From positions 1 through 44,426 of IMG/VR virus record IMGVR_UViG_3300010391_000262: a DNA stretch of 44,426 bases. The stretch is one strand, 5' to 3'. This DNA is from a virus. The notes below the pieces were generated by a model. The model was not told where the DNA came from and searched no databases. It saw only the letters and a list, made by a program, of their open reading frames with translations. Of the stretch, positions 1 through 44,426 are shown one piece after another (position 1 is the stretch's first letter; each line of letters begins with the position of its first letter). The translations under genes and the position numbers were made by a program.

Positions 1-25
1 CCGGCGGGCGGCGGCCGCGCGCTAG
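1..25 (+). CDS. 3' end of an upstream reading frame (partial)
   Basis: Frame 2 is open from the first base and stops with TAG at 23-25, eight bases before the first complete gene. Only about seven residues (Arg/Ala-rich) are visible, so nothing can be said of function from this end alone. The frame matches exactly the frame in which the last ORF of the window runs off the other end. Joined, they would give one 459-codon ORF. This is an inference from frame agreement, which has a one in three chance of arising by accident. Confidence 0.4.
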
Positions 26-32
26 GAGCCCC

Positions 33-398
33 ATGGCTGACCCAGAGCTTCCGCCCAACGGGTTCAACTGGTCTCTCCCGTTCAACCTCGGGAGCTTCCG
101 GGGCAACGGGCCGGTGGCCCTCATGGCGCTGGTCGTGGTCATGCAGGCCGTTGCCCTCGCTGCTCTGCTGTGGGTCAACTACCGGGGCTTCCAGGCGATT
201 CACGAGGAGCAAGCGGCCGTGCGCACCGCCTACGCGGCGGAGATGAAGACCATGACGCAGCAGCACACCGACCTCTACGAGGGCACGCGGGCCATCGTCT
301 ACGTCCTGACGCTACCGCCCGAGCAGCGCGCCAAACTCCTGCAACGCCTCGAGGTGCCGGCGATGCTGCGCGGCGGGGCCCGGCCGGGGAGCCCATGA
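33..398 (+). CDS. Small single-pass membrane protein of the lysis cassette
   Basis: This 121-aa protein has a hydrophobic segment at about residues 27-48, followed by a charged, probably helical segment with acidic and basic residues at 52-85. An AGGAG ribosome site (25-29) precedes the ATG. The stop overlaps the start of the M15 peptidase gene as ATGA. An N-terminal anchor with a helical domain, next to an endolysin and upstream of a lipoprotein gene, fits an inner-membrane spanin or a pinholin-type protein. No family was recognised, and the lysis role rests on position. Confidence 0.75.
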   Translation: MADPELPPNGFNWSLPFNLGSFRGNGPVALMALVVVMQAVALAALLWVNYRGFQAIHEEQAAVRTAYAAEMKTMTQQHTDLYEGTRAIVYVLTLPPEQRAKLLQRLEVPAMLRGGARPGSP

Positions 399-811
399 CG
401 GTCCACTTTGCCGAGATCGAGTTCGCCTGCCGCTGCGGGCGGCCGACGTGCGAGGCCCCGACGACGGTGTCGGAGGATCTACTGGCGGCGCTCGAGGCCC
501 TGCGCTCCCGCTACGGGTTCCCCGTGCTCGTCACGAGCGGGCATCGGTGCTCCTGGTGGAACCTCAAAGAAGGCGGGGTCGCCGACAGCGCCCATGTGGT
601 CCGGCCGGGGGAAGTCCTCGAGGAGTGCGACATCGCCGCCCCGTCGAGCCAGGCTCGCTATGACCTGCTCGGCGCCCTCTTTCTCGGCAGCGGGCCGCCC
701 ATCTTCTCGCGGGTCGGCGTCGGGCCCAACTTCCTGCACGTCGGCAACAGCCAGCGGCCGGGCCATGCGCAGCACGTCTGCTGGACCTACTACCCGAAAG
801 GAGCTCCCTGA
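395..811 (+). CDS. M15-family peptidase, probable endolysin
   Basis: This 138-aa protein resembles the single-domain M15 (VanY/D-Ala-D-Ala carboxypeptidase-like) zinc peptidases often used by phages as endolysins. The SGHR stretch (48-51) is followed by likely zinc ligands His67 (SAH), Asp79 (CDIA) and His115 (FLHV). The His-to-Asp spacing (12) is longer than the usual 7 of the SxHxxGxAxD motif, so one ligand assignment is uncertain. No signal peptide is visible, so a holin would be needed for release, and a two-TM candidate follows immediately. The ATG at 395 overlaps the previous stop. In-frame sequence upstream of it is a shadow of the previous gene. Confidence 0.82.
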   Translation: MTVHFAEIEFACRCGRPTCEAPTTVSEDLLAALEALRSRYGFPVLVTSGHRCSWWNLKEGGVADSAHVVRPGEVLEECDIAAPSSQARYDLLGALFLGSGPPIFSRVGVGPNFLHVGNSQRPGHAQHVCWTYYPKGAP

Positions 812-1179
812 TGAACGGACGAGCCACCGACCCGCCCCCGACCGCCGACCCAGGACCCCCCGACAAGGTCCGCAAGTTCGACCAGGCGGTGCGGGCGAGC
901 TGCGTCCTCGGCTTGGTCGGGGCCTTCATCCTCGCCTTTCTGTGGGGCGTGTTCCGCGACAAGATGTACATCGGCTCCGACGTCTATCTCGGCGTGCTCA
1001 CGCTGGCCCTGACGTGGTGGTTCAAGTCCCGCGACGAGCAGCAGCGCCGCACCGACCTGGCTCCGCCCCCAGGCACGGTGACCACGCCCGCCACCCCGCC
1101 GGCCGCGTCGGTCCCCACCGCCGTTGCGCCCGGCACATCAGAAGTGCCAAAAGGAGGCCCCGATGCGCCGATTCGCTAA
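811..1179 (+). CDS. Two-TM holin candidate
   Basis: This 122-aa protein has two predicted membrane segments, at about residues 30-47 and 54-71. They are separated by a short turn containing RDKMYIGSD. Charged N-terminal and long Pro/Ala/Thr-rich C-terminal tails flank them. The start overlaps the stop of the M15 peptidase gene. Size, topology and position directly after the endolysin gene fit a class II-type holin. There is no recognisable sequence family, so the call is by context. Confidence 0.7.
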   Translation: MNGRATDPPPTADPGPPDKVRKFDQAVRASCVLGLVGAFILAFLWGVFRDKMYIGSDVYLGVLTLALTWWFKSRDEQQRRTDLAPPPGTVTTPATPPAASVPTAVAPGTSEVPKGGPDAPIR

Positions 1180-1537
1180 CCTGAAGGTTCTGTTCATTCT
1201 GTTGCTCGCCGTGCTGCTGGTCTCGGGCGGCTGTGCCGCCGCGAAGGGCTGGTTCACCACCCCCACCGGCCAGATCACCGTCGATCGCCAGGAGTTCCTC
1301 GACACCTGGGGGCTCGTGCGCCAGCTGGGCGCCGCGTATCTCGCCGGCGAGCGGGCCAAGGCCAACTGCTCGACGCCGAGCCAGGACGTCGCGCGGTGCC
1401 TCCTCGTGTCCGACGCCGAACGCAAGGCCAAGACGGTCGCCCTCTACATTGACGCCAAGGCGGCGACCCCCGAGACGACGGTGAACAAGGAAGCGGTGCA
1501 GGCGCTGCTCGCGGCGGTGCTGGCACTTCGACCGTGA
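1163..1537 (+). CDS. Lipoprotein-like lysis protein (outer-membrane spanin candidate)
   Basis: The ATG at 1163 was chosen because AGGAGG lies just upstream (1152-1157) and because it gives a proper signal sequence: MRRF, then a Leu/Val-rich core ending VSGGC. The lipobox is imperfect, with Ser at -3 rather than Leu. The mature part (about 100 aa) is mixed charged and helical, with two further Cys residues (CSTPSQDVARC). In a cassette with endolysin and holin candidates, a small lipoprotein suggests an o-spanin that connects to the outer membrane. The gene start lies within the end of the holin gene. Confidence 0.65.
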   Translation: MRRFANLKVLFILLLAVLLVSGGCAAAKGWFTTPTGQITVDRQEFLDTWGLVRQLGAAYLAGERAKANCSTPSQDVARCLLVSDAERKAKTVALYIDAKAATPETTVNKEAVQALLAAVLALRP

Positions 1538-2190
1538 GCCCGCCGAGCGCGCTGGTCCTGGTCCACGGCACCCACGGCCTGAACGACGGCTGGTGGCACG
1601 CGGGCTCGCCCTTCACCAAGGCGGTGTGGACCGCCGGGCTGGCGCTGCTCGACGAGGTGGATCCCTTCCGGTGGTCGGGCGAGTTGGCCGGGGTGCCGAC
1701 GCTCACGCCCGACGACCCGGCCGATGCCTACGACGACAAGGGCCTCGCGGTGTGGTCCACTGCGGGGCTGGCCCTGCTCTGGTACTGCCGGAGCAAGACG
1801 GTCGACCGGGTGAGCCTGGTCACGCACAGCCACGGTGCCCAGGTCGCGTGGTTTGCCCTCGCGCATGGGCTCCTGGTCGACCGCTGGCTCGACATTTCAG
1901 GTCCGGTGCGCCGCGATATGCAGCGCGTGCGGCGGCGCGGGATGGGCAACGTGGCGCTCGCCGTCCACGTCTACGACCCCACCGACCCGATTCTCCTGGC
2001 GGGTGAGCTGGGCGACGGCAGGGCGGGGCTCGCGCTCTCAGCGCCCGAGTATCACCGGGGGCTGATGGTGGCCGGCGCCGGCCACTCGGGGCTCTTCAAC
2101 GAGCACCTGGCGGGATGGAGCGCGTTGTGGCGGTACCTGAAGGACCCCCTGCCGCTTGGCCAGGTCGCGGTAGGGGGCGTCAGCGGTTAG
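1534..2190 (+). CDS. Alpha/beta hydrolase (serine esterase/lipase-like) in the lysis cassette
   Basis: This 218-aa protein starts with GTG overlapping the previous stop (GTGA). An N-terminal strand leads to HGTHG (11-15, oxyanion-type HG). The nucleophile elbow is T-H-S-H-G with Ser99, a variant of GxSxG with Thr in place of the first Gly. Candidate acid residues are Asp148 or Asp151 (YDPTDP), and His184 lies in GAGHSG. All three triad members are in the usual order. The fold family includes lipases and the mycobacteriophage LysB esterases, but no specific similarity to LysB is claimed. Its place after endolysin, holin and lipoprotein suggests hydrolysis of an envelope lipid or ester at lysis. 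The 3' end overlaps the convergent lipoprotein gene by 11 bp. Confidence 0.75.
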   Translation: MSPPSALVLVHGTHGLNDGWWHAGSPFTKAVWTAGLALLDEVDPFRWSGELAGVPTLTPDDPADAYDDKGLAVWSTAGLALLWYCRSKTVDRVSLVTHSHGAQVAWFALAHGLLVDRWLDISGPVRRDMQRVRRRGMGNVALAVHVYDPTDPILLAGELGDGRAGLALSAPEYHRGLMVAGAGHSGLFNEHLAGWSALWRYLKDPLPLGQVAVGGVSG

Positions 2191-2470
2191 TCGAGCTGTC
2201 GGCGCCGGTGGCGTAGATGCCGCTCTGGTAGCCCTTTTGTTCCATGCAGGGATTGATCCGATTGCGGTGGGCCACGCTCTGGAGCGGATAGAAGAGCAGC
2301 GCGCCGGCGACTTCACTCCCGCTGATGTCGGTGTCTCGCCGGCACGCCTGGTAGTCAGCGAGTCGCCGGTCATCGGTGCCGCCGGGCTTCGTGTAGAAAT
2401 TGGGGCCCATCCCTGCGCCGGCGCACCCGGCCAGGGCCAGTCCTACCAGTAGCACTCCGGGGATTTTCAT
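2180..2470 (-). CDS. Small lipoprotein next to attP
   Basis: This 96-aa protein starts at the ATG at 2470, because GGAGGCG lies a few bases upstream on this strand and the resulting N-terminus is a clear lipoprotein signal: MKIPG, a hydrophobic core, then the lipobox LAGC. The mature part has two Cys residues (CRRDT, PCMEQKGY), a pattern seen in small bacterial envelope lipoproteins. It is transcribed against the lysis genes, together with the VRR-NUC gene that precedes it with a 20-bp gap. Being beside attP, it may be expressed in the lysogen as a conversion or exclusion protein. That role is inferred from place only. Confidence 0.72.
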   Translation of the reverse strand: MKIPGVLLVGLALAGCAGAGMGPNFYTKPGGTDDRRLADYQACRRDTDISGSEVAGALLFYPLQSVAHRNRINPCMEQKGYQSGIYATGADSSTNR

Positions 2471-2490
2471 AGTCGCCTCCTTGGCAGGCG

Positions 2491-2883
2491 TCACGATACC
2501 CCCGCCGCGGCCAGGAGCGCAACGGTTTCCTCAATGCTCGACACGCGCGCGGCGATGCCGCCGGCGTGCCGGACTTCAGCCAGCGTGCGTTCCTGCTCGG
2601 CCCAGCGGCGGGCGTCCTTCGGGCCGCGCGGCCGCGCGCCGAGCCGCTTGACCTCGAGCGCCAGGAATCGCCCCTCGGCGCAGCCGATGATGTCGGGCAT
2701 CCCGCGCCGGCTGTTGAACCGGAACACGGCGCCGGCGGGGTTCGTGAAGGCGCCGCTGTTGATGCGCGCCGCCCAGATGCGCCGGCTGGCGAGGTACTGG
2801 AGAATCGCCTGCACGATCTCGGTCTCCGAGCGGTTCTTCCGCGCGCCGTCGAGCCAGGCGGCCGGCACCGGGGTGCTCGCCAT
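2491..2883 (-). CDS. VRR-NUC domain nuclease
   Basis: This 130-aa protein has the features of the stand-alone VRR-NUC branch of PD-(D/E)XK nucleases: an N-terminal helix with SETEIVQAILQYL, a strand with NSG, then GMPDIIG (active-site Asp) and FLALEVKR (Glu-x-Lys). Such phage proteins are usually annotated as VRR-NUC or Holliday-junction-resolvase-like, and a structure-selective DNA nuclease is the family expectation. It lies on the minus strand between attP and the lipoprotein gene, separated from the rest of the replication genes. It could therefore act in the lysogen or early in infection. Confidence 0.85.
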   Translation of the reverse strand: MASTPVPAAWLDGARKNRSETEIVQAILQYLASRRIWAARINSGAFTNPAGAVFRFNSRRGMPDIIGCAEGRFLALEVKRLGARPRGPKDARRWAEQERTLAEVRHAGGIAARVSSIEETVALLAAAGVS

Positions 2884-2930
2884 GCGCCCACGCTAGCACG
2901 TCGGCCGCGACCCCCACTCGACCCCTCCTT

Positions 2931-3033
2931 CACTCGGGAACACACGGGCAACTGCGGGAAATTGCGGGAACATGGGCGTGGCGGCCACTGTGCCGCGATG
3001 TACGTTTAACCGCGTGGTGGTATTGCGGGAAAT
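2931..3033. promoter_or_regulatory. Putative integrase arm-type binding repeats (attP arm)
   Basis: The otherwise gene-free stretch before the att core carries repeated GCGGGAA-like words: TCGGGAA (2934-2940), CGGGCAA (about 2945-2951), TGCGGGAAA (2953-2961), TTGCGGGAA (2962-2970) and TTGCGGGAA (3023-3031). The first four are spaced about 10 bp apart, one helical turn. Tyrosine integrases of the lambda type bind arm sites that differ from the core and flank it. Assignment as arm sites is inferred from repetition, phasing and position. Confidence 0.5.
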
Positions 3034-3058
3034 CTTGCTCGCGCGCGGCGCTCGAGCG

Positions 3059-3105
3059 GATTCGTAATCAGTAGGTCGCGGGTCCGACTCCCGCCCCCGG
3101 CTCCA
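3059..3105 (+). other. attP core: 3' half of tRNA-Thr(CGT)
   Basis: These 47 bp match the 3' half of a bacterial tRNA-Thr: anticodon loop TTCGTAA (anticodon CGT), 3' anticodon stem TCAGT, variable loop AGGTC, T arm GCGGG-TCCGACT-CCCGC, acceptor strand CCCCGGC, discriminator T and CCA (ends 3105). The 5' half of a tRNA is absent: the preceding bases GCGGA pair with TCAGT only at the loop end, and no GCCGGGG acceptor strand lies upstream. It therefore cannot be a working tRNA gene. It lies 14 bp past the stop codon of the integrase. This is the standard arrangement of an attP that restores the 3' end of a host tRNA on integration. Confidence 0.88.
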
Positions 3106-3119
3106 TTCTTACCAGGCAG

Positions 3120-4226
3120 TTACCCGACAGCCCCGGTCCCGTCGACCCCTCCCGTGACCCCCGGTTCCCGCCGGTCCTGCTCGACCCACTGCTGGCCCGC
3201 CGTGGGGATCCACCGGGCGTAGAAGCGCAGGGTCGTCGTCGCGGTGGCGTGGCCGAGCTGGGCGGCCACATAGGTCAACGGCGCCCCGGCCGCCAGCCGG
3301 AGCGAGGCGTAGGTGTGCCGGAGGTCGTAGAGGCGCGCCTGGGGGCACCCAGCCGCCCGAGCGGCCCTACGGAAGGCCCGGGCCACCCGGGAATGGTCGA
3401 GCGGCGTGCCCTGTCGATTCTGGAAGAGCCAGGCCCCGGCGCGGGGGGCCAGCCGGCCCCAGAGCCCTGCCGGCACGTCGACCCACCGGGGCTGGCGCGT
3501 CTTGGTGGGCGCCAGCCGCCCGAGGAGCCAGGCGCGCTCGACGCGGAGGCGGTGGCCCGTCCGGTCGAGGTCTCCCGGCCTGAGCGCGTAGGCCTCGCTC
3601 GGCCGGAGCCCGGTCTTGGCCAGCAGCTCTAAGAGGAGCCCGTATGGGTTTATTCCAGACGTCTGCTGGGCCGCTCCCAGCACCCGGTCCCGGTCGGCTT
3701 GGCTCAGCGGGTGGAGCGGCTCGGGGGCCGCCGGGCGGGCCTGCCGGCGCCGGCGGCCCTGCCCGAGCAGGGGATTCGTCGGGATGAGACCATCGGCCGC
3801 GGCGTCGGAGAGGAGGGCCGAGAGGGCCGCCCGCATCAGCCGGAGGCTGTTCGGGGCGTGCCCTTCCTGCCGCTTGGCGTCCAACCAGGCCCGGAGCTGG
3901 GCGGGGCCCAGGTCACGCACCCTGGTCCCGCCCAGCGCCGGCAGCGCGTGGCCCCGCAGCCGCTCCGCATAGCTGCGGAGGGTCGTGGGGGCGAGCGCCG
4001 GCTCGATCGCGGCCAGCCAGCGGGCCGCGTACTCCTTGAGCGTCGGATCCTCGAGCGGCGCCTGGCCCCGCCGACGAGGCCCCAGCGCCCCGACTTCCCC
4101 ACGCCGCCGCCACTCGGCTTCCTGGGCCCTGCGGGCTGAGGGGAAGCCTCCCTGCTCATAGGCCCGGCCCCGATGCCGGAAGCGGTAGCGATAGGCCGCC
4201 TTGTCCTGCCGGCGATAGACGCCCAT
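3120..4226 (-). CDS. int: Tyrosine-family integrase
   Basis: This 368-aa protein is a site-specific recombinase for integration at the tRNA-Thr gene. It has an N-terminal arm-binding-type region (1-60, AP2-like basic segment YRYRFRHRGRAYEQGG), a SAM-like core-binding domain (about 62-165) and a catalytic domain (170-345). Catalytic residues seen are Arg208 (TGLRPSEA), Lys242 (PTKTR), Arg303 (DLRHT), His326 (LGH) and nucleophile Tyr336 (RFYAR). The first position of the H-x-x-R box is Tyr300 instead of His, a substitution seen in active family members. Length is normal for phage integrases. The gene points at attP and begins one base after the end of the small membrane gene upstream. Confidence 0.97.
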   Translation of the reverse strand: MGVYRRQDKAAYRYRFRHRGRAYEQGGFPSARRAQEAEWRRRGEVGALGPRRRGQAPLEDPTLKEYAARWLAAIEPALAPTTLRSYAERLRGHALPALGGTRVRDLGPAQLRAWLDAKRQEGHAPNSLRLMRAALSALLSDAAADGLIPTNPLLGQGRRRRQARPAAPEPLHPLSQADRDRVLGAAQQTSGINPYGLLLELLAKTGLRPSEAYALRPGDLDRTGHRLRVERAWLLGRLAPTKTRQPRWVDVPAGLWGRLAPRAGAWLFQNRQGTPLDHSRVARAFRRAARAAGCPQARLYDLRHTYASLRLAAGAPLTYVAAQLGHATATTTLRFYARWIPTAGQQWVEQDRREPGVTGGVDGTGAVG

Positions 4227-4227
4227 G

Positions 4228-4467
4228 TCAGCGCCACGGGGCCCGCTCGAGGACGGCCACGATCAGGGCGACGCCGACCAGCACGCCGTAGGCGAAGTAG
4301 GTCACTGCCGCCTGGACGTGGGCCTCCCGCAGGCGCAGGAACGTGGGCCACCCCACCTCGCGGGCGGCCTGCTTCTCGACCCGCCGGCTGTAGAGCCAGA
4401 GCAGGCAGCCCGCGGCCCAGCCGGCGGTGGCGAGCGCGATCAGGCCCGGAATGAGCCGCACGGCCAT
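4228..4467 (-). CDS. Small two-TM membrane protein in the lysogeny operon
   Basis: This 79-aa protein has two hydrophobic segments (about 5-25 and 54-72) separated by a basic, Arg-rich loop (SRRVEKQAAREVG). It lies between the repressor and integrase genes, one base from the integrase start, so it is probably co-transcribed with them. No family was recognised. Small membrane proteins in lysogeny operons often act in superinfection exclusion, but nothing in the sequence proves this. The 151-bp gap upstream (4468-4618) shows no convincing gene. A TTG-start ORF at 4440-4622 exists but looks like background. Confidence 0.65.
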   Translation of the reverse strand: MAVRLIPGLIALATAGWAAGCLLWLYSRRVEKQAAREVGWPTFLRLREAHVQAAVTYFAYGVLVGVALIVAVLERAPWR

Positions 4468-4618
4468 CCCCGGTCAGGCCAGGGCGGGTCCAGAGAGGTC
4501 GGTCGGTCGGCGGTTCCGCTGGGGGGCGGGCCGGTGGCCAGGAGCCCGATGCGGGGGCTTCCTCGCCCAGCTCGGCCGGGCCGCCCAGTCGAGCAGCTCG
4601 ACGACGGGGCTCGGCCAG

Positions 4619-4960
4619 TCAAAGCCGCCCACGACGCCGCCCCGGCGCGGAGGCGGTCCCGGTCGGAGGCAGCGCCGCGGGGGTCCCGTGGGTGGCCAGG
4701 AACGCCACCAGGGCTTCAGACTCGGCGCTGCCGAAGAGCAGCCAGGCCGGGGGGCACTCGAGCGCGCCGGCCAGGCGCAGCAGGTTGGCGTAGCTTGGGA
4801 CCGACCGCTCGGCCAGCCACTCGTAGAGGTAGGAGCTCACGAGCCCGCGGTCCCGGCAGAGGCCCAGCACGTCCGGGCGGCCGTTTTTCCGGTAGCCCAG
4901 GGCCTCCATCCGCTCCGTGATCCGGGCGCCCAGGCCCGGATACCGCTCGGCTCGTGCCAT
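4619..4960 (-). CDS. CI-like HTH repressor
   Basis: This 113-aa protein starts at the ATG at 4960, which has GGAGG-type sequence upstream and removes a 57-residue extension that would cover the promoter region. Residues 12-78 resemble an XRE/CI-type helix-turn-helix: ARITERMEALGY, a LCRDRGLVSSYLYEWLAE recognition part, then PSYANLLRLAGALECPPAWLLFG. It lacks a C-terminal peptidase/dimerisation domain of the LexA type, so SOS cleavage is unlikely. It is divergent from the first early gene and most likely the lysogeny repressor acting on palindromes in 4997-5056. Confidence 0.82.
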   Translation of the reverse strand: MARAERYPGLGARITERMEALGYRKNGRPDVLGLCRDRGLVSSYLYEWLAERSVPSYANLLRLAGALECPPAWLLFGSAESEALVAFLATHGTPAALPPTGTASAPGRRRGRL

Positions 4961-4996
4961 CCCTCCCGCCTCCCCTCGTCCCCCTGAAGAAAACAC

Positions 4997-5026
4997 TTGA
5001 CACCCGTCAGGCGTCGCCTGTAGAGT
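4997..5026 (+). promoter_or_regulatory. Early rightward promoter (sigma70-like)
   Basis: A perfect -35 box TTGACA (4997-5002) and a -10-like TAGAGT (5021-5026, four of six matches) are separated by 18 bp. The promoter reads into the early operon whose first ATG is at 5082, giving a leader of about 50 bases. It lies in the only divergent intergenic region of the window. Confidence 0.72.
5008..5020. promoter_or_regulatory. Palindromic operator within the early promoter spacer
   Basis: CAGGCG-T-CGCCTG is a perfect 6-bp inverted repeat about a single central base. It fills the spacer between the -35 and -10 boxes of the early promoter, so a bound dimer would block RNA polymerase. The overlapping TGAC-ACCC-GTCA (4998-5009) is a second short palindrome. 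The CI-like repressor encoded divergently is the likely binder. Confidence 0.6.
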
Positions 5027-5043
5027 GCGGGCATCGTCGGAGG

Positions 5044-5056
5044 GTCGGTAGCCGAC
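5044..5056. promoter_or_regulatory. Second palindrome in the early leader
   Basis: GTCGG-TAG-CCGAC is a perfect 5-bp inverted repeat. It overlaps a second one, GGTAG-CCGA-CTACC (5047-5060), and both lie downstream of the early -10 box. They could be a second operator, or a hairpin in the leader RNA of the first early gene, which lacks a clear Shine-Dalgarno sequence. Confidence 0.4.
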
Positions 5057-5081
5057 TACCCCTGGCGATACCCGACACCCA

Positions 5082-5504
5082 ATGACGAGAGCACAGCTCA
5101 AACGCGCTGTCAAGCGGGCCTTGGCGGCCAACCGCCGGGCGGGGTGGTATCCGCAGAGCCTCTACGAGTACGCCCAGCAGCTGGGGATCCGCAACGAGCA
5201 GTTCTCCATGGTGCTCAACGGCAAGAAAACGTCGACCCGCATCCACGGCCTGCTCGAGGGGCTGGTGAGATCGGCGGCGGGACCGGAGGTGAAGACGGCG
5301 ATGGCCCCAACGGCGGAGGAGATCGAGCGATGCGTGGTTGCCAAGGAAGCCGCGGCCCTGCTGGGGCTGGCTCCCAAGACGCTCTACAACCGGCTCTCGC
5401 ACGGCGGCTGGCCGGAGTTGAGGGCCTTCAAGTTGAACGGCCGCTGGCGCGTCCCGGTGTCCTCGATCAAGGCGCTCTTGGCCCCCGCCCAGGGCGCGGC
5501 ATGA
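5082..5504 (+). CDS. Early regulator with two DNA-binding regions (Cro/excisionase-like)
   Basis: This 140-aa protein is the first gene of the early operon. Residues 1-60 are basic and helical (KRAVKRALAANRR, then LGIRNEQFSMVLNGK), like a small HTH. Residues 84-135 (VAKEAAALLGLAPKTLYNRLSH, then FKLNGRWRVPVSSIKALL) look like the winged-helix of excisionase/AlpA/MerR-type proteins. Position and divergence from the repressor fit a Cro role, and the second domain fits an excisionase. One protein may combine both. No strong ribosome site is visible before the ATG. Confidence 0.7.
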   Translation: MTRAQLKRAVKRALAANRRAGWYPQSLYEYAQQLGIRNEQFSMVLNGKKTSTRIHGLLEGLVRSAAGPEVKTAMAPTAEEIERCVVAKEAAALLGLAPKTLYNRLSHGGWPELRAFKLNGRWRVPVSSIKALLAPAQGAA

Positions 5505-5632
5505 GCCCCTGGCTGGTGCGGCTCGAGGCCTGGCTGGACCGGCGCCCGGTGGTCGCCGCGGTGGTGGCGCTCGTGACCTGCGTGGTCTATGGCGTGCTCT
5601 TCCATCTGGTCGCCCCCGAGGGCCGGCCATGA
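5501..5632 (+). CDS. 43-aa single-TM membrane peptide
   Basis: The start overlaps the preceding stop (ATGA), and the stop overlaps the next start (ATGA). The product has a short amphipathic N-terminus, a hydrophobic segment at about 17-36 (VVAAVVALVTCVVYGVLF) and a short tail. Coupling on both sides supports that it is translated. Function is unknown. Confidence 0.6.
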   Translation: MSPWLVRLEAWLDRRPVVAAVVALVTCVVYGVLFHLVAPEGRP

Positions 5633-5937
5633 CCTGCCGCGTCCAGGTGCGGCAGGAGCCCACCACGACGGGGCATGAGCCCTCCTTCCAGTTCGAGGAC
5701 GGCCTGCCGGTGCCGGACGGCTACTGCTACTGCCGGCGGTGCCAGCGCCTGTTCACCGGGCCCGAGTTCATGGCCTCCCCCCTCTGTAACCCACGCGGGA
5801 CGCGCCTCCTGGTCTGCCGCTGGTGCCCTGAGCATGTGGCCGTGCCGATGGAGAACGTGGCCCTGGTCGAAGCCTTCGGCGTCGTCTGTCCAAGCTGCTA
5901 TGCCCGCGAGCTCGAGGGCCTGCGCGTCCTCAGCTAG
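5629..5937 (+). CDS. Cys-rich zinc-ribbon-like protein
   Basis: This 102-aa protein has two Cys clusters: YCYCRRC near residues 33-37, and CRWCPEH followed by CPSC. This suggests one or two structural zinc sites. It is coupled to the 43-aa membrane gene upstream. No family was recognised. It is one of many small zinc-binding-type proteins encoded in this early region. Confidence 0.65.
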   Translation: MTCRVQVRQEPTTTGHEPSFQFEDGLPVPDGYCYCRRCQRLFTGPEFMASPLCNPRGTRLLVCRWCPEHVAVPMENVALVEAFGVVCPSCYARELEGLRVLS

Positions 5938-5951
5938 GAAAGGAGTCCCCC

Positions 5952-6254
5952 ATGTCGGACACCGTCCAGAAGTCAATGTTCCCTCAGTCCGTTGTCCTGC
6001 TCGGTGATGCGTTGGCCGAGCTCCGGCGCCGGCTCCCCGATGTCGGCGTCTGCATCGAGTGCGAGGTCTGGCAGCACGTGGGGGCTGAGCCCGAAGTCAG
6101 GTGGAGCATCTGGCGGAGCGACATCGCGGATCACAGCCAAGCCCCCACGCTGGCGGCGGCTCTCGAGGTGGCCCTGGCCCGCGGCCGGCTGGCCGAAGCC
6201 CAGGCCGCGCTGGCCGGCCTCGACTCCGCGCCGGCCGCGGCCGAGTCCTTCTAG
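5952..6254 (+). CDS. Hypothetical early protein
   Basis: This 100-aa protein follows a good ribosome site (AAAGGAG, 5939-5945). The N-terminal half is mixed alpha/beta with CIECEVW, and the C-terminal third is an Ala/Leu/Arg helix. There are no recognised motifs. It lies in the early operon between a Cys-rich protein and the DUF6166 gene. Confidence 0.62.
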   Translation: MSDTVQKSMFPQSVVLLGDALAELRRRLPDVGVCIECEVWQHVGAEPEVRWSIWRSDIADHSQAPTLAAALEVALARGRLAEAQAALAGLDSAPAAAESF

Positions 6255-6264
6255 GGCGGCGGCC

Positions 6265-6870
6265 ATGTCCACCATCACGGACACGCGGTCGTTCCGGGGG
6301 CTTCGCCAGCCCTCGGGTGCCCAGGTCTATCTGGCCGGGCGGCCCTTGCCCCTGCCGCCGCTCAACCCCCGCACCGAAGTGCGCCATAGCCCCACGGGGT
6401 TTGAGTGGGGCTATACGGGCTCGGGCCCGGCCGAGCTGGCCCGGGCGCTCCTGATTGCCGTCGCGCCGGCCGACCCGGTCGTGCGCACGGGGGCCTGCTA
6501 CCAGCGGTTCAAGGAAGAGATCGTGGCCCGCCTGCCGCGAGACCGCCCCTGGGAGCTGCCGGTCGAGCGCGTGCTCGGCTGGCTCGAGCGGTTTCATGCC
6601 GAGGCCCAGCTGCCCTTCTTCGTCTGTGACCTCGGGCCCTTCGCCTGGCTGGGCGCGCGCCCCGCCGGCCGGGCCTGCGTGGTCCGCCATGGCGCCCAGG
6701 ATGGCCCCGACCTCGAGGATACCGGCGCCCCAGGCCTGGGCTACTACACGGCCGTCGACCTCTGGCTCAGGCGGTCGGACAACGACTGCCTGCGGGCGCG
6801 CGGGGACTGCCGCTGGCAGGCCGCCGTCCAGGCCGAATCCCGCTGGCGGGGCGCACGCCATGGCGCCTGA
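6265..6870 (+). CDS. DUF6166-like protein
   Basis: In this 201-aa protein, residues 41-59 read HSPTGFEWGYTGSGPAELA, followed by an Ala/Leu helix and CYQRFKEEIVARLP. This order is the recognised signature of DUF6166, a family found in phages, plasmids and mobile regions with no known reaction. The C-terminal 90 residues extend beyond that core and include WLERFHAEAQLPFFVCDLG. The gene overlaps the next one by 11 bp. The upstream in-frame extension to 5992 is a shadow of the previous gene. Confidence 0.75.
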   Translation: MSTITDTRSFRGLRQPSGAQVYLAGRPLPLPPLNPRTEVRHSPTGFEWGYTGSGPAELARALLIAVAPADPVVRTGACYQRFKEEIVARLPRDRPWELPVERVLGWLERFHAEAQLPFFVCDLGPFAWLGARPAGRACVVRHGAQDGPDLEDTGAPGLGYYTAVDLWLRRSDNDCLRARGDCRWQAAVQAESRWRGARHGA

Positions 6871-7255
6871 GCCCAGCGCGCGGCACGAGATTCGGCTGAC
6901 GGCCGTGGCCTCGCTCGGCGACAGCGTGATCGGCCTGGACGCCGAGGGGCGGGCCTGGCTCTACGACATCGAGCGGCAGGGCTGGGTTCGGGTGCCCATG
7001 ACCCGGCTCGACTTCTCGCGCGAGCTGGCCGGCGCGCCCACGCCCCCGTCGGGTGGCGTCCTGACCGTCCACCGCTTCCCGGTCGGCACCGCGGTGCGTG
7101 ACCGCGAGCGGGATCCGCTCGACCAGGTCGGGCAGGTGCTCGAGCAGGCCTTTCTCCGCGACCCCGATCAGACCGAGCATCCCTACATCATCGTGCAGTT
7201 CCCCTCGGTGCGCCGCTCCTATCTGGACCGGGGCGGCGTGCTCGAGCGGGCCTAG
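6860..7255 (+). CDS. Hypothetical early protein, SSB-operon member
   Basis: This 131-aa protein begins at the ATG at 6860, inside the end of the DUF6166 gene. The N-terminal part (IRLTAVASLGDSVIGLDAEG, then AWLYDIERQGWVRVPM) looks like a small beta-rich repeat, and a similar pattern recurs in the 62-aa protein at 11695. No family was recognised. It is followed by a 37-bp gap with a strong ribosome site for the SSB-like gene. Confidence 0.62.
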   Translation: MAPEPSARHEIRLTAVASLGDSVIGLDAEGRAWLYDIERQGWVRVPMTRLDFSRELAGAPTPPSGGVLTVHRFPVGTAVRDRERDPLDQVGQVLEQAFLRDPDQTEHPYIIVQFPSVRRSYLDRGGVLERA

Positions 7256-7292
7256 GCGTACACCTCCTGACTGTCGGGAAAGGAGCCTCATC

Positions 7293-7622
7293 ATGGGTTC
7301 TCTCAAGAAGTGGCGGCAACTGAGCGGCGGGTCCTTCTACAAGTTCGAAGAGGTCGGCCAGGTGCTCGAGGGCACCTGGCAGGGCACCCAGACGGGGAAG
7401 TTCGGGGACAACGGGACGGTTGAGGTATTCGGGAAGCTCATGGTGTTCTCGCTGAACGCCGGGCTCAAGGACTTGCTCCGCGTGAAGGCGGGCACGGAGA
7501 TCCGCCTGGAGTATCTGGGCAAGCAGCGCGCGAAGAACGGCAACGAGTTCAAGGCCTACAAGGTCGAAGTCGCGGAGGACGCGGAGGTCGCCGACCCTGA
7601 CGACCCGAACGTGCCCTTCTGA
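7293..7622 (+). CDS. ssb: Single-stranded DNA-binding protein (OB-fold, acidic tip)
   Basis: This 109-aa protein has a strong AAAGGAG site (7279-7285) and an ATG at 7293. The body is beta-rich with evenly spaced Gly (VGQVLEGTWQGTQTGKFGD, then IRLEYLGKQRAKNGNEFKAY), consistent with an OB fold. The C-terminus is acidic and ends DPDDPNVPF, matching the DDxxPF-type tip by which bacterial and phage SSBs contact replication and repair partners. Its stop overlaps the start of the exonuclease gene, and together they suggest a recombination/replication module. Confidence 0.75.
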   Translation: MGSLKKWRQLSGGSFYKFEEVGQVLEGTWQGTQTGKFGDNGTVEVFGKLMVFSLNAGLKDLLRVKAGTEIRLEYLGKQRAKNGNEFKAYKVEVAEDAEVADPDDPNVPF

Positions 7623-8416
7623 TGGCTGCCCCCAAGGCCCCGGCCGACAAGTGGGACCGCTCCCGGTGGTATCCAATCGGGGGGCGGCAGTTGCCGAGCG
7701 TGACGACCTTTCTCGACATCATCGCCAAGCCCGCGCTGGGCCCCTGGTACGCCAAGGTCGAGCGGCAGGCCTTCGAGACGGCGATGCTGGAGATTGCGAG
7801 CCGCTACCCCACGATCTCGGCCGACCACCTGCTCGAGCTGGTGATCGAGACGGTCAAGGGCGTCAAGGCCGCGGACAAGGAAAAGGAAAAGGCGGCCGCC
7901 ATCGGCACGGCCGCGCACGCCAAGATCGAGTGGCACACGCGCCGCCTGCTGGGTGAGGACGCCGGGCCCGAGCCCGTCATTCCCGATGCCGCGCTCCTGG
8001 CGGTGATGGCCTGGGAGGACTGGGCCAAGGAGGTTGACTTCACCCCGCTCTGCGCCGAGCGGGTCGTCTACTGCCTCGACTGCGGCTACGCGGGCACGGC
8101 CGACTGGATCGCCAAGGTGCGCGGGGCGGTGACGCTCGGGGACTACAAGACGGGCAAGGCCATCTGGCCCGAGGCGTTTCTGCAGAACCGGGCCTACCGC
8201 CATGCGGCCAAGCGGTCGCTCGGTATTGAGACCGAAGCGGGGCTCATCCTGCGACTGCCCAAGACCTACGAGGATCCCGCCTTCGAGGCGCTGGCCGTGC
8301 CGGAGACGGCGATGGCCAGCGTGCTGGCGGCGTTGGAGCTCTGGAAGTGGCAGCGGGTCGCCTCGGGCCGCCGGCTGGAACCGGCAGCGGGTCGCCTCCG
8401 GCCGCCGGTGGCGTGA
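7622..8416 (+). CDS. PD-(D/E)XK exonuclease, RecB/Cas4-like
   Basis: This 264-aa protein shows the core of RecB-type nucleases in order: GTAAH (95-99), Glu146 (AERVV), Asp161 (GTADWI), DYKTGK (174-179) and a Gln188-x3-Tyr192 motif. The family degrades DNA ends, and in phages such proteins usually act in recombination. No annealing protein (RecT, Erf, Redbeta) is seen beside it, although the SSB gene overlaps its start. The last 20 codons carry an imperfect 26-bp direct repeat whose second copy is read in another frame, so the C-terminus may be newly formed. Confidence 0.88.
   Translation: MAAPKAPADKWDRSRWYPIGGRQLPSVTTFLDIIAKPALGPWYAKVERQAFETAMLEIASRYPTISADHLLELVIETVKGVKAADKEKEKAAAIGTAAHAKIEWHTRRLLGEDAGPEPVIPDAALLAVMAWEDWAKEVDFTPLCAERVVYCLDCGYAGTADWIAKVRGAVTLGDYKTGKAIWPEAFLQNRAYRHAAKRSLGIETEAGLILRLPKTYEDPAFEALAVPETAMASVLAALELWKWQRVASGRRLEPAAGRLRPPVA
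8349..8408 (+). repeat. Frame-shifting 26-bp direct repeat
   Basis: Copies at 8349-8374 and 8383-8408 begin GGCAGCGGGTCGCCTC and differ at one base (16th or 17th position, G/C). The period is 34 bp, which is not a multiple of three. Without the extra copy, the exonuclease frame would run in frame through to the start of the next gene (8424), because no stop lies between them in that frame. Confidence 0.85.
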
Positions 8417-8423
8417 CCACATA

Positions 8424-9038
8424 ATGACCGACCGCCCCCTCTGGCCCGTCGGCCGCGTCGAGGCCACCAGTACGGCCTTGGCCCTGCCGGCGGGCTTGCC
8501 CATCGAGGACTGGCTGGACGTCGGCCGGGCGCTCGACCGCCTGCGCGGCGGCTTCAAGTGGTGGGTGGGGGACTGGCTGCTCTACGGCGAGGCGACCTAC
8601 GACGAGCGGTACAGCCAGGGGATGTCGGCCACCGGCTGGGACTACCAGACGGTCGCCAACGCCATCTGGGTCGCCCGCCGCTTCGCCTGGGCCGAGCGGG
8701 AGCCCGAGCTCTCGTGGTCCCATCATGCCGTCCTGGCCGGGCTCGAGGACGCCGAGGAGCGGGTCGGGTGGCTCAAGCAGGCCCTCGCCAAGCGGTGGAC
8801 CGTGGCCGAGCTCCGCGACGAGGTCTCTGCCGCCCATCCGCCCGATGGCGTCGGGGCGCGGGTGCCGGCGGCGCTGGCGCTCTTCCGGCGGGAGCAGATC
8901 GGCGTGCAGCAGGCCTGGGCGGCCGTCCTGCTGCGCCGGTTCCCCGGAATCCCGGCCTCGGGCGCCGTGGCCGCCGCGGAGGAGCTCTTCACCGTCACCG
9001 AGCGGACACTCTTTCCCTCCGTAGGGAAATCGGCATGA
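8424..9038 (+). CDS. LmbU-like putative DNA-binding protein
   Basis: In this 204-aa protein, residues 20-125 contain FKWWVGDWLLYGE, TGWDYQTVANAIWVARRF and LSWSHHAVLAGL, then WTVAEL. This pattern resembles the LmbU family of transcriptional regulators and related phage proteins. A role in regulating early genes or replication is plausible. No catalytic motif is seen. The gene lies between the exonuclease and the initiator candidate, overlapping the latter's ATG. Confidence 0.65.
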   Translation: MTDRPLWPVGRVEATSTALALPAGLPIEDWLDVGRALDRLRGGFKWWVGDWLLYGEATYDERYSQGMSATGWDYQTVANAIWVARRFAWAEREPELSWSHHAVLAGLEDAEERVGWLKQALAKRWTVAELRDEVSAAHPPDGVGARVPAALALFRREQIGVQQAWAAVLLRRFPGIPASGAVAAAEELFTVTERTLFPSVGKSA

Positions 9039-9730
9039 GCCTCTACCTGATGGGCCGGGTGTTCGTGACGCCGATGGCCTCGCCGGCCGACAAGCTGGTG
9101 CTGCTGGCCCTGGCCGAGCACGCCTGGGACGACGGCGGGGAGGCCTATCCGTCCTTGCGGCGCCTGGGGCTCTACACGGCCTTGAGCGAGCGGACGGTGC
9201 GCTACGCCCTGCGGCGGCTTGAAGCGGACGGCTGGCTCTCGGTCCAGCGACCGGCCGACCCAGACGGCCACGCGCCGACGGTCTACCAGCTGGCAACCGA
9301 GCGGCTCTCGACCCCTGGGGCAGGACGTGCCCCAGCCCCCGGCCAGCGGTGCCCCAGCCCGGGGCAGGGCGTGCCCCAGCCCCCAGCAAGCGGTGCCCCA
9401 GCCCTGGGGCAGGACGTGCCCCCGAACCGTCCTTCAGAACCGTCCTTAAACCGTCAGGAGGACAGCCCGCCCACCTTCCGAGTCGCCAGGGAGATCCTCG
9501 AGGCGCTCGACGGCGCAGTGACCTTCCGCGGGGACCCGCGCCTGAGAAGCCCGCTCTACTGGCAGGCCCAGGTGCAAGCCTTCCCGGCGGTCGACTTCCC
9601 GCAGGAGATCAAGGAGGCCCAGGCCTGGTGCGTCAGGAGCCCCGACCGGGCGCCCCGGAGTAACTTCCCCCGGTTTCTCGGCAACTGGTTCCGCCGGGCC
9701 GCGGCCGACCAGCGTGAGGCCTCGGGATGA
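9035..9730 (+). CDS. Winged-helix replication initiator candidate (O-protein-like)
   Basis: In this 231-aa protein, residues 1-80 form a winged helix-turn-helix: ASPADKLVLLALAEHAWDDGG, YPSLRRLGLYTALSERTVRY and ALRRLEADGWLSVQ. This is the arrangement of the DNA-binding domain in lambda O/DnaD-type phage initiators. A Pro/Gly/Ala linker (about 92-145) is encoded by five near-identical 22-bp units. A C-terminal helical domain (about 150-225, with WCVRSPDRAPRSNFPRFLGNWF) follows. Lambda keeps its origin iterons inside gene O, and the same arrangement is seen here. The frame upstream of 9035 is not used. No helicase loader is visible. Confidence 0.75.
   Translation: MSLYLMGRVFVTPMASPADKLVLLALAEHAWDDGGEAYPSLRRLGLYTALSERTVRYALRRLEADGWLSVQRPADPDGHAPTVYQLATERLSTPGAGRAPAPGQRCPSPGQGVPQPPASGAPALGQDVPPNRPSEPSLNRQEDSPPTFRVAREILEALDGAVTFRGDPRLRSPLYWQAQVQAFPAVDFPQEIKEAQAWCVRSPDRAPRSNFPRFLGNWFRRAAADQREASG
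9317..9423 (+). repeat. 22-bp iterons within the initiator gene, likely replication origin
   Basis: GTGCCCCAGCCC begins at 9327, 9349, 9371 and 9393, an exact 22-bp spacing. A fifth, diverged copy (GTGCCCC) begins at 9416. Alternate units are preceded by GGGGCAGGRC, which pairs with GTGCCCC to form short palindromes. Directly downstream, AACCGTCCTT occurs at 9425-9434 and 9438-9447, with a partial copy at 9449. Direct repeats phased at two helical turns inside an initiator gene are typical of lambdoid origins. Confidence 0.65.
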
Positions 9731-9939
9731 GCGACCGAGAGCCCGTGCATGGCGAGATCGTCACAGACCGTATCCCGGCCCGCCGAGCGGGCAAGAAGCG
9801 GCGGCGCTGGTGTGGCTTCTGCTCGACGTGGACGTGGGAAAACTGTCTCGGTGTGTTCCGCCATCGCGGCGGTAATGCGGCCTATTGTCGTCTTCTACGC
9901 CCTCGCGCCACCGCGTCGCGCGCGGAGAGCAGGCCATGA
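9727..9939 (+). CDS. Small basic Cys-containing protein
   Basis: This 70-aa protein is coupled on both sides (ATGA at 9727, ATGA at 9936). It has a basic patch (RRAGKKRRRW) followed by CGFCSTWTWENC, a possible zinc knuckle. No family was recognised. Coupling and a Cys pattern like its neighbours support it, but the Arg-rich tail could be background. Confidence 0.5.
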   Translation: MSDREPVHGEIVTDRIPARRAGKKRRRWCGFCSTWTWENCLGVFRHRGGNAAYCRLLRPRATASRAESRP

Positions 9940-10448
9940 CCGCCACCGTGACCCCGATCCCCTGGCTCTGCCGGTGCACCAAGAAGAACGCCGGGCGCGC
10001 GCAGTTTTGCCCGGCCTGCGGCGAGCGGCGCCCCGAGCTCTCGAGCCCCGGCCAGCCGGCCCAGCGCAAGCGCGGGACCGTATGCCCCTATGACGGCGCC
10101 GTGCTTCGGGACGACGGCTTCTGCCCCGATGGCGACGGTTACCCCTATGGCCTGCCTTGCCCCTTCGTCTGCCCGGTCTGCCGCCAGCGTCTCGAGTGGG
10201 CCGGCGGGTGCCGGGCCTGCCATGGCGCGCTTCACGGCTCGCGTGAGGAATGGAAGTTCCCCGGCGACCGCTATGACCTCTTCGACGACGCGGGCCAGCC
10301 CCTGGGCGATGGCCAGCACTGGCGCCTGGTGCGGCCGGGCCCGGCCCCCGCCATCTCGGTCGAGGAGAACAAGGAGGTCCTGACGATCGTGCAGCGGATG
10401 CTGGCGCGCGGGCAGCTGGGACAGCCCCTGCCGGTGGAGACGCCCTGA
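9936..10448 (+). CDS. Multi-zinc-ribbon protein
   Basis: This 170-aa protein starts at the ATG at 9936, overlapping the previous stop. It has at least four Cys pairs: LCRCTKK, FCPACGER, VCPYDG with FCPDGDG, and FCPVCRQR followed by GCRACHG. This is a chain of double zinc ribbons of the kind used in nucleic-acid or protein contacts. The C-terminal 60 residues lack Cys and contain a helix (SVEENKEVLTIVQRML). No specific family is assigned. Confidence 0.7.
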   Translation: MTATVTPIPWLCRCTKKNAGRAQFCPACGERRPELSSPGQPAQRKRGTVCPYDGAVLRDDGFCPDGDGYPYGLPCPFVCPVCRQRLEWAGGCRACHGALHGSREEWKFPGDRYDLFDDAGQPLGDGQHWRLVRPGPAPAISVEENKEVLTIVQRMLARGQLGQPLPVETP

Positions 10449-10828
10449 TGGGCTTCTTCCGCTGCAGGCACTGCGGCGTCATCTGGCCCGAGCCCCATCG
10501 GCCTGGTTGCGTCCATAGCACCCACAAGGAGCCTCCCATGGCAACTGATGAAGAGGTCCAGAAGCTCGCTGGTGCGGTCCTAAAGGTCGACGTCGGGTTG
10601 GGGGGCATCTCGACCGGCCCGGCCCCGTGGACCGCGTGCACCGTCGAGGTCAAGCTCGACCGCCTGCGGCGGGTGCTGCGAGACCTGCGCTGGACGCTGG
10701 ACCAGGCCCGGCGTCACGCCGCCCAGTTCGAATCCCACGAGCATAACGCCAAGGGCGAGGTCGTGGTGCCGCTTCACCTGCGCGGGGGCCAGGGCGAAGG
10801 CGCCTCGAGTTACGACACGCTCGCATGA
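10448..10828 (+). CDS. Hypothetical protein with optional N-terminal CxxC extension
   Basis: This 126-aa protein has two possible starts. ATG 10448 (TGATG overlap) gives an N-terminal FRCRHCG...GCVH zinc-like segment. ATG 10538 has its own AAGGAG site (10527-10532) and gives a 96-aa product starting MATDEEVQKLAGAV. The C-terminal part has a long helix with VKLDRLRRVLRDLRWTLDQARRH. Both products may be made. Function is unknown. Confidence 0.62.
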   Translation: MGFFRCRHCGVIWPEPHRPGCVHSTHKEPPMATDEEVQKLAGAVLKVDVGLGGISTGPAPWTACTVEVKLDRLRRVLRDLRWTLDQARRHAAQFESHEHNAKGEVVVPLHLRGGQGEGASSYDTLA

Positions 10829-11238
10829 CCGTCGCCACCCCCGTCGAGCTCATCGCGCCCTACCGGGCCCAGCTGGACCGGGCGGCCTTGGCCGGCAGAC
10901 TCCAAGCCGGCCACCGGGGGCGCGCTCAGCGGATCAAGCTCCGCGACCTGGCGGTCGTCTGCTTCGGCCAGACGGCCACCCATGGCTCGGCGCGGGAGGT
11001 CGCGCTCCGCTCCGTCCTGGCTGAGCTGGTGCAGCAGGGGGCGGCCATCGCTACCGAACCCGGCCCCGACGGGGGCGTCTGGTGGCTGGCCGATGAGACG
11101 GAACGGCAGGCGGTGCTCAGCCAGCTGGCCCTGCAGATCAAGGCCCTCCGCGCGCGGGTGACCCAGCTCGAGCGGGCCCGGCTGGCCACTTGGTCGCCGG
11201 CCCAGGGCACTCTCCTGCCGGAGCCGGGAGCGGACTGA
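10825..11238 (+). CDS. Hypothetical early protein with C-terminal coiled coil
   Basis: This 137-aa protein has an N-terminal helical region, then a part resembling a small winged helix (IKLRDLAVVCFGQTATHGSAREVALRSVLAELVQQGAAI, then VWWLADE). A coiled-coil-like helix follows at about 90-118 (VLSQLALQIKALRARVTQLERA). It could bind DNA as a dimer, which is inference. It is coupled to both neighbours. Confidence 0.62.
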   Translation: MTVATPVELIAPYRAQLDRAALAGRLQAGHRGRAQRIKLRDLAVVCFGQTATHGSAREVALRSVLAELVQQGAAIATEPGPDGGVWWLADETERQAVLSQLALQIKALRARVTQLERARLATWSPAQGTLLPEPGAD

Positions 11239-11402
11239 TGCGGCAGACGGCCTTGTTCCTCGGCAGCACGCTCGCCACCGTGAACCTGGCGATCCTCGGG
11301 CTGGTGGCGGACGGGTTCGGCTGGACCGTCCTGCTGACGGCGGTGGGGATCCTGCTGCTCATCGTGGGCCTGTTTAGAACAGGGGGACAACGCGGATGCT
11401 AA
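11238..11402 (+). CDS. 54-aa two-TM membrane protein
   Basis: Start and stop both overlap neighbouring genes. The product is almost entirely hydrophobic, with segments at about 4-24 and 29-47 and a short basic tail ending in Cys. It forms a pair with the next gene, which is also membrane anchored. Function is unknown. Confidence 0.6.
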   Translation: MRQTALFLGSTLATVNLAILGLVADGFGWTVLLTAVGILLLIVGLFRTGGQRGC

Positions 11403-11695
11403 TCACACGACGCTGGCTGGCCATCGTGACGGTGGGCGAGCTCCTGGTGGCGGTGCTGGCCTTTGGCCTCGGGCGCTTCACGGCGCCGACCCTGGCCCAG
11501 GTGCGCCTCCTCGAGACGAATATCCGGGCCGTGGAAGCCCGGCAGATCGGCCTGCGGGCCCAGCTCACGCGGACTGACGAGCTCCTCGTCCGCGCGCGCA
11601 TGAGCCACCAGGCCCGGCTGGCCGACGTGGCGCGGGACTGGGGTATCACGGGGCAGTGGGACTGCCGGACGGTGGGGCCAGGGACGGGGCGGTGA
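11396..11695 (+). CDS. Membrane-anchored coiled-coil protein
   Basis: This 99-aa protein has an N-terminal signal anchor (about 7-28), followed by a helical stretch with heptad-like Leu/Arg spacing (VRLLETNIRAVEARQIGLRA, then LLVRARMSHQARL). The topology of one TM then a coiled coil resembles inner-membrane spanins. However, the gene lies among early genes, far from the lysis cassette. Confidence 0.58.
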   Translation: MLITRRWLAIVTVGELLVAVLAFGLGRFTAPTLAQVRLLETNIRAVEARQIGLRAQLTRTDELLVRARMSHQARLADVARDWGITGQWDCRTVGPGTGR

Positions 11696-11883
11696 TGAGC
11701 AACAAGATCATTCAGATTCAGCCGTGGCGCGACCGCCTGCTCGCGCTGACGGAGCAGGGCGAGGTCTACGACCTCGAGCTCATCAATGACCGTGGTCTGG
11801 CTCTCTTCATGCCGCGCCTGAGTCTGCTGTTCCCGGTCACGGCGGCACCCGCGGCGCCTAGCGCCGAGCAGGGCAGAGTATGA
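11695..11883 (+). CDS. 62-aa hypothetical beta-rich protein
   Basis: The start overlaps the previous stop (TGATG). The sequence MSNKIIQIQPWRDRLLALTE then QGEVYDLELIND resembles the N-terminal part of the 131-aa protein at 6860 in pattern (a small beta-hairpin with 'IGLDAEGRAWLYDIE'). Function is unknown. Confidence 0.58.
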   Translation: MSNKIIQIQPWRDRLLALTEQGEVYDLELINDRGLALFMPRLSLLFPVTAAPAAPSAEQGRV

Positions 11884-12008
11884 AGCCGCTCTTCCCGGGC
11901 CAAGTCTGCCAGCGGTGTCAGTTGCCCATCCCGCCGGCCTGCTGTTCGATGGTCTGCGTCTGCACGACGCCCCTGCGGGCGCGCTCGCCCGAGGACGAGG
12001 CCTCGTGA
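11880..12008 (+). CDS. 42-aa Cys-rich peptide
   Basis: The gene is coupled by ATGA to the previous gene and by GTGA to the next. It has seven Cys residues, as CQRC, CC and CVC within residues 10-28, which suggests one zinc site or a disulfide-rich peptide. It is short, but the double coupling supports translation. Confidence 0.5.
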   Translation: MKPLFPGQVCQRCQLPIPPACCSMVCVCTTPLRARSPEDEAS

Positions 12009-12172
12009 GCCAGGGCGCCCACAACTCCTCGCACGCCTACCTGGGCAACCGCCGCGGCCGCGGGCCGCGGCTCCTGGGCAAGCTCGGCCGTGCGGTCACC
12101 CTCAAGCGCCTTGAGGAGCTCCTGCGCGGGAGCCCGAGGCCGGCCTCCAAGGAGAAACGCCATGGATCCTAA
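12005..12172 (+). CDS. 55-aa basic peptide upstream of parB
   Basis: The GTG start overlaps the previous stop. The product is rich in Arg, Lys and Gly (LGNRRGRGPRLLGKLGRA) with a helical LKRLEELLRG segment. It overlaps the parB start by 11 bp. It may be a small DNA-binding peptide, or a leader that couples parB translation. Confidence 0.42.
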   Translation: MSQGAHNSSHAYLGNRRGRGPRLLGKLGRAVTLKRLEELLRGSPRPASKEKRHGS

Positions 12173-13628
12173 CACCAGGCTGGCAACCCTGTCGGTGGCC
12201 CAGCTCCGCGAATCGCCGCTTAACCCCCGCCGGCACTACGACGAGGACAAACTGCGGGAGCTGGCGGCCAGCATCGCGGCCAAGGGGGTGATCGAGCCCC
12301 TGCTCGTGCGGCCGCGGCCTGCTGAGGGCATGACAGACGACCTCTTCGAGATCGCCTGCGGGCATCGCCGCTTCCGGGCGGCCCAGCGGGCGGGCCTGGA
12401 CAGGCTCCCCTGCCTCGTGCGGGAGATGGACGACGTGGCCTTCCTCGAGGTGGTGGTGATCGACAACCTGCAACGCGACGACCTGCACCCGCCGGAAGAG
12501 GCCGAGGGCTACAAGCAGCTGATGACGGGCGCGGGCTACGACGTCCATCGAATCGCCGACCGCGTGGGGCGCTCGGTCAAGTACGTCTACGACCGGGTGA
12601 AGCTGCTCGAGCTCGGAGCGCCGGCCCGGCGGGCCTTCTTGGACGGCCGCTTCACCGCCGGCCACGCCATTCTCCTGGCGCGGCTCACCCCCACCCAGCA
12701 GGCCCTGGCCCTCAATCCCAAGGGCGACGGGCTCTTCGAGCAGGAGCATACGCTCTGGAGCCCCGACGAGGAGCCGGACGAGCCGGCCTACAAACCTGTC
12801 AGCGTGCGCGAGCTCGCCGGCTGGATCGACGAGCACGTCAAGTTCAATCCCAGGTCGGTCGACCCCATGCTCTTCCCGGAGACGGCCGAGGCCTTGCAGC
12901 TAGTCGGGACGGGCACCAAGGAGCGGCCGGCCACCCTCATCCCCATCACGCATGACCACTTTGTCCAGCCCGAGGCGCGCGACGGCCAGCGCATCTACGG
13001 CCCGCGGAGCTGGAAGCGCGCCGATGGACGGTTCAAGTCCAAGCCCTGCGACAAGGCCGTCCTGGGCGTGGTCGTGGTCGGCCCCGACCGCGGGCAGGCC
13101 TTCCTGGTGTGCGCGGCCAAGAAGGGCTGCGCCCGGCACTGGGCGGCCGAGCAGCGCGAGAGCGCGCACCGGGCCAAGTCGCTGGGTTCGCCGGACGCTG
13201 CCCAGGCCCGCGCGCAGCGCGAGCGCCTCAAGTACGACGCCCAGCAGGCGCAGGAGGAGGCCCTGCGGGCCCGGTGGACGAAGGCCATGCCCAAGATCCT
13301 CGAGGCCGTGGCCGCGGCCGTGAAGAAAGCCCCGGCCCGGGCCAAGGGCCACCTGGGCGCCTTCCTCCTCGGGCAGCTCGAGCTGAGCAGGCGGGCGAAG
13401 CGGGTGGACCTCGTGCCGCGCGGGACGACGGCCGAGGACCTGGTGCGCCACCTGGCGTTCCTCATGCTCTGTGACGAGGTCCAGGCCTACCAGGCGCCGG
13501 AGCGGTTTCCCGGGGTGGCCAAGGCCTTCGGCCTCGATGTGCAGAAGATCCTCGACGCCGCGGCCCCGCTCCCCAAGGCCGCCCCCGTGCAGATGGCTGC
13601 AAAGAAGAAGGGGCGCCGCGCCGCATGA
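12162..13628 (+). CDS. parB: ParB/Spo0J-family protein (no ParA partner seen)
   Basis: In this 488-aa protein, residues 8-110 match the ParB N-terminal domain: SPLNPRRHYDED, the GHRRFRAA box (67-74, the phosphate-binding GxxRxxA motif of the CTPase fold) and DNLQRDDLHPPEEA (101-114). An HTH region follows (about 125-150, HRIADRVGRSVKYVYDRVKL). The C-terminal 300 residues are long, helical and basic, unlike short plasmid ParBs. The ATG at 12162 has an AAGGAG site. No ParA or obvious parS lies nearby. Roles could be transcription silencing, origin control or prophage maintenance. Confidence 0.88.
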   Translation: MDPNTRLATLSVAQLRESPLNPRRHYDEDKLRELAASIAAKGVIEPLLVRPRPAEGMTDDLFEIACGHRRFRAAQRAGLDRLPCLVREMDDVAFLEVVVIDNLQRDDLHPPEEAEGYKQLMTGAGYDVHRIADRVGRSVKYVYDRVKLLELGAPARRAFLDGRFTAGHAILLARLTPTQQALALNPKGDGLFEQEHTLWSPDEEPDEPAYKPVSVRELAGWIDEHVKFNPRSVDPMLFPETAEALQLVGTGTKERPATLIPITHDHFVQPEARDGQRIYGPRSWKRADGRFKSKPCDKAVLGVVVVGPDRGQAFLVCAAKKGCARHWAAEQRESAHRAKSLGSPDAAQARAQRERLKYDAQQAQEEALRARWTKAMPKILEAVAAAVKKAPARAKGHLGAFLLGQLELSRRAKRVDLVPRGTTAEDLVRHLAFLMLCDEVQAYQAPERFPGVAKAFGLDVQKILDAAAPLPKAAPVQMAAKKKGRRAA

Positions 13629-13852
13629 GGGGACTCGCGCTCGGGCTGGTGGTGCTGCTCGGTGGGTGCGCGACGCTGCCCCTGGCCGTCGGCATGGCGC
13701 TCGACGCCACGGTCGGCGGGGTCGGTATCTGGCAGCGCGAGCAGCACCGCCGTCACCTCGAGCGGATCGACGACCAGCTCTACCGGCTGCGCGTGCCGGT
13801 GGTGGTGCCCACGGCCGAGGTCCTGCGGGAGCGGGAGGAGGCCAAGCCATGA
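13625..13852 (+). CDS. Small lipoprotein with helical tail
   Basis: This 75-aa protein has a lipoprotein signal (LALGLVVLLGGC, a lipobox with Gly at -2 and -1). A second hydrophobic stretch (LAVGMALDATVGGVGI) and a charged helix (REQHRRHLERIDDQLYRLR) follow. It overlaps both neighbours by 4 bp. It is a third envelope lipoprotein of the phage, and its role is unknown. Confidence 0.65.
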   Translation: MRGLALGLVVLLGGCATLPLAVGMALDATVGGVGIWQREQHRRHLERIDDQLYRLRVPVVVPTAEVLREREEAKP

Positions 13853-14349
13853 CTCCCTCCCTGGACGCGGCGCGGAAGGTGGTGGAGGAGTGGCGCGTAG
13901 CACAGGGACTCAATGACCACTTTTATTCGCTGACGGCACTTGACGAGGAGAACCTTGTTGGGCGCATCGCCGCCCACGTCCGCGCCGGGGTGGAGGAGAA
14001 GGAGACAGAAATCAAGCGCCTCATCACCGCGAATGAACATTGGCATACTCGGGTGAAAGACCTCCGCGCCGCCCTCGCCGAGCGGGAGAAGGAGGTCGCC
14101 GACTTGCGCCATCTCATCGAGACCGGGGCGTCGCGGGGTGCGGAGATTAGCCCGTTTATTCGCCGCATGTTTTCCGTAGGGTCAAAGGCGAGAGCTGAGG
14201 CCGACGCCCTCCGCGCGGAGCGGGAGCGGCTGAGAGAGTTACTCCGGCACGAAATCTACCGCAACCATGAACACACAGATTCGTGTGACGCTTGCAAAGG
14301 TTCCGACGCCGCCCTCGCGCCCGAGGCCGAGCGGGGGCGGGGGAGATGA
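13849..14349 (+). CDS. Coiled-coil protein
   Basis: In this 166-aa protein, residues 45-85 and 115-145 are strongly charged helices (VEEKETEIKRLITA, LAEREKEVADLRHLIE, ADALRAERERLRELLRHE) typical of coiled coils. It ends with CDACKGS. Local base composition looks poorer in GC than its neighbours, suggesting a different history. It overlaps the J-domain gene start. Confidence 0.65.
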   Translation: MTPSLDAARKVVEEWRVAQGLNDHFYSLTALDEENLVGRIAAHVRAGVEEKETEIKRLITANEHWHTRVKDLRAALAEREKEVADLRHLIETGASRGAEISPFIRRMFSVGSKARAEADALRAERERLRELLRHEIYRNHEHTDSCDACKGSDAALAPEAERGRGR

Positions 14350-14987
14350 GCGACCAGCGATTCCCTCTTTCCTGGCCGCAAGGGTGGCGGCGCACGGGTG
14401 CATCCCACAGGCAACGCGCGCGCTTCTCTCAGAAAGAGCGCAGGTTCAATCAGGAGGGCACGTCCTCCTGGCTCTCAAGCCAATCGCTAACCGTGGCGGC
14501 AGCGAGGAAGCGTCTCGAGGGGGAACTCGATCGACTGAATGCCAGCGAGGTGGTCTTGAGCACCAATATCGCGCTGCGCCTTGACGGGCTGCCGCGGAGC
14601 GGACAAGGCGAGCCGAGCGATCCTGGTGTCGCGGTCTATTTCCGTCTGCTTGGTAAGCCCCGCACGCTGGCCTGCGACCGCTGGGACCGGGTGGCGGACA
14701 ACATGGCCGCCATCGCGGGGCACGTCGCCGCGATCCGCGCGGTGGACCGTTATGGCGTCGGTACGTTGGAACAAGCCTTCGCGGGGTACGCGGCGCTCCC
14801 CGCTTCGACTGAGGAGTGGTGGCTCGTTCTTGGCGTCGAGCCGAACGCCACAATCGAGGAGGTCGAAGAGGCTTTCCGCGACCTGGCGAAGCGCCACCAT
14901 CCCGACGCTGGCGGGGCGCCCGGTGAGATGGCTCGCCTCACGGCGGCGCGTGAGGCGGCGCGACGGGCGCTCGGAGTTCGGCCATGA
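14346..14987 (+). CDS. J-domain (DnaJ-like) protein with phage-specific N-terminus
   Basis: In this 213-aa protein, residues 156-212 form a J domain: WWLVLGVEPNATIEEVEEAF, then AKRHHPDAGG with the HPD triad at 185-187 that stimulates Hsp70 ATPase. The J domain is at the C-terminus, while residues 1-150 form a separate conserved-looking module (FPLSWPQGW, SLTVAAARKRLEGELDRL, DPGVAVYFRLLGKPRTLACDRWDRVADN). A target-binding module fused to a J domain suggests that the phage directs host DnaK to a particular complex. Phage family members of this layout exist, but no function is known to me. Confidence 0.85.
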   Translation: MSDQRFPLSWPQGWRRTGASHRQRARFSQKERRFNQEGTSSWLSSQSLTVAAARKRLEGELDRLNASEVVLSTNIALRLDGLPRSGQGEPSDPGVAVYFRLLGKPRTLACDRWDRVADNMAAIAGHVAAIRAVDRYGVGTLEQAFAGYAALPASTEEWWLVLGVEPNATIEEVEEAFRDLAKRHHPDAGGAPGEMARLTAAREAARRALGVRP

Positions 14988-15268
14988 CCCTGGGGCGCAT
15001 CCTGGCGGGCGCGGGCCTCCTGCTGATTGCAGGGCTGGGCACGGGCCTCTGGGCCTGGGCCTACCATGAGGACCCTCGCCCCCAGGTCCAGCTCTACGCG
15101 CCCGCGCGCCTCGCGCCCACCCAGCACTGGCGCCTGGTGCCCATGTCCGAAGGCCCCGCCCTCTGGGTGGCCTGCGTCGGTCAGGACCGCCTCTACGCCA
15201 TCGGGCCCCAAGGACACTTCCGCCTCCTGGCGGTCGCGCCGGGCGGCTGTGCCGCCGGCGGACGGTGA
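14984..15268 (+). CDS. Membrane-anchored or secreted small protein
   Basis: This 94-aa protein has an N-terminal hydrophobic segment (ILAGAGLLLIAGLGTGLWAWA) that serves as an anchor or signal. A beta-rich, probably periplasmic, domain (TQHWRLVPMSEGPALWVACV, then GHFRLLAVAPGGC) with two Cys residues follows. A similar 'QHWRLVRPGPAP' segment occurs in the zinc-ribbon protein at 9936. Function is unknown. Confidence 0.6.
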   Translation: MTLGRILAGAGLLLIAGLGTGLWAWAYHEDPRPQVQLYAPARLAPTQHWRLVPMSEGPALWVACVGQDRLYAIGPQGHFRLLAVAPGGCAAGGR

Positions 15269-15609
15269 GAACCAAGGCCCGCGAATGGGACGTGCCGACC
15301 GGCGTGTGCGACCCCCTGACGATGGCCGCCGCGGTGATGGCGGACTACCGCCGCAGCCACCGGGGGGGCCGGGGGCCGATGGCGGGGGACGTCCGACTGG
15401 CCCTCCTGGGGCCGGTGGAGACGCAACACCGGGAGCGCCTCCTCGAGCGGGCGCGCGCAGGCGAGGCGGCGGCCATCCAGAGGCTGCAGCGGGAGTATCG
15501 CCTCCGCCTCCTGTCGCCGGCCCAGGCCCAGAACGGATCCGGTTCACGGCCGCGCTCGCCGCGAGCGGCACGGCCATCGCCTGTGACGCCGACGGGGAGA
15601 CGACGGTGA
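15265..15609 (+). CDS. Hypothetical protein with out-of-frame-looking C-terminus
   Basis: The GTG start at 15265 overlaps the previous stop, and the product is 114 aa. Residues 1-90 look like protein (DPLTMAAAVMADYRRSHRG, ERLLERARAGEAAAIQRLQREYRL). The last 25 residues (after LSPAQAQ) are Arg/Ser/Pro-rich and read across sequence that makes a much better protein in another frame (15531-15698). The true gene may end near 15530, with a base change having fused the frames. Confidence 0.6.
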   Translation: MRTKAREWDVPTGVCDPLTMAAAVMADYRRSHRGGRGPMAGDVRLALLGPVETQHRERLLERARAGEAAAIQRLQREYRLRLLSPAQAQNGSGSRPRSPRAARPSPVTPTGRRR

Positions 15610-15698
15610 GGTTCCAGCTGCCGGTGAGCGAGCTGGCCGAGGCCGTCAAGCTCTACGCCTACCTCGGGCGCACCTTCACGGTGGAGATCCGGCCGTGA
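15531..15698 (+). CDS. Short protein lacking a visible start codon
   Basis: This frame encodes RIRFTAALAASGTAIACDAD, then a segment with QLPVSELAEAVKLYAYLG and a C-terminal FTVEIRP. It is a compact alpha/beta sequence that looks genuine. No ATG, GTG or TTG lies in frame before residue 'RIRF'. The first usable start is GTG 15606, which would lose half of it. Either the start is non-standard (ATC 15537), a base change removed it, or it is reached by frameshifting from the 15265 gene. The stop overlaps the next GTG start. Confidence 0.5.
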   Translation, partial: ERIRFTAALAASGTAIACDADGETTVRFQLPVSELAEAVKLYAYLGRTFTVEIRP

Positions 15699-15985
15699 GC
15701 GTCATCGTGGATGCCCTTGCGCTGTTCACCGCCACGCTGACCGAGGGGCGCTTGCTGTCACTGGCTCGCGCCGCCTCCGTGTTCGAGGGCCTGGCCGAGC
15801 TGGTTGACTACTGCGACCAGCTGGAAGAGGTCAGCGGACGGTTGGGCGTTGAAGCCGGCCGTGTGGTTCGCCTCCGGCGCTTGGCCGATGCCGCGCGCAA
15901 CCTCCAGCTCGAGGCCCAGGACTACGCCCGGGGCGAACCCCCGGGATGGCGCGGCCTGCTGCGTTCGATCGAGAGCGGCCCATGA
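15695..15985 (+). CDS. Hypothetical helical protein
   Basis: This 96-aa protein has a GTG start overlapping the previous stop. It is wholly helical in appearance, with Leu/Ala/Glu/Arg (LFTATLTEGRLLSLARAASV, LVDYCDQLEEVSGRLG, LRRLADAARNLQLEA). No motif was recognised. It is probably an oligomeric small accessory protein. Confidence 0.58.
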   Translation: MSVIVDALALFTATLTEGRLLSLARAASVFEGLAELVDYCDQLEEVSGRLGVEAGRVVRLRRLADAARNLQLEAQDYARGEPPGWRGLLRSIESGP

Positions 15986-16179
15986 GCCTCAAGCGCGTGG
16001 CCGACCACCGGACGGTCCTCGAGGTCGAGCGGAGCGTGGATGCTGCGCTGGTCGCGCTCCGCGCGGTCCAGCGGCAGGGCGGCAGCAACACGCTCGCCCA
16101 GGTGAGCATTGAGTACCGGCTTGGCCGGCTCCAAGAGCGGAAGGAGCAGCTCCAGGCCGCCGAGGGGACGCGACGATGA
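15982..16179 (+). CDS. 65-aa hypothetical helical protein
   Basis: The ATG at 15982 overlaps the previous stop, and its own stop overlaps the next ATG. The product is a charged helical peptide (ADHRTVLEVERSVDAALVAL, YRLGRLQERKEQLQAAEG). No family was recognised. Confidence 0.55.
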   Translation: MSLKRVADHRTVLEVERSVDAALVALRAVQRQGGSNTLAQVSIEYRLGRLQERKEQLQAAEGTRR

Positions 16180-16673
16180 ACCTGGGGCGCTGGTGTCGGC
16201 TCCTGGTGCTCGCCGGTCTCTGCCTGGTGCCCTCGACGGCCGCGGGGGCCGAGGCGCGCTACCACCACGCGCCCGAGGACTCGGCGATCCTGCTGCCGGA
16301 TCCCGCGGTGACGCCCGGGCAGGCCGTCCCGATGGACGTGGCGACCCTCTGTGCGACGAAGTGGGGCCTCGATGCCCGCCATGTCACCGAGCGGATGAAG
16401 GCCCAGACCTACGCCGACTACGGCGCCGTCAAGCGGAAGGGCCTCTGCTGTGAGGTCGACCACCTGGTCTCGCGCGAGCTGGGCGGCGCGGATGTGCAGG
16501 ACAACCTCTGGCCCCAGCCCTGGCGGCAGGCCCGAATGAAGGACCGCGTGGAGAATTGGCTGCACCGGGAGGTCTGTGCCGGCCGCCGGTCGCTCGCCAC
16601 GGCCCAGCGCGCGATCGCGCGGGACTGGTATCGGGTCTACCTCGAGATGCTGCGGGAGCGAGCCAAGCGATGA
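16176..16673 (+). CDS. Exported HNH-like endonuclease
   Basis: In this 165-aa protein, residues 1-26 form a secretory signal (MNLGRWCRLLVLAGLCL, then a TAAGAEA cleavage region). The mature part has CCEVDHLVSRELGG (91-104), VQDNLWPQPW (107-116) and KDRVENWLHREVC (122-134), the arrangement of HNH-type nucleases: Asp95-His96, Asn110 and a later His130. Four Cys residues in the mature part could form disulfides in the periplasm. An exported DNase could attack incoming DNA (superinfection exclusion) or salvage DNA. It lies at the end of the early operon just before the terminase genes. Confidence 0.8.
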   Translation: MNLGRWCRLLVLAGLCLVPSTAAGAEARYHHAPEDSAILLPDPAVTPGQAVPMDVATLCATKWGLDARHVTERMKAQTYADYGAVKRKGLCCEVDHLVSRELGGADVQDNLWPQPWRQARMKDRVENWLHREVCAGRRSLATAQRAIARDWYRVYLEMLRERAKR

Positions 16674-17011
16674 GCCCCGACCCCGAGGCGGGCCCGCCCT
16701 GCGCGAAGAAGGATTGCGGCGGCCCGGCCCGCTGGCGCGTCGGCCTCGTGTTGCGTGCGCCGGCACCCCACGACGACGCGCCACCAGTCCCCGCTTGGCT
16801 GGGGCTGGCGCTCTGTGACGCTTGCCGGGCAACGGCCACGGCCGAGGACTTCATCAGCAACCAGGGCTGGGCCATGGTCCAGGCCGGATTCATGGCCACG
16901 GGCCACATGAAGCCCGACCGCGTGCGCACGTCGCTTGACTGGGTCGAGCTCGGGAGCCCCGAGGACCGCGAGATCGTGCGCCTCTTCGAGAGAACCTGGA
17001 GGGCCCTCTGA
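16670..17011 (+). CDS. Zinc-binding-type hypothetical protein upstream of terminase
   Basis: In this 113-aa protein, residues 11-48 carry CAKKDC and CDACR, a likely zinc site. The C-terminal half is helical with EDREIVRLFERTWRAL. It overlaps the previous stop, and its own stop overlaps a possible CTG start of the small terminase gene. Function is unknown. Position makes an accessory role in packaging possible. Confidence 0.6.
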   Translation: MSPDPEAGPPCAKKDCGGPARWRVGLVLRAPAPHDDAPPVPAWLGLALCDACRATATAEDFISNQGWAMVQAGFMATGHMKPDRVRTSLDWVELGSPEDREIVRLFERTWRAL

Positions 17012-17046
17012 GCCGCCGCCCGCCCGCCCGCCAGACGACGACGCCG

Positions 17047-17403
17047 GTGCCCCGCACCAAGGCCGGCCGCTTCCTGCCGGGCGTCTCGGGCAATCCCATC
17101 GGCCGGCCGCCGGGCGTCAAGGACAAGCTCCCGCGGGGCTCCGTCGCCGCCGTCTTTCGGGACTTCATCAGCACGAAGGGCGGCCACGACAAGATGCTCG
17201 AGGCGGTCGACGCCGGCGTGAAGAATCACCGCCGGGCCCTGGGCTACTTGGAGCTGGGGGCGCGCGTGCTCGACCGCGTCGACGCCGAGATCGGCCGGCC
17301 CGTGACCATCTACCTGGTCACCAACGTCCAGTTCGACCGCCTCGTGCAGGCCGGCCAGGCGCTGGGGCTGACCGGCACCGACCGGCGCCAACTCGGGGGC
17401 TGA
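17047..17403 (+). CDS. Putative terminase small subunit (DUF5681-like N-terminus)
   Basis: This 118-aa protein contains FLPGVSGNPIGRPPGVKD (residues 9-26), the GNPxGRPxG signature of DUF5681, a domain common in small terminase-like proteins. The remaining helical part fits an oligomeric DNA-recognition subunit. It is directly upstream of terL and overlaps it by TGATG. The frame is open back to a CTG at 17008 that overlaps the previous stop, so the true start may be there. GTG 17047 is taken as the first conventional start. Confidence 0.68.
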   Translation: MPRTKAGRFLPGVSGNPIGRPPGVKDKLPRGSVAAVFRDFISTKGGHDKMLEAVDAGVKNHRRALGYLELGARVLDRVDAEIGRPVTIYLVTNVQFDRLVQAGQALGLTGTDRRQLGG

Positions 17404-18956
17404 TGCCCACCCGCTTGACCGAGCAGGACGGGGCGCTGCAAGCCCGGATTGAGTTCGAGGCCCCGCCGGTCGTCCGCAACTTCATCGAGGACCCGACCTA
17501 CTGCACGGGCTACTTCGGGCCCTGGGGCTGCGCCAAGACGACCGCCGGCGCCTTCAAGGCCTGGGGCTATGGCCAAGCCTTCCCGGGCGCCCGCATCGCG
17601 GTCATCCGCAACACCTGGCCCAACCTGCGGGACACGACCCAAAAGACCATCTTCGAGTGGTTCCCCGAGGACGTGGCCGGGCACTACGTCGCCCAGTCCA
17701 AGACCTTCTTCCTCCACCCGGCGCACGCCGGCGAGCCGCCGGTCGAGCTCATCTTCCGGGCGATGTTCGACCAGGCCGACCTGGAGAACCTGCTCGCGCT
17801 CGACCTGGCCGCGGCCTGGATCGACGAGCCCCAGGGGGGCATCAGCTACCGCGGGGAGCGGGGACTGGTGCACGAGCCCGGCATCAACCAGCGTCTCTTC
17901 GAGGCCCTGATGGCGCGGATCGGCCGGCAGCAGGGCTACCCGCCGATGGCCTGGCTGACGGGCAACCCGCCCTCGCCGTCTCACTTCATCGCGCGCCTGT
18001 TCGGCTATGACCCCGGCGCCTCCAGCTGCGACCGGCCGAAGAACCCGCGGCCCGACTATCACCTCTATCTCGGCACGCAGGAGACGAACCGGCACAATCT
18101 CACGCCCGGCTACTACGAGCGGCTCACGCGCGACATGGGCGAGAACACGCCGATGGCCCGCCGGTTCCTCAAGGGCCTCTGGATCGACTTCGCCCAGAGC
18201 AAGCCCTTCCACCGCGAGTGGATCCTCCGGGCCGGCCAGGGCGGCGCGCCCAAGATACCCGAGGACCTGCTCCTCGAGATCGGGTTGGACCCGGCCATCA
18301 GCAAGAAGGACGCCGCCAGCAAATCGGCCATCGTGATCGGGGGCCAAGTCGAAGCGGGCGACCTGCGTGGCCGGAAGTTCATCACCCACGCCGAAGCCGG
18401 GCACTGGACGGTGCTTGAGACCGTCAACCGCCTGTTGCTGCTCTGCCGGCGGTTCAACGTGCGCCGCGTGCGCATCGAGAAGGTGGCCTTCCAGGCGGCG
18501 GTGGGCGAGGTCCTCGACCAGAAGGCGCGGGAGGCCGGGTTGAACGTCGTGGTCCAGCTCGTCACGCCCGACGCCGACAAGCTGACGCGGGCCAACGCTT
18601 GGGCGCCGATGGTCGAGGCCGGGGAGCTCCTCTTCGGGCCGGGCATGGAGGAGCTGGTCGAGGCGATGCTGGCGGTGCCCGACGACGAGACCGCCTGGGA
18701 CTATGTCGACGCCGCGGGCTATCTCGTGCGCGGCTTCCGCAAGGTGCAGGCGGCCGCGGAGCGCCTGCCGACGGAGGATCCCGACACGCCCCTGGCCTCG
18801 AGCTACGCCACGCGCCCGCAGACCCAGCCCCGGTGGGCCGAGCCCGCCCCCGGCGCGCCGCTCCGGGCCCGCCCGGTGGCGAAATCTGGTGACAGGCGAC
18901 GGGCGACGGGCTATGCTGTGACGCAGCCGAGAGCGCCGCGCAGGCCGAGTCGGTAG
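17403..18956 (+). CDS. terL: Terminase large subunit
   Basis: This 517-aa protein is the packaging ATPase-nuclease. The ATPase domain has the Walker A-like GPWGCAKTTAG (39-49, Lys45) and the Walker B strand LAAAWIDEP (135-143, Asp141/Glu142), followed by the coupling segment WLTGNP (184-189). The RNase-H-fold nuclease domain has Asp296 in IGLDPAIS, Glu359 in RIEK and Asp433/Asp436 in WDYVDAAGY. These are the expected acidic residues in order. The start overlaps the small subunit stop. The in-frame extension upstream to 16935 is a shadow. Confidence 0.95.
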   Translation: MPTRLTEQDGALQARIEFEAPPVVRNFIEDPTYCTGYFGPWGCAKTTAGAFKAWGYGQAFPGARIAVIRNTWPNLRDTTQKTIFEWFPEDVAGHYVAQSKTFFLHPAHAGEPPVELIFRAMFDQADLENLLALDLAAAWIDEPQGGISYRGERGLVHEPGINQRLFEALMARIGRQQGYPPMAWLTGNPPSPSHFIARLFGYDPGASSCDRPKNPRPDYHLYLGTQETNRHNLTPGYYERLTRDMGENTPMARRFLKGLWIDFAQSKPFHREWILRAGQGGAPKIPEDLLLEIGLDPAISKKDAASKSAIVIGGQVEAGDLRGRKFITHAEAGHWTVLETVNRLLLLCRRFNVRRVRIEKVAFQAAVGEVLDQKAREAGLNVVVQLVTPDADKLTRANAWAPMVEAGELLFGPGMEELVEAMLAVPDDETAWDYVDAAGYLVRGFRKVQAAAERLPTEDPDTPLASSYATRPQTQPRWAEPAPGAPLRARPVAKSGDRRRATGYAVTQPRAPRRPSR

Positions 18957-19129
18957 TGGTGGCCGCCTGGCGCTGCGCCAAGTGTGGGGCGCGCACGCCC
19001 TTCGCGCAGTTCTACGAGGGCTGGAACCTGTGCCCCGAGTGCATCGTGGCGTTTGAGGAGGCGCGAGACATCGAACCCATGAGCATCGCTGAGTTCCTCG
19101 AGCCCGAGCTCTTCCAAGGCGAGGCCTAG
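18956..19129 (+). CDS. 57-aa zinc-ribbon protein
   Basis: The GTG start overlaps the terL stop codon by one base. The product has CAKC and CPEC about 20 residues apart, a complete four-Cys zinc ribbon, followed by an acidic helical tail (MSIAEFLEPELF). Its stop is directly followed by the next ATG. It is one of several such proteins between terminase and portal. Confidence 0.6.
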   Translation: MVAAWRCAKCGARTPFAQFYEGWNLCPECIVAFEEARDIEPMSIAEFLEPELFQGEA

Positions 19130-19450
19130 ATGCCGCGGGCGGCCTTCACGAACCCGCGGATGGGCTGGCGAGAGTCCGAGCACCTCTGGGTGATTCAGGC
19201 CGATCACGACCCGCCCATGCAGTTGGCTGACCTCAAGCGGCCGTTGCCGGGCAACCCCTCCACGACGCTCTTGGACTACCTCGTCGTCTTTCAGGAGGCC
19301 TATATGCGGGCGATGCCCGAGGGCTCGGAGAAGGCACGCCGGCGTCGCGCGATCGCGGCACTCCGGGCCGGCCAGGTCAGGATTGAACCGCGCCGGGGCC
19401 CGGCCAATCGCGCCTGGGCCCTGACGGATGGACTGGGGAGAGCTCTCTGA
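19130..19450 (+). CDS. Hypothetical protein
   Basis: In this 106-aa protein, residues 60-85 are a basic helix (AMPEGSEKARRRRAIAALRAG) and the rest is mixed. It is coupled by TGATG to the next gene. No motif was recognised. Confidence 0.6.
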   Translation: MPRAAFTNPRMGWRESEHLWVIQADHDPPMQLADLKRPLPGNPSTTLLDYLVVFQEAYMRAMPEGSEKARRRRAIAALRAGQVRIEPRRGPANRAWALTDGLGRAL

Positions 19451-19728
19451 TGGCCACACACATCGTCGAGGAGTTCGCGTGCCCCGGCTGCACGGGCCGC
19501 ATTTACGTCGAGTGGACGCGCGCCGAGAGCAAGCGCGACGTGGCCTGCCCCTCGTGCGCCTACGACACCGTCAATTACCTCTCGGACATCGATGAAAACC
19601 TCCTGGGCGTGGAGCATGGACAGGCCGGGTGGCGCGGCCCGCTCGAGCGGACGCTCGGCGTTCGCCGGCTGACGCGGGACGTCGACAGCAAGGTGCTCAT
19701 TCAGGAAGAGCCCAAGGAGATTCTCTAA
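19450..19728 (+). CDS. Zinc-ribbon protein
   Basis: In this 92-aa protein, the N-terminal half has CPGC and CPSC separated by about 20 residues, forming a rubredoxin-like ribbon (FACPGCTGRIYVEW, VACPSCAYD). An acidic segment (LSDIDENLLGVE) and a tail with LIQEEPKEIL follow. The stop overlaps the next start. It lies in the terminase-portal block, perhaps as an accessory to virion assembly. Confidence 0.65.
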   Translation: MATHIVEEFACPGCTGRIYVEWTRAESKRDVACPSCAYDTVNYLSDIDENLLGVEHGQAGWRGPLERTLGVRRLTRDVDSKVLIQEEPKEIL

Positions 19729-20252
19729 TGGCCGACACCTGGGTCGCGGTCTATCAGGGCGTCGCGTTCGCCGCCAACAAGTACATGGCCGAGGCGTTCA
19801 ATGCGTCAGGCTCGGGCCGGTTCATTCACGTCGCGCGGGTCTGGCGGCTCAACAATCAGACAGCGGCCGTCACGGGCACGCTCGGCTTCATGGAGTGGCG
19901 CCGGATTACCGCCCAGACGGCGGGCACGGCCGTCACGCCCGTCGCGCTGGACACGAACAATGCCGCCCTGCCGGGACAGTTCTCGTTCAACCACAATGCC
20001 TCGGCCGTCACCGATGCGGGCGTGATGATGCCGATGGTCTGGAACAGTGACGAGCCCGCCCTGGCGACCGGGACGTGGGACGAGTGGGAGACGATCGTGC
20101 CCTTGAACCTCATCTGGGACACGGGGCTCGACAACACCAACCTGCAAACGCTGAATCTGCGAGAAGGGCAAGGAGGCACAATCAAAGCTGGGGCGGCGCT
20201 CACCGCGGGCCTGCTCGACACCGTGATCGAGTTCACCAACGAAGGGACGTAG
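19728..20252 (+). CDS. Candidate virion surface protein
   Basis: This 174-aa beta-rich protein is rich in Thr, Asn and Ala with few charges (RVWRLNNQTAAVTGTLGFM, DTNNAALPGQFSFNHNASAV, GTWDEWETIVPLNLIWDTG). The composition resembles small phage decoration or head-fibre subunits. The next gene (20253) begins with no gap and encodes a similar but larger protein. No family was recognised. Confidence 0.6.
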   Translation: MADTWVAVYQGVAFAANKYMAEAFNASGSGRFIHVARVWRLNNQTAAVTGTLGFMEWRRITAQTAGTAVTPVALDTNNAALPGQFSFNHNASAVTDAGVMMPMVWNSDEPALATGTWDEWETIVPLNLIWDTGLDNTNLQTLNLREGQGGTIKAGAALTAGLLDTVIEFTNEGT

Positions 20253-21452
20253 ATGGCGCGCAACACCTACCAGGTGAGCGCCGTCGGTCGGTTCGATGAG
20301 GTCGGCGTATGCCTGGCCGGTGTCATGGTCGACCCGGCCGCCGACCCGGCCGCCGAGTATCGAGTCGAGGATGTGCAGATCATTCCACGCGGCTCGGGCG
20401 GCTGGAACGACAACGCGGGCATCCCGCTCAACCCGCTGCCCGGGGTCCTCGACATCCGGCGGACCACGGCCCAGAGCGGCGGGGATGCCTTTGACGTCGT
20501 GAACACCAACGACGTCGGGGCCGCGGTGCCGTCGCAGCTGGCGGTCGCTGAGGATCCCGGCGTCACCGTCGTGGCCTCGTCCACGCTTCATTCAACCGTT
20601 TCGGGCCCCATGTTTACCCCGACTTTAGGCTCGGTTGGCCGATTCGACACTCGGATGGGGCCCGCGGGCAAGTGGTGGGGCCGGCACGTCGCCACGAACC
20701 TGCAGCCCATCACCTGCCACGAAGGCGAGGGACTGGTCCTCTTCTCGGCCACGGACGGGCCCAATCACTTTATCGGCATCTGGATCGTGTTCAGCCACGG
20801 CGGCAATCAGTATTGGGCCTATCGCACGTGCACGCTCGGGGGGCGGGACTGGTTCGTCGGCATCTTCAACGGCTCCGGCAGCGGGGCTGACCTCGTGATC
20901 GAGCGCATCGGGATGCAGGAGCTGGGCACGACGGAACCGCCGCTCTTCGCCGTCACCCGGATCGACCGCGCTGACGGTGGGGCCGGCGCCTGGGACAAGA
21001 TGGACACCGCCACGCCCGACCCGCCCGCCACGGTGCGGCCCCTCGCCGGCGCCGACATCTACCAATCCTGGATCAGCTCGGGGCTGCCGGGCGTCGCCAA
21101 TCAAAACTTGTATCTCCGTCCAGGGCAGGCGCCCAACTCCCCGGTTCGCATAACGCCTGCCAAGCAAATCGGCACGGCGTCGGTGGATATTGACTATCGG
21201 ACGATGTTCCCCCACAACCTCACCGGGCAGTTTGCCGGCTTGGCGTCGGCGGTGGGTCGGATCCCGCCGCCACGTCGGCAGTTCAAGACGCCATTTCTCG
21301 TGCGGCTGCGGCCCAACGAGGGCTTGGCCGTTCAGCGCACCACGCTGAGCGCCTATGGCCGGATCATCGCCATCATCACCTTCACCCACGTCCCCGCGCC
21401 GGCCGCCGGGGGCAGCGGGGTCTCCCGCAGCCGGACCATGGCCGCCTCCTGA
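20253..21452 (+). CDS. Candidate virion appendage protein
   Basis: This 399-aa protein is beta-rich, with low charge and no signal peptide. A first part (1-120, VEDVQIIPRGSGGWND, IPLNPLPGVLDIRRTTAQSG) and a last part (330-390, VRLRPNEGLAVQRTTLSAYG) resemble subunit interfaces, as in the preceding protein. The centre (135-260) has a lectin-like pattern (FSATDGPNHFIGIWIVFSHG, YWAYRTCTLGGRDWFVGIFN). Position between terminase and portal is unusual for a structural gene. Function as a capsid fibre or receptor contact is inference. Confidence 0.6.
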   Translation: MARNTYQVSAVGRFDEVGVCLAGVMVDPAADPAAEYRVEDVQIIPRGSGGWNDNAGIPLNPLPGVLDIRRTTAQSGGDAFDVVNTNDVGAAVPSQLAVAEDPGVTVVASSTLHSTVSGPMFTPTLGSVGRFDTRMGPAGKWWGRHVATNLQPITCHEGEGLVLFSATDGPNHFIGIWIVFSHGGNQYWAYRTCTLGGRDWFVGIFNGSGSGADLVIERIGMQELGTTEPPLFAVTRIDRADGGAGAWDKMDTATPDPPATVRPLAGADIYQSWISSGLPGVANQNLYLRPGQAPNSPVRITPAKQIGTASVDIDYRTMFPHNLTGQFAGLASAVGRIPPPRRQFKTPFLVRLRPNEGLAVQRTTLSAYGRIIAIITFTHVPAPAAGGSGVSRSRTMAAS

Positions 21453-22687
21453 TGCTGCTGCTCAAGAACGCGGCGACGGATAAGGTGCTGACCTGGCTGA
21501 TGGTCCTCTCGGCCGACCACATCACCCCGGCGACGGGCCTCTCCCCGACGGTCACGATCAGCAAGAACGGCGCGGCCTTCGCGGCTCCGGCCGGCACGGT
21601 GGCCGAGGTCGGCAACGGCTGGTACAAGCTGACGCCCTCGGGCGCCGACACGACGACCAACGGCCTGCTGCTCCTGCACGCGACGGCCGCGACGGCAGAC
21701 CCGGCCGATGTCATGGCGGAGGTCGTCGCCATCGACCTCTTCGATGCCGTGGCGCTGGGCCTCAGCGCGATCACGGCCATCAAGGCCAAGACAGACCAGC
21801 TCGTGTTCACCCTCGCCAACAAGGTCGACGCCTCGATTCAGGCGGCGGGGGATTTCGCCCAGGCGGCCGCCGACAAAGTGTGGTCCACCGCATCGAGGAC
21901 CCTGACAGCCTTCTCCACCGCGCTGGCGGTGAGCGTGTGGGACGTCTTGGAGGCCAACATCGCCGCGGCCAATTCGATAGGCGTCAAACTCAAAGCGATC
22001 ACCTTCACGGTCGCTAACAAGGTCGACGCCTCGATTCAGGCGGCCGGCGACTTCGCGCAGGCCGCGGCCGACAAGGTGTGGGCGAGCGCGACGCGGACCC
22101 TCACGGCCTTCTCGACGGCCTTGGCGCTGTCGGTCTGGGACGTACTCACCTCGGCCATCGTGACGGCCAGCACGATCGGGCTTCAGGTCAAGACCAACCT
22201 CGACGCCGTACTCTCGGCGGTCAAGGCCAAGACCGACTCGCTGACCTTCACCGGGGCCGGCAAGGTCGACGCCTCGGTGCGGGATTGGCTGGGCACCGCG
22301 CCAAATGTTCTCATCGCGGGGCGTGTCGACGGCAACGTGCAAGCGACGGCGGCGGCACTCAGCTTCAACCTCACCGGGAACGTCACCGGCAACCTCTCGG
22401 GGAGCGTCGGCAGCGTCACGGCGGACGTGGGCATCACGCAGAGCGGCGCCGACAAGGTCTTTGGCGGCGCGGGGGCGGTCGTCGCGGAGCTGGCCCAGGG
22501 CATCCCGCCCGCCACGCCGCGCCCTGGCGAGGCCCTGATGCTGCTCTACATGGCGCTCCGCAACCTCGACCAGGTGACCGCCACGGAGAAACGGATCACG
22601 AACGACGCCGGCACGGTCATCGCCAAGAAGGCGCTCTCGGACGATGGCACGACCTACGCTGAAGCCGAGATGGTCTCGGGTCCCTAA
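21452..22687 (+). CDS. Repeat-containing fibre-like protein
   Basis: In this 411-aa protein, residues 1-95 form a beta domain (TPATGLSPTVTISKNGAAF, NGWYKLTPSGADTTTNG) seen in phage tail-associated proteins. Residues 111-275 carry tandem 66-residue repeats built on KVDASIQAAGDFAQAAADKV, then WDVL. A Val/Asn/Gly-rich shaft follows (NLTGNVTGNLSGSVGSV), and then a C-terminal domain (LMLLYMALRNL, RITNDAGTVIAKKALSDDGT) typical of siphophage tail or baseplate proteins. It starts at the stop of the preceding gene. It is likely a trimeric appendage. Confidence 0.7.
   Translation: MLLLKNAATDKVLTWLMVLSADHITPATGLSPTVTISKNGAAFAAPAGTVAEVGNGWYKLTPSGADTTTNGLLLLHATAATADPADVMAEVVAIDLFDAVALGLSAITAIKAKTDQLVFTLANKVDASIQAAGDFAQAAADKVWSTASRTLTAFSTALAVSVWDVLEANIAAANSIGVKLKAITFTVANKVDASIQAAGDFAQAAADKVWASATRTLTAFSTALALSVWDVLTSAIVTASTIGLQVKTNLDAVLSAVKAKTDSLTFTGAGKVDASVRDWLGTAPNVLIAGRVDGNVQATAAALSFNLTGNVTGNLSGSVGSVTADVGITQSGADKVFGGAGAVVAELAQGIPPATPRPGEALMLLYMALRNLDQVTATEKRITNDAGTVIAKKALSDDGTTYAEAEMVSGP
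21821..22216 (+). repeat. Two tandem 198-bp coding repeats
   Basis: Two 66-codon units in the fibre-like gene begin at 21821 and 22019 (AAGGTCGACGCCTCGATTCA in both). They share about 50 of 66 residues. A third, partial unit begins near 22262 (AAGGTCGACGCCTCGGTGCG). Unequal crossing-over between units could change fibre length. Confidence 0.8.
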
Positions 22688-23217
22688 TGGCGATCGACAC
22701 CCGGGAGAAGCGAGCCTCCGTTGTGGGCGTCGGCTCCGTCTGGAGCCCGCCCTCCGTGCAAGCGGGCACGGCCGGGCTCGACGCCGAGGACCGGCAGATC
22801 GTCGGATGGAGCTACGCCGGCATTGCCGTGGCGACTGGCCCAGCCCCGCCGCCCGTGCTCGCCTCGCTGAGTCCGCCCTGGGGGCCACCTGGAACGCCCG
22901 TCGTCTTGACCGGCAGCCACTTCGGCGCCGCCCAAGGGGGCAATCTGGTCTACTTCGGCGCGGTCCCGGCCGCTGTGACCGCTTGGGCCGACAGTGTCAT
23001 CTCCTGCCTCGTCCCCGCGCTGCCGGCGGGCCAAGTCCAGGTCGCGGTGGCGATGGCGGTCGGCACCAGCAACACCATGCCCTTCATGGTCGAGGCGGGC
23101 CCGGAGCCGCCGCCGGGGCCCGAGGGCTACACCGTGCGGATCACGCGGGGCCGGTGGGAGCCCTATGTGGTCGACAACTATCCCTATCGGGGGCGCGGGA
23201 GGGATCCCAGGCGATGA
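22687..23217 (+). CDS. IPT/TIG (Ig-like) domain virion protein
   Basis: In this 176-aa protein, residues 54-135 form an IPT/TIG domain: PPVLASLSPPWGPPGTPVVL, TGSHFGAAQGGNLVYFG, then ISCLVPALPAGQVQVAVAM. This Ig-like fold is used in cell-surface and phage structural proteins for carbohydrate or protein contacts. The N-terminus (MAIDTREKRASVVGVGSVWS) is of a type seen in phage structural proteins. It starts at the stop of the repeat-containing fibre-like gene, suggesting that the two form one appendage. Confidence 0.75.
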   Translation: MAIDTREKRASVVGVGSVWSPPSVQAGTAGLDAEDRQIVGWSYAGIAVATGPAPPPVLASLSPPWGPPGTPVVLTGSHFGAAQGGNLVYFGAVPAAVTAWADSVISCLVPALPAGQVQVAVAMAVGTSNTMPFMVEAGPEPPPGPEGYTVRITRGRWEPYVVDNYPYRGRGRDPRR

Positions 23218-23468
23218 GCCACTGCTACTCGATCGGGGTGAACGTGGACGGAAAGGATCAGGAGGTCTGCTCGATCGTGCCGGGCAACGAGGAGCTCGCG
23301 GCTAAGGTCAAGGCCGCCGAGAAGGTGGGCGGCCCGAAGCCCGAGGTCAGCCCCGAGGAAGTCCAGCGGGCCGTGCAGTATCACTTCAAGCGGCACAAGC
23401 CCGACGAGCATCCCAAGGGCACCGACGACAACCTGGTCGACCAGCTCAACGAGAGCTTCGGGCCGTGA
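23214..23468 (+). CDS. Hypothetical protein
   Basis: This 84-aa protein has ATG 23214 overlapping the previous stop. It has two Cys residues near the N-terminus (HCYSIGVNVDGKDQEVCSI), then a charged helical region (ELAAKVKAAEKVGGPKP, VQRAVQYHFKRHKPDEH). No family was recognised. A long upstream extension in this frame is a shadow. Confidence 0.6.
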   Translation: MSHCYSIGVNVDGKDQEVCSIVPGNEELAAKVKAAEKVGGPKPEVSPEEVQRAVQYHFKRHKPDEHPKGTDDNLVDQLNESFGP

Positions 23469-23674
23469 GCGAATGGTCGACTCGCCCGCGCCACACCGCG
23501 ATGGCCGGCCGCCGCAAGGCGACCGAGGCCTACTGCAACCTCTGCGCCCGCTGGCATCGGACCGCGCGGCACGCCCGGGGCGAGGAGCGATGCCCCTTCA
23601 AGCCAACCGAGCTCAAGCCGCTCGGCCCGCTCATTCGCTCCGACCGGCCACCGCGCACCGCGGGGATGCGGTGA
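23465..23674 (+). CDS. 69-aa basic Cys-containing protein
   Basis: The GTG start at 23465 overlaps the previous stop (GTGA). It contains CNLCARWH and ERCPF, a possible zinc site with His residues, in a strongly basic protein. It could bind nucleic acid. It is coupled to the 32-aa ORF that follows. Confidence 0.5.
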   Translation: MSEWSTRPRHTAMAGRRKATEAYCNLCARWHRTARHARGEERCPFKPTELKPLGPLIRSDRPPRTAGMR

Positions 23675-23772
23675 TGAGCCTCAAGGCGCGCAAACGCGCG
23701 GCTCGGGACCAAGCGTGGATCCGGCAGTACGTCTATGGCTGGCCGTGGAAAAAGCGGGGAGCAAAACCCTGA
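23674..23772 (+). CDS. 32-aa basic peptide
   Basis: The ATG at 23674 overlaps the previous stop (TGATG), and the stop overlaps the next ATG (TGATG). The product is Arg/Lys-rich at both ends (LKARKRAARDQAWIRQYVYG). It is supported only by the double coupling. Confidence 0.4.
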   Translation: MSLKARKRAARDQAWIRQYVYGWPWKKRGAKP

Positions 23773-24116
23773 TGCGCTGCGCCGGTGTGCTCGAGGTCCC
23801 GGTCCTCGAGGGCACGTGTAACCAGTGCGGCCTCTGTTGCACCAGCCTCGACGGCTTCCGCTGCGAGCACCTCGAGCTGGTGGGAAACCTCGGCCAGCCC
23901 GAGGCCACGCGCTGCCGGGTCTACGGCGAGCGCGTCGACGGCATGGCGATCCGCATGGTGCGGCGCAAGACGGGCGAGGAGCGGGCCTCACGCTGCTGGC
24001 AGGGCTCGCCCGGCGAGACGCTGGCGATCGTCTTGCGGGGATTGGGCAAGGGCTGCTCGTTAGTCCCGGCCGGGGTGCCGGCGGGCCGGATCGTGGCGGC
24101 GGGGCCGCTCCGATGA
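23772..24116 (+). CDS. CxxCxxCC-motif protein (YkgJ-like)
   Basis: This 114-aa protein contains CNQCGLCC (residues 15-22 in the product from ATG 23772), the motif of the CxxCxxCC family that includes YkgJ, proposed to chelate zinc or iron. Further Cys residues lie at FRCEHLE, RCRVYG and RCWQG, as in that family. What such a protein does in a phage is not known. It overlaps both neighbours. Confidence 0.7.
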   Translation: MRCAGVLEVPVLEGTCNQCGLCCTSLDGFRCEHLELVGNLGQPEATRCRVYGERVDGMAIRMVRRKTGEERASRCWQGSPGETLAIVLRGLGKGCSLVPAGVPAGRIVAAGPLR

Positions 24117-24415
24117 GATGCCTGCTCTGCGGCGAAATGGTCGACGAGGCCCGCGTGCGCCCCGAGGCCAGCTGCTCGAACCAGCTCTGCCCGGCCGCGC
24201 TGACGCTGACGCCCGCGGCCCGCGCGCGGATCGTGGTCGAGGTCATGCCAGGGCCTGAGCCCGGCCAGGTCGAGACGCGGGCCTGCTGGTGGCAGGATGG
24301 GGCGATCCACCCCATGCGGGTCGAGCACGTCGTCAACACCATGCTCAAGGACGCGGCCGGGCTCCTCTTTCAGGAGATCCGGGCCGCGGCCGAGCGGAAA
24401 GCGCGGAGCAACTGA
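24113..24415 (+). CDS. Hypothetical Cys-containing protein
   Basis: In this 100-aa protein, the N-terminus has MRCLLCGE and CSNQLCP, a four-Cys ribbon. A middle beta region with two Trp (ACWWQDGAIHPMRVEHV) and a C-terminal helix (NTMLKDAAGLLFQEIRAAAE) follow. It is coupled by ATGA before and TGATG after. Function is unknown. Confidence 0.6.
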   Translation: MRCLLCGEMVDEARVRPEASCSNQLCPAALTLTPAARARIVVEVMPGPEPGQVETRACWWQDGAIHPMRVEHVVNTMLKDAAGLLFQEIRAAAERKARSN

Positions 24416-24651
24416 TGGCTGAGACCGTGCTCCTGCGCCCCGGCTGCGCGCACGCCGTTGGCACGGCGCTGCCTTGCCGCCGCTGTGGACGCTACCGGCG
24501 CGCCTGCGCCGACTGCAACGTCTGCCTCGAGTGCATCATCGTGCTGACCGCGCCGCCCACGCCGCCCGCCCCGGCCCCCGAGGGCCAGGTGCTCCATCCG
24601 GGCGGCGCCGGCCTGCCGCCCGCGGGCCCGGGACTCGGAGGCGTGGCTTAG
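24415..24651 (+). CDS. 78-aa zinc-binding-type protein before the portal
   Basis: It has CRRCGRY, CADCNVCLEC in the first half, five or more Cys in a ribbon-like cluster, then a Pro/Ala/Gly tail. Its stop directly precedes the portal ATG with no gap, so portal translation is probably coupled to it. Confidence 0.58.
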   Translation: MAETVLLRPGCAHAVGTALPCRRCGRYRRACADCNVCLECIIVLTAPPTPPAPAPEGQVLHPGGAGLPPAGPGLGGVA

Positions 24652-26670
24652 ATGGCCACCGGCGTCCCGCACATCGACGAGCAGCGCCAGTCGGCCGCGG
24701 CTTTCGACGAGGGCCGGACCAAAGCCCGCGCGCTCCCCGCGGCACACCTGGTCAAGCTGATCCGCACCCAGAAGGAGGAGGCCGACCACGCGACGGAGGG
24801 CCAGCGCGCCCTCTGGAGCTACTGGTGGGACCTGTGGCTGAACCGCGTCGACTACGCCGACAAGGAGGACTGGCAAACCCAAATCTGGGTGCCCAAGGTG
24901 TTCTCCGCGATCGAGCACGCCACCTCGCTGATTCAGCGGTCCTTGCTCGACAGCGGCCGCCCCTTCGGCGTCGAGGGCAAGGGGGATCAGTATTCCAAGA
25001 ACCTGGCCACCCACGGCTGGCAGCCGCGGGTCGAGCTGGCGTTCGAGGGCACCGGGTTCGCCGGCAAGTTCACCGACCTCTGCAAGTTCGGCTTCGTGAC
25101 GGGCGTGGCCGGCTACCTGAAGTTCCGCTGGCAGACGGTCAACGCCCCGACGATTGCCGGCGTCACGATGGATCCCGAGTTGGGCGTGCCGCGGCCCGTC
25201 TACAAGGCCCGCCCGCGGAGCTTCCTCGCCATCGAGGTCGTCGAGCCGTGGAAAATCTTTCGGGACCCCCACAGCCGCCCGCGGGAAAACTTCTCGGGGT
25301 CCTACCTGATTCACTCCGAATGGAAGCAGCGGCCCGAGCTGGTCGCCATGGTCCGCCGCGGCTGGAACGACACCGCGGTCCAGGCCCTGCTGGCGACCAA
25401 GGGCTCGGGCACGGGGGCCACGACGCACACGAGCCAGGAGCAAGAGGCCCGCCGAAAGGACGAGCCCTCGAGGCCCCACGCCTTCCGGCAGCCCTACCTG
25501 ACCGATGAGTGGTGGGGCGATGTCCTCGACGAGAACGGGGACGCCATCATGCCGGACGGTCTCATGATCGCCTCGGGCGAGCAGCTCCTGGCCGGGCCCG
25601 CGGAGAACCCGCTCTGGGCGATCGACTTCAACACGGGGCGCCGGAAGTGGCCCTTCATCGCCGCGGCGCCGCTCTATCACCCCACGCGCTTCGAGGGCCG
25701 CGGCATCGCCGAGCAGGACGCCGACCTGGCGCGCCTCTTCAGCAACCTCTTCTGCCTCTTTGCCGACGGGCTCAACTGGCGCGTGAATCCCGAGACCGAA
25801 ATCTGGCAGGACGCGCTGGCCGACTGGGAGGACCTGGCCCACTACCCGGGCAAGCTCTGGATCAAGAAACAGCAGGCCCAGGCCCTCATGCCCGCCAACA
25901 CGGGCAATATGCCGACCGGCGAGATCATGCAGGCGCTGGAATACATCGACCGCCAGCGCCAGAACAGCAACTTCGTCAACGACTTTGTCCTGGGCTCCCC
26001 GGGCAGCCGGTCGCAGATCACGCTGGGCGAGGTCGAGATCAAGACCAACGAGAGCCACGGCATTTTCGAGACGATCGCCAAGAACCTCGAGCTGGGCGGC
26101 GTCGCCTCGGTCGAGCTCGCGCAAAACTTCCTCGCGCAGTTCCTCTGGGACTTCTCGGACCCGGCCGTGCTCAACGTCGTGGGCGAGCGCAACGCGGCCT
26201 TCCTGATGCAGCTCCCGCTGGAAGAGCGCATTGCGCAGCTCCAGGGGCAATTCACCTATAAGTTCACCGGCGTCAGCCAGGCCCTCTACAAGGGCGAGAG
26301 CACGCGGCGCCTCGTGCAGTTCGCCCAGCTGGCTGCGAGCGCGCCCTACGCCGACATCCTGCAGCGGCTGCGGCCGGTGGTCTACCTCAAGATCCTCACG
26401 GCGTTGCGCGATATGCTGAGCCTCGAGGACCGGATCGAGCTGCCGGACGAGGCCGAGATGCAGGCGGCGCTCGATCAGCAGGCGGCGGCCGGCGGGATGC
26501 CCGGCGCGACCCCGCCCGGGGGCCCGGGCCCGAGCGCCTCGATGGCTGGCCCGGTGCCGGCCTCGCCGGCCGAGCTCCTCAAGCAGCGTCCCCCCGCGAC
26601 GGGGGGCGCGATGCGCGCACTCACCCCGCCAGCCACGGCCGTGCCCAACCCGACCGGGACGGCCTCCTGA
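24652..26670 (+). CDS. Portal protein (SU10/podovirus-like)
   Basis: This 672-aa protein is large and mixed alpha/beta. It has an N-terminal helix, a WWDLWLNRVDYADKEDWQTQ region, a membrane-free wing domain (VVEPWKIFRDPHSRPRENFS), a PFIAAAPLYHPTRFEGRGIA segment typical of podoviral portals, and then a long stem helix region (EIMQALEYIDRQRQNSNFVN, LGEVEIKTNES). The C-terminal 80 residues are Pro/Ala/Gly-rich. Size and pattern fit the SU10-type portals that pair with N4-gp56/SU10-like capsid proteins. No other gene in the late region could serve as the portal. Confidence 0.88.
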   Translation: MATGVPHIDEQRQSAAAFDEGRTKARALPAAHLVKLIRTQKEEADHATEGQRALWSYWWDLWLNRVDYADKEDWQTQIWVPKVFSAIEHATSLIQRSLLDSGRPFGVEGKGDQYSKNLATHGWQPRVELAFEGTGFAGKFTDLCKFGFVTGVAGYLKFRWQTVNAPTIAGVTMDPELGVPRPVYKARPRSFLAIEVVEPWKIFRDPHSRPRENFSGSYLIHSEWKQRPELVAMVRRGWNDTAVQALLATKGSGTGATTHTSQEQEARRKDEPSRPHAFRQPYLTDEWWGDVLDENGDAIMPDGLMIASGEQLLAGPAENPLWAIDFNTGRRKWPFIAAAPLYHPTRFEGRGIAEQDADLARLFSNLFCLFADGLNWRVNPETEIWQDALADWEDLAHYPGKLWIKKQQAQALMPANTGNMPTGEIMQALEYIDRQRQNSNFVNDFVLGSPGSRSQITLGEVEIKTNESHGIFETIAKNLELGGVASVELAQNFLAQFLWDFSDPAVLNVVGERNAAFLMQLPLEERIAQLQGQFTYKFTGVSQALYKGESTRRLVQFAQLAASAPYADILQRLRPVVYLKILTALRDMLSLEDRIELPDEAEMQAALDQQAAAGGMPGATPPGGPGPSASMAGPVPASPAELLKQRPPATGGAMRALTPPATAVPNPTGTAS

Positions 26671-26885
26671 TGCCCGCCAAGAGCCCGCGCCAGCAACGCG
26701 CGGCCGGCGCTGACGTCGGCCGATGCCGGGCGGGGCAGGCGCCGCAGACCTTCCCGACGTGCAAGCTGGCCGAGGAGTTCGCGCATAAGCCCGCGGGCGG
26801 CTACGGCAAGCTGATGGACCGATCCACCAAAGGCAGCCCGCCGATGAGCCAGCGAGAGCTCCGGCAGGGCTACAGGAGGCTCTAA
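26670..26885 (+). CDS. DUF3008-like small protein
   Basis: This 71-aa protein starts MPAKSPRQQRAAGADVGR, close to the MPAKSKAQQR start of the small DUF3008-type phage proteins that commonly lie near portal genes. It has a central TCKLAEEFAHKP segment and a basic C-terminus. The start overlaps the portal stop. The role is unknown. Confidence 0.65.
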   Translation: MPAKSPRQQRAAGADVGRCRAGQAPQTFPTCKLAEEFAHKPAGGYGKLMDRSTKGSPPMSQRELRQGYRRL

Positions 26886-26887
26886 TC

Positions 26888-27232
26888 ATGGCGCGCATGC
26901 TCATCGCCGGCACCTGCTACCACCCGAACCCTGCCCAGCCGCTCATGTGTACGGGCTGCGGCGTCCACCGGATCGGCCACGGCGACAACTACGAAATGGT
27001 GCTTGACGTCGAGAGCGGCAAGGTTCTCGACGTCTACCGGACCGGGTGCGGACCGACCACGCCCGAGGGCACCCCGCGGCTCTGCGACCGGTCGAAGGAC
27101 TACCAGCCACCGAGCCAGCCTCCCGGGGAGGCGCCGGCGAAGGCTCCGCGCGCGCCCAGGAAGAAGCCGGCCGCCAAGCCCAAGGCCCGCACGAAGTCCG
27201 CTCGCGGCGCCAAGGCCAAGGCACGCCGCTAG
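26888..27232 (+). CDS. Zinc-binding-type protein with lysine-rich tail
   Basis: In this 114-aa protein, residues 1-65 contain CYHP, CTGCGVH and CGPT...RLCDRS, probably one zinc site. The last 35 residues are histone-H1-like (PAKAPRAPRKKPAAKPKART), a tail likely to bind DNA. A head-packaged DNA-binding protein or assembly factor is possible. There is a ribosome site (AGGAG) upstream. Confidence 0.65.
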   Translation: MARMLIAGTCYHPNPAQPLMCTGCGVHRIGHGDNYEMVLDVESGKVLDVYRTGCGPTTPEGTPRLCDRSKDYQPPSQPPGEAPAKAPRAPRKKPAAKPKARTKSARGAKAKARR

Positions 27233-27237
27233 CGCCC

Positions 27238-27558
27238 GTGCCCACCTGGGTCGAGGTCCAGGGCTTCAGGCTCCTCAAGGAGGACCACGTCAACGTGGAG
27301 GCCGGCCGGCAGTTCATCAACCGGATCCGCGCCCAGAAGCTCATGCCCGCCTACGACTTTCAGGACTGGCTCAAGGTCCTGATGAAGTCGGGTTATGAGG
27401 CCTTCCGAGAGGCCTGCCAGGAGTTCAAGTCTCCCGGGGAGCCCGCGGGCGACCGCCTGGTGCTGACGCCGGCCGAGTTCCGCGAACAGGTGTTGGGCCG
27501 CCACCCGACCCAGCCGGGCGTGCCGCTGCGGATCGTCGGAGGCCGCCGTGCCGGCTGA
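27238..27558 (+). CDS. Hypothetical head-region protein
   Basis: This 106-aa protein begins at the GTG at 27238, five bases after the previous stop. It is mixed helical (LLKEDHVNVEAGRQFINRIR, FQDWLKVLMKSGYEAFREAC). It overlaps the next gene by 11 bp. No family was recognised. Confidence 0.6.
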   Translation: MPTWVEVQGFRLLKEDHVNVEAGRQFINRIRAQKLMPAYDFQDWLKVLMKSGYEAFREACQEFKSPGEPAGDRLVLTPAEFREQVLGRHPTQPGVPLRIVGGRRAG

Positions 27559-28006
27559 GGTCGGTCTCGGGCGGCCCCGCAAGCGCGAGGACCCGTTCTC
27601 GTTTACCCGCTTCATGCGGGACGCGGCGGGCCTGGTCTGGCAGGGCGTCTCGGCCGAGGATGCGGCCGGCCTGAAGGACCAGGAGAAGGCCGAGCGCGGG
27701 GCCCGCTTGGCCCAGCTCGTGAGCTCGCGCGCACCGGCCGACATCTGGATCGACCTCTGGGACCTCATCACCGCCGAGTTCGACGCCGCGCTCGAGCAAC
27801 TCATGGATGCGGTCGACACCGGCACGCCGGACGCGGTGCTGACCCAGGCGGCGACGCTCAAGGCCTACCGCAATATCGTCGCCCAGGTCGACAAAAGACT
27901 TGTGCTGGGGCACGGCGCGATGGTAAGGCTGGGGAAGCGACGGTTAGCGAGCGGGCTTGCCGCCCGCGACGCGCACGCTGCACCAGAGCAAAAGGAGACC
28001 GGATGA
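27548..28006 (+). CDS. Hypothetical helical head-region protein
   Basis: This 152-aa protein has a GTG start inside the previous gene. It is strongly helical (FTRFMRDAAGLVWQGVSAED, DIWIDLWDLITAEFDAALEQ, TLKAYRNIVAQVDKRL). It is the last gene before the terminator-like hairpin at 28085, so it ends a transcription or translation unit. Function is unknown. Confidence 0.6.
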   Translation: MPAEVGLGRPRKREDPFSFTRFMRDAAGLVWQGVSAEDAAGLKDQEKAERGARLAQLVSSRAPADIWIDLWDLITAEFDAALEQLMDAVDTGTPDAVLTQAATLKAYRNIVAQVDKRLVLGHGAMVRLGKRRLASGLAARDAHAAPEQKETG

Positions 28007-28084
28007 GTCGCTAGTCCAAGTGTAGAACCCAGCGCCCGGCCCCGGTGGCGCGCACCATCGGGGAGCCGAGAGGTTGGACAGTCA

Positions 28085-28127
28085 GAGCCCGGTGTCGGCC
28101 GACAACGCCACCGGGCTCTTGCTGTTT
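28085..28127 (+). terminator. Rho-independent terminator-like hairpin
   Basis: GAGCCCGGTG (28085-28094) pairs perfectly over 10 bp with CACCGGGCTC (28109-28118) around a 14-base loop. TTGCTGTTT follows. It lies in the 194-bp gene-free stretch between 28006 and 28201, before the scaffold and capsid genes. It may limit transcription into them or mark the end of the portal unit. A separate promoter for the capsid unit is expected but none is clear. Confidence 0.6.
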
Positions 28128-28200
28128 CTGGGGCGCTGGGGAAGTCCTGAGCGCACGCGCGGACCCGAAAGGACTCTCCGCGCGGCGCAGCGAGGTCAGG

Positions 28201-29271
28201 ATGGGACAGCTCGACGCAGGGGTGTTGCAGGTGGATCTGCCGAAGCCGGTGGACGGCATGGCAGCGCAGGTCGTCCGCGCGCAGCTCGCGGCCGCTGAGG
28301 GTCAGGCCCCGCCAGGAGCGGACTCGCCCGACACCACGGCTGCCGATGTAGCCAAGCCCGCGGATAAGGGCACGGCCCCCGCCGGCGACACCGCCGCAGC
28401 GGAAGCCACGGCTGCCGCCGACCGGCCCAAGCCGGTCGCAGGGGAGAGCGCCGCGGATTACCAGCGACGCCTCGATGAGTACGACAAGCGCCTGAAGGAC
28501 ACCCAGCGCGCGCTCCACGGCAAGACCGAGGAGGTCAGGGCCGCAGAAGCGACGGCGGCCGCCGCGACCCAGCGCGCCGACGGCCTCGAGCAGCAGGTCG
28601 TGGTGCTCAAGGGTCAGCTCGACACCGTGCTGGCCAACCCGGAGCTGCGACTGGTCGTAGCCCAGCCCGCCGCTGCCGCCACCACCGAGGAGCAGGCCTA
28701 CAAGGACGCCTACCAGGTCTACAAGGCGGCGCCCGACGATGAAGCCGCGGTGGTCGGTCTGCTCAAAGCGGCCGAGGAGCTGTCGTTCAAGCGCATCCGG
28801 CGTGAGCAGGCGCAGGAGGTCGTCCAGCAGGAGAACGTGCGACGCACGCACGAGACGATGTCAAGCGTCACCAAGGAAATCTCGGCCTGGGTCCAGAAGG
28901 TCGACCCGGCCGTGCCGTTGACCATCTTCTGGGGCTTCACGCGCACGGCGGAGGCGATGACGCCGCCGGAGCTCAAGACGGCCCCCGTCAGTCAGCGCAT
29001 CGCCTGGCAGGCCCAGAAAGCCCTCGAGCTCGCGCGGGAGACCCTGCGGGAGCGTGACCAGAAGGTCCTCGAGGCGGCCCGCACAGGCCAAGGCATCGAA
29101 CACACCGCGGGCATCGTCATGGCCGCAGGCGGCGCTCGGCCGCCAGCCCCGGCTGCCGCGGGCGGTCGTCTGAACAACGGGATCCCGACGGCGGGGACCG
29201 GCGACGGCCTCTCGATGGTGGACCAGCTGGCCGCCCTGCACACCAAGCGGTTCGGCGGGGCTTCGCCGTAG
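28201..29271 (+). CDS. Capsid scaffolding protein
   Basis: This 356-aa protein is acidic and Ala/Thr-rich at the N-terminus (60-120). It is then a long coiled coil (about 130-200: SAADYQRRLDEYDKRLKDTQ, then AATQRADGLEQQVVVLKGQL), followed by a helical C-terminus ending in a basic FGGASP-type tail. Composition, coiled coil and position directly upstream of the capsid gene fit a scaffold. ATG 28201 is preferred, because the upstream frame covers the terminator hairpin and contains a TAG at 28012-28014. Confidence 0.78.
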   Translation: MGQLDAGVLQVDLPKPVDGMAAQVVRAQLAAAEGQAPPGADSPDTTAADVAKPADKGTAPAGDTAAAEATAAADRPKPVAGESAADYQRRLDEYDKRLKDTQRALHGKTEEVRAAEATAAAATQRADGLEQQVVVLKGQLDTVLANPELRLVVAQPAAAATTEEQAYKDAYQVYKAAPDDEAAVVGLLKAAEELSFKRIRREQAQEVVQQENVRRTHETMSSVTKEISAWVQKVDPAVPLTIFWGFTRTAEAMTPPELKTAPVSQRIAWQAQKALELARETLRERDQKVLEAARTGQGIEHTAGIVMAAGGARPPAPAAAGGRLNNGIPTAGTGDGLSMVDQLAALHTKRFGGASP

Positions 29272-29294
29272 TCCTCGAGACATAAGGAGACCCC

Positions 29295-30245
29295 ATGGCT
29301 GAGTTCACATGGTCCTTCGACGCGCCGACCGGCACGTTCAAGAACCACGCGCTGTCGGCGAAGATTCGGGAAGCCGCCATCGCCCAGACCAAGTTCCTGC
29401 AGTTCGTCGAGCCCGAGCCCGGGTACGGCCGTAAGGCCGGTGACACCGTGACGATTTCGCGCATCCGCAACCTGGCGGAGCCGACCTCGGGGCAGTTCGG
29501 GGAACGCGACCGCGTCCCCATCGACACCTTCGCCGTGTCCACCAAGTCCATCACGGTCAGCTTCTGGGGCCGGGGCGTGGAGTACACGGACATGACCGAG
29601 CTGCTGGCGCACTTCGACCTGCGCGACAAGATCCAGCGCAAGCTGATGGCCCAGCAGAAGCTGGTGCTGGACACCGGCGCCGCGACCGCCTTCAAGGCGG
29701 CCCTCATCAAGGCGGTGCCGTCCTCCCTCTCCGCGCTCACGATCACGACCAACGGTGCCTTTGGTGGCACCTCGGCCGTGAACAGCTCCGTGGCGCACAT
29801 GAAGATCATCCGCGACTACATGATGGACACGATCCATGTGCCCGGCTGGCGGGGCGGGGAGGACTACTACGCCCTTTGCTCCACCAAGTTCTGCCGCGGC
29901 ATCCGCAACGACCCGGAGTTCATCGAGTCCGCGAAATACACCTCGCGGGACTACTTCGTCAACGGCGAGATCGGCAAGGTGGAGAACATCCACGTCGTCG
30001 AGGTGAACCACACCAACGCCCTGGCCAACAACAAGGGTACGGGTGGGATCCTCGGCGAGGCCGTGTTCTTCGGTGACGACGCCGTGAGCTTGGCGGTGGT
30101 CATGGACCCCGAGATGCGCGCGGCGATCCCCGGCAACTTCGGCCTCCAGAACGCGGTGGCCTGGATCGGGCTCCTGCAGTTCGGGCTCATCTGGGACACC
30201 GCAAACGACGGCGAAGCTCGCGTCGTTCACTTCGGCTCGCTGTAG
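29295..30245 (+). CDS. Major capsid protein (N4-gp56/SU10-like, HK97 fold)
   Basis: In this 316-aa protein, key segments are AKIREAAIAQTKFLQFVEPE, a strand with KAGDTVTISRIRNL, VPIDTFAVSTKSITVSFWGR followed by GVEYTDMTELLAHFDL, and a C-terminal MDPEMRAAIPGNFGLQNAVA. This series is the pattern of the N4-gp56 capsid family. A strong AAGGAG site (29283-29288) precedes the ATG. It follows the scaffold gene, and the unit probably yields the most abundant virion protein. Confidence 0.92.
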   Translation: MAEFTWSFDAPTGTFKNHALSAKIREAAIAQTKFLQFVEPEPGYGRKAGDTVTISRIRNLAEPTSGQFGERDRVPIDTFAVSTKSITVSFWGRGVEYTDMTELLAHFDLRDKIQRKLMAQQKLVLDTGAATAFKAALIKAVPSSLSALTITTNGAFGGTSAVNSSVAHMKIIRDYMMDTIHVPGWRGGEDYYALCSTKFCRGIRNDPEFIESAKYTSRDYFVNGEIGKVENIHVVEVNHTNALANNKGTGGILGEAVFFGDDAVSLAVVMDPEMRAAIPGNFGLQNAVAWIGLLQFGLIWDTANDGEARVVHFGSL

Positions 30246-30272
30246 GCCGAGCGGCTGAGAGGAGACCAACCT

Positions 30273-30707
30273 ATGAGCATCGGCAACGAGAGCCGGCAGG
30301 GCAACGTCTCACCGGATGCGCTCACCACGGTCGCGCTGTCCTCGGTGGCCGACAACCTGCGCCTCTGGCGCATCCTGTCGCCCATCACCGTGGTCCGCAT
30401 CGGCTACCTGGTGACCGTCGCGGTCACCGTCACGGCGCCGGTGGTCGATTTCGACCGCCGGATCCTCCCCGGCTCGGATACGGGCCGTGTGGACAAGGGC
30501 GTGGGCAGCATCATCTCGCCCGCCGTGGCGCTCCAGGTCATCGGGGCGGTGGTCTACAAGGAAGTGGTCGCGGACCTCAACGCGGGCGACGAGGTGAGCT
30601 TCCAGGTCACCACGGCCGCCACGGCGGGGAACGCGCTGCCGTTCATGGAGTACATCAACCGCCACGAGGCGGCGGCCAACCAGGCCGACATGGTGGCGGG
30701 CACCTAG
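30273..30707 (+). CDS. Head decoration-like protein
   Basis: This 144-aa beta-rich protein has many Val/Thr/Ala strands (RIGYLVTVAVTVTAPVVDFD, SPAVALQVIGAVVYKEVVAD, EVSFQVTTAATAGNALPF). It lies immediately after the capsid gene with a GAGGAGA site. A capsid-stabilising decoration or minor head protein is likely by position. No family was recognised. Confidence 0.65.
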   Translation: MSIGNESRQGNVSPDALTTVALSSVADNLRLWRILSPITVVRIGYLVTVAVTVTAPVVDFDRRILPGSDTGRVDKGVGSIISPAVALQVIGAVVYKEVVADLNAGDEVSFQVTTAATAGNALPFMEYINRHEAAANQADMVAGT

Positions 30708-30725
30708 TCACACTCGCAGCGCACC

Positions 30726-30755
30726 GGGCGGGGGCGCCTTCGGGGGCCCCCGCCC
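30726..30755 (+). terminator. Very stable UUCG-capped hairpin after the capsid unit
   Basis: GGGCGGGGGC (30726-30735) pairs over 10 bp with GCCCCCGCCC (30746-30755). Inside, CC-TTCG-GG forms a UUCG tetraloop. No U-tract follows, so it may act as an attenuator or mRNA 3'-end protector rather than a simple terminator. It sits in the 146-bp gap after the decoration gene. Confidence 0.55.
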
Positions 30756-30853
30756 CCTACCAACCCCGCCCAGGGCCGACGCGCCCGAGACCCCTGGGAT
30801 CGCCGGCCCGGCCGGCGGGAGGGCGAACGGCGGGGTGAAGGGAGGCAGGCTCC

Positions 30854-31219
30854 ATGGCTTCATTGACCGCAGCGAGCTGGACCGTGACCGTCACCGAGGT
30901 CGGGATCCTCACCGGGCACCCCGCCAAGCGCATCGCCAAGGGGACCATGCTGATCGCGCCCACCGACACCTACCCGACCGGCGGGATCCCGCTGCCGACG
31001 ATCGACAAGCTCGGGATGCAGCGGCAGATCGACAAGCTCACGTTCGTCGGCAATCCGGGCGGGCAGACGACCGAGTACGTCGCCAAGTACGACCGGACGA
31101 ACCACAAGATGCAGCTCTACTCGGAAGAGGTGGTCGCCGCGGGCGGGCCGCTGCTCGAGGCGCTCGCCTCGGAAGCGCCGGGCACGCGGACGTGGGACTT
31201 CGAGGCGGTGGGCTGGTAG
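30854..31219 (+). CDS. Head/connector-region protein
   Basis: This 121-aa protein has a GGGAGGC site upstream. It is beta-rich at the N-terminus (ASWTVTVTEVGILTGHPAKR, KGTMLIAPTDTYPTGGIPLP) and then alpha/beta. No family was recognised. It starts the third late subgroup after the UUCG hairpin. Confidence 0.62.
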   Translation: MASLTAASWTVTVTEVGILTGHPAKRIAKGTMLIAPTDTYPTGGIPLPTIDKLGMQRQIDKLTFVGNPGGQTTEYVAKYDRTNHKMQLYSEEVVAAGGPLLEALASEAPGTRTWDFEAVGW

Positions 31220-31226
31220 GCGGCTG

Positions 31227-31442
31227 ATGGCGTCGCGCACCGGGACCGGGCGCACCTGGATCAAGGAGGCCGTGAACCCTGGCAAGAAAGGGGCGCTCCA
31301 TTCGGCCCTGGCCGTGCCGCAGGGCGAGACGATTCCGCTCAAGCGTGTCCAGGCGGCGGCCCAGTCCACGAACCCGACGCTCCGGCGCGAGGCCCAGTTC
31401 GCCCTCAACGTGCGTAATCTCGGCCGCGGCAAGCGCGGCTAG
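31227..31442 (+). CDS. Small basic head-region protein
   Basis: This 71-aa protein contains WIKEAVNPGKKGALHSAL, then PLKRVQAAAQ and NPTLRREAQFALNVR. This pattern is common in small phage proteins near capsid genes that are often annotated only as hypothetical. It is strongly basic and could contact packaged DNA. It lies seven bases after the previous stop. Confidence 0.6.
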   Translation: MASRTGTGRTWIKEAVNPGKKGALHSALAVPQGETIPLKRVQAAAQSTNPTLRREAQFALNVRNLGRGKRG

Positions 31443-31458
31443 ACGACAAGGAGAGGCT

Positions 31459-31881
31459 ATGTCGCAGACCCTGCACCTGGGCGGTGGCGTTCACGCGATC
31501 GTCGACGCCGTGTTCGCCGACGGCGGCACCGAAGCCAAGCGGGCGATGATCGCCGGGCAGATCGTCGAGCTCGCGCCGGCGACCCCGCCCAAGCCCACGA
31601 TCGCGCGGCGGGGCAAGGACTTCTTCTACCTCACGGCCAAGATGGAGCCCGTGGCCGACCCCAAGCACGTCGAGCACCTGGCTGAGCCCCACCGCTCGGA
31701 GGCCCTGGCTTTCATCGAGCGCACGCGGGGGGCGGCGCCCAAGCCGCCGCTCATGAAGGGTGCGAAACGCGCCAAGGCCATCGCCCGGCGTGAGACGCCG
31801 CCGGTCAAGGGCGTGCGCATCGACGACGAGCGCAAGCTCGCCGCCGCCGCCGGCGGTGGCGTCCAGGTCGAAGGAGGCTAG
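31459..31881 (+). CDS. Hypothetical head-region protein
   Basis: This 140-aa protein is taken from ATG 31459, because AAGGAGAGG lies just upstream and the extension to 31345 is a shadow of the previous gene. The middle contains RRGKDFFYLTAKMEPVADPK, and the C-terminal half is basic (KGAKRAKAIARRETPPVKG). No motif was recognised. Confidence 0.6.
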   Translation: MSQTLHLGGGVHAIVDAVFADGGTEAKRAMIAGQIVELAPATPPKPTIARRGKDFFYLTAKMEPVADPKHVEHLAEPHRSEALAFIERTRGAAPKPPLMKGAKRAKAIARRETPPVKGVRIDDERKLAAAAGGGVQVEGG

Positions 31882-31884
31882 CCC

Positions 31885-32280
31885 GTGGCGCGCGGCGATA
31901 TCGCGGCCCCGATGGAGATGCCCGCCCAGAAGCCGCGGGCCAACCTCTACTGGGAGCACAAGGCGGTCGACGTCAAGGGCCATCTCTCGAACCTGGGCCC
32001 CGGCTCCAAGGTCCACGTCACGATCCAGGGGACCGTCACCGGGTACTCCCACTCGGACTACGGCTGCTCGCTCGAGCTCGAGATCGCCGGCCTCGAGGTC
32101 GATCCCCAGAGCCGGCACAAGGGCGAGCAGGTCGGCCACACCGTCACCGAGTCGACGGGCGAGAAAAAGGCCGAGGAGGAGTACGGCGCCGGCGGCATGA
32201 AGGGCGAGGGCAAGGCCGAGACGAGCCTGGTGAGTCTGGTCAACAAGCACCGCGCGAAGGCCACGCGGCGGACGGCCTGA
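31885..32280 (+). CDS. Hypothetical structural-region protein
   Basis: This 131-aa protein starts at the GTG at 31885, with AAGGAGG overlapping the end of the previous gene. The central beta sheet (NLYWEHKAVDVKGHLSNLGP, VHVTIQGTVTGYSHSDYGCS, LELEIAGLEVD) suggests a small beta-barrel. The C-terminal part is charged and helical. Possibly a head-tail adaptor. No family was recognised. Confidence 0.6.
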   Translation: MARGDIAAPMEMPAQKPRANLYWEHKAVDVKGHLSNLGPGSKVHVTIQGTVTGYSHSDYGCSLELEIAGLEVDPQSRHKGEQVGHTVTESTGEKKAEEEYGAGGMKGEGKAETSLVSLVNKHRAKATRRTA

Positions 32281-32284
32281 GCTC

Positions 32285-33097
32285 GTGAGCCAGTTCACCT
32301 ACGAGGACCGCTTCAAGTCGGCCGGGCTCAAGAAGTGGGTCTCCGCGGCCGCGGTCGCGGACCTGGGCAACGCCCAGGCGCACTACCTGGCGGCCGGCGC
32401 GGGCCTCGGGCAGGGCAAGATGGGCATCGCCATGCTCACCTGCGCGCTCCACAACCGCTCGGGCGGCGCTGCCGTCGTCGGCGTCGGCGCGCGCTACCCC
32501 TTGACCGTCTGGACGGCCGGGACCATCACCGCGGCCGGGGTCTACACGGATGCGACCGGCGCGATTCAGGACGCCGTGACGGGGGACTTCAGCCTCCACA
32601 CCCCGGCCGACTCGGGCTCAGGGCTGCTCTTCAGCGCCGGGCTGCCGTTCAACATCCTCGGCATCATTCAGTCGGTGGCGGGGGACCAGACCACCCCCGC
32701 CCTCGTCGTGGAATACTGGGATGGCGCCAACTGGGTCAACATCGCCGCCGCCGCCTGGGTCGCGGAGAGCCTTGTGGGCTCGACCGGGGAGCGGCTGATC
32801 GTCTTTCCCGAGCCCTCCGACTGGCAGGTCGGCGGCAGCGGCACGGGCGTGCCGGCCACGGCCTACAATCTTCGCGTGCGGACGACCAACGGCGGCGCGG
32901 GCACCGTCACGCCGCTCGGCTCGCAGGTCTCGCTCGGCCACGCGCTCATTCTGGACCCCGCGCTGGCCAACAACGGCGTGAGTGTGCGGCTCCCCACCAA
33001 CGAGTACAACTTCCCGCGACCGGCCGACGCCATCTTCCCGGTGTTCAGCGTGGCGAGCCGCAGCAACGCCGTGCAGACGGGCGTGCGGTTCTACTGA
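32285..33097 (+). CDS. Candidate virion structural protein
   Basis: This 270-aa protein starts at the GTG at 32285. It is beta-rich with low charge (TCALHNRSGGAAVVGVGARY, PLTVWTAGTITAAGVYTDAT, VVEYWDGANWVNIAAAAWV). Such composition fits a head-fibre, tail-tube or decoration subunit. Its stop overlaps the lipoprotein start. Confidence 0.6.
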   Translation: MSQFTYEDRFKSAGLKKWVSAAAVADLGNAQAHYLAAGAGLGQGKMGIAMLTCALHNRSGGAAVVGVGARYPLTVWTAGTITAAGVYTDATGAIQDAVTGDFSLHTPADSGSGLLFSAGLPFNILGIIQSVAGDQTTPALVVEYWDGANWVNIAAAAWVAESLVGSTGERLIVFPEPSDWQVGGSGTGVPATAYNLRVRTTNGGAGTVTPLGSQVSLGHALILDPALANNGVSVRLPTNEYNFPRPADAIFPVFSVASRSNAVQTGVRFY

Positions 33098-33261
33098 TGC
33101 CGGCCCTGCTGCTCGCGCTCGTAACCGCGGCGCTCCTGGCCGGCTGCTTTACCGAACACCAGCTCGACCGGCATCCGCTCGGCTGCCCGGCGGGGAGCAC
33201 GCCCAAGGAGTGCAAGTCGGCGGTCCTGGCCCCGGCCCAGCCCGCGGCCCCGTCGAGGTAG
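33097..33261 (+). CDS. 54-aa lipoprotein in the late region
   Basis: It has a clear lipoprotein signal (MPALLLALVTAALLAGC) with lipobox LAGC. The short mature part has two Cys (LGCPAG, KECKS). The start overlaps the previous stop (TGATG). A lipoprotein among connector genes is unusual. It might be a second o-spanin-like or exclusion protein. Confidence 0.6.
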   Translation: MPALLLALVTAALLAGCFTEHQLDRHPLGCPAGSTPKECKSAVLAPAQPAAPSR

Positions 33262-33264
33262 GCG

Positions 33265-34155
33265 GTGGCCTACTTCGACACGGGCCAGGATCTGCTGGCC
33301 TACTTCCTGCGCCGGTGCGGCGAGCTCTTCCCCAACGACACCAGCATCGGCAACGCCGATCGGCTGATCGACGCCAAGCTCCACACGCTGACGGGCTACT
33401 GGGACTTCTGCGCGATGCGGCCGTGGCGCTGGGCCCGCGTCGACCCGCCCGTGCAGTTCGCCACGGCGGCGAAAGAGACGAACAGCATCACGGCGGGCGG
33501 CCTGACGGTGGGCAGCGTCACCGTGACCCTCGACGCCGTGATCGCTACCAGCCAGGCCGGCAAGAAGTTCTCGATGGACGGCGAGCGGATCCCGTTCCGC
33601 ATCAGCGCCCACACGGCCGGGACCGCGGTGTTGACGCTGGCCGCCGGCTACACGGGCGTCGTGCTCAGCGGCCCCTGCACCATCTTTCAGGACGAGTACC
33701 TGGTGGCGACGGACATCCTGGCCTTCCCGGTCCTCAAGAACCTCCACACGGGCGGGAGCGTCAGGGTCGTGCCGGAGGCCGAGCTCGAGGAGCGGTTCCC
33801 CCGCAACGTGCAGGAGTCGGCGCACAGCCAGTACGCGGCCTTCATCGGAGATGGCAAGGTGCGCCTCGTGCCCTGGACGCCCGAGGCCCAGCTCTGGGAG
33901 TGCCGGTATAACTTCCGGCCGGTGCCCTTGACCTGGGACGGCGTGGGCGCCACCGACACGCCCATCTGCCCGCGCCAGGTCCGCGAGGTGATCGCCCTCT
34001 TCGGCCTGCGCCGGGTGATGACGGACAAACGAGATGCTCGGATCCAGGTGATTCAAGCGGAGATTCAGGAGCGCCTGAGCGTCGGCACGTCGGCCGAGAT
34101 GAGCATGGCGAAGCCACGCCGCTTCGTGCCGGCGGGCTCGCGGGTGGCCGGCTGA
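33265..34155 (+). CDS. Head-tail connector/adaptor protein
   Basis: This 296-aa protein starts at the GTG at 33265. The N-terminus (DLLAYFLRRCGELFPNDTSI, NADRLIDAKLHTLTGYWDFC, then AMRPWRWARVDPP) resembles adaptor proteins of podoviruses that close the portal. A beta-rich insert lies in the middle. The C-terminus is helical (RQVREVIALFGLRRVMTDKR, DARIQVIQAEIQERLSV). Its stop overlaps the next start. The family call is tentative. Confidence 0.65.
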   Translation: MAYFDTGQDLLAYFLRRCGELFPNDTSIGNADRLIDAKLHTLTGYWDFCAMRPWRWARVDPPVQFATAAKETNSITAGGLTVGSVTVTLDAVIATSQAGKKFSMDGERIPFRISAHTAGTAVLTLAAGYTGVVLSGPCTIFQDEYLVATDILAFPVLKNLHTGGSVRVVPEAELEERFPRNVQESAHSQYAAFIGDGKVRLVPWTPEAQLWECRYNFRPVPLTWDGVGATDTPICPRQVREVIALFGLRRVMTDKRDARIQVIQAEIQERLSVGTSAEMSMAKPRRFVPAGSRVAG

Positions 34156-35723
34156 TGGCGCTCGCGCCCATCCCCATCGCGGCCCGCGGCCTCTCGGGCC
34201 AGCGCGAGCCGACCAAGCTCCGCACGGGCGACCTTTCGATCGCCACCAACCTCGATTTCTCGGTCCCCGGCCTGGTCCAGAAGGAGCCGGGATCCGTCAA
34301 GGTCAACGCGGTGGCGCTCGCGGGCGCGCCCGTGGTTGCCGTCGGCAAGGAGTTCTGGCCCACGGAGTCGGCCCAGCGCCGGGTCGTCGTCACGCAAGAC
34401 GGCAAGATTTACCGGGACGACATGACGGGGGCCTTCGGCACGACGCTCAAGAGCGGGCTCACAGGCGGCAAGGTCTGCCACATTGTCGAGGGCGGCGCCG
34501 AGGGGGTCTCCCGCGCCCGCAAGCTCTTCTTCATGAACGGGGGCGTGGACCCGGTGCAAGTGCTGGCGGGGGATGCCGGCGCGACCGCGAACATCGCCAC
34601 GCCGCCCGCCGACTGGACGGGCTCGGCGCACCCGACCTTCATGTTCCCCTTCCGCGGGTTCCTGATCGCGGGCGGGGTGTCGAGCAACCCGCACTTCCTC
34701 TACGGCTGCCTGGCCACGGATCACGAGGTCTGGACCGGCGGCACGGTCCTGGGCCTGCTCTGCTACCCGAGCGACGGGCGGCACCTGGTCGCGGGCATCT
34801 CGGCCCTCGGCCGGGCCTGGGTGTTCAAGTGGCCGCGGGGCGTGTTCTGGATCGACGACTCGGCCTCGGCCGTGACGGGCTGGTTCGTGCAGCCGCTCTC
34901 GCGCGAGCTGGGCGGGGCGCCCACGCCCTGGTGCGCCACCCAGATCGAGGACGCCACCATCGCCTTCATGTCCGACTCGGGCCATATCGTCCTGATCGAG
35001 GAGACGGCGGGGGCCCTGGCCGGCGCGGTGCCCGTGGACCTGACCAAGGAGCTCAACCTCCTCGACGTCACGCGCACGGAGTTCAACCTGGCGCGCCTCG
35101 ACCAGGCGCAGTTGCACTGGTACAAGGAAAAGAAGCAGCTCCACGCCCTCTACGCGGGCTTCGGGACCACCCAGGAGAACCGCCGGCTCATCATTGACTT
35201 CTCCGGGGAACGCCCGCGCGCGGAGATCACGCGGAAGGACCTGAACAGCTCGCTCTGGTTCGAGCTCGAGTCAGACAACGTCTCGCGGCCCCGCATCGGG
35301 GACAACGCGGGCTTCGTCCGCAAGCTCGACCAGGTCGCGCGCACGGTGGACGGCAGCGCGTATCCGTTTCAGCTGCAAACCGCGCCCTCCGACCTCTCGG
35401 ACCTCAAGGCCGCGTTCGCCGGCAAAAAGGAGTTTTACCGCCTCCACCTCGAGTTCGTGCCGACCGGCAACTTCGACGTGACCTGCGGTGTCATCATCGA
35501 CGGCCGCCAACGTGGCACGGTGACCTTCAACATGGGCGCGGCCGGGAGCCAGCTGCCGTTTGTCCTGCCCGGCATCCTCGGCGGGTTCGACCTGCGCCGC
35601 CGGAGCCACGACATCGCGGGGCAGGGCTACACGCTGGCGCTCGAGTTCCTCGACAACTCTTCCAGCAACCCGCAGCTCTCCCGCGCCTGGGCCGAGTTCG
35701 ACCTGCTGGGGATGCAGCCGTGA
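34155..35723 (+). CDS. Tail/nozzle structural protein (beta-propeller-like)
   Basis: This 522-aa protein is rich in repeated strand-turn patterns (TNLDFSVPGLVQKEPGSVKV, then KIYRDDMTGAFGT, VFKWPRGVFWIDDSASAVTG, IAFMSDSGHIVLIEETAG). These suggest a propeller of the kind found in podoviral tail nozzle proteins. It follows the adaptor gene directly. There are no cysteine clusters or signal peptide. Confidence 0.65.
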   Translation: MALAPIPIAARGLSGQREPTKLRTGDLSIATNLDFSVPGLVQKEPGSVKVNAVALAGAPVVAVGKEFWPTESAQRRVVVTQDGKIYRDDMTGAFGTTLKSGLTGGKVCHIVEGGAEGVSRARKLFFMNGGVDPVQVLAGDAGATANIATPPADWTGSAHPTFMFPFRGFLIAGGVSSNPHFLYGCLATDHEVWTGGTVLGLLCYPSDGRHLVAGISALGRAWVFKWPRGVFWIDDSASAVTGWFVQPLSRELGGAPTPWCATQIEDATIAFMSDSGHIVLIEETAGALAGAVPVDLTKELNLLDVTRTEFNLARLDQAQLHWYKEKKQLHALYAGFGTTQENRRLIIDFSGERPRAEITRKDLNSSLWFELESDNVSRPRIGDNAGFVRKLDQVARTVDGSAYPFQLQTAPSDLSDLKAAFAGKKEFYRLHLEFVPTGNFDVTCGVIIDGRQRGTVTFNMGAAGSQLPFVLPGILGGFDLRRRSHDIAGQGYTLALEFLDNSSSNPQLSRAWAEFDLLGMQP

Positions 35724-37213
35724 AGCGCCGCGCCCTCGCGCTACTCCTCGTGCTGGGCCTGCTGGCGGGGATCCCGCCGGCCGTCCAGGGGGCCGGCCCC
35801 TGCTCCATCTTCCGCACCTGGAACACGGGCGACACGCTCACGGCGGGGGATCTCAACAGCTCCTTCACCACCGTCGGCATCACGAACATGGTGCCGGCCT
35901 GCGTGGACGACCTCTCGGCCGACCTCACGCAGATGGGGTCGACGACGGACCCCTACCCGGCAGGCGTGCCGAGCCAGGCCACGACGCTCGCGGGCGAGCT
36001 CGAGCGGATCCGGTTCGTGTTCAAGCAGGTGCTCGGGTTCAGCCAGTGGTATGCCCACTCGGAAGACCTGAGCATCGGCGCGCGGACGCTGTCGAGCGCG
36101 CTTGGCACAATCACCACGGACCGGCCGGCCTTCTCGACCACGGCCACCTGGAACGCGGGCGGCATCACCTTCACGCTGCTGAAGGGCAGCGTGACCGACA
36201 CCGCTTCGGCGGCCGGGTCGCTTCTGGTCGACCTCAAGGTGGGCGGCGCCTCGAAGTTCAGTGTGACGAAAGCGGGGGCCCTGACGGCGGGTGTCTGGAA
36301 CGGGACGGCCGTGGGCACCGGGTTCGGTGGCTCCGGCGCGGACTTCTCGGCAACGGCCCAAGGCAGTCTCTGGTACTTCAGCGGCACCGGGGCCATCTCG
36401 GCCCTCGCTCCCGGCACGTCGGGCTTCTTCCTCAAGACCCAGGGCACCGCGGCCAACCCTGTCTGGGCCGCCGCCGGGGCCCTGGGCGGCTACGGGGTCA
36501 GGAACCTCGTCGGGCAGAACGACGGCGTGAGCCCGAACACCAAGTTCGGCTACTCCGCCGACCTCGTGGTCCTCCGCAATCCGAGCGATGGCTCCGTCGT
36601 CGTTCAGACCAACACGGGGACGCTCACGAACGATACGGGCGTTGCGGGGTCGACGGCCAACGGGCGGGACCAGGCCGGCGCCTTCTCGTCGTCGACGTGG
36701 CTGCACTTCTACTTCATCTGGAACGGCTCGACGCTGGCCACGCTCAGCAGCACCGTGGCCCCGCCGACGGGTCCGACGCTCCCCAGCGGCTATACGCATT
36801 GGGCCTACACGGGCGCCGTCTTCTACAACGGAACCCCTCTGCTGGTCAAGACGCGGTTCCGCGGGTCGCAGATGTTCTACGAAGCCTTCCAGGCGGCGCT
36901 CACGACCGGCGCGGCGACGTCGGAAGCGACCGTGTCGGTGTCGAGCTTCATCCCGCCCAACGCCCTGCGCTGGCTCGCGGATGTGAAGCTCGACCTCAGC
37001 AACACCGGGATCAACTGGCACTTGCGCGTGATCTCCGGGGTCGATTGGTATGACGGCACGGGCAGCGGCACTCATGGCGCGCGCGATGAGCTGGGAACGG
37101 TCACGCTCCCGAACATCTCCCAGCAGGTCTTCTACTTCTGGGCTAGCGCGCCCACGGGCGGAATGAACATCAACGTGCTGGGCTACAGCGTCCCGAACGG
37201 AGGCGACGGATGA
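35720..37213 (+). CDS. Tail fibre-like protein with an N-terminal signal peptide
   Basis: In this 497-aa protein, the N-terminus is a typical secretory signal: MKRRALALLLVLGLLAG, then PPAVQGAG. A conserved-looking fibre start (CSIFRTWNTGDTLTAGDLNS, SFTTVGITNMVP) follows, and then a TMP-like helical part (LAGELERIRFVFKQVLGF). Repeats of the fibre type follow (LLVDLKVGGASKFSVTKAGA, LTAGVWNGTAVGTGFGGSGA), with a C-terminal lectin-like beta domain (about 270-497). The signal peptide is unexpected for a virion protein. The GTG start overlaps the previous stop. Confidence 0.72.
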   Translation: MKRRALALLLVLGLLAGIPPAVQGAGPCSIFRTWNTGDTLTAGDLNSSFTTVGITNMVPACVDDLSADLTQMGSTTDPYPAGVPSQATTLAGELERIRFVFKQVLGFSQWYAHSEDLSIGARTLSSALGTITTDRPAFSTTATWNAGGITFTLLKGSVTDTASAAGSLLVDLKVGGASKFSVTKAGALTAGVWNGTAVGTGFGGSGADFSATAQGSLWYFSGTGAISALAPGTSGFFLKTQGTAANPVWAAAGALGGYGVRNLVGQNDGVSPNTKFGYSADLVVLRNPSDGSVVVQTNTGTLTNDTGVAGSTANGRDQAGAFSSSTWLHFYFIWNGSTLATLSSTVAPPTGPTLPSGYTHWAYTGAVFYNGTPLLVKTRFRGSQMFYEAFQAALTTGAATSEATVSVSSFIPPNALRWLADVKLDLSNTGINWHLRVISGVDWYDGTGSGTHGARDELGTVTLPNISQQVFYFWASAPTGGMNINVLGYSVPNGGDG

Positions 37214-37506
37214 TCGGGGGCCACGCCTTATCGGTCGCGCGTCGAGGGGCGCTCACGCTGGTCGTCCTAGTCCTGGTCGGCTCGTCGGGCGGCGCCAGCA
37301 CCGCCCAAGCGCCCCCCGCCGTCCCGACCGGGCGGTGCGAGGACGAGGTGCGCGTGCTCTGGGCGCTGAGCGAGCGGCTCGGCGTGCAGCGCGGGCAGGC
37401 GGACCTTGAGATTGCCCAGCTCCGGGCGCGGCTGGCGCAGGCGACAGAGGAGCTCGAGCGGCTCAAGAAGGAGGCGGCCCCTTCGGGGCCGCAGGGGGGG
37501 CGCTAA
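37210..37506 (+). CDS. Signal-anchored coiled-coil protein (spanin-like topology)
   Basis: In this 98-aa protein, a hydrophobic segment at 13-33 (ALTLVVLVLVGSSGGA) precedes a small Cys-containing linker and a coiled coil (about 58-88: ERLGVQRGQADLEIAQLRAR, LAQATEELERLKKEAA). One TM plus a coiled coil fits an i-spanin, though it is coupled to the tail fibre gene rather than to lysis genes. A GCGGCCCC hairpin (37474-37492) lies at its 3' end. Confidence 0.6.
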   Translation: MIGGHALSVARRGALTLVVLVLVGSSGGASTAQAPPAVPTGRCEDEVRVLWALSERLGVQRGQADLEIAQLRARLAQATEELERLKKEAAPSGPQGGR

Positions 37507-37510
37507 CGCC

Positions 37511-39364
37511 GTGGGCCGATTCGTCCTCGTGCCGAGCGGGCAGTTCCCTGGGCAGGTGGGCCTGTCGGCCTTTACCCCGTCGACGAGCGCGCGGCAGACG
37601 GCGACGGCGGGGCGCTTTCAACTGGCGCCGCCCAACCTCTCGGTGGCCACGGCCCCGGCCGAGGCGGCCGCGGGACTGCCCACCGGAGCCGTGCCCCTCG
37701 CGCTCCCGGGGCAGCTGATTCCGGCCGGGCCCGCCGGGGCCAACTTGGGCGTGAGTCCTGATGCGCTTCTCACGGGCGGCGGCCAGCGGTTCCTGCCGAG
37801 CCCGGGCGGCCTAGATGTCGGCGGGGCGTCGATCACCCGCCAGGCCATCACCCCGGCGGCGCGCCCGGGTGGCGGCGTCGGCTCGAGGGCAGCCGAGTCC
37901 GCGGCGGCGGGAACCGCGGCCGAGGAGACGACGCCCACGTTGGCCGCCGGCCAGCAGGCCTTCAACCTCACCGAGAAGGCCGCGAACCAGCTCTTCAACC
38001 CGACCTCGACGTTCCGATCGTTCGTCGACAACCTCACGAGCTCGGGCGCGCCTGCTCCGGCGACCCTCGCCGAGGCGGTGCAGGCCTACCGTGATAGCAA
38101 CGGACAGGACTGGAGCGACCTGTCGGACCTGATGCAGGGCAACCCCGAGCTGGCCTCAGAGATTCCCTCCGTGCTGAGCGGGCCTGCCGCGAGCCTGACC
38201 GAGCTGCTTCAGCCGGTCACGACCGGCGGCCAGACGATCAGCAACATCTCCGACATCCTGGCCGGGTTCCCCGAGCTGGCCGGCCAGATCCCCGCCCTGC
38301 TGGCGGCGGGCGCGGGGCCAGCGGCCGAGGCGGCCAGTCCGCTCCTCGAGGCCGCGGCGACCGGAGCCGGGGCGCTCACCGCCGGGGCGCCGCTCGTCGG
38401 AGCCGCCTTCGACATCGCTCGCGGCCGCGTGCCGGTCGGCTCGGTGCCGGGTCTGCTCACCCAGGCCGGCAAGCTCCTGAAGACGCCCGGGATCAACGAC
38501 ATCTCTGACCTCCTGGCGGGGGCGCCCGAGCTGGCCGGGATCGGAGCCAACATCGGGGCGACGGGCGTGGCTGCTGGCTCAGTCTTCGCCCCGGCCGCCA
38601 CCGCCGGGGCCACGGCCGCAGAGTTGAGCGCCCTGGGAGCCACCGGGGCAGAAATCGCTGGGACCGGCGCGGCTGGTCTCGGGATCGAGGCCGGCCTGCT
38701 GGGCGTGGGCGAGTTGCTCGCCGGCTTGGGGAGTGCCCTGGCCCTGCCGCTCGCGGTCGTCGGCGCCATGTTCTCCAATGACGCCTCCAAGGCGGCCGAG
38801 CAACAGATGAATGAGGCGAGGGAGAAAATGGGCAGCGCCAAAGACGCGCGCACGGCTCTACCCATCATCGCGCGCGCCCCCGACCTGCCCAAGCGGGCCG
38901 AGCCGATTCTGGCGGGCACCGATCCGGCTGCGATCGCCAACCTTGCCTCTGAGGGCACGAATGTCCTCGGCCAGGGCGGCGCGGTGGCGCGTGCCGCCAC
39001 CAATCTGGGCCTGAACGTGCCGTGGCTTCATGCGGCCTACGCCAACGCCTACAACACCTACATGATGGCCATGGTCCGCCTGCAGGGACTGGGCGCGATC
39101 ACGGTCGGCACGGACCCGATGGCGGCCACGCAGAACGCCGAAGGCGTCTTCGAGGGCGGGGGGATCAACTACTCGGCCGGCGGTGTTGGGCTGACCATCC
39201 TGCCGCCGGACTCGATGCGAGGGGTCATCGGCGTAAACCCAGAGCTGCTTGACCGCTACGAGGCGGCCATGGCCCGCTATTTGGGCCAACGTACTGGGCC
39301 GAACCTGCCGGAGCCGACGGGTCCCGACTGGACCGCCCAGGGCCCGGCAGGGCTCGGAGCGTAG
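37511..39364 (+). CDS. Ejection/internal virion protein candidate 1
   Basis: This 617-aa protein starts at the GTG at 37511. It is Ala/Gly/Leu-rich. Hydrophobic, possibly membrane-inserting stretches at about 265-300 and 350-430 (LGIEAGLLGVGELLAGLGSA) suggest a pore-forming ejection protein. A motif of the type SDLLAGxPELAG occurs three times (202-218, 245-261, 329-344). No lysozyme domain is visible. It is the first of a run of large proteins at the end of the late operon. Confidence 0.62.
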   Translation: MGRFVLVPSGQFPGQVGLSAFTPSTSARQTATAGRFQLAPPNLSVATAPAEAAAGLPTGAVPLALPGQLIPAGPAGANLGVSPDALLTGGGQRFLPSPGGLDVGGASITRQAITPAARPGGGVGSRAAESAAAGTAAEETTPTLAAGQQAFNLTEKAANQLFNPTSTFRSFVDNLTSSGAPAPATLAEAVQAYRDSNGQDWSDLSDLMQGNPELASEIPSVLSGPAASLTELLQPVTTGGQTISNISDILAGFPELAGQIPALLAAGAGPAAEAASPLLEAAATGAGALTAGAPLVGAAFDIARGRVPVGSVPGLLTQAGKLLKTPGINDISDLLAGAPELAGIGANIGATGVAAGSVFAPAATAGATAAELSALGATGAEIAGTGAAGLGIEAGLLGVGELLAGLGSALALPLAVVGAMFSNDASKAAEQQMNEAREKMGSAKDARTALPIIARAPDLPKRAEPILAGTDPAAIANLASEGTNVLGQGGAVARAATNLGLNVPWLHAAYANAYNTYMMAMVRLQGLGAITVGTDPMAATQNAEGVFEGGGINYSAGGVGLTILPPDSMRGVIGVNPELLDRYEAAMARYLGQRTGPNLPEPTGPDWTAQGPAGLGA

Positions 39365-39375
39365 GAGAGCCGACG

Positions 39376-40914
39376 ATGGGCGAATGGGACTGGATGAACG
39401 CCGACTGGCTGCAGAGCGTGACCGGCGGCCTGGACACCTCCGGCATCGACCAGGCCATCGGCCTGTTGGATCCGCTGCAGGGCATGAGCTACGGCCCCGT
39501 CAACGACATCTCGGACCTCCTGGCGGGTCAGGGCGCTGGCGGCTACGTTGTCGACACGACGACGGGCCAAGTGATGAGCATGGCGGATGCCTACAAGCTC
39601 GACCCCCAGGCTTTCCTGGCCTCCTTTGAGGGCGGCCTGAACCAGCAGGCGGGCCTCAAGCCCAACCAGATGGCGGACCTCGAGGCCCGCTACAACCAGG
39701 TGTTCGGGGGGCCTGTCTCCACGGGACTCGGCAGTCAGGCAGGGGGCGGCGCCGGGGGCCCGGGGACAGGGACGCAGCCCGCGGCCTCCTTCTCCGATCG
39801 CCTGATGACCCAACTCGAGAAGGACCCGATGAAGACGCTCGGGTTCTTGGCCTCGAGCGGGACCGGCGCCCTGGGCCTGGGCATGATGATCTCGGGCATC
39901 GTGCGCGCCAACGACGGCTCGAGCCAGATCAAGCTGCAGAACGGCCGCACCGTCGCGCTCTCGCCGCAAGAGGCGCAGCTGATGGACATGGTGGTCAGCC
40001 AGGCCCGGAACCAGGCCGATGTCTCGGGGATCCTGCAGCCGGCCGTCACCGGCGCGGCGAGGACAGCCGCCCCGGGTGTTCAGTCGATGCTCAGTGACTC
40101 GGCCATGGCCGCCGCGGCCCAGGCGCGTGGCCAGCGGGGCGTGGCCGAGGCGGGAGCCGACGTGCTCCCGGGCGCCGCGCGGGACATCTACGGCCGCGAC
40201 CTGGCCAACGAGCAGGCGTTGCAGGGCGTCCAGGGCACGGCCATCCGCAACCTCTCGGACCTGCTGGGTGGCACGGCCGCGGGCCCGGCCGCCTACGCCG
40301 GGGACGAGGCCGCGCGCACGGCGGCGCTCGACATCGTCAATAAGGCGCTCGCCGGCAACCAGGCGGCCTCCCCGGCGCTCATGCGGCAAAAGACCGAGGC
40401 CCTGATGGCGCTCGACGCCCGCGCCAAGCAGGAGCTGGGCCAGGGGTACGCCTACTCGACGCCCTACCTCGAGGCCAAGGCCAAGCTCACGCAGCAGTAC
40501 GACGAGGCCATCCAGAGCGACATCCGCTCCCAGATGTCCGCGGCCAACGCGATCGCGCTGCCCCGCTCGCAGTTCGCCGAGAGCGTCCAGGGCAACCGCT
40601 TCGCTCAGGCCGCTGGTGTCGCGGGCAGCACGGGGCGCGGCAGCGGCACCGTCGGCAGCATCTTCGGGACCACTCAGGCTGGCGCGCCGACCTCGGCGGG
40701 CAGCTCGGCGTTTCTCTTGGGCGAGCGGCCGGGGGCGCTGAGTCTGCAGGGCATCGGGCAGCTCGCGCCGATTGGGAGCCAGCAGGCCAACTTGCAGTTC
40801 CAGACGGACGTGGCCAACCGCAACTTCGACTTCACGAGCGCGCAGAACCAGCAGCGGGGCGGCGGGCAGCTCCTGGGCTACTCCTTGGCTCCCTACTTCC
40901 GCTCGATCGTCTGA
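39376..40914 (+). CDS. Ejection/internal virion protein candidate 2
   Basis: This 512-aa protein has a GGAGAG site upstream. It is Gln/Ala/Gly-rich and mainly helical (QAEQSDIRSQMSAANAIAL-type segments). It has one VNDISDLLAG motif near residues 42-51, matching the preceding protein, and an IRNLSDLLGG near 290. The C-terminus is Gln/Asn-rich (QTDVANRNFDFTSAQNQQRG). Likely an internal virion protein. No enzymatic motif is seen. Confidence 0.62.
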   Translation: MGEWDWMNADWLQSVTGGLDTSGIDQAIGLLDPLQGMSYGPVNDISDLLAGQGAGGYVVDTTTGQVMSMADAYKLDPQAFLASFEGGLNQQAGLKPNQMADLEARYNQVFGGPVSTGLGSQAGGGAGGPGTGTQPAASFSDRLMTQLEKDPMKTLGFLASSGTGALGLGMMISGIVRANDGSSQIKLQNGRTVALSPQEAQLMDMVVSQARNQADVSGILQPAVTGAARTAAPGVQSMLSDSAMAAAAQARGQRGVAEAGADVLPGAARDIYGRDLANEQALQGVQGTAIRNLSDLLGGTAAGPAAYAGDEAARTAALDIVNKALAGNQAASPALMRQKTEALMALDARAKQELGQGYAYSTPYLEAKAKLTQQYDEAIQSDIRSQMSAANAIALPRSQFAESVQGNRFAQAAGVAGSTGRGSGTVGSIFGTTQAGAPTSAGSSAFLLGERPGALSLQGIGQLAPIGSQQANLQFQTDVANRNFDFTSAQNQQRGGGQLLGYSLAPYFRSIV

Positions 40915-40924
40915 GGAGGACGAC

Positions 40925-42637
40925 GTGGGCGCATTTGACATGGGCGGCGCGGCGACAGGCCTCGTGGAAGGCCTGACCACGGGCGCAAACCTCGCCCAGA
41001 ACGAGCGCCGGCTCCGTGTGCAGGAGCAGACCGCCGACATGGCGCTCTATCTGAACGGCATTAAGAGCGTGCTCGAGGATCCCGCGACGGCCGGCAGCGT
41101 GAGCCAGATGTTCGAGGCGCGCGGCATGAAGCTCGACCCCGCGATCGTGCAGGCCGGCCAGCAAGGCTTGGACGCCCTCGGCCATCTCACCAACTTCGTG
41201 CTCAACCAGGGCGACATCACGCCCGACGTCGGGCAGGCGATGGCGAAAAACCCGTTCACTGCCAAGATTCTCCAGGGCAAGCCCGAGCTGATGAAGCTGG
41301 TGGCCGAGACCGTCAAGGCCAAGCGGATGGGCGTGAGCCTCAAGGCGTTCAACGACGACGTCGCCCAGTATCAGCAGGCCAACAACGAGCCCGACTGGCA
41401 CGCCGCGGCCGCCCAGGTGGCGCGCACGAAGCCCGAGTACGCCCAGCTCTATCTCGGGGCGGGGCGCGACAACCCCGGGCTCATCCAGGCCGTCGCTCCG
41501 GCCGAGGCCGGTAAGCAGGCGGCGCGCCCGCAAATCTCGACGATTGTGCGGCTGGCCGAGACGGGCCGGATTCATCCGTCCCAGGCCATCGCCGAGCTGG
41601 AGGGCCTGCCCGGCGGGCCCGAGGCCATCCAGCGGTCGGCCGTCCTGCAGGGCTACGCGGCCCAGCTCCGCGCCCAGGGGACCGTGACCGGAACGGCGGC
41701 GGGGGTGCAGACCCCCTTGCCGCCTTCCCCCGTGCCCGCGATGGGGCCGGGGGCGCCGGTCATCCCAGCCGGCCCGCCGGTCCGCAACATCGGGGACGTG
41801 GTCCCCGGCGGGCCAGCCGCCGCCGCCCCACCCGCCGCCGGCGGGCTGCACTTCCCCGGCTTCGAGCCCAAGCTCAACATCGGAGACTTCGGCGCCGGCG
41901 GCACGCCACCCGAGGAGGCCGCTGGCCGGTTCCAGGTTTACCCGCTCGGCGGCGCGAGGATCCCGGGGGCCACGGGCGAGGCCCCGTTGCCGACGGCCGG
42001 CTCGGTGCTCACGAGCGCGCGGGCGGCCGAGCGCGGCCGCCGGAACATCGACGACTACGTTCAGGTGGCGAGCCAAGGCCGCTACAAGACCGCGGCCGAG
42101 GTCCCACCGGAGGACATCGGAGTGCTGTCGTCTGCAATTTCCCTCATGACCGAAGAGGAGCGGGCGCGACGCCCCGAGACCGCGCCATCGATCGCGCAGA
42201 CCGAGGGGGGCCTCGCCACCGTGGACCGGCGCTCGGGCAAGGCCACGCCCGTCACGGGGCCGGGCGGCGAGCAGGCCCAGCCGCCCGCCAAGGGGATGGC
42301 GGCCATCATCAAGAAGGTCGAGGAAGCCGAGCGGGCGAAGATCGGCGGCGCGCCGGCTGCGGCGCCCAAGCCTGGCGGGCGCAGCCTCAGCGACATCGCG
42401 GCCGGGTCGGATGCTGCGGCTGGGCTCAAGAAGCCGGGCGCCGCGCCGGCGGGTGAGACCAAGCCGGTCACGGGCGGCGTCCAGCAGTTCGAGGTCCAGG
42501 CCCCGGCGGCGGGCATGACGGGCAACGCCATGGCGGCCGCGGCCAAGGCCGAAGGCCAGCGCCTCATGCGCAAATACAACCTGAGCCCGCAGGAGGCGGT
42601 CGCAGTTATGCGTACCGCTGGTTGGAATGTTCGGTAG
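40925..42637 (+). CDS. Ejection/internal virion protein candidate 3
   Basis: This 570-aa protein starts at the GTG at 40925, with GAGGAGGAC upstream. It has a helical N-terminal 250 residues (LAQNERRLRVQEQTADMALY, then WHAAAAQVARTKPEYAQLY). A Pro/Gly/Ala-rich low-complexity middle follows (270-380), and then helices again (MAAIIKKVEEAERAK). It ends NLSPQEAVAVMRTAGWNVR. Its 3' end overlaps the LAGLIDADG gene by 11 bp. Internal virion role by position and composition. Confidence 0.62.
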   Translation: MGAFDMGGAATGLVEGLTTGANLAQNERRLRVQEQTADMALYLNGIKSVLEDPATAGSVSQMFEARGMKLDPAIVQAGQQGLDALGHLTNFVLNQGDITPDVGQAMAKNPFTAKILQGKPELMKLVAETVKAKRMGVSLKAFNDDVAQYQQANNEPDWHAAAAQVARTKPEYAQLYLGAGRDNPGLIQAVAPAEAGKQAARPQISTIVRLAETGRIHPSQAIAELEGLPGGPEAIQRSAVLQGYAAQLRAQGTVTGTAAGVQTPLPPSPVPAMGPGAPVIPAGPPVRNIGDVVPGGPAAAAPPAAGGLHFPGFEPKLNIGDFGAGGTPPEEAAGRFQVYPLGGARIPGATGEAPLPTAGSVLTSARAAERGRRNIDDYVQVASQGRYKTAAEVPPEDIGVLSSAISLMTEEERARRPETAPSIAQTEGGLATVDRRSGKATPVTGPGGEQAQPPAKGMAAIIKKVEEAERAKIGGAPAAAPKPGGRSLSDIAAGSDAAAGLKKPGAAPAGETKPVTGGVQQFEVQAPAAGMTGNAMAAAAKAEGQRLMRKYNLSPQEAVAVMRTAGWNVR

Positions 42638-43073
42638 TGACCGGCGCGAGTGGCTGTGTTGGACGGCCGGATTCCTCGATGGCGAGGGGTGCTTCACTCT
42701 CTCTGCCGCGAAGCTCCGCGTCACGGCCTGCCAGAATGATCCCGAGCTCCTGCGATGGTTGCAGGAGCGCGCCGGGGGGCGAATCTATTTGCGGAAACCA
42801 CGCCCCGCCGCGGCCCGGCCAGGCTACTGGGCTCGCCAAGGCCAGAGCGTCTGGCAACTCTGTGGACCCCCAGCAGCCTCCCTGATGGAAGAACTCAAGC
42901 CGCTTATGAGCGCGCGCCGCCAAGTCCAGATCGGGCGGGTCCTAGCGGGCTACGCGGCACGGCCACGGCGCCGCGGATCGGCGACGCGGCGGGACTCCTC
43001 ATCGGCCATCCGTAAGGGCTGGGCCACTCGACGGGCCGGCGCAGACCCACGCCAACTCCGCATCGTCGGCTGA
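42627..43073 (+). CDS. Free-standing LAGLIDADG homing endonuclease
   Basis: This 148-aa protein contains CWTAGFLDGEGCFTLS (11-26), the single LAGLIDADG motif with the Asp-Gly-Glu catalytic turn. A DNA-contact region (NDPELLRWLQERAGGRIYLR) and WQLCGPPAASLMEELKPLMS follow, in the family order. One-motif proteins act as homodimers and cut long asymmetric sites. It is placed between ejection-protein genes with no intron visible, so it is a stand-alone mobile gene. The C-terminus is basic (PRRRGSATRRDS). Confidence 0.85.
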   Translation: MFGSDRREWLCWTAGFLDGEGCFTLSAAKLRVTACQNDPELLRWLQERAGGRIYLRKPRPAAARPGYWARQGQSVWQLCGPPAASLMEELKPLMSARRQVQIGRVLAGYAARPRRRGSATRRDSSSAIRKGWATRRAGADPRQLRIVG

Positions 43074-43074
43074 G

Positions 43075-44426
43075 ATGGCCGACCAGTACGGAGGCGCGCC
43101 GCTCGACCTGACCACAGCCCTGTCCGGCGGCCGCGGCCTGCCCAAGCCTTACCGCCCGCCGGAGGAACCCGTCGACCTCTCGACGGAGCTCGCCAAGGAA
43201 GCCCAGCCGCTCGACCTGTCCTCGGTGCTCGAGGCTGAGCCGCCGAGCCTCATCAGCCGTGCCGCCGGCGCGGCGGGACGCTTCCTCGAACGGCCGGCCG
43301 ATTTCCTGCCATGGCGGGGCACCCCCGGCGCGCGGGATACCGTGGTGGCCGAGCCGCCGACGCCGCCGTCGATGGGCGAGCAGGTCAAGGCGGGGATCCT
43401 GCGCGGCCGCGCGGCAGTCCCGACCGAGGACCTGGGCGCGCTCGAGACCGCCGCCGGGATTGTGACCTCCCCGCTGAGCCAGCTCGAGGGTGAGCGGGCG
43501 CGCGCGGAAGCCGAACCCCAGGCCTTCAAGACGGCCCTGCCGCGGCCGCTGGGCCAGCCCACGATCCAAGCGGACCTCAACCCGCCGTCCTTGGCCTTCG
43601 CACCGCCGGAGCTCGAGCCGGGTCTCCAAGCCTACCTCGAGCGCGAGCGCCGGCGCGGGGAGGATCCCACCGCGGCCGTCGGCCGCGCCGTTGTCCACGG
43701 GATCCGCACGAGCGGCCCGGGCTATCTCGCGCGGGCGCTCTTGACGGCCATGCACGAGGCGGGGCTGCCCGGGATCGACGGGCCAGCGGCGCTGCAGGAG
43801 CTCGATGAGGCCCAGCTCTGGCAGCGCGCGGTGTCGGCCACGGCCCGGTTCGGCGTCGACCTGCCGGTGCTGGCCGCCGGCGCGCGCTTGGGTGCCGCGG
43901 CCGCACCCGGCATCGGGCTGGCGCTCGGCAACGGGATGGTGCACGCCGGCCTCGCCGCCGGCCTCGAGAAGGACGCGGCGATCCGACTGGGCACGGTGGG
44001 CCTGGCGGCGGCGTTGCGCGCCGCGCCCTTCGCGGGGGCCACCGGCACGCAGGCGGGGGTGGCCGCCGCTGGGCGGGAAGCCTTGGCGGGCGCCGAGGGC
44101 AAGCCGGTCAACATCTGGGCGCCTGGGCAGGCGGCGCTCTTCGCCGGCGCAGGTGGGGCCGCGGCTGGCGTGCTCGGCGCGATCGTGCCGCCGGGGGTCC
44201 TACGCAACCTGGTCCAGATCGGCGCGCTGACGACCGTGCCGCCCGCGCTGCAAGGCCAGAACCCCACGGTCAAGGATCTAGTCGAGTCGGGGGTCGAGTT
44301 GGCGGCGATCATGACGGCGATGCGGCTGGCCGGGGTCGCGCTGACGCCCACGCGCGCGCAGATCCGCGAGGTCGGCCCGCGCACGCGGCCGGCCGCCGCG
44401 CCGCCCGAAGCCGAAGCCCCGCCGGC
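43075..44426 (+). CDS. Large membrane-active late protein, open at the window end
   Basis: The ATG at 43075 lies one base after the homing-endonuclease stop. 450 codons are visible with no stop. The first 90 residues are Pro/Asp-rich (PLDLTTALSGGRGLPKPYRP, then PVDLSTELAKEAQPLDLSSV). Hydrophobic stretches follow (ATARFGVDLPVLAAGARLGA, LFAGAGGAAAGVLGAIVPPG), suggesting an ejection protein that inserts in a membrane. The end is cut. If the window is circular, the frame meets TAG at 23-25 after eight more codons, giving 458 aa. Confidence 0.65.
   Translation, partial: MADQYGGAPLDLTTALSGGRGLPKPYRPPEEPVDLSTELAKEAQPLDLSSVLEAEPPSLISRAAGAAGRFLERPADFLPWRGTPGARDTVVAEPPTPPSMGEQVKAGILRGRAAVPTEDLGALETAAGIVTSPLSQLEGERARAEAEPQAFKTALPRPLGQPTIQADLNPPSLAFAPPELEPGLQAYLERERRRGEDPTAAVGRAVVHGIRTSGPGYLARALLTAMHEAGLPGIDGPAALQELDEAQLWQRAVSATARFGVDLPVLAAGARLGAAAAPGIGLALGNGMVHAGLAAGLEKDAAIRLGTVGLAAALRAAPFAGATGTQAGVAAAGREALAGAEGKPVNIWAPGQAALFAGAGGAAAGVLGAIVPPGVLRNLVQIGALTTVPPALQGQNPTVKDLVESGVELAAIMTAMRLAGVALTPTRAQIREVGPRTRPAAAPPEAEAPP

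Follow-up and report, generated by a model that had tools for sequence, protein, structure and literature searches.

A putative Sec-exported, disulfide-stabilised HNH-type nuclease encoded in an operon leading into the terminase and head genes of a phage

T4 endonuclease VII, a resolvase of Holliday junctions that works in the cytoplasm, contains a zinc site, and Spd1-type enzymes are DRGH, or non-specific, endonucleases. Spd1 itself is a secreted prophage DNase of streptococci (PMC7538557). The membrane-bound host defence nuclease SNIPE cuts phage DNA during injection; it is a GIY-YIG enzyme whose nuclease domain lies on the cytoplasmic side (Nature 2026, PMC13190303). HNH-type proteins encoded beside a phage terminase, such as HK97 gp74 (Kala et al. 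2014, cited in PMC8951688), form a packaging group, and genes in this position are commonly taken as packaging factors (as in PMC8951688).

We examined a soil-phage gene in the window, by which we mean the whole stretch of DNA analysed here, an entire virus record of 44,426 bases with 70.8% GC. A preliminary description had placed an HNH-like nuclease with a secretory signal peptide at 16176-16673 of this stretch, and its reading frame proved correct to the base at both ends (Table 1). The codon-position GC of this frame (0.73/0.50/0.92), together with the ATGA 4-bp overlaps that join it to both neighbours, indicates that it is a real gene within an operon. The plus-strand operon leads into the terminase and head genes, with the terminase large subunit gene 730 bp downstream of the nuclease gene. 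No counterpart of the gene that directly follows the nuclease adjoins the other phage copies, and as it also matches no family we dropped it as a candidate immunity partner.

Table 1. Coordinates of the nuclease gene, its predicted features and its neighbours in the window, and loci of small genes that follow bacterial copies
Feature	Position	Strand	Remarks
HNH-type nuclease CDS, product predicted to be exported	16176..16673	+	165 aa, ATG start, TGA stop; 116 relatives
Signal peptide, residues 1-25	16176..16250	+	predicted cleavage after A25; from leader score
Cys59	16350..16352	+	predicted disulfide partner of Cys134; from co-occurrence in relatives
Cys91-Cys92 vicinal pair	16446..16451	+	just before active site; marks phage-rich clade
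E93-V94-D95-H96, active-site strand	16452..16463	+	predicted metal ligand D and general-base H; E, D and H in 117/117
N110, the 'N' of HNH	16503..16505	+	117/117
K122-D123 and E126, long helix after HNH strands	16539..16553	+	115/117, 115/117 and 114/117; the rest are gaps
Cys134	16575..16577	+	predicted disulfide partner of Cys59
Small upstream gene	15982..16179	+	4-bp overlap with nuclease start; no PHROG match
Downstream gene, 113 aa	16670..17011	+	4-bp overlap with nuclease stop; no PHROG or Pfam match
Short gene directly before terminase large subunit gene	17047..17403	+	possible small-subunit position; marginal match to an unnamed PHROG
Terminase large subunit	17403..18956	+	phrog_38, E 1.9e-19
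Family A loci (gene after nuclease)	L069, L070, L071, L072, L073, L074, L080, L081, L086, L099, L113		
Family B loci	L003:6609-6953, L005:5711-6031, L006:5784-6083, L083:2001-2429, L087:5651-5983		

Residues 1–25 of the nuclease (MNLGRWCRLLVLAGLCLVPSTAAGA, followed by E) score as a Sec signal peptide on a home-made measure of h-region, charge and A-x-A site. One shuffled version of the protein in 5000 reaches this level, as does one of the 71 other genes in the window. A hydrophobic leader is present in 110 of the 116 relatives, and the six without one mostly reflect truncation of the ORF or an artefact in the choice of start; leader score and relatives thus both uphold the signal peptide claimed earlier. 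A lipobox-like site occurs in 17 relatives. Several plasmid relatives contain a sunset domain and one viral relative (L036) a C-terminal Excalibur domain (E 1.4e-17), and these fusions would suit a protein at the cell surface or outside the cell.

The four cysteines that had been counted in the mature protein are indeed there (C59, C91, C92 and C134), and their distribution among 110 unique domains is strongly paired. Both C59 and C134 occur in 106 domains and neither occurs in 2, the single occurrences being one real case (L037) and one fragment. C91 and C92 occur together in 25 domains and are both missing in 82; the three members with C91 alone (L035, L054 and L059) bear another cysteine in the preceding loop. 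An extra cysteine at PDxxC is accompanied by exactly one upstream cysteine partner in 23 of 23 members. Disulfides would produce such a loss and gain of cysteines in pairs, and they would suit an oxidising compartment; C91 and C92 probably form a vicinal disulfide shortly before D95. The window protein thus combines a Sec signal peptide, by our home-made score, with paired cysteines. With the leaders of the relatives, the Excalibur and sunset fusions and the lipoprotein-like forms, the predicted export of the nuclease to an oxidising compartment is well supported.

The nuclease core reads DH...N...K-D...E. No substitution occurs at E93, D95, H96, G104 or N110 in any of the 117 sequences (the window protein and its relatives), and R68, K122, D123, E126, C59, C134 and W151 are nearly invariant. 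The catalytic histidine beside a metal-binding aspartate, followed by an asparagine, which marks HNH (beta-beta-alpha-metal) enzymes, is therefore found in every member. The preliminary description had read DH, N and H residues in HNH order; D95-H96 and N110 hold throughout the family, but the histidine taken as the third, H130, is conserved in the near clade only, and the place of the canonical third histidine, which relatives have within A-H-x-K-D, is taken by R120 in the window protein. Histidine occupies position 120 in 69 of the 117 sequences, and mostly R, Y, K, N or F is found there otherwise.

Profile searches place the protein outside existing models. It reaches no Pfam or NCBIfam model, scores 12.9 bits with Pfam PF01844 (HNH) against a gathering cut-off of 21.4, with its relatives likewise below the cut-off, and finds its best profile match in endonuclease VII (PHROG 1035; residues 83–162, E 0.0029). 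An AlphaFold2 model computed from 44 rows (the window protein together with relatives from viruses) has a pLDDT of 89.5 and shows strands at 93–96 and 111–114 and a helix at 116–134. A sequence search of PDB chains with the nuclease gave no match, while the top PDB ranks in Foldseek and VIA-align are mostly HNH domains, as weak matches (best E 0.31, best Z 4.7), among them Cas8-HNH, McrA, the Cas9 HNH domain, GmeHNH and Cap5. In BFVD, three viral proteins match (E 5e-6 to 2e-5); two carry the annotation HNHc, and these HNHc proteins probably belong to the same family as the window nuclease. The motif supports an HNH-type assignment, with which the fold is consistent without proving it; the identity as a nuclease proposed earlier is supported by the invariant active-site core and by the HNH domains that head the list of fold matches.

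Each of the described systems resembles the window nuclease in part. HK97 gp74 is likewise a small HNH-type phage protein with a terminase-adjacent gene, but it carries the cysteine pair CVMC and lacks a leader, whereas the window nuclease has a leader and paired cysteines that do not form a CxxC, and BLASTP aligned the two at no E value up to 100. On account of these differences we do not file the window nuclease with the packaging HNH proteins, despite its similar place, and the contrast drawn earlier with cytoplasmic terminase-linked HNH proteins is borne out. Spd1 is also a phage-borne nuclease exported on a signal peptide; its DRGH motif is absent from the window nuclease, which has EVDH, and relatives match PF13930 below the cut-off only. 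The likeness to SNIPE would lie in the cutting of phage DNA as it enters through the envelope, but SNIPE is a GIY-YIG enzyme of the cytoplasmic side, whereas the window nuclease has an HNH-type core behind a predicted cleavable leader and a predicted location on the outer side; searches of Pfam, NCBIfam and PHROG gave no GIY-YIG profile match in it. T4 endonuclease VII shares the DH...N core, with the weak profile match given above, and unlike the window nuclease has no leader. Among extracellular bacterial nucleases, those with an Excalibur domain recall L036, which bears such a domain C-terminally, unlike the window protein. In the L036 frame (L036:999-1715), on a viral contig, a lipoprotein-like leader is followed by an HNH domain fused to the calcium-binding Excalibur domain.

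Used alone as query, the window nuclease found no relative among viral contigs or named phages. By tblastn, relatives were found on 45 plasmids, whose records label them mostly 'hypothetical protein' or else 'HNH endonuclease', and a pattern scan built on these plasmid relatives then gave 53 viral contigs and, after them, 55 bacterial genome contigs; 116 relatives from the three sources were gathered. The bacterial carriers include Acidobacteriota, Gemmatimonadota, Chloroflexota, Armatimonadota, Deinococcota and Patescibacteria, and others. In the tree, the window protein groups with three viral copies (100/96) within a mostly viral clade that bears the C91-C92 pair; two of the bacterial members of this clade are prophage-like by their neighbours (L064 and L068) and two are not (L063 and L065). 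The wider tree intermixes bacteria, plasmids and viruses, the pattern that a mobile gene should give. Among the open-licence papers searched, none describes this nuclease family.

Downstream of bacterial copies there is often a gene for a small conserved protein that has no leader; these proteins fall into two unrelated families, neither matching any of the scanned Pfam families above cut-off. Family A (11 loci) has about 100 residues and ends TSCVMLRD....EYAD, and some of its genes overlap the nuclease gene by 4 bp; family B (5 loci), of about 106 residues, accompanies Methylococcales and Deinococcota copies. These proteins could be nuclease inhibitors. Phage copies of the nuclease have neither partner. 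Because copies with the C91-C92 pair and copies with a partner never overlap in our set, the pair might act as a redox lock that keeps the enzyme off in the reducing cytoplasm and turns it on once oxidised outside, which would give a clade of soil-phage nucleases serving as a barrier in the envelope against superinfection without a partner protein. We regard this proposal as doubtful, and clade membership alone could be sufficient cause for the lack of overlap.

That the gene product is a DNA-cutting enzyme sent out of the cell interior and held by disulfides is very probable from the features above. Taken as a whole, the best explanation is a Sec-exported, disulfide-stabilised HNH (beta-beta-alpha metal) nuclease of a late operon that would act in the periplasm or on released DNA, a reading we hold with somewhat better than even confidence. 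The nuclease would be expressed from its plus-strand operon, which continues into the genes for terminase and head; its 25-residue signal peptide would be removed, and the protein would fold outside the cytoplasm, where the C59-C134 disulfide and probably also the vicinal C91-C92 disulfide by the active site would form. DNA would then be hydrolysed with D95 and N110 holding the metal and H96 acting as the general base. Export, the paired cysteines and the conserved core are well supported by computation; enzyme activity, timing, substrate and benefit we infer. The benefit may be the cutting of DNA on its way through the envelope or located in it, above all the DNA of superinfecting phages. The preliminary description had proposed such a role, with incoming phage or plasmid DNA being cut and the infected cell protected; superinfection exclusion is plausible and the leading candidate, to which we give a little less than an even chance, and against it stands the short time for which protection by a late gene would last.

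The genomic positions of other phage copies bear on what the enzyme does. The carrier phages have almost no other gene in common with the window, and a recognisable integrase is present on 7 of 49 contigs. Most of the large ORF clusters were antisense or shadow ORFs and were left out. In several of these otherwise unrelated phages the gene is flanked by TerS and TerL, or it follows TerL immediately and precedes the portal gene (L011, L013, L014, L016, L018 and L024). Among 25 lineages with a located terminase, with distances compiled by hand and lineages taken as independent, 5 have the nuclease gene within 1 kb of the terminase where 1.4 were expected (p about 0.01), and in 9 the distance is no more than 2.5 kb, with 3.5 expected (p about 0.003). 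Such proximity above random placement is what a packaging role would give as well, that is, a terminase-associated HNH protein that stays in the cytoplasm with TerL and TerS and whose leader is incidental. Leader and paired cysteines are conserved, however, plasmid and chromosomal relatives lie away from any terminase, and some phage copies belong to operons for lysis or the baseplate. The shared setting is the late region and not packaging itself; with neither an alignment to gp74 nor its CxxC pair, a packaging protein is very unlikely. The late-operon position agrees with an exported DNase that acts at or after lysis, a periplasmic store of which would digest released chromosomal or matrix DNA and so keep progeny phage from being trapped. 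In L023 the gene stands between those for an M15-type endolysin and a small membrane protein, in L018 it precedes a GTA_holin_3TM gene and in L064 a small membrane-protein gene, and the extracellular-type domains of some relatives point the same way. The gene is not confined to lysis cassettes, though, being found also in terminase operons and, in L022, inside a baseplate operon, and the lipobox-like forms would remain on the cell. Lysis clean-up fits the genome positions about as well as superinfection exclusion does, and we consider it a close rival, though less likely than not.

Two further readings concern the activity itself. The enzyme could be an antibacterial toxin, released to kill neighbouring cells as bacteriocin nucleases do, and in favour of this are the possible inhibitors encoded after bacterial copies, frequently with a 4-bp overlap; yet the protein has no receptor-binding or translocation domain and the phage copies go without partner genes, and this role seems to us quite improbable. 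Alternatively, nuclease activity may have been lost, leaving a DNA-binding or structural envelope protein, as the change of the canonical third histidine to arginine at position 120 and the failure to reach any HMM cut-off might suggest. Position 120 varies widely across the family, however, and D95, H96, N110, K122, D123 and E126 are all retained, which makes an inactive domain the least probable of these explanations.

If the reading as an exported nuclease is right, a nuclease family that spans phages, plasmids and many bacterial phyla, and that has no Pfam or NCBIfam model, works outside the cytoplasm; the packaging reading would then be wrong here, and annotation from position only can mislead. 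The family lets envelope nucleases be tested as a phage weapon that stops rivals, a question made topical by SNIPE (PMC13190303).

The virus collection searched contains no close phage of the window, and a pattern search found no relative of its terminase. As to the host, Terriglobia and a Rokubacterium are among the bacteria whose copies stand nearest to the nuclease in the tree, and the GC content of the window is 70.8%, but the window terminase is essentially absent from 95 genomes of that phylum. In another phage, an ORF that looks GIY-YIG-like by eye lies directly 3' of the exported HNH gene (L012:8393-8800). Elsewhere in the window, sequence reading points to an integrase gene at 3120-4226 (-), and inspection by eye to a long protein resembling ParB, with much additional sequence at its C-terminus, at 12162-13628 (+). 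The product of 14346-14987 (+) matches PHROG 9210, of unknown function (E 3.9e-57), and has a C-terminal J-domain-like HPD motif. Among the structural genes, the ORF at 42627-43073 (+), which starts MFGSDRREWLCWTAGFLDGEGCFTLSA, has by eye the look of a LAGLIDADG-type homing endonuclease.
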